From: Pseudodesulfovibrio pelocollis
Lineage (GTDB): Bacteria > Desulfobacterota > Desulfovibrionia > Desulfovibrionales > Desulfovibrionaceae
Direction: 5' to 3'
DNA: 50,494 nucleotides
NCBI RefSeq assembly: GCF_030282845.1
Contig: NZ_JASTWE010000027.1
Span: forward strand, 1-50,494
The translations under genes were made by a program, and so were the position numbers. Positions 1 through 50,494 of the stretch are shown in pieces. Numbering within the stretch: the first letter of the stretch is position 1; every line of letters begins with the position of its first letter. The notes beneath the pieces were generated by a model. The model had not been told where the DNA came from, made no database searches, and saw only the letters and a list, made by a program, of their open reading frames with translations.

Positions 1-1072
1 CGGTCAGGGTGGCGGTGTCGGTCAACTCGCCGTCGGACACGGTGTAGCCGATGTTGAAAACGCGGGTTTCGCCCTCGGTCAGAAAGTCGTAGGTCGACGC
101 ATCAAAGGTATATGTGCCGTCGGCGTTGAAGGTCAGGCCCACGGGCGTGTTGTCCGGGTCGGTCAGGGAATAGGTCAGTTCGTCCGCCGTGTTGTCCACG
201 TCATGGTCGTTCTCGGCCACGGAGCCGGTGATGATCTCCTTTTCCATGAGCGCGGCCGTGTCGTCGGCCGCCACGGGCGCGTCGTTGACCGGGTTGACGG
301 TGATGGCCCCCTGGCCCTGGACCGTGTGGACGCCGTCGGTGACGGTGAAGGTCACGGCGATGGTTCCGTTGTAGTCCTGGTCAGGGGTGAAGAGCCATGC
401 GCCCGCGCCGATCTGGGTCAGGGTGCCGCCCGCCACGGACAGGCCGGTCACGCTCAGGACGCTGCCCGGGTCGGGATCGCTGACCAGGGCGAGGATCTGA
501 GCGGCAGTGATTACCGTGGGCACGTCCTCGTCAGTGACGATGGACAGGGTGCCGTTGATGGTCGGCGGGTTGTTCGACGCGCCAGCCGTGCTGGAAGGGG
601 AAAAACCGGGGGTCGAGTCGCGGAATCCGCCGCCACCGTTCTGGAAGGAGAGTCCCTGCTGGCCGCCCAGACTGTCAAAACCGTCCACGAGGGAACCCGA
701 GTCGTCGGAATACGCGCCCGCGCCGCTGCTGCCGGACGAGCCGTCGGCTGCGGTTTCCAGCTCCTCTTCCTCGGTCACTTCGTTGAAGGCGAAGAGATAG
801 ACATCGCCGGGCACCAGGATGCCGCCCATGAGTTCGAAGGTGGGCAGCGCCCCCTGCTCCGCCAGCACCAGGTAGTCCTCAATGACAATGATACCGTGAC
901 CTTCGACGGAAATGACCAGGTCGTTTCCGCTTCCGGTGAATATGGCGTCTGACACGTCGAAGTCGAAAGCGACCAGCATGTCCGGCGCGATCTGAAAGCG
1001 GGAGGACTTTCCGTCGCCCGGAAGGGTGAGGGTGAGTCGCACTTGGGTCTGGGTGGTATCGTTCTCGGCCAT
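1..1072 (-). CDS. N-terminus of a large VCBS/cadherin-like repeat adhesin (partial)
   Basis: The gene runs off the left edge of the window, so only about 357 N-terminal residues are visible. It starts at ATG 1072 with AGGAG six bases upstream. Residues 1 to about 115 form a compact leader with no signal peptide, rich in acidic and hydrophobic beta-type sequence. A Gly/Ser-rich linker follows. From about residue 170 there is a cadherin-like unit (NPPTINGTLS to NPVNDAP) and then a VCBS-type unit (DDTAALMEKEI, GLTFNADGTYTFD, YTVSDGELTDTATLT). This arrangement is typical of type I-secreted, calcium-binding surface adhesins of Desulfovibrio and other Proteobacteria. The C-terminal RTX repeats and secretion signal expected for the family would lie outside the window. 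Function in biofilm or surface attachment is inferred from the family. Confidence 0.8.
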   Translation of the reverse strand, partial: MAENDTTQTQVRLTLTLPGDGKSSRFQIAPDMLVAFDFDVSDAIFTGSGNDLVISVEGHGIIVIEDYLVLAEQGALPTFELMGGILVPGDVYLFAFNEVTEEEELETAADGSSGSSGAGAYSDDSGSLVDGFDSLGGQQGLSFQNGGGGFRDSTPGFSPSSTAGASNNPPTINGTLSIVTDEDVPTVITAAQILALVSDPDPGSVLSVTGLSVAGGTLTQIGAGAWLFTPDQDYNGTIAVTFTVTDGVHTVQGQGAITVNPVNDAPVAADDTAALMEKEIITGSVAENDHDVDNTADELTYSLTDPDNTPVGLTFNADGTYTFDASTYDFLTEGETRVFNIGYTVSDGELTDTATLT

Positions 1073-1134
1073 GATGTGCTCCTGGTGATCGGCTGTTGGC
1101 GTCAGGATTAAACGGGCGGTTGCCTTTGTACTAT

Positions 1135-1163
1135 TGTATAGTGGCAATCGTGCCAGGAGTCAA
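1135..1163 (-). promoter_or_regulatory. Sigma-70-type promoter of the adhesin gene
   Basis: On the minus strand TTGACT (1158-1163) is followed after 17 bases by TATACA (1135-1140). This would start transcription near 1128 and leave a leader of about 55 bases before the ATG at 1072. A short palindrome, ACTAT-TGT-ATAGT (1130-1142), overlaps the -10 box and could be an operator. Confidence 0.6.
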
Positions 1164-1574
1164 TTGGCAAAAACTTTGTAAATACTATTAGTTGAATTGT
1201 TGATAACTCTGATCGCCACAGCGAAAGGCAAGGCTTGGCGGACATGTTTGTGGCAAGCCATTATCGGCGAATATCCGAGAAATTTTTAGTTTTAAACAGC
1301 ATCATGTTAATAACATGCCAGGCATGGAGAGGGTTTTCCCCTGGTGATTTGGTCGGCTAGTCAGCGTAGTTATCTGAAATAACTAAATAAATATTTTTAT
1401 CAGAAAAAAAGCATAAATAAAGCATGAGAAGAGGAACGATTCCTACCTGTCCTTGGTTTTCGAAGACGTGGTTTCATGGCCGTTCTCTGGTCGGTGCGCC
1501 CGTCCTGGCTGTGGAGCTGAAAACGCCCATTGCCCGTGAATCATTCAACCTTTGCGGCGAGCTCGTGTTTTGTG
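1164..1574. other. AT-rich non-coding region upstream of the adhesin and tRNA
   Basis: No convincing gene was found here. The stretch is clearly more AT-rich than its surroundings and contains a perfect 15-base palindrome, CATGTTA-A-TAACATG (1303-1317), about 175 bases upstream of the predicted adhesin start site. It also has poly-A/T runs around 1380-1420. It most likely carries regulatory sites for the adhesin gene. The short reading frames here lack a good ribosome binding site and run into the tRNA. Confidence 0.5.
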
Positions 1575-1603
1575 TTGACAACCATGGGCGCATTCTGCAA
1601 ATT
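1575..1603 (+). promoter_or_regulatory. Probable tRNA-Ala promoter
   Basis: TTGACA (1575-1580), a 17-base spacer and CAAATT (1598-1603) precede the tRNA by about 17 bases. The -35 box is perfect and the -10 box is weak (3 of 6). Confidence 0.5.
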
Positions 1604-1620
1604 GACTTTCCCAACGACGT

Positions 1621-1696
<76 letters not shown>

Positions 1697-1706
1697 CACG
1701 AAAGTT

Positions 1707-1741
1707 AAGGGTTTCAAGTAAATACTTGGAACCCTTTTTTT
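1707..1741 (+). terminator. Rho-independent terminator after tRNA-Ala
   Basis: AAGGGTTTCAAGTA (1707-1720) pairs with TACTTGGAACCCTT (1723-1736) with a single wobble, and a run of T follows directly. It lies 10 bases after the tRNA CCA end. Confidence 0.9.
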
Positions 1742-1881
1742 CGTGCCTGATGGCGGATTTCAGGAATATGTCCGCTATGTGTCCGCCGCTTCCGACGGGG
1801 TGTGTGGATTGACACCCAACTTGAGAAAGTGAGCTACGTGGTTTGAAAATGTTGTCCTGGTTGGCGATTGTGCACGAAGTA

Positions 1882-2961
1882 TCATTTTCTGGGGTCAGGA
1901 GTGCCCTTTGGGCGGCCCAGGCGGCAGATAAGCCTGGCCACCAGGGGGCCGGCGAGGACCACGGCGAAGAGGCGCAGGGTCTGTAGGGCCAGGATGAAGG
2001 GCAGATCGCCCCCGCTGCCCATGGCGATGATGGCGATGGAGTCGAGGCCGCCGGGGCTGGTGGCCAGGAAGGCGCTCAGGCCGTCCATGCCGAGCCAGGC
2101 GGTCAGCAGCCAGGCCGAGACGCCGCACAGGGCGATGAGCAGGGCGGTGCCTAGGAGCATCTGGGGGATGGCCTGCATGGCGTGGAGCACGGTTTGGCGC
2201 GTGAAGCGCAGGCCGATGTACCAGCCAAGCCCGGCATAGGCGAGCCAGAGCAGCCAGGGGGGCACGATCAGGGTGACGAGGCCCGTGGCGTTCAGGGTTG
2301 CTCCGACCAGCATGGGCAGCAGCAGGGCCCCGGCCGGGATGCGCAGTCTGCCGCCCGCCGCCACGCCGCAGACGGCCAGGGCCAGGGTTTGGATCAGGGG
2401 GATCAGGGGCGTGTCCAGGCCCGGATTCCAGGCGTGGGGCGCGGGTGTGTCCAGCGCATGGCCCACCACGAGGCGCGTGGCCACCGAGGCGGTCAGCACC
2501 ACCACGAACAGCCGCAGATATTGCATGAAGGCGACCATGCGCAGGTCCGCGCCATGGGCCTCGGCCATGGCCGTCATGGCTGCCGCGCCTCCCGGAGACG
2601 AGCCCCAGGCCGCCGTGTCGCCCGGCAGCGAGCCGAACCGCGTGAGCAGGAATCCGGTCAGCCCGCCCGCACCGATGGTCATGGCGACCACAGTGAGCAT
2701 CACCGGCCAGTCCCTGGCCAGCGAGACTAGGGTGGAGGGGGTGATCGCCATGGCAAGCATGCAGCCGATCACGGCCTGGGCTCCGCCAAAGGCCCACCGG
2801 GGCATGTCGGGCGCAGCGCCGCGCAGGGCGAAGAACGTGGCCGCCACCATGGGGCCGAGCATTTCCGCTGCGGGAAGCCCGGCCCAGCGCAGCAGGACGG
2901 CCAGGAGTGCGGAAACCAGGACCAGCGAGGTCCATTTGCCTAGAAGCCGGAAGCTGACCAT
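1882..2961 (-). CDS. AbrB-family integral membrane protein (putative transporter)
   Basis: This 359-residue protein is almost entirely hydrophobic, with about ten predicted membrane segments. It is built as an internal duplication: each half has a segment of the type MLGPMV...F / LLPMLVGATL followed by a glycine-rich helix (SLPGDTAAWGSSPGGAAAMT and FLATSPGGLDSIAIIAMG). This duplicated architecture, with the two SPGG motifs, is characteristic of the AbrB/putative ammonia monooxygenase membrane family (PF05145). The family name is historical and no enzyme activity is implied. Substrate is unknown. The start at 2961 was chosen over the longer frame to 3069 because GGAG lies five bases upstream and the extra 36 residues look like untranslated leader. 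It is the last of three same-strand genes. Confidence 0.8.
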   Translation of the reverse strand: MVSFRLLGKWTSLVLVSALLAVLLRWAGLPAAEMLGPMVAATFFALRGAAPDMPRWAFGGAQAVIGCMLAMAITPSTLVSLARDWPVMLTVVAMTIGAGGLTGFLLTRFGSLPGDTAAWGSSPGGAAAMTAMAEAHGADLRMVAFMQYLRLFVVVLTASVATRLVVGHALDTPAPHAWNPGLDTPLIPLIQTLALAVCGVAAGGRLRIPAGALLLPMLVGATLNATGLVTLIVPPWLLWLAYAGLGWYIGLRFTRQTVLHAMQAIPQMLLGTALLIALCGVSAWLLTAWLGMDGLSAFLATSPGGLDSIAIIAMGSGGDLPFILALQTLRLFAVVLAGPLVARLICRLGRPKGTPDPRK

Positions 2962-3147
2962 GAAATCTCCAGGCGGAAAGGGCGGACAAGCGGCGGCCGT
3001 GATCGGCCGCGTGGTGGCGGCCCGGAAGAGGGCGATGCGCCGGAAGGGCCGACGCGCAAACGTCGGCAAACCTACTCGGGAAGCGGGCGGCTGTCCAGAC
3101 GGGCCACGCTGCTGCCGGGATTGTCGGCCCGGACCCCGTGTGCGGAG

Positions 3148-6429
<3,282 letters not shown>

Positions 6430-6515
6430 CGCCACATCTTATGCACAAAGTGCCTCCGTTTCCAAGAATATTGTAAGGGGCTTCCGTCCTTCACGGAGTG
6501 TGGCCGCCCGGTGGT

Positions 6516-8873
6516 TCAGAACCCGTCGTGGCCCACGGGCAGGCGGATGATGAAGGTGGTGCCCCGGCCCACCTGGGTCTCGAAGGTGATGGTGCCGCCG
6601 TGCTTCTCGACAATGGCCGCGTAGGCGATGCTCAGTCCCTGGCCGGTCCCCCCGCCCACCGGTTTGGTGGTGAAAAAGGGATCGAACACCCTGGAGCGAA
6701 TGGCCTCCGGGATGCCGGTGCCCGTGTCGCTGACGCGGATCTCGGCCTGGCCGTCGCGGCTGGCTGTGGTGATGCGGATGAGGCCGCGCTTGTCCGGGTT
6801 TTCTCCCACCACGTCGCGGATGGCGTGGGTGGCGTTGATGACCACGTTGAGCAGGGCCTGCTTGATGTCGTCGGTCAGGCACATGACCTGGGGCAGGTCC
6901 CGGTCCAGGTCGATCTTCGTGTCGGCCACGAACTTGTATTCGTTGCGGGCCACGACCATGGTGTTTTCGATGATCCGGTTCAGGTCGGTCAGGGTCTTTT
7001 CGCGGCCGCCGGGGTGGGCGAACTCGCGCATGGACCTGACCACGTTGCCTATGCGCTGGATGCCCTCCTCGATGTGGGCCACGGACAGCGGCAGCTGGGT
7101 GCGCAGGAAGTCGAGGTCCGCGTCCTCGGCCAGCTTGCGGGCTTGCTCGACAAGGGATTCGGGCAGGTGGCCGTTGCTGGCCGCCCGCAGCATCTCCTGG
7201 TGGGTTTCGAGAATCGGCAGCAGCCCGGAGAGGGCATCCCGCAGGAACTGGGTGTTGTCGCCCACAAACTGGGCAGGGGTGTTGATCTCGTGGGCGATGC
7301 CCGCGGCCAACTGGCCGATGGCCTCCAGCTTCTGGGACTGGAGCAGTTGGGTTTCCATCTGGCGCAGGTGGGTTACATCGCGCCCCTGGATGAGCAGACC
7401 CACCCGGGTGTCGTTCTCATCGAGGACGGCGCTCGCGGTCAGTTCCAGCAGCCCGGCCCTGCCGTCGGTGTGCTCGAAGCGCAGATTGTGCACCTGGGCC
7501 GGGGCGTCGTCCAGGCATTCGGCGATGGCGCGCTCCACCTCGGCCCGGTCCCAGGCCATGGCGCACTCGGCCAGGGGGCGGCCCAGCACATCGCCGGGCT
7601 CCAGTCCGAACAGGGTGTGGGCGGTCTCGTTCCAGCGCACCACCGTGGTGTCGGGCTCGATGCGCACCAGCATGCTGGGGATGGCCTCAAGCAGCAGCTC
7701 GATCTCCCTGTTGGCCGCCTCAAGGCGCGCCTTGTACCGGTTGCGGAGCATCCTGTTCCAGACCCGTTGCAGAAGCACTGTCAGGGCCTGGATGTCGGAA
7801 TCGTCGTACCCGGTTTTCTTGTTGGCCACCGCCACTGCGGCCACGATGCGTCCATGATGCATCACGGGCACGGTCAGCAGCCGGGCAAGGGGGACATGGC
7901 CTGCGGGGCATCCACCGGCGGCCGGGTGGTCCTCGGGAGACTCGTTGACCACCAGCGGCTGCCGCTGGCGGACGCATTCGGCCCACAGGCCGGCCCCGGC
8001 CACGGGGAAATGAAGGGGAGTTCCATCGACCCTGCACTCGGCGAGGACATCCTTGGACCAGGCCTGGACGACCATGGTTGACTCGTCCTCGGTCATCACA
8101 CCCACGAAACCTATCTGGCTGCCCGTGGCCACAAGGGCCGCCTCCAGGGCAAAATCCATCACCTCCTGCACCGGGGCGTCGGTCATGCGGTCCAGTTGCA
8201 GCAGCATGTCCTGGCGGCGGCCGTCGAGCCGCAATTGGTCCCGGGTGCGGCGCAGCATGGCCGCGATGACGGCCAGGGCCACGGAGACGACCAGGATGCC
8301 GAAGCTGCCTATGGCGATCCATCGCCTGTGGGCGCGCTCCCTGTCCAGGGTCTCGATCTTTTCGGCCACGAGTTCCTCCATGCGCGTCTGGTAGCGCTGA
8401 AGTTCCTCGTCCATCAGCAGTTTGCCCGTGGCATCGCGGATGAGGGAGAGCAGGAGCTTTCTGCCTGCGGCATCGGCAAAGGGGGAGCTGGAGACCTCCA
8501 CCGACCGGATGGTGCCATCGGCCAGCCGGTGGGGAAAGATGAAGTAGTTGCGCTGCTCGTCCCTGGCCCGGCGAAACTCCTGAGCCACCTCGGTGGGCGA
8601 GAGCTGGTTGATGTCCTGGATGCGCATGGAGCGCATGGTTGCCAGGGAGTAGCCGTAGAAGCGCAGGGCGGAGTCGTTGGCGTCCAGGATGGAGCCGTCG
8701 GCGGGGTCGATGAGCAGGGCGATGTCGTGATGCCCCCGCAGGCCGGGGCCGATGAGCGGCTGCGAGTCGGCCCGGGCGGGCAGGGTCGTCGTGAGGACAA
8801 GGAGCGTCAGCGCTGCCTGAAAAAAGAGAAGCGCCAGCGTTGCCCGGGGTGTGTCTTGCGCGTGATGCATCAT
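6516..8873 (-). CDS. Membrane sensor histidine kinase (PAS-TM-GAF-PAS-HisKA-HATPase)
   Basis: A 785-residue kinase. A signal-anchor or signal peptide spans residues 10-35 (ends in PARADS). A PAS domain on the far side of the membrane (about 40-155, with RDATGKLLMDEEL) precedes a coiled-coil stretch and a second membrane helix (about 186-207). Cytoplasmic GAF (about 225-375) and PAS (385-505) domains follow. The H-box [14 protein letters not shown] places the phospho-acceptor at His528, and the ATPase boxes are DTGTGIP and GTGQGLSIAY. There is no receiver domain, so it should act on a separate regulator. Codon 8873 (ATG) or 8870 (ATG) is the likely start; the longer open frame to 8996 has no support. 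It diverges from the kinase at 9053. Confidence 0.85.
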   Translation of the reverse strand: MMHHAQDTPRATLALLFFQAALTLLVLTTTLPARADSQPLIGPGLRGHHDIALLIDPADGSILDANDSALRFYGYSLATMRSMRIQDINQLSPTEVAQEFRRARDEQRNYFIFPHRLADGTIRSVEVSSSPFADAAGRKLLLSLIRDATGKLLMDEELQRYQTRMEELVAEKIETLDRERAHRRWIAIGSFGILVVSVALAVIAAMLRRTRDQLRLDGRRQDMLLQLDRMTDAPVQEVMDFALEAALVATGSQIGFVGVMTEDESTMVVQAWSKDVLAECRVDGTPLHFPVAGAGLWAECVRQRQPLVVNESPEDHPAAGGCPAGHVPLARLLTVPVMHHGRIVAAVAVANKKTGYDDSDIQALTVLLQRVWNRMLRNRYKARLEAANREIELLLEAIPSMLVRIEPDTTVVRWNETAHTLFGLEPGDVLGRPLAECAMAWDRAEVERAIAECLDDAPAQVHNLRFEHTDGRAGLLELTASAVLDENDTRVGLLIQGRDVTHLRQMETQLLQSQKLEAIGQLAAGIAHEINTPAQFVGDNTQFLRDALSGLLPILETHQEMLRAASNGHLPESLVEQARKLAEDADLDFLRTQLPLSVAHIEEGIQRIGNVVRSMREFAHPGGREKTLTDLNRIIENTMVVARNEYKFVADTKIDLDRDLPQVMCLTDDIKQALLNVVINATHAIRDVVGENPDKRGLIRITTASRDGQAEIRVSDTGTGIPEAIRSRVFDPFFTTKPVGGGTGQGLSIAYAAIVEKHGGTITFETQVGRGTTFIIRLPVGHDGF

Positions 8874-9052
8874 GTTTTGACTCGTTGGGTGAAGAGAGCC
8901 GGTCCTCCAGGTTCCGCCACATGTACCCTCGCAGGCCACCGTGTAGCAATGATAATGTGCCTTCGGCCGGATGCCCCGTGGCCGAATTCCGCCCATCGCC
9001 TTGTCAGGGGCGTGGTCATCCCGTATCCTTGGCCCAAACGGAGGATGCGGCC

Positions 9053-10585
9053 ATGGGCGAGTTCGATTACGACTCCCTGGGAATATGCTACTGGAACGGG
9101 AGTATGGAATCCTTCGTGGTGGGGATCATCGGCTCCGGGCCGGGAGTGAAGGCCCTGCTCGACATCGTCTTCGAGGAGGATTTCCGCGAATTTCTGCCGG
9201 ACATCCTGCTGGCGGCCGCCAGCCACGTCGAACGGGAGTCGGACCTGGTCACCTTCGGCGAGATCAATGTGCCCGTGTACGACCGCTTCGAGGTCATGCT
9301 CGACAGGCACCCCGAGATCAACCTGGTGGTGGAGATGACCGGCAGCCCCGGCATGCTCGAAAGCCTGCGCAGGCGGGTGGGCGAGTCCATCTCCATCCTC
9401 GATCACCGGGAGGTCGCCTTCTTCTGCGGCCTGCACGACATGACCCTGGTCAAGAAGTACTGCATGGACAGTCTGGCCCACCAGCGCAGTCTGCTCCAGG
9501 CCATCCTCGACGGCATCCGCGAGGACATCCTGCTCCTTGATCGGGCTGGCAACGTGGTGGATCTCAACCGCATCGTCTGGGAGCGGGCGGGGGCACAGCG
9601 CAAGGACCTTCTGGGCAAGGCCTGCTGGCAGGCGGCCCGGCTGCGCGACGGCTCGTCCTTTTGCAGCCTCATGGACCCGACCTGTCCGTATCACAAGACC
9701 CTGGCGAGTGGCCGGGCCGAGGAGGCGCTGGTCACCCGTGTCAGCCGGGACGGACTGCTTCAATATTACCGGCTCTACGCCTATCCCATTTTCGGGGTCC
9801 GGGGCGAGATGAGCCATGTCATGGTCATGCACCGCGACATCACCAAGCGCACCTTGCAGGAGCGGCACCAGACCCAGCGCGACAAGCTGGCCATCGTGGG
9901 CGAGATGTCCACCTACCTCGCCCACGAGATACGCAACCCGCTCTTCGTCATCGGCGGGTTTGCCAACTCCCTGCTCAAATCACCCGACCTGATCGGCGCG
10001 GACAGGGAGAAGGTGGAGATAATGCTGGAGGAGAGCGGGCGGCTTGAGCACATGCTCACCAGCATGCTCAACTTTGCCCGGGCCTCGGAGACACGGATCG
10101 GCGAGGTGGACATGACGGCCGTATGCCGCGACGCCGCCGAACTCATGACCATCGGCTACGGCGGGCTTGGCTACGCCGTCGAGGTGCGCCCGGCCGGGGC
10201 GCTGCCCGCGGTGCTCGGTGACGAGGACACCCTGAAGCAGTGCGTGGTCAACATCCTCAAGAACGGCATCGAGGCCATGCCCGGGGGTGGCACCGTGACC
10301 ATGGGCCTCTCCCTGGAGGGCGATTGCGTGGTGGTCAGGGTCAGGGACACAGGGGTGGGCATGGATGCCGTGGACCTGGAGCGTGTCTTCAACCCCTTCT
10401 ATTCCACCAAGCAGGGGAGCAGCGGCCTGGGGCTGGCCATGGTCAGGAAGAAGATCGACGAGTTCGGCGGCAGGGTGGAGATCGCCAGCAAGCCGGGGCT
10501 GGGGACCACGGTGTCGCTCTATCTGCCCGCGTCCACCGGAGAGGGGTGCGCCGGGTGCCAGGTCATTCCTTCCCCATCTTCTTGA
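9053..10585 (+). CDS. Soluble sensor kinase with Rossmann-like N-terminal domain, PAS, HisKA, HATPase
   Basis: A 510-residue cytosolic kinase with no membrane segments. Residues 20-135 read like a dinucleotide-binding fold: VVGIIGSGPGVKALL (glycine-rich loop at 24-31), then NLVVEMTGSPGMLESL and ISILDHREVAFFCGLHD, resembling the N-terminal domain of dehydrogenases that act on amino acids. A PAS domain follows (about 140-265), carrying Cys191, Cys204 and Cys211. The H-box STYLAHEIRNPLF has His291. The ATPase boxes are NILKNGIEAM, DTGVGMD and GSSGLGLAM. Start ATG 9053 has GGAGG eight bases upstream. The last 23 bases overlap the convergent NtrC-type regulator. The N-terminal assignment is inferred from motifs only; it could sense a pyridine nucleotide or be a degenerate fold. 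Confidence 0.82.
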   Translation: MGEFDYDSLGICYWNGSMESFVVGIIGSGPGVKALLDIVFEEDFREFLPDILLAAASHVERESDLVTFGEINVPVYDRFEVMLDRHPEINLVVEMTGSPGMLESLRRRVGESISILDHREVAFFCGLHDMTLVKKYCMDSLAHQRSLLQAILDGIREDILLLDRAGNVVDLNRIVWERAGAQRKDLLGKACWQAARLRDGSSFCSLMDPTCPYHKTLASGRAEEALVTRVSRDGLLQYYRLYAYPIFGVRGEMSHVMVMHRDITKRTLQERHQTQRDKLAIVGEMSTYLAHEIRNPLFVIGGFANSLLKSPDLIGADREKVEIMLEESGRLEHMLTSMLNFARASETRIGEVDMTAVCRDAAELMTIGYGGLGYAVEVRPAGALPAVLGDEDTLKQCVVNILKNGIEAMPGGGTVTMGLSLEGDCVVVRVRDTGVGMDAVDLERVFNPFYSTKQGSSGLGLAMVRKKIDEFGGRVEIASKPGLGTTVSLYLPASTGEGCAGCQVIPSPSS

Positions 10586-11894
10586 GTTTTTCCCGCAGCG
10601 TCTTCCGGTTGATGCCCAGGATGTCGGCGGCGTGGGACTTGTTGTTGCCGACCATGGTCAGCACGTTCATGATGTGCTCGTGCTCCACCTCGGCCAGGGG
10701 CCGGTCCACCCGGCCGGTCATGGACAGGCAAAAGCGCATGGTCTCCGGCAGGTCCGTCACCTCGATGGGGTCGTGGTCCACGATGACCAGCAGCCGCTGG
10801 ATGAGATTCTCCAGTTCGCGCACGTTGCCTGGCCAGGAGTGGCGGCGCAGGGCCTGGACCGCCTCGTCGCTGATGGACGGGGTCGGGCGCTGCATGGCCG
10901 CCGCGAACTTGGCCAGGAAGGTGTTGATGAGCACGAGGATGTCGTCGCCGCGCTCGGAGAGGGTGGGCACATGGATGTCCACTACGTTGATCCGGTAGAA
11001 AAGATCCTCGCGGAAGGAGCCTTCGGCCACCAGCCGCCTGAGGTCCTTGTGGGTTGCGGCCAGGATGCGGGTGTCCACGGTGTTGCCCCGGCTCGAACCC
11101 ACCTTGCAGAACTCCTTGGACTGGATGACCCGGAGCAGCTTGGCCTGCATGTTGGGGCTGGCGTCGCCGATCTCGTCCAGGAAGATGGACCCCCCGTTGG
11201 CGATCTCGAAGAAGCCCGCCCGGCTCTCCTTGGCCCCGGTGAAGGCCCCCTTGACGTGGCCGAACAGCTCGCTTTCGAGCAGGCTGTCCGGGATGGCCGT
11301 GCAGTTGACCGGCACGAATGGCGCGGCCCTGCGGTCGCTGTTGTAGTGGATGGCCCGGGCCACCAGTTCCTTGCCCGTGCCCGATTCGCCGGTGATGAGC
11401 ACGTTGGCGTTGGTGGCCGCCGCCTTGCCGATGCGCCGGAAGACTGCGGCCATTTCGGGCGAGTCGCCGACGATTCCGTAGTTCTCGCTTTGGGCCGCGG
11501 TGGAGCTCACGGCCTTGCGCCGCTGGAGCTTGTCCGCGATGCGCCCCACGGCTGACAGCAGTTCTTCGGTGGTGAAGGGCTTGGGCAGGTATTCGCCCGC
11601 GCCGTCGCGAATGGCCTCCACGGCCCCGGAGATGGAGGGATAGCCGGTGATCATCATGATCTCGGTCTCCGGGTGGTTGTCGCGCACGTGGCGGATGAGG
11701 TCGAGCCCGGTGGCCTGGGGCATGCGGTAGTCGGTGATGACCAGGTCTATGGCCAGCTCGCCGAGCAGGGCCACGGCCTCGTCCACGCGCAGGCGGGTGT
11801 AGACCTCGTAACCGTGCGGCTCCAGGTTGCGCTTGATCACTTCAAGGGTGCTGGGGCTGTCGTCCACGGCGAGGATGCGGATGGGGGCGCTCAT
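10563..11894 (-). CDS. NtrC-family sigma-54-dependent response regulator
   Basis: 443 residues in the classic order. The receiver (1-120) has the acidic pair DD at 11-12, phospho-acceptor Asp55 (LVITDYRMP) and Lys105. The AAA+ domain has Walker A GESGTGKE (169-176), the sigma-54-contacting loop GAFTGA (216-221) and DEIGDA. A C-terminal Fis-type helix-turn-helix ends the protein (NNKSHAADILGINRKTLREK). It should hydrolyse ATP to open sigma-54 promoters after phosphorylation. It follows its cognate-looking kinase (11898-13388) by three bases, so the two form a two-component pair. Sigma-54-type promoters at about 18.5-19.0 kb are plausible targets, but that link is inference. Confidence 0.93.
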   Translation of the reverse strand: MSAPIRILAVDDSPSTLEVIKRNLEPHGYEVYTRLRVDEAVALLGELAIDLVITDYRMPQATGLDLIRHVRDNHPETEIMMITGYPSISGAVEAIRDGAGEYLPKPFTTEELLSAVGRIADKLQRRKAVSSTAAQSENYGIVGDSPEMAAVFRRIGKAAATNANVLITGESGTGKELVARAIHYNSDRRAAPFVPVNCTAIPDSLLESELFGHVKGAFTGAKESRAGFFEIANGGSIFLDEIGDASPNMQAKLLRVIQSKEFCKVGSSRGNTVDTRILAATHKDLRRLVAEGSFREDLFYRINVVDIHVPTLSERGDDILVLINTFLAKFAAAMQRPTPSISDEAVQALRRHSWPGNVRELENLIQRLLVIVDHDPIEVTDLPETMRFCLSMTGRVDRPLAEVEHEHIMNVLTMVGNNKSHAADILGINRKTLREKLKKMGKE

Positions 11895-11897
11895 GGT

Positions 11898-13388
11898 CTA
11901 TTCGGCTCCATTGGTTTGACTGCATGGAAAGGCCACCTCGAAGCGCGTGCCCTGGCCGGGGGTGCTGTCCACCTGGATGAACCCCTGGTGCGCCTTGACG
12001 ATGCCATGGACCACCGAGAGGCCGAGGCCGGTCCCTTTGTCCACGTCCTTGGTGGTGTAGAAGGGGGTGAATATCTGCCTGAGTTCCTCGGGGTGCATGC
12101 CCGGGCCGGTGTCCTCGATGACGATGTAGGCGTCGCCGCCGTGGTTGATGGTCCTGACCGTGAGCGCGCCGCCGTTTTCCATGGCCTGGATGGCGTTGGC
12201 CGCGAGGTTGACCACCACCTGGGTGATGTGCTGCGGGTCGGCCATGACCGGGGGCAGGGTCTGGTCCAGCTGGCAGGCCACCTCGACCCTGTTGCGCTTG
12301 GCGCCCGCCTCGGTGATGCGCAGGGCCTGGGTGATGGTGGCGTTGAGGTCGGTCATGACGAGCTGGGGCGGCATCTGGCGGCCGAAGAGCATAACCTTGC
12401 GGATGACCTCGCGCGCGTGCAGGGACGAGTCCACGATGTTGCGCAGGTCGGTTTCCACCTGTTCGGGCAGGCCCGGGGTCTGGAGGGCCAGCTGGGCGAA
12501 GCCGAGGATGTTGGCCAGGGGCTCGTTGATCTCGTGGGCCAGCCCAGCGGAGAACTGGCCGATCTTGGCCAGCCTGTCGGCCTGCCTGAGCTGCTGTTCC
12601 AGCTGCTGCCTGGCGCGGCGCTCCTCCTTCTTGGCCACGATGAGGGCTATCTGCTGGGCCACGGTGGCCAGGAGGTCGTTCTCGTCCTCGATGAATTCCG
12701 CGTTCCTGGCCCTTCTGCCGTGGCCTTCGAGGGAGACCACGAGCATGCCGCGCCGCTCCTTGTTGACCGTGATCGGTTCGGTCAGGCGGTTGTCCGTGTC
12801 GCGGTAGCCGGGGCTTTGCAGGTGGATGTCGTCCACGGTCAGGGAGATGTGCGTCTTTCTTGGCCGCTGGAAGCCCGACGGGAGCAGGTTGACTATCCTG
12901 GACAGGATGACCGGAAGCTCCTCGTTCATTTCGACCATGAGCAGGCTGATGTGGTAGAGGCAGCTCAGCTCCTTGTTGCGCTCCATGAGGGTTGATCGTT
13001 CGTAGATCAGCCCTTTTTGGCGGAGCATGTGGTCGGTTACGTCCTGGCCCACGCACAGGACGCTGATGGGTTCCCCGGCCGAATCCACCAGGGATTTGAT
13101 GTGCCAGTCGATGTACACGGTGTCGCCGCTTCTGGTGCGGATGATGCCCGAGGTGGTGGAGATGGTCTGGCCGCGGATGGAGTCGGTCACGGTGCGGATG
13201 GCCTTTTCGTGCCGATCCTCGGGGATGAAGGTCTTGAACCAGTCCCTGCCCGCCAGCTCCTTGATGGAATAGCCGGTAAGCTTCTCAAGCTCTGAGTTGC
13301 CGTGGATGATCCGGCCGCCGAGGTCGAAGGTCACCACGATGCCGTGGCTCAGCTGCATGACGGTGTCGTAGTAGTTGTGCAGATTCAT
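11898..13388 (-). CDS. Sensor histidine kinase (PAS plus GAF-like input), partner of the NtrC-type regulator
   Basis: 496 residues, no membrane helices. A PAS domain (about 5-120, NLHNYYDTVMQLSHGIVV to VGQDVTDHML) is followed by a GAF-like segment (about 135-255). The H-box FSAGLAHEINEPLANIL gives His285. The ATPase boxes are NLAANAIQAME, DTGPGMHP and GTGLGLSVVHG. The kinase is NtrB-like and lies three bases upstream of the NtrC-type gene. Start 13388 (MNLHNYY) is preferred over the open frame to 13484, whose first 32 residues overlap leader sequence. What it senses is not evident. Confidence 0.88.
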   Translation of the reverse strand: MNLHNYYDTVMQLSHGIVVTFDLGGRIIHGNSELEKLTGYSIKELAGRDWFKTFIPEDRHEKAIRTVTDSIRGQTISTTSGIIRTRSGDTVYIDWHIKSLVDSAGEPISVLCVGQDVTDHMLRQKGLIYERSTLMERNKELSCLYHISLLMVEMNEELPVILSRIVNLLPSGFQRPRKTHISLTVDDIHLQSPGYRDTDNRLTEPITVNKERRGMLVVSLEGHGRRARNAEFIEDENDLLATVAQQIALIVAKKEERRARQQLEQQLRQADRLAKIGQFSAGLAHEINEPLANILGFAQLALQTPGLPEQVETDLRNIVDSSLHAREVIRKVMLFGRQMPPQLVMTDLNATITQALRITEAGAKRNRVEVACQLDQTLPPVMADPQHITQVVVNLAANAIQAMENGGALTVRTINHGGDAYIVIEDTGPGMHPEELRQIFTPFYTTKDVDKGTGLGLSVVHGIVKAHQGFIQVDSTPGQGTRFEVAFPCSQTNGAE

Positions 13389-13490
13389 GGCGATCTTTCC
13401 CGTTCCTTGTGGAGATACTGCGCATCGGTGCCGGAGTAAACACCTTCCGTCTCTTCGGCCGGGCGTGCAGGCCCCGGTCGTCAAAGAGAG

Positions 13491-13522
13491 CGCGGCCCGG
13501 CGTCATGATGAGCCGGGCCGCG
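13491..13522 (-). terminator. Hairpin terminator of the leftward TauE operon
   Basis: CGCGGCCCGGC (13491-13501) pairs perfectly with GCCGGGCCGCG (13512-13522). It lies 25 bases beyond the stop codon of the last gene of the operon. On the minus strand only a short pyrimidine-rich tract (CTCTCTTT) follows, so termination may be partial. Confidence 0.6.
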
Positions 13523-13547
13523 TGATTGGTGTGACGCTGTCCTGCGA

Positions 13548-14237
13548 CTAGTGGCTCAGGCGCAGTCCCCATCCCTCGAAGACCCAGAGGATGGCGAACC
13601 CGTACCACAGGGTGTAGAACACATAGAAGGCCAGCGAGAAGATGACCGTGCCGAGCTTGTCGGTGATGTGCAGCGGCTCGATCTTGAAGTAGTTGTAGGC
13701 GGTCTCCACGGCGCGGGTCTGCACAGTGTTGACGACCTTGGCCGCAGCGAACTCCTCCTGGTGGGAGAGGGCCCTGTCGATCTGGGCAAGAGTCACCCAC
13801 CAATTGTAGGAGGCGCGCCGGGGGTTGATGCCGGCGTACTTGGCGGAAACCGAGTCGCCGTCGTTGTGGTACATGTAGTCCGCGTCGGCGATGCTCGCAT
13901 CGAGGATGGCCTTGAGCGAACCCGTCACCTCGACATCGGTACCCTTGACGGTGGCGGCCACGCCTGCGGCCGTCATCTGGGCGGCCGACTGGGTGGCGAT
14001 GTTCTCGTCAACGTAGTGCAGCACGAGGTTGACATCCTTGCCCTCGACCTTCTGTGCCGCCTCGCCCGCCATGGGGATGTAGTAGACCGAGCCCTTGGAG
14101 ATGGAGTTGTACAGGGCGTCGAGATACGCCATGGAGTTGAGGCCGTTGAACATCGGCTGGAACATGTAGAACAGCACCGCGAAGAACAGGGCCAGCGCTA
14201 CCAGGCCCCCTGTGAATTCCTTCTTGTTGTGGACCAT
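13548..14237 (-). CDS. Two-TM membrane protein paired with the TauE/SafE exporter, function unknown
   Basis: I do not recognise a characterised family. The 229-residue protein has one membrane helix near the N-terminus (about 10-30, GGLVALALFFAVLFYMFQPM) and one near the C-terminus (about 198-220, with FYVFYTLWYGFAILWV). The roughly 165 residues between them are hydrophilic and should form a single extracytoplasmic or cytoplasmic domain with Tyr/Trp-rich helices (YNWWVTLAQIDRAL). It starts one base after the TauE stop codon and has AAGGAGG nine bases upstream, so translation is probably coupled. This suggests it is an accessory or substrate-capturing subunit of the exporter. That role is inference from gene order only. 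Confidence 0.65.
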   Translation of the reverse strand: MVHNKKEFTGGLVALALFFAVLFYMFQPMFNGLNSMAYLDALYNSISKGSVYYIPMAGEAAQKVEGKDVNLVLHYVDENIATQSAAQMTAAGVAATVKGTDVEVTGSLKAILDASIADADYMYHNDGDSVSAKYAGINPRRASYNWWVTLAQIDRALSHQEEFAAAKVVNTVQTRAVETAYNYFKIEPLHITDKLGTVIFSLAFYVFYTLWYGFAILWVFEGWGLRLSH

Positions 14238-14238
14238 T

Positions 14239-15522
14239 TTAGTGTACCTCCTTGGCCTTCAGATTCGGGATGTTTTTCAGGAAGGTTCCGATGACCCAGA
14301 CCGAGAAGCCACCGATGACGACGAAGAACGCCCAGATGCCGATGTCGTTGAGCACGGAGCCCAGGGCTGGCGATATGGGCAGGATATCCATCTCACCGAG
14401 CTTGCCCGGCAGGGCGAAGATGCGGTTGACGAAGCCGGAGAGCACCGCCATGGCGTAGAAGCCGCGGATGGTGATGCCGGGCACCACCTTGGTGACCAGC
14501 GCGCCGATCTGGATGCCCAGCAGCGAGCCGAGCAGCATGCCCATGGCCAGGGTGTAGAAGATGAAGCCGTAGATGGCGTACTGGCTGATGGACGCGAAAC
14601 CGGCGGTGAAGACGATCTGGAAGATGTCGGTACCGACGGTGGTCATGGACGACACGCCCAGCACGTAGACGAAGATGGGGAAGGTCAGGAAGCCGCCGCC
14701 AACGCCCATGATACCTGCGGCCAGACCGACCAGGGCGCCGGACAGGACCAGGAACACCCAGGATATCTGCCTGCCGCCGGGGGTCAGGTCCTGATCAAAG
14801 GTGACCATGGGGGGGAATTTGACGGCCTGGAGGCTCTTGGCCATGGAGCCCATCTCCGCGCCTTCGCTCTTTCCGCCGTGGCCGCTGCTGGTGTCGCCAG
14901 CCTTGCGGCTGCGCAGGAAATCGATCAGGGAGTAGAAGCCGAGGAAGCCGAGCATCAGGGAGTAGACCGAGGTGATGAAGGCGTCGCTCAGGATGGGGTT
15001 GATGTCATAGAGTACACGGTTGATAATGCCGCCCGCCGACGCGCCGAGGATGGCGCCGATGAGGAAGACCACGGCCAGGGGCACCGAGACGTTGCCCAGC
15101 TTGCGGTGGATGACGCTGCCCATGATCGCCTTGGCGAAGATGTGGAACAGGTCGGTGCCGACCGCCAGGATGCCCTTGATGCCCGCGCTCATGAGCGCCG
15201 GGGCGATGATGAAGCCGCCGCCCGCGCCGATGCAGCCGGTGATGAGTCCTGCGCCCATGCCGATGCCGATGGACACCAGGAAGATGGTCAGGCTGTAGAA
15301 GGCCGGGCTGTAAGCCTTCTTGCCGCCCAGGATTTCCGGCAGGGCCGGACCCAGGTCATTTGCAAAGGCGATACCGCCGATGATGATCGGGATGAGCATG
15401 AGCCCCAGGACTATCCTGAGCTTCTTGCTGCCCATGATATGCCGGGCGTTGTCGATTTCCCACTGGGCGAGAGCACCGGCTCCCGCCAACATGAATTTGC
15501 CCCATTGGTTGAAGAATCGCAT
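14239..15522 (-). CDS. TauE/SafE-family sulfite/organosulfonate exporter-like permease
   Basis: 427 residues with about eight membrane helices. Two glycine-rich motif regions are seen: GLITGCIGAGGGFIIAPAL (about 95-113) and AAGIMGVGGGFLTFPIF (about 270-286). The pair of (G/A)xxGxGGGFxxxP motifs is the hallmark of the TauE/SafE (formerly DUF81) family, members of which export sulfite, sulfoacetate or related anions. A cytoplasmic loop (RSRKAGDTSSGHGGK) separates the halves. Start 15522 was chosen because GAGG sits six bases upstream. It is the fifth gene of an operon beginning with a dCache kinase and three receivers. A role in sulfur-anion handling fits a sulfate reducer, but the substrate is not shown by the sequence. 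Confidence 0.85.
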   Translation of the reverse strand: MRFFNQWGKFMLAGAGALAQWEIDNARHIMGSKKLRIVLGLMLIPIIIGGIAFANDLGPALPEILGGKKAYSPAFYSLTIFLVSIGIGMGAGLITGCIGAGGGFIIAPALMSAGIKGILAVGTDLFHIFAKAIMGSVIHRKLGNVSVPLAVVFLIGAILGASAGGIINRVLYDINPILSDAFITSVYSLMLGFLGFYSLIDFLRSRKAGDTSSGHGGKSEGAEMGSMAKSLQAVKFPPMVTFDQDLTPGGRQISWVFLVLSGALVGLAAGIMGVGGGFLTFPIFVYVLGVSSMTTVGTDIFQIVFTAGFASISQYAIYGFIFYTLAMGMLLGSLLGIQIGALVTKVVPGITIRGFYAMAVLSGFVNRIFALPGKLGEMDILPISPALGSVLNDIGIWAFFVVIGGFSVWVIGTFLKNIPNLKAKEVH

Positions 15523-15558
15523 TTTTGACCTCACTTCCACTTGCGATTGGTTTGCAGA

Positions 15559-15972
15559 TCAGCCCGTTGTCGCTTCCGGGCCGCTGTCCTGCGCCAAATT
15601 CCGCTGCCTTTTTTGGGCTGCTTCCCTGATTTTGCCCACCAGCTCGTCCAGGCTTCCCGGCTTCATGACATAGTCATACGCGCCCATGGCAAGGCAGGAT
15701 ATGACCATGTCGGAATTCGAGTGTGCCGTGAACATGAGCACCTGGGTGTCGGGGTGCAGCCGTTTGATTTCCCCGAGGGTCTTGATGCCGTCCATGCCGG
15801 GCATCATGACATCGAGGAGGGTGACATCCACCTCTTCCTCAGCCAGTACCGTGAGCGCATCGCGCCCGCTTGTCACGAGGCGCGTGTCCATGCCTCGCTT
15901 GTTCAGCCTTTTGGACAGGGCGGTGGCGAAGCCGACCTCGTCATCGACGATGAGCACCGATACCCGGGTCAT
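15559..15972 (-). CDS. Stand-alone receiver protein (third of three)
   Basis: 137 residues, a single receiver domain with no output domain. Acidic pair DD at 10-11, phospho-acceptor Asp54 (LLDVMMPG), the Thr of MFTAH, and Lys of VMKPGS. A basic, Gln-rich tail follows (EAAQKRQRNLAQ). The KPGS rather than KPF/KPC motif sets it apart from its neighbours. Its start overlaps the stop of the preceding receiver by four bases. It could relay phosphate within the operon or to the NtrC-type regulator. Confidence 0.88.
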   Translation of the reverse strand: MTRVSVLIVDDEVGFATALSKRLNKRGMDTRLVTSGRDALTVLAEEEVDVTLLDVMMPGMDGIKTLGEIKRLHPDTQVLMFTAHSNSDMVISCLAMGAYDYVMKPGSLDELVGKIREAAQKRQRNLAQDSGPEATTG

Positions 15973-16361
15973 GCCTTGTCGCCTCCCTGTCTGGCCACAT
16001 TCAACACCTTTGCCACCAACGCCTCGAAGTCCACCGGCTTGGACAGATAGTCCGCCGCTCCGAGCCGCATGCTTGCCTTGACCGCCGTCTCGCTCCCGTG
16101 ACCGGTGAGCATGAGGATGGGCAGTCCCGGATCAAGCAGCTTGAATACCTTCAGGATTTCGACACCGTCCATGCCCTCGAGCTTGAGGTCGATGATGGTC
16201 GCGTCGTAGTCCTGCGTCCTCAGCATGCGCACGGCCTCTGCCCCGCTGGCGGCGGTGTCCACGCGAAGACCCCGTCTGGTCATCCGCTTGGACAGCACCT
16301 CCGTGAAGCCCCGCTCGTCATCCACGATGAGCAGCCTGATGGGTGTCGCGCCGTCCTGCAT
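15969..16361 (-). CDS. Stand-alone receiver protein (second of three)
   Basis: 130 residues, receiver only. Acidic pair DD at 14-15, phospho-acceptor Asp58 (TIIDLKLEG; the usual MP after the Asp is replaced by LEG), Thr in MLTGHG and Lys in LSKPVDF. It lies 12 bases after the first receiver and overlaps the third by four bases. The divergence of the loop after the phospho-acceptor suggests it does not simply duplicate its neighbours. Confidence 0.88.
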   Translation of the reverse strand: MQDGATPIRLLIVDDERGFTEVLSKRMTRRGLRVDTAASGAEAVRMLRTQDYDATIIDLKLEGMDGVEILKVFKLLDPGLPILMLTGHGSETAVKASMRLGAADYLSKPVDFEALVAKVLNVARQGGDKA

Positions 16362-16373
16362 GCCGTTGATCCC

Positions 16374-16790
16374 TTACGCCTTTTCGCCGTCGGCCTTGGC
16401 GGCCTCGACCTCATGCCTGCGCTTGAGCGCCGCCGCTTCGTTGATCTTCTCGGTGAGCACATCGAAGCTGCACGGCTTCATGAGATAATCGTACGCGCCA
16501 AGCTGGATGCCTTCGAGGGCCGAGGGCACGGTGGCGTGTCCGGTGAGCATGATCACCTCGACCAGAGGAAACGCCTGCTTGATCTCCTGGAGCACGGCCA
16601 GCCCGTCCTTGCCAGGCATCTTCACGTCCAGCACGATGACCTCGATCTCCGGAAACTCCCTGAGGCGGCGCAGAGCCTCGTCGCCACTTTGGGCCGTGTG
16701 GGCGGTCATGTTCCGCTTGGCCAGACGTTTTTGCATGGTTTCGACAAAGCCGGGTTCGTCGTCCACTATGAGCAGGGACGCATCGCTCAT
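16374..16790 (-). CDS. Stand-alone receiver protein (first of three)
   Basis: 138 residues, receiver only. Acidic pair DD at 10-11, phospho-acceptor Asp55 (VLDVKMPG), Thr in MLTGHA, Lys in LMKPCSF, then a charged helical tail (ALKRRHEVEAAKADGEKA). The start at 16790 overlaps the kinase stop codon (ATGA arrangement), so it is the immediate partner of that kinase. A longer open frame to 17321 only reads through the kinase in another frame. Confidence 0.9.
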   Translation of the reverse strand: MSDASLLIVDDEPGFVETMQKRLAKRNMTAHTAQSGDEALRRLREFPEIEVIVLDVKMPGKDGLAVLQEIKQAFPLVEVIMLTGHATVPSALEGIQLGAYDYLMKPCSFDVLTEKINEAAALKRRHEVEAAKADGEKA

Positions 16791-18478
16791 GAGTTTCCTC
16801 CCTGGAAAGTATCGGATCGCTGAAGGGGCAGCCGGATGTTGAAGCTGGTACCATGGCCCACGGTGCTTTCCACTTCGATGGTCCCGCCCATCTGGTGGAT
16901 GATGCCGTAGCAGATGGACAATCCGAGGCCGCTGCCCCTGCCCACGGGCTTGGTGGTGAAGAACGGGTCGAATATCCTGCTCAGGTTGGCCTCGGGGATG
17001 CCGGGGCCGGTGTCGGCCACGGTGATGAACACCTCGTCCGGTGATGCGTGGCAGGATATGATCAGGGTGCCGCCGTCCTGTTCCATGGCCTGGATGGAGT
17101 TGTTGATGAGGTTGAGAAAAACCTGCTGGAGTTCGGTGGGCGAGGCCTTGATGGGCGGCATGTGCGGGTCTATGTTCAGCGAGAATTCGATGCGGGCGTA
17201 GCGGGCGGGCTGCATGGAGAGGTTGACCACCTCGGCCACCAGCTCGGGCAGGGAGACCATGGTCACGCGCGTGTCTGTCTGGCGGGCGAAGCTCAGGAGC
17301 TTGTGGGTGATGTCCTTGCAACGCACACCCTGGGTCCTGATCTGGGCGAGGGCGCGTTCCACCTCCTCGCGGCAGGACATCTCGCGCCCCTCGTCCTCAA
17401 GCAGGTCGCCGACCCATCCGGCTTCCTCGATCATGATGGCCACCGGGTTGTTGATCTCGTGGGCGATGCCCGCGGCAAGCTCGCCTATGGAGGCCAGCTT
17501 GCCCGCCTCGATCATCTGCCGGTTCATCATCTCGGTGCGCAGGTCGATGAGCCGGAACCGGGTCACCAGCTTGCGGTTCATGAACAGGGCCATGCCCAGG
17601 ATGGCCAGCGCGCCGGCCACCAGGACGAGCAGGGCAATGCGCTCGGCGGTGGCGAGTTCCGAGAGGGCGTCCGAGGACTCCTGCTGGAAGACGAGCTTCC
17701 AGTCCGCCCCGGCCAGGGCGGCCGAAACCACGATATAGTCCTCGCCGTCGCTGCCCAGCGAGCGCTCGATGAGCACGCCGGGGGTGGTGTGGGGCCGCTG
17801 CACCGTCCTTGACGCGACCATGCTCAGAGCCTGGGTCTCCACTGACCGGGGACGGGTCTGTAGCTCGCCTTGGGCGTTGACGATGTAAGCGTGGCCCGTG
17901 TTGCCGATGCGGATGTTCTCCACCTGGTTGCCAAAGGCCAGGAAGTCGATGGTGGCCTTGAGGGTCCAGCTGCGCAGGCCGTCGGAGTTGTTGACTGTGA
18001 CGATGAAGTGGGGCGAGCGGTGCAGGCCGAGGAAGACGTCGCTGATGGCGATCTTGCTGTCGCGGGAGTTCACATACCACGACTCTTCGGAACAGTCCGC
18101 GCCCAACTGGTCGAAGGGCCCGGCATAGGCGACCTGGCGGCCCGAGGCGTCGATGACGCCGAGGTCCACGAAGACGCGGCCATATTGCTGCTGGATGTCC
18201 TTGAGGGTCCGCTCCAGAAAGGCGGGCGTGGTCAACTGCTCGTAGGTGAAGGCCTTGTCGAGGTAGAGCACTTCGTACTGCTTTCCGGCGAGGAAGGCGT
18301 CGATGGTCTCCAGGTGCTTGTCCACCACCGCGCCGAGATGGGCGTAGACCTTTTCAGTGTATATGGAAGAGAACTGGACGAAGATGAGGCCGCCCACCAG
18401 AAGGAGCGGGATGAAAGAAATCCCGATGACGCCCAGCGCCAGATTGCGGGAAAGATTGTTGTAGGGCTGAAGGTCCAT
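16787..18478 (-). CDS. dCache-type membrane sensor histidine kinase heading the receiver/TauE operon
   Basis: 563 residues. A first membrane helix (about 13-36) is followed by a large periplasmic region (about 37-278) of the double-Cache type ([52 protein letters not shown]). A second membrane helix spans about 280-302. The H-box [17 protein letters not shown] has His340. The ATPase boxes are [18 protein letters not shown] and [11 protein letters not shown]. The periplasmic dCache fold normally binds small organic ligands directly. No receiver is fused; three separate ones follow at once. Ribosome binding site AGGA seven bases before ATG 18478. A close match to the sigma-54 promoter consensus lies 73 bases upstream. 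Confidence 0.9.
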
Positions 18479-18550
18479 TCAGGGTCCTGTGTTTTCGTCC
18501 TTGTATTTCAAGTGGCTGCGGTCAGCGTGTCGTGGCCCGGACTGACAAGA

Positions 18551-18565
18551 GCAATGGCCGTGCCA
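18551..18565 (-). promoter_or_regulatory. Sigma-54 promoter of the dCache-kinase/TauE operon
   Basis: The minus strand reads TGGCAC-GGCCA-TTGC, an exact match to the -24/-12 consensus with the correct GG-N10-GC spacing. Predicted start near 18539 gives a leader of about 60 bases before ATG 18478. Confidence 0.75.
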
Positions 18566-18693
18566 ACGTGAATGCGGGGTGCGTTGGCTGCCATGCGTCC
18601 AACAGGCTGTAATTGCAGCGGATGTTTTCTGGAGAGAATGTTTCGCCCGGCCCGGCGCGGCTGGCGCGAGCGTTGATTTGACCGGATTTGGCC

Positions 18694-18825
18694 GTGGGGG
18701 AGTCCTCAAGTGGGGCATAACGCCCCGGTGGGGTAAAAGGACCCACTTGGTGGATGGGTGCGGCAAGGGGCGTGGACAGGGAGATGCGTTGTGCAAAAAA
18801 TCACAAGTGGGGCGTTTCGACCCAC
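18694..18825. promoter_or_regulatory. Cluster of GTGGGG/CCCAC half-sites, candidate enhancer for an activator
   Basis: GTGGGG occurs at 18694, 18710, 18728 and 18807, and CCCAC at 18742 and 18821. Three form dyads: GGGGC-ATAAC-GCCCC (18712-18726), GTGGG...CCCAC (18728-18746) and GTGGG...CCCAC (18807-18825). They lie roughly 130 to 270 bases upstream of one sigma-54 promoter and 150 to 280 bases upstream of the other. That is the usual place for enhancer-binding protein sites. Confidence 0.45.
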
Positions 18826-18976
18826 ATGGCGTCGTGTTTGCGCGCGGGTGCGGGTTTGCGGTCCGCGCACTCCGTGGCGATGCGTCCGTCCAACCCGGAC
18901 GCAATCCGTTGGAAGTGGCGGCGTTGTCTGCCCGGAGCGTGGTGCGGCACCGGGGGTTTTCTTTCGCTGGCCTCTT

Positions 18977-18991
18977 TGGCAAGGTGGTTGT
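18977..18991 (+). promoter_or_regulatory. Sigma-54-like promoter of the receiver/dikinase operon
   Basis: TGGCAA-GGTGG-TTGT has the right spacing and a good -24 box, but GT replaces the conserved GC at -12. It lies 28 bases before the GTG start at 19020. Confidence 0.4.
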
Positions 18992-19019
18992 AAGGTGGCG
19001 GGCAACATGGAGGCATTTC

Positions 19020-19439
19020 GTGAGTGAAGCCATACGAGTCTTGCTTGTGGACGACGAGGACGGGTTCATTTCGGCCCTGTCCAAGCGTCTGGGGCGGCGT
19101 GGCATGGTCGCCACCGCCGTGTCCGGCGGCCAGGAGGCCCTTGCCCTGCTCGATCGCGAGCCTGTGGACGTCATGGTGCTCGACGTGAAAATGCCGAAGA
19201 TGGACGGAATGCAGGTGCTCACCCTGGTCAAGGGCCGCCACCCCGAGGTGGAGGTCATCCTGCTCACCGGGTATGCGGACATGGATTGCGCCCTGCAGGC
19301 CATGTCGGCCGGGGCCTTCGACTTCCTGATCAAGCCGGTGGATTTTGAACTGCTCGGGTGCCGGATCATGGCGGCCGCCCGGGGCAAATCCCTGCGCGCG
19401 GACTGCCCCGCGCCCGGGGAGACCGCACCGGGCGAGTGA
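19020..19439 (+). CDS. Stand-alone receiver protein upstream of the PEP-synthase-like gene
   Basis: 139 residues, a single receiver domain. Acidic residues DDED at 11-14, phospho-acceptor Asp55 (VLDVKMPKMDG), Thr in LLTGYA, Lys in LIKPVDF. It resembles the three receivers of the divergent operon more than the NtrC-type receiver, so it probably belongs to the same phosphorelay. The start is GTG 19020 with GGAGG six bases upstream. The longer frame to 18579 would read through the control region and is rejected. The dikinase-like gene begins 63 bases downstream on the same strand. Confidence 0.88.
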   Translation: MSEAIRVLLVDDEDGFISALSKRLGRRGMVATAVSGGQEALALLDREPVDVMVLDVKMPKMDGMQVLTLVKGRHPEVEVILLTGYADMDCALQAMSAGAFDFLIKPVDFELLGCRIMAAARGKSLRADCPAPGETAPGE

Positions 19440-19502
19440 CCGGGGCGGGGCCTGCGCGCGTGAGTGTTCTGGGCCCGCGCGCCAGTCCGGGGGAAGGGAA
19501 CC

Positions 19503-22106
19503 ATGGGGCCGGTGGAGCGAATCAAGCAGATTTCACGCAGGATGGGAGCGTTGTTGGGCATCGGCCCGGCGTCAAAGCCGGAGACGCTGCGCGAATCGTT
19601 CCAGGCCCGCTACCACACCTTCAAGCTCCTGGTCTCTGCCAACACCCAGGCCCTTGAGGTCATGGCCGAGATGGAGGAGGCGCTGCGCGGGCAGGTGCCC
19701 TTCGGTTTTGGCTTCATCCGCTCCAAGACGGCCCGGGTCACGGCCGTCGTGTATTCCATTATCCGCCATCTGGAGGCCCTGGCTCCGGGGCGCTACACCG
19801 GACTTCAGGACAGTTTCGAGGTCATCCGGCGAAATATCCAGGAGTCGCTCCCCCGGGTGGAGAAGCATGTGGAGGGCCGCCGGGTGGTCGCCCTGGCCGA
19901 GATCGACCGCAACGACTCGGCCGAGTGCGGCACCAAGATGGCCCACCTGGGCGAACTGCGCAACCGGATGGGCCTGTGCGTGCCCGATGGGTTCGTGGTC
20001 ACGGCCGATGCCTGTCTCATGTTCATGGAATCAGGCGGACTGCGCGAGGAGATCGAAAGGCTGATTCAATCCGCCGGGGCGGACAGCCCATCGTCCATGC
20101 TCTCGCTGTCCGAGGCCGTCGAGAGCAAGGTCATGGCGGCCGAGGTGCCCGATGAGGTGGTCTCGGCCATCGCGAGGGAATACGAGGGGCTGGCGGCCCG
20201 TCTCGGCCGCAGGCCCAATGTGGCGGTGCGCTCCTCGGCCCTGGGCGAGGACGAGGCCGGTTCCTTCTCGGCGGGTCAGTACCGCACGCTGCTCAATGCT
20301 CATCCCTCGGACCTGCTCACCGCCTACAAGCGGGTGGTGGCCTCCCTGTATGGGGTCCAGGCCGTGGGCTACCGCCGCAACCGGGGGCTGGACACGCCCG
20401 CCATGTGCGTCGGCTTTCTGGAAATGGTCGAGGCCCGGGCGGGCGGCGTGGTCTACACCCGCGATCCGCTCTCCGAAAACGTGGACGCCGTGCTGATCAA
20501 CGCCTGCTGGGGACGGCCCAAGTCCGTGGTGGACGGCTCGGTGGTGGCCGACAGCTTTGTGGTGGACCGCCAGACCCTGGCCCTGCGCAGCCGCGTGATC
20601 GCGGTCAAGAACACCTGCGTGCGCGGCGGTGACGCCGGGGGCATGGTCATGGCCTGTGTCCCGGCCGAGATGGCGGCGCAGCCTTCGCTGACCGACGAAC
20701 AAGTGGCGGCCCTGACGCATACCTGCCTGCGCATCGAGGAGCAGTTCGGTTATCCCCAGGACATCGAATTCGCCGTGGACCAGGCCGGGGAGATCGCCTA
20801 TCTCCAGGCCCGGGCGGTCATGCTCACGGCCGAGCCGGTGGTGCGCCCGCTGCCTGTGGGCACCCGCGTCGTCATCTCCGGCGGGGTCAGGGCCAGCGGC
20901 GGGGTGGCCACGGGCAAGGTCCACCATGTGCGGACCACGGCCGATACCCTGAATTTCGAACCGGGCGGGGTGCTGGTGGCCCGGCAACCCGGGCCGAACC
21001 TGGCCCCGCTCCTGCCGGTGGCCTCGGCCGTGATCACCGAGCTGGGCGGCGTGGCCGGGCATCTGGCCTCGGTGGCCCGCGAATTCCGGGTTCCCGCCCT
21101 GTTCGGCCTGCGCAACGCCATGGACTCCATCCCGGACTCCACCATGGTCACGGTGGACGCCGATGGCAGGCGCGTGCTCCACGGGGTGGTCGAGTCCCTG
21201 CTCGAACCCGATGACGCCGGGGCCAACCTCATGGAGGGCAGCCCGGTACACACGGCCCTTGCGGCCGTGGCCGAACACATCACCCCCCTGCACCTGCTCG
21301 ACCCCGAGGGACTAACCTTCCGCCCGGAAAACTGCACCACCCTGCACGACATCACCCGCTTCTGCCACGAAAAGGCGGTGGCCGAGATGTTCTCCTTCGG
21401 CCGGGGGCACAAGGTCAGCCGCTACGAGGCCAAGCAGCTCCATGTGGAGGGGCGCCCCAAGCAGTTCTGGGTGGTCAATGTGCAGGACGCCTTTCTCACC
21501 GAGCCCAGCGACAAATGGGTGGAGATTGGCCAGATCGCCTGCCAGCCCATGCTGGCCCTGTGGCGCGGCATGAACGCGGTCCCCTGGGCCGGACCACCGG
21601 CAGTGGACGGCCGGGGATTCCTGTCGGTCCTGTTCGAGGCGTCCATGAATCCCAAGCTCAACGTGGCTGGCGGCACGTCCCTGGCCTTCAAGAACTATTT
21701 CCTGATCTCAAAGGAGTTCTGCTCGCTCCAGTCCCGGTTCGGGTTCCACTTCTGCAACGTGGAGGCGCTGGTGGGCGAGTACGCGGTGGAGAACTACGCG
21801 GGGTTTCGCTTCTTCGGCGGCGCGGCCGATCCGGGACGGCGGCGGCTGCGCGTGCTGCTCATCTCCGAGGTGTTGGAGGAGTTCGGCTTTCGGACCTCGG
21901 TGCGCCAGGACAGCCTGACCGCCCGGGTGGAGGGGCGCGGCCCGGAGCACATGCTTTCGCGGCTCGTCGTCCTCGGGCATGTGATCATGCACACCCGCCA
22001 GCTGGACATGATCATGCGCGACTTGGCCCAGGCCAGGGCCTATAAGGCCAAGCTCTGCGACCAGCTGGCCGAGCTGCTCGGCGAGCCCCGGGGAGAGGGC
22101 GTCTGA
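19503..22106 (+). CDS. PEP-synthase/dikinase-like protein (ATP-grasp plus swivelling His domain) with unknown C-terminal domain
   Basis: 867 residues. The N-terminal 130 are helical and unassigned. About 145-440 matches the PEP/pyruvate-binding ATP-grasp domain (KMAHLGELRN, VPDGFVVTADA, VAVRSSALGEDEAGSFSAGQ, IEFAVDQAGEIAYLQAR). About 465-555 is the mobile phosphohistidine domain, with the catalytic His520 in LGGVAGHLASVAREF. Instead of the TIM-barrel PEP-binding domain of PpsA/PpdK there are about 280 residues I cannot assign (KNYFLISKEFCSLQSRFGFH; ending in helical sequence). It should use ATP to phosphorylate His520 and pass phosphate to an unidentified acceptor. It follows a receiver gene, so activity or expression may be signal-controlled. 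Start chosen for the purine-rich GGGGGAAGGGAA upstream. Confidence 0.82.
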   Translation: MGPVERIKQISRRMGALLGIGPASKPETLRESFQARYHTFKLLVSANTQALEVMAEMEEALRGQVPFGFGFIRSKTARVTAVVYSIIRHLEALAPGRYTGLQDSFEVIRRNIQESLPRVEKHVEGRRVVALAEIDRNDSAECGTKMAHLGELRNRMGLCVPDGFVVTADACLMFMESGGLREEIERLIQSAGADSPSSMLSLSEAVESKVMAAEVPDEVVSAIAREYEGLAARLGRRPNVAVRSSALGEDEAGSFSAGQYRTLLNAHPSDLLTAYKRVVASLYGVQAVGYRRNRGLDTPAMCVGFLEMVEARAGGVVYTRDPLSENVDAVLINACWGRPKSVVDGSVVADSFVVDRQTLALRSRVIAVKNTCVRGGDAGGMVMACVPAEMAAQPSLTDEQVAALTHTCLRIEEQFGYPQDIEFAVDQAGEIAYLQARAVMLTAEPVVRPLPVGTRVVISGGVRASGGVATGKVHHVRTTADTLNFEPGGVLVARQPGPNLAPLLPVASAVITELGGVAGHLASVAREFRVPALFGLRNAMDSIPDSTMVTVDADGRRVLHGVVESLLEPDDAGANLMEGSPVHTALAAVAEHITPLHLLDPEGLTFRPENCTTLHDITRFCHEKAVAEMFSFGRGHKVSRYEAKQLHVEGRPKQFWVVNVQDAFLTEPSDKWVEIGQIACQPMLALWRGMNAVPWAGPPAVDGRGFLSVLFEASMNPKLNVAGGTSLAFKNYFLISKEFCSLQSRFGFHFCNVEALVGEYAVENYAGFRFFGGAADPGRRRLRVLLISEVLEEFGFRTSVRQDSLTARVEGRGPEHMLSRLVVLGHVIMHTRQLDMIMRDLAQARAYKAKLCDQLAELLGEPRGEGV

Positions 22107-22208
22107 CGTTCCTTCTTTTTTGCCTGCCGCACCTTGGCGCTTCATTTTTGGAAATGATTCCGCTATAGGATCGGTCTGCGACGCCTGACGGCCAACTCCG
22201 GAGAATCA

Positions 22209-23159
22209 GTGCTCGAATCCCTTGTCGTCATGACCACGGCCGCCACGGCCATCGTGCTCGAAGCCGCCCCCTTCCTACTGCTCGGCTCCCTCATCGGGTC
22301 CCTCATCGAGGTGCTGGTGCCCGAGCGCACTCTGCTGCGCGTGATTCCGCGCAGTGCCTCCGGGCAGGTGGCCGTGGGGGTGTTCGCGGGCATGCTTCTG
22401 CCCACCTGCGAGTGCGGGATCGTGCCCGTGGTCCGGCGGCTGCTCCTCAAGAACGTGCCGCCCAGGGTGGCCATTCCCTACATGATGGCCGCGCCGGTGG
22501 TGAATCCGGTGGTCATCGCCTCCACCCTCTTCGCCTTCCAGGGAGACCTGTCCGTGGTCGGCCTGCGGCTGCTGCTGGTGATCGTCCCGGCCGCGGCCCT
22601 GGGGTTTGCCCTGGGTGGCGCGAGCCCGCGCGCGGTCCTGCGCCAGCAGCCCATTGACCTGAAGCGGTTTGACGAGGCCGAGGCCGTCCATCTGCCGGAA
22701 CACGAACACGGCCACGGCTGCGCCTGCGGTTGCGGCCATGTCCAGGCAGGCCCCTTTGCCCGGACCCGGGCGGTGCTCTTTCACACGGCGGCGGAGTTCG
22801 TGTCCATGGGCCGGTTCCTGGTCTTCGGCGCGCTGGTGGCGGGCGGGTTCAAGGCGTTCCTGCCGCCCGGGGTGCTCGAATTCTTCGTGGGCAGCCCCAT
22901 GCTGGCCGTGGGCGGGCTGATGCTGCTGGCCATCGCCCTGTCCATCTGCTCCGAGGCCGACGCCTTTGTGGCCGCGTCCTTCGCCTCCTTCCCCGTGGCG
23001 GCCAAGGTGGCGTTCATGGCCATCGGCCCCATGGTCGATCTCAAGCTGATTCCGCTGTTCCTGTCGGTGTTCACGCGGCGCGTGGCCCTGGCCCTGATCG
23101 TGGTGCCCACGGTCACGGTCTATGTCATGGGCGTCCTGCTCGCCTGGGGAGGGTGGTAA
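22209..23159 (+). CDS. DUF318-type permease (SO_0444/YraQ-like), putative metal efflux
   Basis: 316 residues, about eight membrane helices in two halves. The motif PTCECGIVPVVRRLL (65-79) is typical of the DUF318/YraQ permease family. A central loop (161-178) is rich in His and Cys (HLPEHEHGHGCACGCGHVQ), a likely metal-binding site. The second half carries SICSEADAFVAASF and GPMVDLKL, also typical. Related SO_0444-type proteins have been linked to copper/zinc efflux. GTG start at 22209 with GGAG five bases upstream. It overlaps the following TIGR03943 gene's translational unit (gap of one base), forming a two-gene operon. Confidence 0.82.
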   Translation: MLESLVVMTTAATAIVLEAAPFLLLGSLIGSLIEVLVPERTLLRVIPRSASGQVAVGVFAGMLLPTCECGIVPVVRRLLLKNVPPRVAIPYMMAAPVVNPVVIASTLFAFQGDLSVVGLRLLLVIVPAAALGFALGGASPRAVLRQQPIDLKRFDEAEAVHLPEHEHGHGCACGCGHVQAGPFARTRAVLFHTAAEFVSMGRFLVFGALVAGGFKAFLPPGVLEFFVGSPMLAVGGLMLLAIALSICSEADAFVAASFASFPVAAKVAFMAIGPMVDLKLIPLFLSVFTRRVALALIVVPTVTVYVMGVLLAWGGW

Positions 23160-23160
23160 C

Positions 23161-23964
23161 GTGGCCGCCCTCGTCCGTCTCGTGGAGGTCTGCCTGCTGG
23201 CGGCCATGGGCGCGTTCATGGTCGCGCTGGCTACGTCTTCCGGCTACTGGCAGTACCTCAACCCCAGGTACGCATGGCTCACCCTCGTGGCGGGCGTGTG
23301 CGTGATGATTCTGGGCCTCGGTGCCCTCCTGGACACCCGGAGGCGGCGCAAGGGCACGGAGCTGGCCGGTCTGGCCGTCTTCCTCGGGCTCGCCGTCGCA
23401 AGCCAGATGCTGCCGGGCATGCTCTTCGAGCCCGGGCCAGCCATGCCGCAGCGGGGCGGCCTGACCTTCGGGGGCGGGTTCACGGGCGGTCTTGAAGCCG
23501 GTTACGAGGACGACTATTTTGAGCCGGTGGAGGTTCATGACGGGCGCGAGTACGTCAGGATCAACGCGGCCGAGCTGATTGCTGGCGAGTCCGGCGGCTG
23601 GGTGCGCGAGGGCGACCTCTTCGCGGTGCAGGGCAGTGTGGCCCGCACGCCGGAGCTGGACCGGGCCGGTCTGGTGGCCGTGACCCGGCTCTTCATCTCC
23701 TGCTGCTTTGCCGACGCGGCGGGGGTGGTCGCCCTGGTCCGGGTGGATGACCCGGCATCGTTCACGCCCGGCACCTGGGTGCGCGCACTCGGCCGGGTGG
23801 TGCCGATCCCGGCCGTGGAGGACACGCGGATTTCCATCTTCGGTGCCCTCACGGCCATCCGCAGCGACCGGTTCGCGCTGCTGGCCGAAAACGTCGAAAC
23901 CCCGGCATTCACCGGGGTTCCCTACCTGTTCGAGATCCGATCCGGGCAGCCCTTCGCCTATTGA
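23161..23964 (+). CDS. TIGR03943/DUF1980-family membrane protein, permease partner
   Basis: 267 residues. Three N-terminal membrane helices (about 1-100) are followed by a soluble domain with CCFAD (about 179-183) and the motif WVRALGRVVPIPAVEDTRIS. This layout, directly after a DUF318 permease, matches the YcgQ/TIGR03943 partner protein of that permease. The start GTG 23161 lies one base after the permease stop codon, with GGAGGG within the end of the permease gene. The pair probably acts as one transport unit. Biochemical role is not established. Confidence 0.8.
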   Translation: MAALVRLVEVCLLAAMGAFMVALATSSGYWQYLNPRYAWLTLVAGVCVMILGLGALLDTRRRRKGTELAGLAVFLGLAVASQMLPGMLFEPGPAMPQRGGLTFGGGFTGGLEAGYEDDYFEPVEVHDGREYVRINAAELIAGESGGWVREGDLFAVQGSVARTPELDRAGLVAVTRLFISCCFADAAGVVALVRVDDPASFTPGTWVRALGRVVPIPAVEDTRISIFGALTAIRSDRFALLAENVETPAFTGVPYLFEIRSGQPFAY

Positions 23965-23989
23965 CCGGCCCGATTCTTCCGTGACCGGA

Positions 23990-24442
23990 TCATCCTGTTC
24001 CCGCCGCCTTGCCGCATGAGGCGCAGATGCCGTCCAGGCGCAAGTCCACGCCGCATATCCGCATGGGCAGATCGTGCCCCAGCGCCTTTTCGTCGAAGTG
24101 GAGCATGGCGTTGTCCACGCATTGCACCTCGCCGCAGCGCGTACAGTGGAAGTGGCTGTGTCCCCCCGGCCAGCGGCCGCCCCGGGAGCAGAAGCGCGCG
24201 GGTCCGTCCACCGAGGCGATGCGGTTGACCGCGCCGCAGTCGGCCAGCAGGTCCAGTATCCGGTAGACAGTGACCCGGTTGATGCGGTGGTCGGCCAGAA
24301 CCCGTTCAAGGACCTGCCGGGCCGTGAGCGGGTGGTCGCTGTCGGCCACGGCCGAATAGACGAGGATGCGGTTGAGGGTCGGCTCCAGGCCGGTCCCGAC
24401 CAGAAAGGTCCGGGCCGCTCTTCCGGTGTCTGCGTGGGGCAT
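23990..24442 (-). CDS. Fur-family repressor, probably zinc-responsive (Zur-like)
   Basis: 150 residues. The N-terminal winged helix has TLNRILVYSAVADSDHPLTARQVLERV and NRVTVYRILDLLADCGAVNRI. The C-terminal metal-binding half contains HSHFHCTRCGEVQC (His95, His97, Cys100, Cys103) and the structural zinc pair CASC (Cys140, Cys143). Good ribosome binding site GGAG five bases before ATG 24442. The gene lies downstream of znuA on the same strand, so it probably controls zinc uptake. Fur or PerR function cannot be excluded from sequence alone, but the neighbours favour Zur. Confidence 0.85.
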   Translation of the reverse strand: MPHADTGRAARTFLVGTGLEPTLNRILVYSAVADSDHPLTARQVLERVLADHRINRVTVYRILDLLADCGAVNRIASVDGPARFCSRGGRWPGGHSHFHCTRCGEVQCVDNAMLHFDEKALGHDLPMRICGVDLRLDGICASCGKAAGTG

Positions 24443-24489
24443 GGGGTCTCCTTTGTCTACGCCCCGGGGTGTCTGCGCCCCGGGATGTG

Positions 24490-24518
24490 GCCGCGCCGGG
24501 GTGTGGTCCCGGCGCGGC
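24490..24518 (-). terminator. Strong GC hairpin between znuA and the Fur-family gene
   Basis: GCCGCGCCGGG (24490-24500) pairs perfectly with CCCGGCGCGGC (24508-24518). There is no T-run, so it may be a partial terminator or an mRNA-stabilising element that separates znuA from the regulator. Imperfect tandem repeats of a CCCCGGGGTGT-type unit lie next to it (about 24462-24507). Confidence 0.4.
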
Positions 24519-24529
24519 TGGCATGTTTA

Positions 24530-25474
24530 TCAGCGGGCCGCATCGGCGATGGCCCGGGCGGTGTCGCGCATGGAAGCGGGCCAGTCCTCGGCCAGGGGGT
24601 CGAGCACTGCGGTGCGCGCGCCGATCTCGGTGGCGATGACCCGGGCGCTCCGCTCCGAGAACTGGGGCTGCACGAAGATCACCCGGATGCCCAGGGCCCG
24701 GCCCTGCTCTATGACCTCGGAAAGCCCCTTGGGGCTGGGTTCCCGACCGGCCACCTCGATGGGAATCTGGGTCAGCCCGTACTGGTGGGCGAAGTAGCCC
24801 CAGGAGGGGTGGAAGACCATGAACGAGCGCCGGTCCTCGGGCAGGCCGTCGAGCAGGGCGCGGATGTCGGCGTCCACGCTGTCGATCTCGCCAAGCAGGG
24901 CGTCCGTGTTGGCCCGGTACACGGCCTCGTTGCCCGGGTCCACCTTGATCAGCCCGTCGCGGGTGTTGGCGGCCAGCACCCTCGCGCCGTCGGGCGAGAG
25001 CCAGACATGGGGGTCGAGGATGCCGTGGTCGTGATCGTGATCATGGCCGTGCCCGTGCTCGGCCGCGCCGTGGTCGTGACCATGCCCGTGATCATGGCCC
25101 TCATCGTCGTGATGGTGGTGGGCGTCCATGGGCAGCTTTTCGATGCCCCGGGCCGTGGCCACGATGCGCAAGGAAGGATTGGCGCTGTTGATGCGCGGCA
25201 GCCAGACCTCCTCAAAGGTCACGCCGATGGAGAAATACGCCTTGGCCGTTGCCAGGGCGGCCATTTGCCTCGGGGTCGGCTCGTAGGTGTGGGGGCTGGC
25301 CCCGGGCATGACCAGCACCGAGACCTCGGCCAGATCCCCTGCGATCTTTTCCACGAAATACTTCTGGGGCAGGATGCTGACAAAGACCGATGTCCCGGCC
25401 CTGGCCGTGCCAACACCCATGGTGGCGGCAAGGCAGAAGGCAACGACGGCCAGCAGGATGCGTTTTGTTGTCAT
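24530..25474 (-). CDS. znuA: ZnuA-type zinc ABC transporter substrate-binding protein
   Basis: 314 residues with a signal peptide (about 1-26, ending TARA). The fold is that of cluster 9 metal-binding proteins: SILPQKYFVEKIAGD, zinc ligand His62 (GASPHTYEPTP), a long His/Asp-rich loop (119-150), DPHVWLSP with His156, and FHPSWGYFAHQYG. The His-rich loop is diagnostic of zinc rather than manganese binding proteins. Start ATG 25474 was chosen because the signal peptide begins there and GAGG lies upstream. The permease and ATPase genes (znuB, znuC) are not in the window. Confidence 0.92.
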   Translation of the reverse strand: MTTKRILLAVVAFCLAATMGVGTARAGTSVFVSILPQKYFVEKIAGDLAEVSVLVMPGASPHTYEPTPRQMAALATAKAYFSIGVTFEEVWLPRINSANPSLRIVATARGIEKLPMDAHHHHDDEGHDHGHGHDHGAAEHGHGHDHDHDHGILDPHVWLSPDGARVLAANTRDGLIKVDPGNEAVYRANTDALLGEIDSVDADIRALLDGLPEDRRSFMVFHPSWGYFAHQYGLTQIPIEVAGREPSPKGLSEVIEQGRALGIRVIFVQPQFSERSARVIATEIGARTAVLDPLAEDWPASMRDTARAIADAAR

Positions 25475-25546
25475 GGGTGATTCCCTCGCTGCGCGCTTGC
25501 GCACGGTTGACGGTGACGGGTGACGGGAAGGCAACGATGGTGCATG

Positions 25547-25563
25547 ATGCGACACTGTTGCAT
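25547..25563. promoter_or_regulatory. Dyad upstream of znuA, candidate Zur operator
   Basis: ATGCGACA-C-TGTTGCAT is a 17-base inverted repeat with one mismatch, centred about 80 bases before the znuA start. Its position upstream of a zinc-uptake gene that is followed by a Fur-family regulator fits a Zur operator. Confidence 0.5.
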
Positions 25564-25616
25564 TGGTGTCAATAGCCGTCGGATGCGCTGCGTGAAAGAG
25601 AGGGCGAGCGGTGTCC

Positions 25617-26429
25617 TCAGATGGCGGTTCGCAGTTGGTCGGCCGGGGTGGTGGAGTAAGTGCGCGCGGCTTGGTCCAGGCCGCACAGGGCGGCCCCCAG
25701 CGCTCCGGTCATGTCCGGCTCGTCAGGGATGAGGATGTCGGACCCCACGGCTCCCCCCAGCGCCCGGGCCAGCAGGGACACGACGCACGGGTTGTTGGCC
25801 ACGCCGCCCGTGAAGACCAGGGGCGGCTCGTGGCCCACCCGGCCAAGCATGTTCACCGTGCGTTTGACGATGGCCGCGTGAAGGCCCAGGGCGATGCTCT
25901 CGGGCCGCGCCCCGCGCGCCATGAGCGAGGTGGCCTCGGTCTCGGCGAAGACCGTGCACATGGCGCTGATCTCGGGCGGGTCCGTGCCCTTGAGCGCGTA
26001 GGCGCCGAACTCCTCCACCGGAATCTGGAAGACCCCGGCGGTGTACTCCAGGAACTTGCCTGTCCCGGCGGCGCAGCGGTCGTTCATCTCGAAGCGGACG
26101 ACCCTGCCCTGGCGCAGGGTCATGGCCTTGGTGTCCTGGCCGCCGATGTCCAGCACCGAGCGCGCCCCGGGGAAGAGATGGGCCGCGCCCCGGGCATGGG
26201 CCTTGATCTCGGTGACGGCGGCGGTCTGGCAGTCAAGACCCAGGCGCTGGACAAGGGCGCGGCCGTAGCCGGTGGCGACGAGGGCGGCGGGCCGCAGCCC
26301 GTCCAGCAGCCCGGCGCACCGGGCCACCGGGTCAAAGGTGGTGGGCGAGCGTCTGGCGAGGATCACCTCGCCGTTTTCCACGCCCACCAGCTCGATGGAG
26401 CGGGAGCCGATGTCCAGCCCGACGATCAC
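25617..26429 (-). CDS. Acyl-CoA dehydratase-type activase (ATP-dependent electron activator, DCCP reductase-like)
   Basis: 270 residues of the BcrA/BadF/HgdC ASKHA family. ATP-binding motifs are GLDIGSRSIELV (4-15), DIGGQDTKA and FTGGVANN. Two cysteines expected to bridge a [4Fe-4S] cluster between the two subunits of a homodimer are Cys119 (NDRCAAGTGKFLE) and Cys158 (SAMCTVFAETE). Such proteins push low-potential electrons into a partner at the cost of ATP, much as NifH does for NifDK. The GTG start at 26429 overlaps the stop codon of the upstream dehydratase-like gene by four bases, so the two are translationally coupled. No dedicated CoA-pathway genes are nearby, which favours a non-dehydratase role. 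Confidence 0.88.
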   Translation of the reverse strand: MIVGLDIGSRSIELVGVENGEVILARRSPTTFDPVARCAGLLDGLRPAALVATGYGRALVQRLGLDCQTAAVTEIKAHARGAAHLFPGARSVLDIGGQDTKAMTLRQGRVVRFEMNDRCAAGTGKFLEYTAGVFQIPVEEFGAYALKGTDPPEISAMCTVFAETEATSLMARGARPESIALGLHAAIVKRTVNMLGRVGHEPPLVFTGGVANNPCVVSLLARALGGAVGSDILIPDEPDMTGALGAALCGLDQAARTYSTTPADQLRTAI

Positions 26430-27718
26430 GCCAGGGTCTCCACAAAGGCCTCCACCCGCGTCTTGAGTTGTTCCACGTCCTCCATGGAGTAGTCGGTCTC
26501 GATGGAGAGCATGGGGATGCCTGCCTTGGTCAGAGCCTTGTCCATCTTGAGCGCCTCGTGGGAGTATGGCTGGCAGAAGAGCAGGCTGTAGTGGATGACG
26601 CCGTCCGCCTTGAGCTTCCCGGCCAGGTCGGCGACGTTGTCAAGTCGCTCGTCGTTGGGCGTGAAGCAGGCACAGTCGATCTTCATGTAGCGGTCGGCGA
26701 TGGCGTCGAGCATACCCTCCAGGGTGGTGGCGGATTCGTCCACCAGATCGCGGGAGTTGCGGGTGCCGATGCAGGATTCCTCGCCAACAATGACCGCGCC
26801 AGCGCTCTCGACCACATAGGGGAGCTTCCAGTTGGGCACGGCCATGGGACAGCCCGAGAGCAGGAGCCGGGGCGTGTTGGGCGGAGTCACGCCGCGACCC
26901 GCCTCGACGCGGGCCTGAAGCTCGTCGCACAATTCGTTGATCTTGGTCGTGAAGCGCACCGGGTCGTCGTAGAAGCTGATTTGGTTGACGAGCAGGGCAT
27001 CGCGGCCGGAGATGGGCGCGGGCGAGGCGGCGCGCAGCCCGGTCAGGCGTTGCAGGGCGCGCCGCTTGGCGTTGGCCGTTCTGATGCCCTGGGCGAGTTT
27101 TTCGGCCGTGATGGTCCGGCCGGTGACCCGCTCCAACTCGGCCATGTAGCGCTTCACCTCGGAGCGCCACAGCGCGCGGGCGGCCGGGGTCTTGGTCTGC
27201 GGCACCTCCATGACCCAGGTGGGGGCGATCTCGTTGAAGGCCTCGTAGGCCTTCTTCTTTCCGTCACAGGTGGTCTCGCCCACGATGAGGTCGCTTGATT
27301 CGATGAACGGGCACAGCCGGGCCATCTTGAAGCCGATGAAGGATTTGATCAGGGCGCAGGTGTTGCGCGGCACCAATTGCTCGGCCAGGTTCGTGCCCGC
27401 CTCGGCCCCGGCGCACAGGCCCACATGGACGGCATCGGCGGCCAGGGTGATCTCCTCGGGCACGAAGACACAGAATGAGCCCACCACCTTGCGCCCGGCG
27501 GCCTTGGCTTCCTGCAATTCCTTGATGCGCAGGCCGTGCACCTCGGAGAGGACAAAGTCGAGATACTCGGCACCGCGCAGCCGGTTCTGCTGGGACAGGT
27601 AGATGTCGCCATAGAACTTGCCCAGCACCTCAAGCAGCGCGTCGTGGGCGGAAAGATCAAGATTCAGGGTTTCCCACATCGCCTTGTGGGGCGAGTCGGC
27701 GTGTATCGAGTCCGGCAT
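26426..27718 (-). CDS. 2-hydroxyacyl-CoA dehydratase-like protein, probable double-cubane-cluster reductase
   Basis: 430 residues of the HgdB/2-hydroxyglutaryl-CoA dehydratase family. Conserved cysteines include GSFCVFVPEE, GETTCDGKKKAYE, LSGCPMAVPNWKLP, GEESCIGTRN and LLFCQPYSHE. A dehydratase needs two different large subunits. Here a single subunit is encoded with its activase. That fits the double-cubane cluster protein (DCCP) family, whose studied member in Carboxydothermus carries an [8Fe-9S] cluster and reduces small molecules such as acetylene in an ATP-dependent way. The physiological substrate of that family is unknown. AAGGAGG lies four bases upstream of ATG 27718. The neighbouring genes are for nitrogenase. 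Assignment to DCCP rather than a dehydratase subunit is inferred from gene organisation and motifs. Confidence 0.82.
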   Translation of the reverse strand: MPDSIHADSPHKAMWETLNLDLSAHDALLEVLGKFYGDIYLSQQNRLRGAEYLDFVLSEVHGLRIKELQEAKAAGRKVVGSFCVFVPEEITLAADAVHVGLCAGAEAGTNLAEQLVPRNTCALIKSFIGFKMARLCPFIESSDLIVGETTCDGKKKAYEAFNEIAPTWVMEVPQTKTPAARALWRSEVKRYMAELERVTGRTITAEKLAQGIRTANAKRRALQRLTGLRAASPAPISGRDALLVNQISFYDDPVRFTTKINELCDELQARVEAGRGVTPPNTPRLLLSGCPMAVPNWKLPYVVESAGAVIVGEESCIGTRNSRDLVDESATTLEGMLDAIADRYMKIDCACFTPNDERLDNVADLAGKLKADGVIHYSLLFCQPYSHEALKMDKALTKAGIPMLSIETDYSMEDVEQLKTRVEAFVETLA

Positions 27719-27764
27719 GGTGCCTCCTTATGGAACGGGTTGATGGTTGCCTGTCTGCGTGCTG

Positions 27765-27791
27765 CCAAAAATAGAGATCGTCTATTGTTGG
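27765..27791. promoter_or_regulatory. 27-bp dyad upstream of the double-cubane reductase gene
   Basis: CCAAAAATAGA (27765-27775) and TCTATTGTTGG (27781-27791) are inverted repeats matching at 10 of 11 positions around GATCG. The dyad is centred about 60 bases before the start at 27718. No T-run follows on either strand, so it looks like an operator rather than a terminator. The regulator is unknown. Confidence 0.5.
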
Positions 27792-27894
27792 GTGGCAATC
27801 ATGTCTATGCACCGGTTCCATGAGGAGGGGAAATCCGTGGCACTGGCACACGGTTCTGCACCTTGGCTGATATTTCGGGCCGGGCGCGGCCGGG

Positions 27895-28845
27895 TCAGAT
27901 GGTGCAGCGCAGGTCGGGCATGGGAGCCATGAGCCCGGGCAGCCAGGGCGCGGTGAAGAAGGCGTGCCCGGCCCGGCCGATGCGGACCGGCGGCGCGTTT
28001 CTGGCCTGGCTGACGATGACTTCATTCGGGGTGAACCTGACGATCATGGGTATCATCTCGCGTTCGCCGTCCCCGCACAGGCTCTCGCGCTGGTCAGGGG
28101 CAAAGGGTGTGGAGCGGCCGTCCGGGCTGATGGCGGTCAGCCGCGTGAGCACCGTGACGACCCGGGCCACGGCTCCGTCGGGGTGGAAGGCCAGGGAGTT
28201 GTCGTCGCCGTTGACGCCCACGGCGTCGGGGTCGTGGGCCGCCATCTCTCCGGCCGGGGTGCTCACTGTGGTGGGCCGGGCCGGTTCCACGGAGCGGACC
28301 GTGCCGTTGGGCCAGAAGGACACGCCCATGCGTGTTTCCACCATGCCCGCCGGGGTGTCGATGGACACGGTCTGGCCGGGCCAGAGGGTGAGGCTGCGCA
28401 GCGCGCCCGAGGGATGGAAGGCCGCGCCGATGATGGTGGCCGTGAGCATGCCGACCGGGGTGAGCAGGGTCGCGGGCCGGGCCAGCCCGGCCTCGTCCTC
28501 CTGGCTCCAGTATCCCGAGAGCCTGCCGTTGAGGGGAAAGACCCGGTTCAGGGAGCCGTCCGGGTGAAAGGTGAGCAGTTCGGCCGGGATGTCGCCAGCC
28601 GGGGTGGAGACCACGGTCTGCTCCTCCAGGGGCAGGGACCGCAATGATCCGCCCGGGTGAAAGACCACGGGCTGGACTTCCTTCTTGCGCAGTTCGCTGG
28701 TTGTGTGTTGGGGAACGAGCCGCCCGGCCGGGGTGTCCAGAATGCAGGGTCCGGCTGCCTGACAGGCTTGGAGCGAGCCATTGGTGAAGGTTTCGGGATT
28801 TTGGGCGGTGGGGATGACGCCGAGGCGGGTGGCGATGGTCTGCAT
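27895..28845 (-). CDS. Repeat protein of unknown function in the nifV operon
   Basis: I do not recognise a named family. The 316-residue protein has no signal peptide or membrane helix. It is made of about five to six imperfect repeats of 35-50 residues with the pattern FHPxGSLRSLxL followed by VxTPAG. Copies start near residues 62, 91, 140, 172 and 217 (FHPGGSLRSL, FHPDGSLNRV, FHPSGALRSL, FWPNGTVRSV, FHPDGAVARV). The C-terminus ends in MIVRFTPNEVIV and a hydrophobic segment. The repeats suggest a small beta-rich solenoid or propeller of the type seen in MORN/YwqK-like proteins. It lies 39 bases after nifV on the same strand, so it is probably made under nitrogen-fixing conditions. Ribosome binding site AAGGA before ATG 28845. 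Confidence 0.65.
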   Translation of the reverse strand: MQTIATRLGVIPTAQNPETFTNGSLQACQAAGPCILDTPAGRLVPQHTTSELRKKEVQPVVFHPGGSLRSLPLEEQTVVSTPAGDIPAELLTFHPDGSLNRVFPLNGRLSGYWSQEDEAGLARPATLLTPVGMLTATIIGAAFHPSGALRSLTLWPGQTVSIDTPAGMVETRMGVSFWPNGTVRSVEPARPTTVSTPAGEMAAHDPDAVGVNGDDNSLAFHPDGAVARVVTVLTRLTAISPDGRSTPFAPDQRESLCGDGEREMIPMIVRFTPNEVIVSQARNAPPVRIGRAGHAFFTAPWLPGLMAPMPDLRCTI

Positions 28846-28884
28846 GCGGCTTTCCTTGCTGAAGGTGTCGAAAATTTCGAAGAA

Positions 28885-29994
28885 TCAATCCGACTCGGGG
28901 CAGCGGGTGGCCAGTCCGGTGAACTCGTCGCGGGTCAGGGGGCGGCCACGCTCCCAGGCGAGGCGGCGCACTGCCTCGACCAGTTTGGGCAGATCCCGGT
29001 CCGGGCAGTGGAGGTCGAGGCGTTCCAGGGCGGTGACCACGGCCCCGCGCCCGCTCTTGCCGCCCACCGCGATGCGGCGGCCAAGGCCCACGGCGGCCGG
29101 GTCGTACGGCTCGAAGAGATCGGGCGACTTGCTCAGGGCGTGGGCGTGCAGCCCGGACTCGCAGGCAAAGATGTCGTTGCCCGCTACGGCCTTGGTCCTG
29201 GGAATCGGCACCCCGGCGGCCCGGGACACGAAGCGGCACAGCTCGCGCAGACCACCGGTGCGATACCGCCCTGTGCCCGCATTGAGGGAGAGGTGGGCGG
29301 CCAATTCCTCGGTGGCCGCGATGCCAGAGCGCTCGCCGATGCCCAGCACGCTCGCGTCGGCAAAGTCCGCGCCCGCCTCCAGGGCCGTGACCGCGTTGGC
29401 CGTGGCCATGCCGAAGTCGTCGTGGCAGTGCACGGCCATATCAATCTTGAGGGCGGCGCGGAACCGGCAGACCATTTCCCGCGTGCGCGCCGGGGTGAGC
29501 AGACCCAGCGAGTCGGACAGGCGCACCCGCGAGGCCCCGGCCTCGGCCGCGGTAAGGGCCGCTGTCAGGGCGAATTCCGGGTCCGCGCGGGATATGTCTT
29601 CAAGCCCCACCGAAACATAGGCCACACCCAGCAGCCGGGCCGTCAGCACCGTGGAGGCGATGCGCTCCAGCACGCCCGCCCGGTCCAAGCCCAGCCGCTT
29701 GGCGATATGGGCGTCAGACACCGGCACCCCGATGTTGACCCGGTCCACGGGCAGGGCCGCAGCCGTGCGCACGTCCGTTTCGCGGCAGGGGCACCAGACG
29801 CCGAGGCTGGCGCGCCCGGCCCGGCCGCGCACCCGCCCGGCCAGAAGGTCGATCCCCTCCTGGCCCACCCAGCCCAGCTCCACCTCCTCGACGCCCAGGT
29901 CAAACAGCGCGGTCGCGATGGCCTCCCGCGCATCTAGTGTGAAGTAGGCCCCGAAGAGCTGCGCCCCCTCCCTCAAAGTCGTGTCTATCAGCAT
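28885..29994 (-). CDS. nifV: Homocitrate synthase (NifV)
   Basis: 369 residues. It condenses acetyl-CoA with 2-oxoglutarate to give homocitrate, the organic ligand of FeMo-cofactor. It belongs to the isopropylmalate synthase/homocitrate synthase family: the motif DTTLREGAQ (4-12) supplies metal and catalytic residues, VHCHDDFGMATANA holds the His-x-His metal ligands, and GIGERSGIAATEE is the second family signature. The start at 29994 has GGGAG seven bases upstream; the open frame to 30177 adds 61 residues across the promoter and is rejected. A sigma-54-type promoter lies at 30038-30052, so it should be NifA-controlled. The family alone could also indicate an isopropylmalate-type enzyme, but the nif context settles it. 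Confidence 0.9.
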   Translation of the reverse strand: MLIDTTLREGAQLFGAYFTLDAREAIATALFDLGVEEVELGWVGQEGIDLLAGRVRGRAGRASLGVWCPCRETDVRTAAALPVDRVNIGVPVSDAHIAKRLGLDRAGVLERIASTVLTARLLGVAYVSVGLEDISRADPEFALTAALTAAEAGASRVRLSDSLGLLTPARTREMVCRFRAALKIDMAVHCHDDFGMATANAVTALEAGADFADASVLGIGERSGIAATEELAAHLSLNAGTGRYRTGGLRELCRFVSRAAGVPIPRTKAVAGNDIFACESGLHAHALSKSPDLFEPYDPAAVGLGRRIAVGGKSGRGAVVTALERLDLHCPDRDLPKLVEAVRRLAWERGRPLTRDEFTGLATRCPESD

Positions 29995-30037
29995 GGTCAG
30001 GCTCCCTGGTTGCAGTGCGGTCCTCCACCTCTTCCGA

Positions 30038-30052
30038 GCAGGAAGGATGCCA
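30038..30052 (-). promoter_or_regulatory. Sigma-54 promoter of nifV
   Basis: The minus strand reads TGGCAT-CCTTC-CTGC: correct GG-N10-GC spacing and eight of ten consensus positions. Predicted start near 30026 leaves about 32 bases of leader. Confidence 0.65.
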
Positions 30053-30162
30053 ATGCGTCCTGTCTTTGCAACAGCCTGCATACATGGATGTTTTATTGGC
30101 ATGGCCGCTGGTCGCGGGAGGACACGTTTTTGTAGGAAACAACACTTTACGTAGGGACCGGC

Positions 30163-30178
30163 TGTAGCAGGATACACA
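30163..30178. promoter_or_regulatory. NifA upstream activator sequence (TGT-N10-ACA)
   Basis: TGTAGCAGGATACACA fits the NifA enhancer consensus exactly. It lies about 110 bases upstream of the predicted nifH start and about 145 upstream of the nifV start. Being palindromic, it could serve both. It is the only exact copy I found in this intergenic region. Confidence 0.75.
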
Positions 30179-30233
30179 TTCGTAGGCTGTTGGCTTGATC
30201 TCGTTCGTGTTATTTGTGCTTTAATTTCGATAA

Positions 30234-31142
<909 letters not shown>

Positions 31143-31186
31143 TTAACCAAAATCACAGGAAAACAGTAAGATAGGAGGGAGTGGAA

Positions 31187-31534
31187 ATGATGATCATGGT
31201 GAGAGCGATAGTGCGCCCGGAAAAAGCGGACGACGTGCTGGCGGCCCTGATGGACAACGGGTTTCCGGCGGTCACCAAGTATTCCGTGGCCGGGCGCGGC
31301 AAGCAGCGCGGCATAAAGATAGGTGAAGTCACCTACGACGAGATCCCCAAGACCATGCTCATGAGCGTGGTCAAGGAGGCGGACAAGGACTTCGTCATCT
31401 CCACCATCATGGACGCGGCCCGCTCCGGCGTGAAGGGCGCGTTCGGCGACGGCAAGATCTTCGTCTCCCCGGTGGAGGATGTCTACACCATCAGCTCCGG
31501 CGTCAACGAAACCGCCGTGGCCGGGGAGGCGTAG
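31187..31534 (+). CDS. nifI1: NifI1, PII-family regulator of nitrogenase
   Basis: 115 residues of the PII superfamily. MIMVRAIVRPEKADDVLAALMDNGF and the C-terminal DGKIFVSPVEDVYTI are typical of the NifI1 branch. The T-loop region (VAGRGKQRGIKIG) lacks the usual uridylylated tyrosine. Together with NifI2 it forms a complex that senses 2-oxoglutarate and ATP/ADP and blocks NifDK when fixed nitrogen is plentiful; this is known from methanogens. Position between nifH and nifD is the classic one. AGGAGG lies eight bases before ATG 31187; a nearby ATG at 31190 is an alternative. Confidence 0.95.
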   Translation: MMIMVRAIVRPEKADDVLAALMDNGFPAVTKYSVAGRGKQRGIKIGEVTYDEIPKTMLMSVVKEADKDFVISTIMDAARSGVKGAFGDGKIFVSPVEDVYTISSGVNETAVAGEA

Positions 31535-31535
31535 C

Positions 31536-31910
31536 ATGAAGGAAGTCATCGCAGTGGTGCGCATGGACATGATGAACCGGACCAAGGCCGCCCTGACCAA
31601 GGCCGGGGTGGACGCCTTCTTCGCCCACGAGGCGCAGGGGCGGGGCAAGGGGTTTGTCAATTCCGGCGTGCTCCAAGGCGCCAAGAGCGGCTACGAAGAG
31701 GCCGCCGCCGTGCTCGGGGAAAAGGGCAAGCTCTATCCCAAGCGCATGGTCACGGTGGTGGTCAAGGACGACATGGTCGGGGAAGTGATCGAGGCCATCG
31801 CCACGGTCAACCGCACCGGCAAACCCGGCGACGGCAAGATCTTCGTCCTGCCCATCAATGACGCGGTCCGGGTACGGACCGGCGAGAAGGGCGCAAAGTC
31901 CATAGCCTAA
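31536..31910 (+). CDS. nifI2: NifI2, PII-family regulator of nitrogenase
   Basis: 124 residues. MKEVIAVVRMDMMNRTKAALTKAGVDAFF and TGKPGDGKIFVLPINDAVRVRTGE are PII motifs, with a longer T-loop than NifI1 (HEAQGRGKGF to EKGKLYPKRMVTVVV), the NifI2 pattern. It starts one base after the nifI1 stop, and GGGGAGG lies upstream, so the two PII subunits are made together. They should give fast post-translational switch-off of nitrogenase in response to ammonium. Confidence 0.95.
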   Translation: MKEVIAVVRMDMMNRTKAALTKAGVDAFFAHEAQGRGKGFVNSGVLQGAKSGYEEAAAVLGEKGKLYPKRMVTVVVKDDMVGEVIEAIATVNRTGKPGDGKIFVLPINDAVRVRTGEKGAKSIA

Positions 31911-31931
31911 GCCCTGCAAGGAGAAAGTGAA

Positions 31932-33569
31932 ATGGCAAAGACCAGCAAGGCGGTGCGCTTTGATCCCGCAGACATCAAGGAAGAGCTTCTCAAGAAGTAT
32001 CCTCCCAAGGTGGCCAGAAAGCGCGCCAAACAGATAATGATCAACGAGGCCCAGGAGAGCGAGACGCCGCCCGAGATCGTGGCCAACGTCCGCACCATCC
32101 CCGGCATCATAACCATGCGCGGCTGCACCTACGCGGGCTGCAAGGGCGTCATCATGGGCCCCACCCGCGACATCGTCAACATCACCCACGGCCCCATCGG
32201 CTGCGGCTTCTACTCCTGGCTCACCCGCCGCAACCAGACCGACGCGGGCGAGACCGGCGAAAACTACATGACCTACTGCCTGTCCACCGACATGCAGGAC
32301 CAGGACATCATCTTCGGCGGCGAGAAGAAGCTGGCGGCGGCCATCCAGGAGGCCTACGACCTCTTCCATCCCAAGGGCATCTGCATCTTCGCCACCTGTC
32401 CGGTGGGCCTCATCGGCGACGACATCCACGCCGTGGCCCGCAAGATGAAGGAGAAGCTGGGCGATTGCAACGTCTTCGCCTTCTCCTGCGAGGGATACAA
32501 GGGCGTGTCCCAGTCCGCGGGCCATCACATCGCCAACAACCAGGTCTTCACCCATCTGGTGGGCGAGAACCAGACCCCGCCCGAGGGCGAGTACAAGATC
32601 AACCTGCTCGGCGAGTACAACATCGGCGGCGACGGCTTCGAGATCGACCGCGTGCTCAGGAAGTGCGGCATCACCAATATCGCCACCTTCTCGGGCAACT
32701 CCACCTACGCCCAGTTCGCCTCGGCCCAGCACGCGGACCTGAGCGCGGTCATGTGTCACCGCTCCATCAACTACGTGGCCGACATGCTGGAGACCAAGTA
32801 CGGCATCCCCTGGATCAAGGTGAACTTCATCGGGGCCGAGGCCACGGCCAAGTCCCTGCGCAAGATCGGCCAGTACTTTGGCGACAAGGCGCTCATGGAC
32901 CGCATCGAGGCTGTCATCGCCGAGGAGATGCCCGAGGTGGAAGCCGTGGCCGCGGACGTGCGCTCCCGCACCGAGGGCAAGACCGCCATGCTCTTCGTGG
33001 GCGGTTCCCGCGCCCATCACTACAACGAACTCTTCCAGGAAATGGGCATGAAGACCCTGTCCGCAGGCTACGAGTTCGGCCACCGCGACGATTACGAGGG
33101 GCGCGAGGTCATCCCGCACCTGACCGTGGACGCCGACTCGCGCAACATCGAGGAGATCGAGGTGGAGGCCGACGAGAAGCTCTACCGGGCGCGCAAGACC
33201 CCCGAGGAGATCAAGGCCCTGGAAGACGCCGGGTACAAGTTCAAGCATTACGACGGCCTGAACAGCGACATGGACAAGGGGTCCATCATCATCGACGACC
33301 TCAACCAGTACGAGGCCGAAAAGCTGGTGGAGCTGCTCAAGCCGGACATCTTCTGTGCCGGCATCAAGGAGAAGTACTCCATCCAGAAGCTGGGCGTGCC
33401 CATGAAGCAGCTGCACAGCTACGACTCGGGCGGACCCTACGCGGGGTTCAAGGGAGCCATCAATTTCTACAAGGAAATCGACAGGCTCGTGAACAGCAAG
33501 GTCTGGAGCTACATGAAGGCGCCCTGGCAGGAGAACCCCGAGCTGACGGCCACGTTCGTCTGGGAATAA
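31932..33569 (+). CDS. nifD: Nitrogenase MoFe protein alpha subunit (NifD)
   Basis: 545 residues. P-cluster cysteines are Cys65 (MRGCTYAGC), Cys91 (GPIGCGFY) and Cys156 (FATCPVGLIGDD). FeMo-cofactor ligands are Cys275 (VMCHRSINY) and His495 (KQLHSYDSGGPYAGFKGA). The GVSQSAGHHIAN segment carries the His that contacts the active site. It is about 50 residues longer than Azotobacter NifD owing to an insert around 385-445, as in the methanogen/clostridial/Desulfovibrio lineage that also carries nifI1I2. Strong AAGGAG upstream. All catalytic ligands are present, so the subunit should be functional. Confidence 0.97.
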   Translation: MAKTSKAVRFDPADIKEELLKKYPPKVARKRAKQIMINEAQESETPPEIVANVRTIPGIITMRGCTYAGCKGVIMGPTRDIVNITHGPIGCGFYSWLTRRNQTDAGETGENYMTYCLSTDMQDQDIIFGGEKKLAAAIQEAYDLFHPKGICIFATCPVGLIGDDIHAVARKMKEKLGDCNVFAFSCEGYKGVSQSAGHHIANNQVFTHLVGENQTPPEGEYKINLLGEYNIGGDGFEIDRVLRKCGITNIATFSGNSTYAQFASAQHADLSAVMCHRSINYVADMLETKYGIPWIKVNFIGAEATAKSLRKIGQYFGDKALMDRIEAVIAEEMPEVEAVAADVRSRTEGKTAMLFVGGSRAHHYNELFQEMGMKTLSAGYEFGHRDDYEGREVIPHLTVDADSRNIEEIEVEADEKLYRARKTPEEIKALEDAGYKFKHYDGLNSDMDKGSIIIDDLNQYEAEKLVELLKPDIFCAGIKEKYSIQKLGVPMKQLHSYDSGGPYAGFKGAINFYKEIDRLVNSKVWSYMKAPWQENPELTATFVWE

Positions 33570-33587
33570 GAGAGGGAGATCAAAGAC

Positions 33588-34961
33588 ATGCTACTCAGAC
33601 ACACACCCAAGGAAGTGGCGGAGCGCAAGGCCCTGGCCATCAACCCGGCCAAGACCTGCCAGCCCATCGGGGCCATGTATGCGGCGCTGGGCATACACGG
33701 CTGCCTGCCCCACAGCCACGGTTCGCAGGGCTGTTGCGCCTACCACCGCTCGGCCCTGACCCGGCACTACAAGGAGCCGATCTCGGCCGCCACCAGCTCG
33801 TTCACCGAGGGCGCGTCCGTGTTCGGCGGGCAGGCCAACCTGCTCCAGGCCATCAACAACATCTTCACGGTCTATGAGCCCGAGGTCATTGCCGTGCACA
33901 CCACCTGTCTCTCGGAGACCATCGGCGACGATCTCAACCAGATCTTCGAGAAGGCGCGGCGCGAGGGCAAGGTGCCCGAGGGCTGCACCCTGGTGGGCGC
34001 GCCCACCCCGAGCTATGTGGGCTCCCACGTCACCGGCTTCTCCAACATGGTCAAGGCCATGGCCCAGCTGGCCGAGCCATCGGGCAAGAAGAGCGGCAAG
34101 GTCAACATCATCCCCGGCTGGGTCGAGCCTGCGGACATGGCCGAGATCAAGCGGCTGGCCACCCTGGTCGGTGTGCCCGTGACCGTGTTCCCGGACACCT
34201 CCGGCGTGCTCGATGCCCCGCTCACCGGCGAATACACGATGTTCCCGCAGGGCGGCGTGACCATCAAGGAGCTCAAGGCCAGCGGCGACGCCACGGCCAC
34301 CCTGGCCATGGGCGAGTGGTGCTCGGCCGATGCCGCCCGCTGGCTCGACGCCAAGTGCAAGGTCCCCTGCACCGTGCTCGACATGCCCTTTGGGCTGGCC
34401 GCCACCGACCGCTTCATCGACGTGCTGCGCACCGTGGCCGGAGTGACCGTGCCCGACGCTGTGGCTGTGGAGCGCGGCCAGCTGGTGGACCTCATCTCGG
34501 ACATGCACCAGTACCTCTACGGCAAGCGCGTGGCCCTGTGGGGCGACCCGGACCAGCTCATCTCCATGTGCGAGTTCCTGGTCAGCCTCGACATGCAGCC
34601 CGTGTACGTGGTCACCGGCACGCCGGGCAAGAAGTTCGAGGAGCGCATCCGCGAGATCTGCGCGGGCAGGCCCTTCGAGGTCAAGGTCAAGGCCAAGGGC
34701 GACATGTTCCTGATGCACCAGTGGATCAAGAACGAGCCCGTGGACCTGCTCATGGGCAACTCCTACGGCAAGTACATAGCCCGCGACGAGGACATCCCGC
34801 TCTTGCGCTGGGGCTTCCCCATCCTGGACCGCCAGGGGCATCAGTACTTCCCCACGGTGGGCTACCGGGGCGGGCTGCGGCTGCTCGAGAAGATGCTCGA
34901 CCAGTTCCTCGACCGCAAGGACCGTGACGATCCGGAAACCTCTTTCGAACTCGTCCTCTAA
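33588..34961 (+). CDS. nifK: Nitrogenase MoFe protein beta subunit (NifK)
   Basis: 457 residues. P-cluster ligands are Cys24 (AKTCQPIGAMYAALG), Cys49 or 50 (HGSQGCCAYHR) and Cys107 (VHTTCLSETIGDD). The N-terminus is short, without the 50-residue arm of Azotobacter NifK, which matches the longer NifD of this nitrogenase group. GGGAG lies upstream, 18 bases after nifD. It pairs with NifD as the alpha2beta2 MoFe protein. A GC-rich hairpin follows the stop codon. Confidence 0.97.
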   Translation: MLLRHTPKEVAERKALAINPAKTCQPIGAMYAALGIHGCLPHSHGSQGCCAYHRSALTRHYKEPISAATSSFTEGASVFGGQANLLQAINNIFTVYEPEVIAVHTTCLSETIGDDLNQIFEKARREGKVPEGCTLVGAPTPSYVGSHVTGFSNMVKAMAQLAEPSGKKSGKVNIIPGWVEPADMAEIKRLATLVGVPVTVFPDTSGVLDAPLTGEYTMFPQGGVTIKELKASGDATATLAMGEWCSADAARWLDAKCKVPCTVLDMPFGLAATDRFIDVLRTVAGVTVPDAVAVERGQLVDLISDMHQYLYGKRVALWGDPDQLISMCEFLVSLDMQPVYVVTGTPGKKFEERIREICAGRPFEVKVKAKGDMFLMHQWIKNEPVDLLMGNSYGKYIARDEDIPLLRWGFPILDRQGHQYFPTVGYRGGLRLLEKMLDQFLDRKDRDDPETSFELVL

Positions 34962-34972
34962 CCACACCGTGC

Positions 34973-35006
34973 GCCCGCGGCGGGGACATCTCCCCCCGTC
35001 GCGGGC
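34973..35006 (+). terminator. Intercistronic hairpin after nifK
   Basis: GCCCGCGGCGGGG (34973-34985) pairs with CCCCGTCGCGGGC (34994-35006), one wobble. There is no T-run. It probably weakens read-through or protects the nifHDK message from 3' decay. Confidence 0.45.
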
Positions 35007-35033
35007 CGAATTTCAGATCAGGCAAGGACAACC

Positions 35034-36206
35034 ATGGCGATCATCTCACCCGCAAGCCCCACCCATCCCTGTTTCGGGAGCGCCTCGCGGCGCGGCGAGG
35101 GGCGGATGCACCTGCCGGTGGCCCCCCGGGCCGTGGCGCGCAGCCGCTTCGCCCCGGACACGCCCCAGGTGTCGCCCGCTCTGGTGGCCACCCCGGACGA
35201 GGCCCTGGCCATGCTCGACCGGGCATTGGCCGACGGCGCGCCCATCAGCATGGTAGGCATCACCGGCCCGGGCGACCCCATGGCCACGCCCGAGGCTGCC
35301 CTGCGCACCCTGCGGCTGGTGCGGGACAAGTACCCGGACATGCCCCTGTGCCTGACCACCTTGGGGCTGGGGATAGGGACTGTGGCCGGGGAGTTGGCCG
35401 CCATCGGTCTGTCCCACGTCACCGTGCTGGTGGACGCCGTGTCCGCCGAGGTGGCCCAGGGAGTGTATGCCTGGATTCGCCCCTCCACCCGGACCATGCC
35501 GCTGCCCCTGGCCGCGCAGGTGCTGGTGGACGGGCAGCGGCGGGCCGTGACCGCCCTGGTCGAGGCCGGGCTGACCGTCAAGATCAACACCACGGTCCAT
35601 GCCGGGGTCAACGCCGAGCATGTGGAGACTATCGCCCAGACCATGGCCGCTCTCGGCGCGACGATCATGACCGTGGTCCCCTTCTGGCCGGGCGGCGAAA
35701 ACGGCGCAGCCCAGCCGGACATGGACCTGCTGGCCGCCGTGCGCGAGAAGGCGGCCCGGCACCTGGCCCTGACCCCCTCCTGGGGCGAGTGCGGCGATGT
35801 CGTGCCCACGGCCGCCAGGCCGGTGGCCTCGTCGCTGCCCCGGCCCGTTGCCGGGCGGCCCAACGTGGCCGTGGCCAGCGCGGGCGGCATGGACGTGGAC
35901 CTGCACCTGGGCCATGCGTTCAAGCTGCTCATCTACGGCCCGCGCGAGGACGGCCTGGCCTGCCTGCTCGAAACCCGCGACGCGCCCGAGCCGGGCGGAG
36001 GCGACAGCCGCTGGGAGGGATTGGCCGACATCCTGACCGACTGTTTCGTCCTGCTGGCGGCCAGCGCCGGGGAGCGCCCCAGAGAGATTTTGCACCGCCG
36101 GGGCGTGACCGTCCTGATCACCGAGGGCGAGATCGAGGGAACCGTGGATGTCCTCTACGGCGGCGGCAAAAAGGGCAAGGGCCGCATGGAGCGGCGCAAC
36201 ACATAA
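35034..36206 (+). CDS. NifB-like protein lacking radical-SAM cysteines, fused to NifX-like domain
   Basis: 390 residues that align by eye with NifB (39562-40836) along most of their length. Shared features include HPCF, (V/M)HLPVAP, ITGPGDPMATPEAAL versus IAGPGDPFANPAEVL, GLSHVTVLVDAV, VKINTTVHAGVN versus VKINSIIIPGVN, and a C-terminal NifX-type cofactor-binding domain (RPNVAVASAGG...LHLGHAF). However, where NifB has CNIQCNYC this protein has AVARSRFA (about 33-40), and the ESRP motif is missing too. It therefore cannot hold the radical-SAM [4Fe-4S] cluster. It may bind or pass on NifB-co/FeMo-co precursor, or be a scaffold. It is intact, with AAGGA upstream, and sits between nifK and the ferredoxin gene. 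Confidence 0.85.
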   Translation: MAIISPASPTHPCFGSASRRGEGRMHLPVAPRAVARSRFAPDTPQVSPALVATPDEALAMLDRALADGAPISMVGITGPGDPMATPEAALRTLRLVRDKYPDMPLCLTTLGLGIGTVAGELAAIGLSHVTVLVDAVSAEVAQGVYAWIRPSTRTMPLPLAAQVLVDGQRRAVTALVEAGLTVKINTTVHAGVNAEHVETIAQTMAALGATIMTVVPFWPGGENGAAQPDMDLLAAVREKAARHLALTPSWGECGDVVPTAARPVASSLPRPVAGRPNVAVASAGGMDVDLHLGHAFKLLIYGPREDGLACLLETRDAPEPGGGDSRWEGLADILTDCFVLLAASAGERPREILHRRGVTVLITEGEIEGTVDVLYGGGKKGKGRMERRNT

Positions 36207-36221
36207 AGGAGAACGAGAGAC

Positions 36222-36521
36222 ATGGCTACCCCCGCGAAAATGATCATCTGTTGCCAGAGCTTCCGCGCCCAGGGCGACCCCAAGGGCATCTGTCACAAGC
36301 AGACCGACGGCTTCTTGCAGTACATCGAGGAGGAGATTCTCGACCGGGGTATTGACGCCCTGGTGGTGGCCTCCACTTGCCTCAAGCAGTGCGAGTCCGG
36401 CCCCATCATGGTCGTCCAGCCCGAGAACTGGTGGTTCAAGGGCGTTGCCAGCGAGGAGGCCATCGACGCCATCCTCGACGGCCTGGAAGACGGCGAGCAG
36501 TGCGCCGAGTACGCGCTGTAG
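36222..36521 (+). CDS. Thioredoxin-fold [2Fe-2S] ferredoxin of the nif operon
   Basis: 99 residues. Cys10, Cys11, Cys24, Cys53 and Cys57 (MIICCQSF, KGICHK, STCLKQCESGP) give the spacing of the Clostridium/Azotobacter-type thioredoxin-like [2Fe-2S] ferredoxins. The segment IMVVQPENWWFKGV is also typical. Such ferredoxins are common in nif clusters and may donate electrons to nitrogenase or to cofactor assembly. It starts 15 bases after the preceding gene with AAGGAG upstream. Confidence 0.92.
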   Translation: MATPAKMIICCQSFRAQGDPKGICHKQTDGFLQYIEEEILDRGIDALVVASTCLKQCESGPIMVVQPENWWFKGVASEEAIDAILDGLEDGEQCAEYAL

Positions 36522-36653
36522 GAAATTGAGAGCCCGATGCCCAGCGCTTGCCGCCAGCCCCGCAGGACGCCGAACTCAGGTCGGGGACGCGTGCTGTCCG
36601 CCATGAACGCCGTGGCGAAAGGGGCACCCATTCCCGGGCGGCGAGCAGGGCGG

Positions 36654-36679
36654 TCCCGCCGCCGGTGACGGCGGCGGGA
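36654..36679 (+). terminator. Intercistronic hairpin before nifE
   Basis: TCCCGCCGCCG (36654-36664) and CGGCGGCGGGA (36669-36679) form a perfect 11-base stem with a GTGA tetraloop in the 221-base gap between the ferredoxin gene and nifE. There is no T-run and no sigma-54 promoter for nifE could be found, so nifENB may be reached by read-through at a reduced level. Confidence 0.45.
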
Positions 36680-36742
36680 TCAAGGCCCCTGGCAGGAGCG
36701 GCTTCACAGAGTCAATTACAGGTTTTGCATCGGAGGGAGGCA

Positions 36743-38128
36743 ATGAAGACGGGCATATTGGAAGAAAGAAGGGACCAGATCCACAGGACCGGTGAAGGGG
36801 CCATCGACATCGCCTGCAACCGCGAATCCCTGGCCGGGGCGGTCAGCCAGCGGGCCTGCGTCTTCTGCGGCTCGCGCGTGGTGCTCTATCCCATCGCCGA
36901 CGCCCTGCATCTGGTCCACGGTCCCATCGGCTGCGCGGTCTACACCTGGGACATCCGGGGCGCGCTCTCCAGCGGGCCGGAACTGCACCGCCTCTCCTTC
37001 TCCACAGACCTTCAGGAGACAGACGTCATCTTCGGCGGCGAGAAGAAGCTCGAAGCCGCGCTGGACGAGCTCATCGACCGCCACGGCCCCAAGGCCGCCT
37101 TTGTCTACTCCACCTGCATCGTGGGCATCATCGGTGACGACCTGGAGGCCGTGTGCCGCACGATGAGCCAGAAGAAGGGCATCCCGGTGCTGCCGGTCCA
37201 GTCCGAGGGGTTCAAGGGCAGCAAGCGGGAAGGATACCTGGCCGCCTGCAAGGCCATGTTCAAGCTGGTTGGCTCGGGCGACACCTCGGGCATCTCGCCC
37301 GTTTCCGTCAACATCTTCGGCGACTTCAACCTGGCCGGAGAGATATGGATCGTGCGCGATTATTTTCGGCGCATGGGGGTCGAGGTGGTGGCCAACGTCA
37401 CCGGCGACGGCCGGGTGGCCGATATCGGCCGATGCCACGGCGCGGCCCTGAACCTGGTCCAGTGTTCGGGAGCCACCCTCGATCTCGCCAGGATGATGCA
37501 GGAGGAATACGGCACCCCCTTTCTGCGCGTCTCCTACCTTGGCATCGAGGACATGGCCGACTCGCTGTATCAGGTGGCTGATTTCTTCAAGGACGCGGCC
37601 CCGGGCATCGTGGAGCGGACCCAGGAGCTGGTGCGCGACGAGCTGGCCCGGCTCATGCCCGAGCTGGCCCGCTACCGGCGCGACCTGGAGGGCAAGCGGG
37701 TGGCCATGTACGTGGGCGGCTCCTTCAAGGCGTTCTCCCTGGTCAAGGCGTTTCGGCACCTGGGCATGCAGGTGGTCATGGTCGGCTCCCAGACCGGCAC
37801 CAAGGAGGACTACGCCGAACTGGAGCAGATCACCGATCCCGGCACCATCATCGTGGACGACGCCAATCCGCTGGAGCTTTCGGCCTTCATCAAGGAGAAG
37901 GACGTGGACCTCTTTGTGGGCGGGGTCAAGGAACGGCCCATCGCCTACAAGCTGGGCGTGGGATTCTGCGACCACAATCACGAGCGCAAGGAGGCCCTGG
38001 AAGGGTTCGTGGGCATGCTCAATTTCGCCCGCGAGGTCCACGCCTCGGCCATGAGCCCTGTCTGGAACTTTGTCCCGCGCCGCGCGGCCCGCATCGCTGC
38101 GCGCGAACAGGAGGCCGTCAATGAGTAA
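36743..38128 (+). CDS. nifE: FeMo-cofactor scaffold subunit NifE
   Basis: 461 residues. VSQRACVFCGSRVVLYPIADALHLVHGPIGCAVYTWDIRG is very close to the standard NifE N-terminal region, and YSTCIVGIIGDD supplies the third cluster cysteine. NifE pairs with NifN to form the scaffold on which NifB-co is matured to FeMo-co. The start ATG 36743 has GGAGGGAGG upstream; the upstream extension of the frame to 36548 has no protein-like sequence. Its end overlaps nifN by eight bases. Confidence 0.96.
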   Translation: MKTGILEERRDQIHRTGEGAIDIACNRESLAGAVSQRACVFCGSRVVLYPIADALHLVHGPIGCAVYTWDIRGALSSGPELHRLSFSTDLQETDVIFGGEKKLEAALDELIDRHGPKAAFVYSTCIVGIIGDDLEAVCRTMSQKKGIPVLPVQSEGFKGSKREGYLAACKAMFKLVGSGDTSGISPVSVNIFGDFNLAGEIWIVRDYFRRMGVEVVANVTGDGRVADIGRCHGAALNLVQCSGATLDLARMMQEEYGTPFLRVSYLGIEDMADSLYQVADFFKDAAPGIVERTQELVRDELARLMPELARYRRDLEGKRVAMYVGGSFKAFSLVKAFRHLGMQVVMVGSQTGTKEDYAELEQITDPGTIIVDDANPLELSAFIKEKDVDLFVGGVKERPIAYKLGVGFCDHNHERKEALEGFVGMLNFAREVHASAMSPVWNFVPRRAARIAAREQEAVNE

Positions 38129-39509
38129 GTCCGTCATCAAGACCGTGCCCAGGGCAGCCGCCAGGCCCAACTACGTTTCCACCACCAACGCCTGCAAGCT
38201 GTGCACGCCTCTTGGCGCGGCCCTGGCCTTCCGGGGCGTGGAAGGGGCCATCCCGTTTCTGCACGGCTCCCAGGGGTGCGCCACCTACATGCGCCGCTAC
38301 ATCATCTCCCATTTTCGCGAGCCGGTGGACATCGCGTCGTCTGCCCTCGGGGAGAAGAACGCCATCTACGGCGGCGGGCCCAACCTCAAGAAGGGAGTGC
38401 TCAACGTCATGAAAAAGTATGAGCCGACCCTGGTGGGCGTGGCCACCACCTGCCTCACCGAGACCATCGGCGACGACGTGCCCATGATCCTGCACGAGTT
38501 CCGCAAGGAGTTCGGCGATCTCGATCTGCCGGACATCGTCCATGTCTCCACCCCCAGCTACAGCGGCACCCATACCGATGGCTGGCACGGCGCGGTGCGT
38601 TCCCTGGTGGAGCAGTTGTGTGTCGAGAAGACCGCCGACACCGGCCGGGTCAACATCCTGCCCAACATGGTCTCCTGCGAGGACATCCGCCACCTCAAGG
38701 ACATCTGTCGCGATTTCGGCGTCCAGGCCACCATCCTGCCGGACATCTCCGAGACCTTGGATGGCCCGGCCCTGGAGGATTACGTCAAGATTCCCTCGGG
38801 CGGCACGCCCATCGCGGAAATCCGGGAAATGTCCGGGGCGCGGGCCACCATCGAGCTGGGCCGCTGCCTGCCCGCCAGGACCGGCGGGGTCAGCCTGGAG
38901 GCATCCTTCGGGGTGGCCAATCACCGCATCGGCCTGCCCATGGGGCTGCGCGAGTCGGACCGGTTCTTCGAGACCCTTGAGGCCGTCACCGGAAAACCCA
39001 TGCCGCGCCGCTACGAGCTGGAGCGCGGCCGGTTGGTGGACGCCCTGGTGGACGGCCACAAGTATGTCTTTGGCAAGCGGGCCGTGGTCTATGGCGAGGA
39101 GGACTTGGTGGCGGGCCTGTGCGCCTTTCTGGCCGAGATCGGCGTGGACGTGGTCCTGGCCGGAACCGGCTCGCGGGGCAGGGGGCTTGAGCGGGCCGTG
39201 GCCGAGGTCACCGCGGGCGTGGCCCGGGTCGCCCCACAGGTGCGCGAGGGCGTGGACTTCCACGACATGGCCGCAGAGGCCGAGGCGCTGGCGCCCGATC
39301 TGCTCATCGGCCACTCCAAGGGCTACACCTACGCCCGGGGCTGGAACATACCCATGGTGCGCGTCGGCTTTCCCATCCACGACCGGTTCGGCGGGCAGCG
39401 CAGGCTCCATCTGGGCTACAAGGGCGCCCTCGAACTCTTCGACCGCATCGTCAACACGGTGATGGAGAAGAAGCAGACCGACAGCGACGTGGGCTACGGC
39501 TATCTGTAA
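38121..39509 (+). CDS. nifN: FeMo-cofactor scaffold subunit NifN
   Basis: 462 residues of the nitrogenase component 1 family. Typical segments are NACKLCTPLGAALAFRGVEG, LHGSQGCATYMRRYIISHFREP, VGVATTCLTETIGDD, and the C-terminal VRVGFPIHDRFGG. These distinguish NifN from NifK. Start ATG 38121 lies inside the end of nifE with AGGAGG upstream, so NifE and NifN are produced as a pair. Confidence 0.96.
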   Translation: MSKSVIKTVPRAAARPNYVSTTNACKLCTPLGAALAFRGVEGAIPFLHGSQGCATYMRRYIISHFREPVDIASSALGEKNAIYGGGPNLKKGVLNVMKKYEPTLVGVATTCLTETIGDDVPMILHEFRKEFGDLDLPDIVHVSTPSYSGTHTDGWHGAVRSLVEQLCVEKTADTGRVNILPNMVSCEDIRHLKDICRDFGVQATILPDISETLDGPALEDYVKIPSGGTPIAEIREMSGARATIELGRCLPARTGGVSLEASFGVANHRIGLPMGLRESDRFFETLEAVTGKPMPRRYELERGRLVDALVDGHKYVFGKRAVVYGEEDLVAGLCAFLAEIGVDVVLAGTGSRGRGLERAVAEVTAGVARVAPQVREGVDFHDMAAEAEALAPDLLIGHSKGYTYARGWNIPMVRVGFPIHDRFGGQRRLHLGYKGALELFDRIVNTVMEKKQTDSDVGYGYL

Positions 39510-39561
39510 CATCTTTGTTTTTCGACACTTCACTACGGCATCACCAACGCGGGAGCAGATC

Positions 39562-40836
39562 ATGGCAGTCAAGGACATCACCAGGCACCCCTGTTTCAAC
39601 AAGGAAACCGCCGGAAGCTGCGGCCGGGTCCACCTGCCCGTGGCCCCCAAGTGCAACATCCAGTGCAACTACTGCAACCGCAAGTATGACTGCGTCAACG
39701 AGTCGCGTCCGGGTGTGACCAGCGGCATCCTCAAGCCGTTCCAGGCGGCCGAGTACATGGACCAGGTGCTTGCCAAGGAGCCGCGCATCACCGTGGCGGG
39801 CATTGCCGGTCCGGGCGACCCCTTTGCCAATCCCGCCGAGGTCCTGGAGACCATGCGTCTGCTCAACGAGCGCCATCCCGAGCTGCTCTTCTGTCTGTCC
39901 AGCAACGGCATGGGCATCCTGCCGTACCTGGACGACATCGCGGCCCTGGGCGTGTCCCATGTGACCATCACCATCTCGGCCGTGGACCCGGCCATCGGGG
40001 CCAGGATCTATGCCTGGGTCAAGGACGGCAACGTGGTCTACCGGGGCGAGGCGGGCGCGGCCCTGCTGCTGGAGCGCCAGTTGGCCGCCATCAAGGGCCT
40101 CAAGGAGCGCGGCATTGTGGTCAAGATCAATTCCATCATCATTCCGGGCGTCAATGAGGACCACCTGCCCGAGGTGGCCCGGGTGGTGGCCGAGCTGGGG
40201 GCGGACATCCAGAACATGATCCCCCTCAAGCCCACCCAGGACACGCCCTTTGCCGAACTGGGCGAGCCCGGGCGCGAGGTGGTCCTGCCCCTGCGCAAGG
40301 CGGCGGGCGAGCATATCGACCAGATGACCCACTGCAAGCGGTGCCGGGCCGATGCCGTGGGGCTGCTCGGCGATGACCAGTCCGCGGCCCTGTGCGGCAC
40401 GCTCCAGGCTTGTGCCAAGCTCAAGCCTCTGGATGCTGCCATGGCCCGGCCTCATGTGGCCGTGGCCACCCGCGAGGGCATGCTGGTCAACCAGCATCTG
40501 GGCGAGGCCAGGACCTTTCAGATATGGGGACAAAGCGAGAGCGGCGGCTACCGCCTGATCGAGGAGCGCCAGGCCCCGGCGGCAGGCTGCGGCCCCCAGC
40601 GCTGGTCCGACCTGGCCGCGCTGCTCAAGGACTGTCGCGCGGTGGTGGCCGCGGCCATGGGCGAGACCCCGCGCATGCTTCTGGAGGAACACGGCGTGGC
40701 CCCCCACACCGTCACCGGGTTCATTGAGGACGCGCTCCGGGCCATCTACGAGACCGGCGACCTCAAGGCGCTCAAGGGAAGGCGCGGCGGCATCGCGGGC
40801 GGCTGCTGCACCGGCACGGGCGCAAGTTGCGGTTGA
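39562..40836 (+). CDS. nifB: NifB, radical-SAM FeMo-cofactor core synthase with NifX domain
   Basis: 424 residues. It makes NifB-co, the [8Fe-9S-C] precursor of FeMo-co, using radical SAM chemistry. The SAM cluster motif is CNIQCNYC (Cys31, Cys35, Cys38). The N-terminal HPCF, Cys44 and ESRP (47-50) motifs of NifB are present. The C-terminal NifX-like domain (about 295-405, RPHVAVATREGMLVNQHLGEA) is fused as in many bacteria. The tail is Cys-rich (GGCCTGTGASCG). It is the last gene of the operon, followed by a terminator. Confidence 0.97.
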   Translation: MAVKDITRHPCFNKETAGSCGRVHLPVAPKCNIQCNYCNRKYDCVNESRPGVTSGILKPFQAAEYMDQVLAKEPRITVAGIAGPGDPFANPAEVLETMRLLNERHPELLFCLSSNGMGILPYLDDIAALGVSHVTITISAVDPAIGARIYAWVKDGNVVYRGEAGAALLLERQLAAIKGLKERGIVVKINSIIIPGVNEDHLPEVARVVAELGADIQNMIPLKPTQDTPFAELGEPGREVVLPLRKAAGEHIDQMTHCKRCRADAVGLLGDDQSAALCGTLQACAKLKPLDAAMARPHVAVATREGMLVNQHLGEARTFQIWGQSESGGYRLIEERQAPAAGCGPQRWSDLAALLKDCRAVVAAAMGETPRMLLEEHGVAPHTVTGFIEDALRAIYETGDLKALKGRRGGIAGGCCTGTGASCG

Positions 40837-40860
40837 CGAAGCCCGGGAGAAACGCCACCC

Positions 40861-40895
40861 AACCCTCTCCGTGGCCCTGACACGGGGAGGGTTTT
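40861..40895 (+). terminator. Rho-independent terminator of the nif operon
   Basis: AACCCTCTCCGTG (40861-40873) pairs with CACGGGGAGGGTT (40881-40893) with one wobble, followed by TT. It is 24 bases after the nifB stop codon. Confidence 0.75.
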
Positions 40896-40914
40896 CCATA
40901 GGGCTTTTCATACG

Positions 40915-40951
40915 GATGCGCCCCGCTGGTCACGGATCAGCGGGGCGCATC
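40915..40951. terminator. Second, symmetrical hairpin between convergent nifB and nifA
   Basis: GATGCGCCCCGCTG (40915-40928) pairs perfectly over 14 bases with CAGCGGGGCGCATC (40938-40951). It lies between the ends of nifB and nifA and could stop transcription from both sides. T-runs are poor on both strands. Confidence 0.55.
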
Positions 40952-41022
40952 TCTTGGGATGGGGAGGTGTGTGGCGGGAGATTCGTCCCCTTCCCGGCTC
41001 GGATTGCTGGGCGGCGCGGATG

Positions 41023-42594
41023 TCAGCGGATGCGCCGCAGTCTGGCGTGACCCTCGGCGATCATGCTCTCCAGGCCGTATCTCTTGACCCGGTAGCCCAT
41101 CTGCCGGGCCGAGAGGCCCAGCGCCTCGGCCGCCTTGTACTGGACCCAGCCGCTGCGCTCCAGCGCGGCCATGACCTCGTTGCGCTCGACCTCCTTGAGG
41201 GAGGTACAGTGCCCGGGCTCGCCATTGGCGTGGAGCACCTCATGGATCACGGTCGTCTGGCCCGGCGCGAGGTAGGACTTGAGAAATTCCAGGCTGACGC
41301 GCTCGCTGTCGGACATGATCACCAGCCGCTCGATGAGGTTCTGCATCTCGCGCACATTGCCCGGCCAGTCGTAGCGGATCAGGGCGTCGAGCGCCGTGGG
41401 GGTGAAGTGGATGTGGCGGCCGTAGTTCTCGGCCACCTCGCTCAGGAAATGGTTGAGCAGGCCGGTGATGTCCTCCTTTCGCTCGCGCAGGGAGGGCACC
41501 CGGATGGGAAAGACGTTGAGCCGGTAGTAGAGATCGAGCCGGAACTGGCCGTGCTCCACCAGATCGCCCAGGTCGCGGTTGGTGGCGGCCAGGATGCGCA
41601 CGTCGATGTGGCGTGTCCTGTTGGAGCCGAGGCGCTCCAACTCCTTGTCCTGGATGACCCGCAGCAGCTTGGCCTGGAGCGCCATGGGCAGTTCGCCGAT
41701 CTCGTCGAGGAAGAGGGTGCCCTTGTCCGCTTCCTCAAAGCGGCCGGGCCGGGTGCCCGTGGCCCCGGTGAAGGCCCCCTTCTCGTGGCCGAACAGCTCG
41801 GATTCCAGGAGATTGGCCGGAATGGAGGCACAGTTGACCTTGATGAAGGGATGCCCCTGGCGGTCGGAAAGCTCGTGGATGATGCGGGCGATGAGGGTCT
41901 TGCCCACGCCGGATTCGCCAAGGAGCAGCACCGTGGCCCGGGTGGGCGAGACCTTTTCGATCTGCCGCTGCACCTCGACCATGGGCGTGCTCTGGCCCAC
42001 GATGTACGGCCCCTTGGTGTTCTTGGATATCTGGTATTTGAGCGAGGTGTTCTCGCGCTTGATCACGGCCTCGCGCTCCATGATCTTCTCGTTGAGGCTG
42101 ATGAACTGGGCGATGAGGGTGGCCACCACCTTGAGAAAGTCCACGTCCTCCTCAAAGGCTATCTCGTCCTCGAAGAGGCGGTCCACATTGAGCACGCCGA
42201 TGGGCTCGCCGTGCAGGACGATGGGCACGCCGATGAAGGAGATCATGCCCCGGCGGATCTTGCGCGAGCCGGTCTTGTCGAGAAACAGCGGCTCCTTGTC
42301 GATGTCGGGCACGAAGTAGGGCTCGCCGGTCTGGAAGATGCGGCCGGTGACGCCCTCGTCGAGCCGGTAGACCCCGCGCTGTTTCTCCTCCCTTGTCAGG
42401 CCGTAGGAGGCGTTGATGGACAGGTGCCCGGTCTCGGGATCGTAGAGAGAGACCGTGGCCCGCTGCATGCTGAGCTGCTCGGAGAGGATGCCCAGCACGC
42501 CGTCCAGGGCGGATTCGAGATGAAGCGCCTTGTCGATGACCTGGCAGATGGCCAGCAGGGCCGAGAGTTTGAGTCCGTGGACAGTGGGAGCCAT
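41023..42594 (-). CDS. nifA: NifA, nif-specific sigma-54 transcriptional activator
   Basis: 523 residues from ATG 42594 (GTG 42621 would add nine; neither has a clear ribosome binding site). The N-terminal GAF domain spans about 20-165. The AAA+ domain has GESGVGKT (226-233), the sigma-54 contact loop GAFTGA (273-278), LFLDEIGE and the arginine-finger region. The C-terminal helix-turn-helix ends [32 protein letters not shown]. The cysteine-rich linker that makes rhizobial NifA oxygen-sensitive is absent. No nifL is adjacent, so control probably goes through the GAF domain. It should bind TGT-N10-ACA at 30163 and drive nifH and nifV. Confidence 0.95.
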
Positions 42595-42753
42595 GCCCGC
42601 GCCAAGCAAGGTCGATGCCACAATTGGTGTGAGAATAAGATATGCAAAATAGATCGCTTACGCGTAGGCGGCCAAAGTCGTGAGACGACAAAAATGTCAT
42701 ATCGCCGCTTTCAGTGTACATATCTGCAAACTTGGGCCGACGAAATGGGGGGT

Positions 42754-43929
42754 TCATCCGCTTAGGGCATGGGCGCGCATGGCGGCGACGCGTTCGATGT
42801 AGGCCTGCTGGTAGAGGGGTCCGTTGGCGGTGAAGGCGTCGGCCGCCTCCAGGTGGGAGTCGCACCACAGGGCCAGGGCCGGGTTGCGCTGGATGCGGCC
42901 GTACGCCTTGATCATGTGCAGGGTCATGTGACAGACGGGCATGTGGCGGCGGGCCTGCACCAGCAGCTCGGTGCGGTCGCGGCCGAGGTCTGTGAAGAAG
43001 GCGCCCACGGCCTCGGCGCAGCGGTAGTTGGCCCCGGAGGTGAGCAGCTCGAGCATCCGTTCGTCGCCAAGGCGCGACACCCGCCAGTGGGCGCGCCACT
43101 CGGGCCGGATCACCTCATGCTCAAGGTAGTTCACCGTGCCGGTTTCCAGGAACCGGGTCAGGGTGTCGGCCAGCCGGTCGGGCATGGCCCCGATGTGCTC
43201 GATGTCGCGCCGGGCATGCAGGCCGGTGACGCGGCCGTCGGCCTCCTCCAGGGTGATCTTCAGAAACGGGCACTGGCCCTCGATGCGCTTGTCCGATTCG
43301 CTCCAGATGCCGCCGAAGACGCGGTCCATATCTATTATATGAACGTCGGGCAGGTTCAGGCTCCAGCCGTGCAGCGTCTCCCCGGCCCCGCGCGATAGCT
43401 CGGTCCAGCCCTTGAGGTAGGAGAAGGGCTCCGGGCCGAAGGCCGGGTGGGGCGTCAGGCGTGAGAGCACGACCATGGGCACGGCGGGAAAATCCGCGCG
43501 CAGGCGGGAGAGCATCTCGCCGAAGCGGCGCAGATAGGTGGCCGGATTGGGCTCGAACATGCGGCACTCGCGCCGGGCCCAGTCCATCAGCTCGGGCTTG
43601 TCCGTCAGGGCGCGCGGGTCCATGAAGAAGACGTACTTCTCCGCGTTGTGGACAAAGAGCGGCGTGTTCTCGTGAAAGAGGCTCAGGACCATGAGCGAGG
43701 GGGGTGGGTCGTCCGGCCCGATGGGCTCGAACTGGTTCGCAAGCTCGCGGCCGTGCAGGTAGTCCCCAAGGGCCATGTCGCGGTGGATGGCCGCCAGTGA
43801 GCCGGGGATGCCGCTGTGGCTGGGCAGGGTCATGGGCGAGGCGAGGACTCGGTAGGTGCAGCGGTGGCCGCGCCCGGCCATGGCCCGGCTGAGGAAATCG
43901 GCCTGGCAGTTGCCGAGGAAGTAGAGCAT
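42754..43929 (-). CDS. GNCQ-motif protein, WcbI-like (polysaccharide-related putative acetyltransferase/hydrolase)
   Basis: 391 residues, soluble, no signal peptide. It begins MLYFLGNCQADFL; the GNCQ motif close to the N-terminus is the signature of the WcbI/SGNH-like family linked to capsule and surface polysaccharide modification. Further segments, HENTPLFVHNAEKYVFFMDPRAL and VHIIDMDRVFGG, are consistent with an alpha/beta hydrolase-like core, and the C-terminal 120 residues are helical. No polysaccharide genes are in the window, so the role is open. AAGGA lies upstream of ATG 43929. It is between nifA and pstS, transcribed like nifA. Confidence 0.5.
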   Translation of the reverse strand: MLYFLGNCQADFLSRAMAGRGHRCTYRVLASPMTLPSHSGIPGSLAAIHRDMALGDYLHGRELANQFEPIGPDDPPPSLMVLSLFHENTPLFVHNAEKYVFFMDPRALTDKPELMDWARRECRMFEPNPATYLRRFGEMLSRLRADFPAVPMVVLSRLTPHPAFGPEPFSYLKGWTELSRGAGETLHGWSLNLPDVHIIDMDRVFGGIWSESDKRIEGQCPFLKITLEEADGRVTGLHARRDIEHIGAMPDRLADTLTRFLETGTVNYLEHEVIRPEWRAHWRVSRLGDERMLELLTSGANYRCAEAVGAFFTDLGRDRTELLVQARRHMPVCHMTLHMIKAYGRIQRNPALALWCDSHLEAADAFTANGPLYQQAYIERVAAMRAHALSG

Positions 43930-44041
43930 GTGCGTGTCCTTGCGGGTTGACGTTGCCCGCGCTATCGGCGGATTCGCTTCGGGGCATGAGGGCGGTGGGG
44001 ACGATTGAGCCGTGGGCGCAAATGCGACATGTCACCAAAGC

Positions 44042-44070
44042 GTAACAGCCGTCCCATTGTGCTGTAACAG
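44042..44070. promoter_or_regulatory. Direct repeat upstream of pstS, candidate PhoB box
   Basis: GTAACAG occurs at 44042 and 44064, exactly 22 bases (two helical turns) apart; the complement CTGTTAC resembles the CTGT(C/T)A half of the Pho box. A possible -10 box (TAGTGT, 44079-44084) follows nine bases later, as expected for a PhoB-dependent pstS promoter. The middle 11-base unit is a poor match, so this is tentative. Confidence 0.4.
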
Positions 44071-44143
44071 AGTGGGGCTAGTGTCACCTCAGCCAAACAT
44101 GGAATTCCTGTTTTTTACAAACATCTTTTGAGGAGACCCCTAC

Positions 44144-45184
44144 ATGCGTAAATTTGTCAAGCTGCTCGTCGCTGTCGCCATTCTCACCTTTGGTGCCAGC
44201 ATGGCCCACGCCCGCGATCAGATCAAGATCGTCGGCTCCAGCACCGTGTTCCCGTTCTCCAGCTATGTGGCCGAGGAGTTCGGCGCCACCACCCAGTTCA
44301 AGTCCCCGGTGGTCGAGTCCGTCGGTTCGGGCGGCGGGTTCAAGCTCTTCGTCCAGGGCGCGGGCATGGACACCCCGGACATCACCAACGCCTCGCGCCG
44401 CATGAAGACCTCCGAGTGGGATGCTGCCCAGGCCGCTGGCGTTACCGAGATCACCGAAGTGCTCATCGGCTACGACGGCATCGCCGTGGCCCAGAATGTT
44501 GCGAACCCCGACTTCTCCATCTCCCTCGCCGAATTGGCCCTGGCCACCATGGAGATGGTGCCCGTGGACGGCAAGCTGGTGAAGAACCCCTACACCACCT
44601 GGGACCAGATCAATCCGGCCCTGCCCAAGCGCAAGATCGTCTTCTACGGCCCGCCGACCTCTTCCGGCACCCGCGACGCCTTTGCCGAGATGGTCATCGG
44701 CCACTACGCCAAGGCCAACGGCGCGCTCTACGACGCCATCTCCCCCAAGGGCAAGGGCGAGAACTACAGTGCCGTGCGCCAGGACGGTGCCTATGTGCCC
44801 GCCGGTGAAAACGACAACCTCATTGTCCAGAGGCTGACCAAGGACATGGACGCCTTCGGCATCTTCGGCTACTCCTTCCTGGGCGAGAACACCGATCGCA
44901 TCAAAGGAGCCAAGATCAACGGCGTGGACCCCGAGCCCAAGGCCATTGCCGACGGCTCCTACCCCATCTCCCGCTCCCTGTTCTTCTACATCAAGAAGGC
45001 CCATCTCGATAAGGTCCCTGGCATGAAGGAATACGTCGAGCTGTTCATGAGCGAAAAGATGATCGGCACCAACGGCCTGCTCAAGCGCATCGGTCTGGTG
45101 CCCCTGGCCGACGACCTTCGCGCCAAGGTCCAGAAGGACGTGCTGTCCTACAAGAACCTGACCCTGGAAGACCTGAAGAAGTAA
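44144..45184 (+). CDS. pstS: Phosphate ABC transporter periplasmic binding protein (PstS)
   Basis: 346 residues with a signal peptide (1-23, ending AHA). Phosphate-binding motifs IKIVGSSTVFPF (about 28-39), ESVGSGGGFKLF and TSSGTRDAF are in place; the serine and arginine residues of these loops normally bind phosphate. It captures inorganic phosphate in the periplasm and delivers it to PstCA. GAGGAG lies upstream of ATG 44144. A strong hairpin separates it from pstC, which is usual and allows excess binding protein. Confidence 0.95.
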   Translation: MRKFVKLLVAVAILTFGASMAHARDQIKIVGSSTVFPFSSYVAEEFGATTQFKSPVVESVGSGGGFKLFVQGAGMDTPDITNASRRMKTSEWDAAQAAGVTEITEVLIGYDGIAVAQNVANPDFSISLAELALATMEMVPVDGKLVKNPYTTWDQINPALPKRKIVFYGPPTSSGTRDAFAEMVIGHYAKANGALYDAISPKGKGENYSAVRQDGAYVPAGENDNLIVQRLTKDMDAFGIFGYSFLGENTDRIKGAKINGVDPEPKAIADGSYPISRSLFFYIKKAHLDKVPGMKEYVELFMSEKMIGTNGLLKRIGLVPLADDLRAKVQKDVLSYKNLTLEDLKK

Positions 45185-45197
45185 CGTCACCGTATCC

Positions 45198-45232
45198 GAA
45201 AGAGACCGGCCCGCTTCGGGCCGGTCTCTTTC
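45198..45232 (+). terminator. Hairpin between pstS and pstC (attenuating terminator)
   Basis: GAAAGAGACCGGCCCG (45198-45213) and CGGGCCGGTCTCTTTC (45217-45232) form a perfect 16-base stem with a 3-base loop. The descending arm ends in TCTCTTTC, so it should end many transcripts after pstS and let a part continue into pstC. Confidence 0.75.
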
Positions 45233-45318
45233 GACGTTGATCGGTCCATCGCAACAAGACCCAAAAGATCGGCTGCCGGCGTGCGCTCCATGCCCCGGCG
45301 GCCGGAACAGAGGCGACA

Positions 45319-46545
45319 GTGGATACAGGAACCATTTTTCTCTACCTCGGATGCGGCCTGCTGCCCCTTGCGGTAGTGGCCTATTTTCTGGCCACCAAAA
45401 AAACCTTCTCGGCCCGGTTCGAGGGGGAAAAATTTCAATCCACCCCGGGCAGCTATGGCTGGTACGCGGTGGTCTGCACCCTTTCGCCCGCCCTGCTGGC
45501 CTCGGTGTTGGCCGCCGTGCTTCAGTTGGTGGGGCTGGTGGAGGTGCCGGGCTCGGCCCTGGTGGCCACGGCCCTGGTCCTGGCTGCGGGCGGGCTCTAC
45601 CTCGGCGTGATGGCGGTCAAGCCGACCCTGCGTGCGCGGGCAAAGGTGGAACAGGTGGTGGTCAGGCTGCTCTTCGCGGCCTCCCTCGTCTCCATCCTGA
45701 CCACCATCGGCATCGTCCTCTCGGTGATCTTCGAGGCCATGCGCTTCTTCCAGATTGTCAGCATCTGGGACTTCATCACCGGCACCAACTGGAGCCCGGA
45801 CGGCGTTTCGGCGGGCGATTCGGACGTCAAGGGCATGTTCGGCTCCATCCCGCTCTTTGCGGGTACCTTCATGATCACGGCCATCGCCATGGTGGTGGCC
45901 ATCCCCATCGGGCTGTTCGCGGCCATCTGCACGGCCGAGTATGCCTCGCCGACCTTTCGCAAGGTGGCCAAGCCCGCCCTGGAAATCCTGGCGGGCATCC
46001 CCACCGTGGTCTACGGCTTTTTCGCGGCCATCACGGTCAGTCCCCTGGTGGTCAGCGCGGCGGATTATTTCGGCCTACAGGCTGACTACACCAACGCCCT
46101 GGCTCCCGGGCTGGTCATGGGGGTGATGATCATCCCCTTTGTCTCGTCCCTGTCCGACGACGTCATCACCTCGGTGCCCAACTCCCTGCGCGAAGGCTCG
46201 CTGGCCATGGGCGCATACCAGTCCGAGACCATCAAGACCGTGGTCCTGCCCGCCGCATTGCCGGGCATCGTCTCCGCCTTTCTCCTGGCCGTGTCGCGGG
46301 CGGTGGGCGAGACCATGATCGTGGTCATGGCAGCCGGACTGCAGGCCAACCTGACCTGGAACCCGCTGGAGGGCATGACCACCGTCACCGTGCGCATCGT
46401 GGACGCCCTGACCGGCGACCAGGCCTTTGACAGCCCCGAGACCCTTGCGGCCTATGGCCTTGGGCTCATGCTTCTGGTGGTCACTTTGGTTCTCAACGTC
46501 GTTTCGCTGGTGGTCATCCGGCGGTTCAGACAGCAATACGAATAG
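45319..46545 (+). CDS. pstC: Phosphate ABC transporter permease PstC
   Basis: 408 residues. An N-terminal extension of about 110 residues holds three membrane helices (of the PstC N-terminal domain type found in several Proteobacteria). The six-helix permease core follows, with the cytoplasmic EAA loop SLREGSLAMGAYQSETIKTVVLPAALPGI. AEYASPTFRKVAKPALEILAGIPTVVYGFFA is also a PstC hallmark. GTG start with GAGG upstream. It pairs with PstA; the ATPase PstB is not in the window. Confidence 0.93.
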   Translation: MDTGTIFLYLGCGLLPLAVVAYFLATKKTFSARFEGEKFQSTPGSYGWYAVVCTLSPALLASVLAAVLQLVGLVEVPGSALVATALVLAAGGLYLGVMAVKPTLRARAKVEQVVVRLLFAASLVSILTTIGIVLSVIFEAMRFFQIVSIWDFITGTNWSPDGVSAGDSDVKGMFGSIPLFAGTFMITAIAMVVAIPIGLFAAICTAEYASPTFRKVAKPALEILAGIPTVVYGFFAAITVSPLVVSAADYFGLQADYTNALAPGLVMGVMIIPFVSSLSDDVITSVPNSLREGSLAMGAYQSETIKTVVLPAALPGIVSAFLLAVSRAVGETMIVVMAAGLQANLTWNPLEGMTTVTVRIVDALTGDQAFDSPETLAAYGLGLMLLVVTLVLNVVSLVVIRRFRQQYE

Positions 46546-46554
46546 GCGGGCGTC

Positions 46555-47715
46555 ATGCAATACTCCATTGATCCGAAGATTCTCAAGCGCCGCGCTGGCC
46601 GCGACAAGCGCTTTCGCGTCTATGCCTACGGCGCCATCGGCATGGCCGCCGCGTTTCTCGTGTTCTTCTTCACCGACATTGTGTCCACTGCCCTGAGCGC
46701 CTTCAAGCAGGGTGAGCTGCTGGTGGAGGTCCATTACAAGGAAGAGGCCAGGAAGGTGGGCGACTACGCCCTGGAGGACGATCTCAGCTATCTGGTCAGC
46801 CGTGGCTTCACCCGGCTCATCCCGGCCCAGATGCGCGAGGACCGCTCCCTGCTCGGCACCACCGAGGAGAAATGGGTTCTGGCCGACGCCGAGGTGGACC
46901 AGTACCTCAAGGGCAAGCCCAACCGTCTCAAGAAGGACGAGCGAAGGCTGGTGGACACCCTGCGGGCCGAGGGCCGCGCCCGTCTCGCCTTCAATGTCGG
47001 CTTCTTCCTGAACGGCGATTCCAAGCTGCCGGAGATGGCGGGCATCTGGGCCGCAGCCGTGGGCTCCATGTACGTGTTGGGCATCACCTTTATATTCAGT
47101 TTCCCCATCGGCGTCATGACCGCGATATACCTTGAGGAATTCGCGCCGAACAACCGGATCATGCAGCTCATCGAGATCAACATCAACAACCTTGCGGCCA
47201 TCCCGTCCATCCTTTTCGGCTTGCTGGGGCTCTCCATTTTCATCAACTTCTTCGGGGTGCCGCGATCATCGGCCCTGGCGGGCGGCCTGACCCTTTCGCT
47301 GATGACCCTGCCGGTGATCATCATCTCGACCCGTGCGGCCATGCGGGCCGTGCCCAGTTCCGTCCGCGAGGGTGCGCTGGCCCTTGGGGCCACCCGCTGG
47401 CAGATGGTGCTGACCACCATTTTGCCCCTGTCCCTGCCCGGCATTCTGACCGGGACCATCATCGGGCTGGCCCAGGCCATCGGCGAGACCGCGCCGCTGC
47501 TCATCGTGGGCATGATGGCCTACATTCCCGACGCCACCACCAGCGTCACCAGCGCGACCACGGTCATGCCCGCCCAGATCTACACCTGGTCGTCCGATTC
47601 CCTGCGCGCCTTCACCGAGCGCACTTCGGCGGGCATCATCGTGCTGCTGGCGGTCATGCTCTCCATGAACGCTGCGGCCATCTATCTGCGCAACAAGTAC
47701 GAGATCAAATGGTAG
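46555..47715 (+). CDS. pstA: Phosphate ABC transporter permease PstA
   Basis: 386 residues. Between the first membrane helix (about 24-45) and the permease core there is a charged segment of about 110 residues (KEEARKVGDYALEDDLSYLVSRGFTRLIP to NVGFFLNGDSKLPEMAG), matching the extended PstA form with a DUF3333-type N-terminal domain. The core has six helices and the EAA loop SSVREGALALGATRWQMVLTTILPLSLPGI. It starts nine bases after pstC. No pstB or phoU follows: the next gene is on the other strand. Confidence 0.93.
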   Translation: MQYSIDPKILKRRAGRDKRFRVYAYGAIGMAAAFLVFFFTDIVSTALSAFKQGELLVEVHYKEEARKVGDYALEDDLSYLVSRGFTRLIPAQMREDRSLLGTTEEKWVLADAEVDQYLKGKPNRLKKDERRLVDTLRAEGRARLAFNVGFFLNGDSKLPEMAGIWAAAVGSMYVLGITFIFSFPIGVMTAIYLEEFAPNNRIMQLIEININNLAAIPSILFGLLGLSIFINFFGVPRSSALAGGLTLSLMTLPVIIISTRAAMRAVPSSVREGALALGATRWQMVLTTILPLSLPGILTGTIIGLAQAIGETAPLLIVGMMAYIPDATTSVTSATTVMPAQIYTWSSDSLRAFTERTSAGIIVLLAVMLSMNAAAIYLRNKYEIKW

Positions 47716-47773
47716 GACGGGGTCCGTCCCGGCCGACGCTCCCAGACTCCCCTGACCATCCAGGCCACGCCAT

Positions 47774-47805
47774 CAGGCCCCGTGCGGTATGCCGTGCGGG
47801 GCCTG
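47774..47805. terminator. Hairpin between convergent pstA and the chemoreceptor gene
   Basis: CAGGCCCCG (47774-47782) pairs with CGGGGCCTG (47797-47805), with further inner pairing CGG/CCG. It lies 58 bases after pstA and could terminate either strand. The T-run is weak. Confidence 0.5.
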
Positions 47806-47968
47806 TCGTTTGCTGGGCCTCGTTGCAGCGTGCCCGGTGGCCAGGGTGATTCGTACGGGCCGGACGCTGGCGGCATGGTGGCCAACAAGGCAGCCCCCCG
47901 GCGAACACCTCGGGGGCGGTCGCAAGGGGGCGGCAGTGTGCGGATGCGCGGAGTGCGGGTGACGAGGA

Positions 47969-50377
47969 TCAGGCCTGCATTCTGTCGATGGCCCTGCCCA
48001 GGTTTTCGGAAAGGTTGTTCAGGGCGTCCAGTGCCTCGGCGGATTCGCGCATGGCCTCGGCGGTTTCCCCGGCGATGGCGTTGACGGTCTCGGTGGCCCG
48101 GTTGATCTGCTCGCTGGTGGCGGCCTGCTCCTCGGCGGCGGTGGCGATGTTCTGTACCTGGGCCACGGACTCCTCGACCTTCTCGACGATGGCCGTCAGC
48201 GAGGTGCCCGAGCGCTCCACCAGTTCACGGCAGGCTTCGAGGGCCTGGTTGGCCTTGTCTGTTCCCTTGATGCTGGTGTCGGCGCTTTTCTGGATGGAGG
48301 TGATGTACTGGCCCACCTCGTGGGTGGCGTTCATGGTCTTCTCGGCCAGCTTGCGCACCTCGTCGGCCACCACGGCGAAGCCGCGTCCGGCCTCGCCTGC
48401 CCGGGCCGCCTCGATGGCCGCGTTGAGCGCCAGCAGGTTGGTCTGGTCCGCGATGTCGGTGATCACGCCCATGATGGCTCCAATGCCCCTGGCGTGTCCG
48501 CCAAGCTCGTTCATCTGGTCGCGCAGCCCGACAGATTGCTCGTGCACGTCGCGGATCATGGCCACGGACCTTCCCACCACCTCTTCGCCAGAGCGGGCCA
48601 GCTCGCGGGTCTCCTCGGCCATGCGGGCCGTGGTCGAGGCGTTGGCCGCCACCTCGATGACGGTCTTGTTCATCTGCTCCATGGCCGCCGAGGCCTCGCC
48701 CGCGCGGTCACGCTGCATGCTCGCGCCCTGGCTGGCGGCTTCGATGCGCTCGGCAAGGGTGCGCGAGGCAATCGAGACGTTGCGGGCAATCTCGTCAGCC
48801 TCGCGGGCGGCCTGCTCGATGAGCGCGTTCTTGGCTTCCACGGCCTTTTTCTGGGTGCGCTCTTCGGTCAGGTCCACCCAGATGGTGATGGCCCCGATGA
48901 GTTCGTTGTCCAGGTCGTAGATGGGGGTTGCCACCACATGCAGGGTCACGGTGGTGCCGTCGTTGTCGCGGGTCAGGTCCACCTCCCATTCGGACTGGTG
49001 GCGTTTTTCCATGGCCACTTGGGTCAGGGTCTTGCGCGAGGGGTCGTGGTAGATGACTTCGTTGAGGGACATGCCCAGGTAGGCGTCGGGCGTCTTGCGC
49101 TTGCCCAGGATGACCACGGCGGCCTGGTTGAAATGGGTCAGGCGGTTGTCGAGGTCCACCACGGCGCAGGGAATGGTCACGCCCGCCAGCACGCCCCGGC
49201 TGAAGCCGAGCTTGTTCTTCATCTCCTGGACCATGTGCCGGAAGGCGGTCACGGTGCTGCCGATGGCGTCGTTTGCGCGGTAGTCGAAATCACAGTTGAA
49301 GTCGCCCTGGCGCACGGCGTCGGCCACGGAGGCCAGCCGGGTCATGGGCAGCATGAGCTGGCGGCTGGTGAACCAGATGATGCCCACGGCCAGCAGCAGG
49401 GGCACAGCCCCGCTGGCCAGGGCGCCCCGGATGATGCGTTCGTTGACGCCGTCGAGCATCTCGGCGGTGGTCACGCTGGTGACCAGATAGGCGTCCCACG
49501 GTTCGATGCGCACCACGCGGGAATGGACCGCGCCGCCGCCGGTCTCCAGGAGTCCGGTGTCCAGGGCGGGACCGTTGCCGTTCAGGGTGGCGGCAGCCAC
49601 CTCCCGGGCCAGACCCTGATCAGCAGGCGTCACCGCAAAAGTTCCGGTGGGCGTGAAGACGTATGAGAATCCCTTGCCGCCCACGCTGACCTGGCTGATG
49701 TATCGGGCCAGTTCCTCGGGGATCACGGGCTGCACCACCTCCAGCGCGCCGATGGTCTGTCCGTCGAAATCGCGGATGGGTTCGTAGGCCGTGACATAGG
49801 TCCGCCCATCGATGGTGCTGATGCCCTTGTGCCGCTCGCCCGCGATCATGGCCTGCGCGGCCGCACTGTCGGCGGGTATGGTCAGCCCCTGAGCGGGTTG
49901 GCCGTCTGGGTCGGTCAGGGTGGTGCTGACCCGCACGAGCATGCCTTCGTGCAGTTGGAGCACCGACGAGGTCAGCCCGGCGGTCTCGGCCATGGAGTCC
50001 ACGAGGTGGGTGGATTCGTGCAGGTAGTGGGCGCCGAGCTTGAAGGCGGGCAGGACCAGGGCGTGCCTTTGGCCGGTGTTCTGGTCGCGCACGGTCATGT
50101 CCACATCAAAAAGGGGCTGGAACATGGGCAGCCCGGCCACGCCCATGGCCGCCCTGAGGATGTTCAGGTCCGAGCCGATCTTCTTCCTGGCCAGATCGTC
50201 CTGAAGCATGACTGTCTCATGCAGGGTGTCCGAGACGCTTTCCAGGGCCGAGAGGCCGTTGTCGAGATAGGCCCGCCTGGACTGGACGAAGTTGACCACC
50301 GACAGGCAGGCGATGGTGATGATCACGATGAAAATCGAGGCGATGAAGAGCTTGCTGCGAAAACCGAGGCGAGTCAT
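47969..50377 (-). CDS. Methyl-accepting chemotaxis protein (Cache-HAMP-PAS-MCP signal)
   Basis: 802 residues. A membrane helix at about 9-30 and a second at about 318-338 enclose a large periplasmic Cache-type sensor (about 35-310). A HAMP domain (about 338-390) is followed by a cytoplasmic PAS domain (about 392-515, ending [12 protein letters not shown]). The signalling hairpin tip is [39 protein letters not shown], which contacts CheA and CheW. There is no C-terminal CheR-binding pentapeptide. The extra PAS domain might add a redox or cofactor input. Ligand unknown. AGGGA lies upstream of ATG 50377. Confidence 0.93.
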
Positions 50378-50449
50378 GGGGTGTCCCTGTTGCTGTATGA
50401 GGTTGAGGGCGCGGCGGCGATTCCTGCTTCATGCTCATAAGCCGGGGAG

Positions 50450-50465
50450 TGTGACCGTTGTCACA
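50450..50465. promoter_or_regulatory. CRP/FNR-type palindrome upstream of the chemoreceptor gene
   Basis: TGTGACCGTTGTCACA is a match to TGTGA-N6-TCACA, with complete symmetry of the two half-sites. It is centred about 80 bases before the start codon at 50377. In sulfate reducers CRP/FNR-superfamily regulators such as HcpR use sites of this form, so redox- or nitrosative-stress-linked control is possible. Confidence 0.6.
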
Positions 50466-50494
50466 AAGGGATGTTACGATCAGGTAAAAAAGAT

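Follow-up and report, generated by a model that had tools for sequence, protein, structure and literature searches.

A NifB paralogue without radical-SAM cysteines beside the nitrogenase genes of many sulfate reducers is probably a cofactor carrier, not a maker

Introduction

Why does a nitrogenase operon keep, next to nifK, a second NifB-like gene whose product lacks the cysteines of the radical-SAM cluster? The question is raised by a locus of Pseudodesulfovibrio pelocollis (contig NZ_JASTWE010000027.1), which lies in a window of 50,494 nucleotides, the whole stretch of DNA that we analyzed. Nitrogenase biology, and the effort to engineer the enzyme into new hosts, still lack an account of how the oxygen-sensitive 8Fe precursor travels between NifB, NifEN and NifDK. 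A sequence-only reading of this DNA had described the protein as a paralogue of NifB whose radical-SAM site is dead and whose gene is kept rather than decaying, a description that its genomic position, dN/dS, tree and fold now support well. We conclude that the second NifB copy, which many sulfate reducers carry beside their nitrogenase genes, is probably a carrier of the cofactor and not its maker. Papers are cited by PMC number from excerpts, and what is said of them refers to those excerpts.

Results

Gene and operon setting

The operon has the order nifH-nifI1-nifI2-nifD-nifK-[paralogue]-fdx-nifE-nifN-nifB, with nifA on the opposite strand (Table 1). The open reading frame of the paralogue starts 72 nt 3' of nifK and ends 15 nt 5' of the 2Fe-2S ferredoxin gene, and is intact, in agreement with the 390 codons between these two neighbours that had been read from the sequence. 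We refer to this position as the slot. An exact -24/-12 match before nifH is likely the operon promoter. This assignment relies on its position relative to nifH and not on the match count, as a scan of the window gave 3 matches at up to one mismatch versus 4.8 expected by chance.

A second exact -24/-12 match (window 18551-18565, minus strand) lies outside the nif operon and may be due to chance. Close to the nif cluster, at 25617-27718 on the minus strand, we also notice a gene for a BadF/BcrA-type ATPase and one for an HGD-D (2-hydroxyglutaryl-CoA dehydratase D-like) protein. Presumably this pair resembles the double-cubane cluster protein with its reductase, an unusual Fe-S system.

Table 1. 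Coordinates of the slot protein, its ligand positions and its operon neighbours in the window
Feature	Position	Strand	Basis
Exact -24/-12 (sigma-54) consensus match	30255..30269	+	ends 45 nt before nifH ATG at 30315
nifK, upstream neighbour of paralogue	33588..34961	+	
Slot protein (cysteine-less NifB paralogue), 390 aa	35034..36206, stop included	+	intact ORF
Degenerate NifB-type radical-SAM barrel, residues 1-255	35034..35798	+	
C13 (HPCF), aligned with bridging K-cluster Cys C18 of 7bi7	35070..35072	+	ligand assignment PMC9692996 (excerpt)
H26 (HLPVAP), aligned with K1 His ligand H31 of 7bi7 / H43 of M. acetivorans NifB	35109..35111	+	
AVARSRFA, radical-SAM Cys positions A33, S37, A40; capping ExRP loop after it deleted	35130..35153	+	
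GPGDP motif, residues 78-82, retained	35265..35279	+	
C106 (LCLTT), aligned with K1 ligand C115 of 7bi7	35349..35351	+	
W250 in place of K2 ligand C260 (7bi7); C253 retained at C263 position	35781..35792	+	
C-terminal NifX/NafY-like domain, residues 270-390	35841..36203	+	PF02579; PDB 1p90 and NifX 9ian by profile
H291 (DLHLGHA), aligned with NifB-co-binding NifX His (H35, A. vinelandii)	35904..35906	+	alignment to 9ian; PMC13128457 (excerpt)
2Fe-2S ferredoxin gene (fdx), downstream neighbour of paralogue	36222..36521	+	
True nifB, ligand motifs intact	39562..40836	+	TIGR01290 386.9 bits, above cut-off

The barrel has lost the radical-SAM site and keeps most K-cluster ligands

The paralogue shares with NifB (TIGR01290; PDB 6y1x, 7bi7, 7jma/7jmb) the barrel fold, which is found in the predicted model by fold alignment, the HPCF (H11-P12-C13), HLPVAP and GPGDP motifs, and the C-terminal NifX-like domain; VKIN is also present. 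It differs from NifB in three respects. The CxxxCxxC motif of the SAM cluster is absent, the ExRP motif with its capping loop is deleted, and CxxCRxDAxG is cut to a single cysteine, reading W250-G-E-C253-G-D. Against the NifB equivalog model TIGR01290, the window protein scores 163.6 bits versus a cut-off of 343.65. The true NifB of the same genome reaches 386.9 bits and keeps all examined ligand motifs, including the SAM cysteines and the YDCVNESRP loop. The landmarks of the sequence-only reading, both the lost ones (AVARSRFA in place of the cysteine motif, no ESRP) and the kept ones, are confirmed. In the radical-SAM superfamily, radical chemistry should not start without the SAM cluster, so the paralogue should be unable to perform it.

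In NifB of M. thermautotrophicus (7bi7), the SAM cluster sits on CxxxCxxC, the capping loop bears a Cys and a Glu, and a fused [8Fe-8S] K cluster is held by C18, H31, C115, C260 and C263 (PMC9692996). Profile alignment to PDB sequences pairs four of these five K-cluster ligands with C13, H26, C106 and C253 of the window protein, and C260 with W250; the assignment combines sequence alignment and fold alignment. C13, C106 and C253 are the sole cysteines of the window barrel, and all of them fall on K-cluster ligand positions. The ligands listed for M. acetivorans NifB (K1 on C30, C63, C129 and H43; K2 on C264, C274 and C277; PMC7145814, PMC6053413) differ partly from those of 7bi7, and the equivalent of C63 sits in the deleted loop, so it is lost too.

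The same pattern holds among 38 core proteins of family f1, where cysteine is found at C13 in 36, at C106 in 34 and at C253 in 37, and at the three SAM positions and the first K2 position in none. Meanwhile, only 31 of the 91 near-invariant barrel columns of 26 NifB proteins are kept at 90% in the core proteins.

Ligand sets across the slot proteins

The NifX-type histidine occurs in all 60 barrel-bearing slot proteins that we compared, and the SAM triad in 3 of them. The K-type set (an N-terminal Cys, H26, C106 and a Cys in the K2 segment) is found in 39 of the 60 when counted in loose windows (a Cys up to 18 residues before H26, a Cys in the K2 segment) rather than in exact columns. Six of these 39 belong to family f21, where the N-terminal and K2-side cysteines are shifted by a few residues and are presumed equivalent. 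The 60 leave out L002, which ends at a contig end, and L116, which was added only to the larger tree. As the K-type set is incomplete in 21 proteins, the holding of a cluster by the barrel cannot be a function common to the whole group. In some lineages most ligands are lost.

The three triad-keeping proteins, L044:6400-7620 (+), L045:6499-7722 (-) and L046:8026-9234 (-), show the reverse pattern, with the SAM triad kept and the K-type ligands partly or wholly lost. The sequence-only reading had taken homologues elsewhere with the three cysteines as a sign of a sequence error. Such homologues exist in the slot, but they sit on a separate branch and do not turn the window protein into an artefact of sequencing.

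The C-terminal domain resembles NifX and NafY

The C-terminal domain matches PF02579 with 33.2 bits (cut-off 26.3). Its best PDB profile match is 1p90 (1.5e-6), which we take to be the NafY core, followed by NifX of A. vinelandii (9ian, 4.1e-5); the two scores differ too little for a choice between NifX and NafY. The full-length window protein gave no match to TIGR02663 (cut-off 112 bits) at E 0.001, and L049 scored 23.6 bits. With NifX, the paralogue shares both the PF02579-type domain and the histidine (H35 in A. vinelandii) that holds NifB-co (PMC13128457). NifX, however, is a small protein, and the paralogue instead hangs its NifX-like domain on a degenerate NifB barrel.

We considered whether the paralogue replaces another NifX. 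The PF02579 counts, 5 to 11 matches in each of 14 genomes searched, did not discriminate, and the idea was set aside. In the window genome, the other matches above cut-off, besides the paralogue and nifB, are two near MinD-type ATPases, presumably an MrpORP-like locus, and one beside a sigma-54 activator.

The slot protein is conserved in position and is accessory

A protein search of 148 related genomes at E 1e-20 gave matches in 81. The genus of the window accounts for 36 of the 148 genomes, the window's own included. Of these, 31 matched, and by hand count 29 of the 31 carry the paralogue; the two others have the true NifB only. Both nifK and fdx were seen as neighbours in 28 of the 29 carriers, and in G008 the match is split over two contigs. 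The order nifK-[paralogue]-fdx holds wherever both neighbours are readable, except in L001, where about 4.9 kb lie between nifK and the paralogue. A profile search of 395 Thermodesulfobacteriota genomes revealed further paralogues in the same slot in families f20, f21, f69, f82, f84 and f107. Because the queries were the window protein itself or a profile built from related proteins, the sample is biased toward close relatives, and a wider contig scan reaches close relatives only. Named records with the paralogue are a Pseudodesulfovibrio MAG (L002), a Desulfovibrio MAG (L003) and Candidatus Electrothrix gigas (L001).

The cysteine-less protein is thus strongly conserved at the position where the sequence-only reading had placed it, and this conservation in many independent assemblies rules out a sequencing error, a frameshift or chance.

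We also fetched 20 NifB-bearing genomes without a paralogue match. There, nifK is followed by fdx in 13 and by nifE in 3, and lies out of view in 4. Two records of N. vulgaris plasmids read nifK-fdx-E-N-B without the paralogue, so public mutant data of this organism cannot inform on it. Since diazotrophs without the gene exist, nitrogen fixation as such does not depend on the paralogue. It is accessory.

Selection and history

Whole-protein dN/dS, computed for 10 pairs of relatives of which several share a member, ranges from 0.08 to 0.39, and the paralogue is under purifying selection. These values and the conserved open frame largely rule out a decaying pseudogene. For nifK, the values in the 8 pairs where it was compared range from 0.06 to 0.15.

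All 37 NifB in an 83-barrel tree group on one side of a starred branch. In a tree of 107 rows, one branch sets apart 54 NifB (support 99, starred) and another sets apart 50 triad-less slot proteins (96, starred), and L044-L046 fall in between. This larger tree was thinned by 16 near-duplicate rows and still contains two genomes twice (L100/L126, L058/L109). The trees reported here are quick, unrooted searches with long branches and SH-aLRT support only. The topology is compatible with a single duplication into the slot, after which the triad was lost and, later and in several lines, K-type ligands as well.

Four family-f4 loci (L051-L054) hold in the slot only a stand-alone NifX-like gene, with a frame of 124 aa in L052. 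The C-domain tree places this lone domain among the C-domains of the slot proteins (supports 90 and 81; 101 columns only), which suggests a trimmed descendant that dropped the barrel and kept the carrier domain. The slot-protein lineage may offer a step-by-step case of a maturase turning into a carrier protein.

A dead NifB as a proposed cofactor chaperone

We give an even chance to the reading that a dead NifB was recruited as a NifX/NafY-like chaperone of the nitrogenase cofactor, with the barrel as a cradle or docking domain. It builds on the lost SAM cluster, the invariant NifX-type histidine and the precedent of NafY and AnfO, two-domain carriers that bind both a cofactor and an immature nitrogenase. 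A nifB copy would have settled between nifK and the ferredoxin gene, where first its SAM-cluster function, through the cysteines and the capping loop, would have gone. The barrel, with most of the 8Fe K-cluster ligands, would receive NifB-co, the 8Fe precursor, or a cluster akin to it, and H291 of the C-domain would carry this cluster in the manner of H35 in NifX. The paralogue would then present the cluster to NifEN or apo-NifDK. That a cluster is bound at all, which cargo and partner are involved and which way the transfer runs are what we infer here. The paralogue resembles NafY and AnfO in joining a carrier domain to a second domain, and differs from NafY, NifY and AnfO in that its second domain is a dead NifB barrel.

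The NifB-co carrier or chaperone of the sequence-only reading thus emerges as the best-supported function, through the histidine in 60/60, the K-type set in 39/60 and the lone domain of f4, and it stays an interpretation. For the regulator of NifB or NifEN that this reading also named, the data speak neither in favor nor against. Several observations weigh against the chaperone: the full K-type set is lacking in 21/60; 16 of the 20 fetched genomes show nifK followed directly by fdx or nifE; the true NifB also bears a NifX-like domain; and nifK is more constrained than the paralogue in 8/8 pairs compared. Moreover, the model is weak at residues 1-20 (pLDDT 41 and 63) and 251-270 (65 and 59), and the segments that hold C13 and C253 lie near 63-65.

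A narrower form of the chaperone reading is tentative and clearly short of even. Here, a NifB without SAM chemistry would keep its 8Fe cradle, hold a K/L-type cluster that it cannot make and pass it to its own NifX domain. If so, the f4 lone domain would illustrate a route from a duplicated NifB to a carrier of the NifX type. A natural NifB without SAM chemistry that keeps most 8Fe ligands could also trap NifB-type clusters for study without turnover.

Alternative functions

The gene tracks nifDK, as 10 of the 64 slot loci (60 barrel-bearing, 4 reduced to the lone domain) have no nifE/N/B downstream within at least 4 kb, and this keeps open a NafY/NifY-like role at apo-NifDK. In such an insertase, the barrel would be a protein tether for apo-NifDK that holds no cluster, and the C-domain would hand finished FeMo-co to NifDK. 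In other diazotrophs nifY lies just 3' of nifK/nifT, and the paralogue is likewise beside nifK. The 1p90 match, the linkage to fdx, the incomplete K-type sets and the two-domain build of NafY and AnfO fit this role. However, the profile scores do not tell NafY from NifX, one of the ten loci (L128) has nifE/N/B upstream, and a mere tether leaves unexplained why most core proteins retain C13, H26, C106 and C253 when the other NifB barrel cysteines are lost. We regard the insertase as rather unlikely.

Three cysteines and one histidine suffice to ligate one cubane completely, and the K1 cluster of M. thermoacetophila NifB is held by C29, H42 and C128 with a Glu (PMC9692996). The paralogue could accordingly be a scaffold or donor for pre-assembly, in which one [4Fe-4S] cluster, or a K-type pair, would sit on C13, H26, C106 and C253 until its delivery to NifB. 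We find this improbable: it has no need of the invariant NifX-type histidine, the gene is absent from lineages with an intact NifB, and one K2 cysteine is replaced by W or F in 32/47.

Quite doubtful is a pseudoenzyme that pairs with NifB as a heterodimer, or competes with it, and so tunes its activity. The NifB fold of the predicted model and the homodimeric NifB of A. vinelandii and K. oxytoca (PMC5715403) are in its favor, but the ten loci have the gene and no nifB downstream in the stretch read, and the ligand retention would go unexplained. A decaying nifB duplicate without function is very improbable, since the faster evolution relative to nifK and the ligand loss in some lineages stand against the open frame, the dN/dS of all 10 pairs, a slot conserved across families and the invariant histidine.

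Related proteins and earlier surveys

Pseudo-radical-SAM proteins (e.g. NCBIfam TIGR04347, pseudo-SAM/SPASM) resemble the paralogue by name, as radical-SAM-type barrels without a working SAM cluster, and belong to a different family. We know of no tie between TIGR04347-type proteins and nif.

The matches listed in licence-limited PMC literature hold no description of a cysteine-less slot protein. According to the excerpt of one survey, 28% of NifB-annotated sequences were removed because motifs were absent, Cx3Cx2C in most cases, and were deemed NifX (PMC5715403). Some of these may have been of the slot type and thereby overlooked.

Other NifB-like forms occur in the genomes searched. A short single-domain NifB-like radical-SAM protein with CxxxCxxC lies away from the nif cluster at L055:3965-4936 (+) (G013), and a similar one at G023:C1:2735376-2736134; the motif was checked in L055 only. 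In genus g40 of the same family, the 928-aa product of L050:4536-7319 (-) (G074) fuses three domains in the order NifN-NifB-NifX, and its CxxxCxxC is intact. This architecture is described as confined to Firmicutes in the excerpt of PMC5715403. Long frames of possibly the same type, judged by open-frame length only, are also present in G254, G310, G335, G479 and G516.
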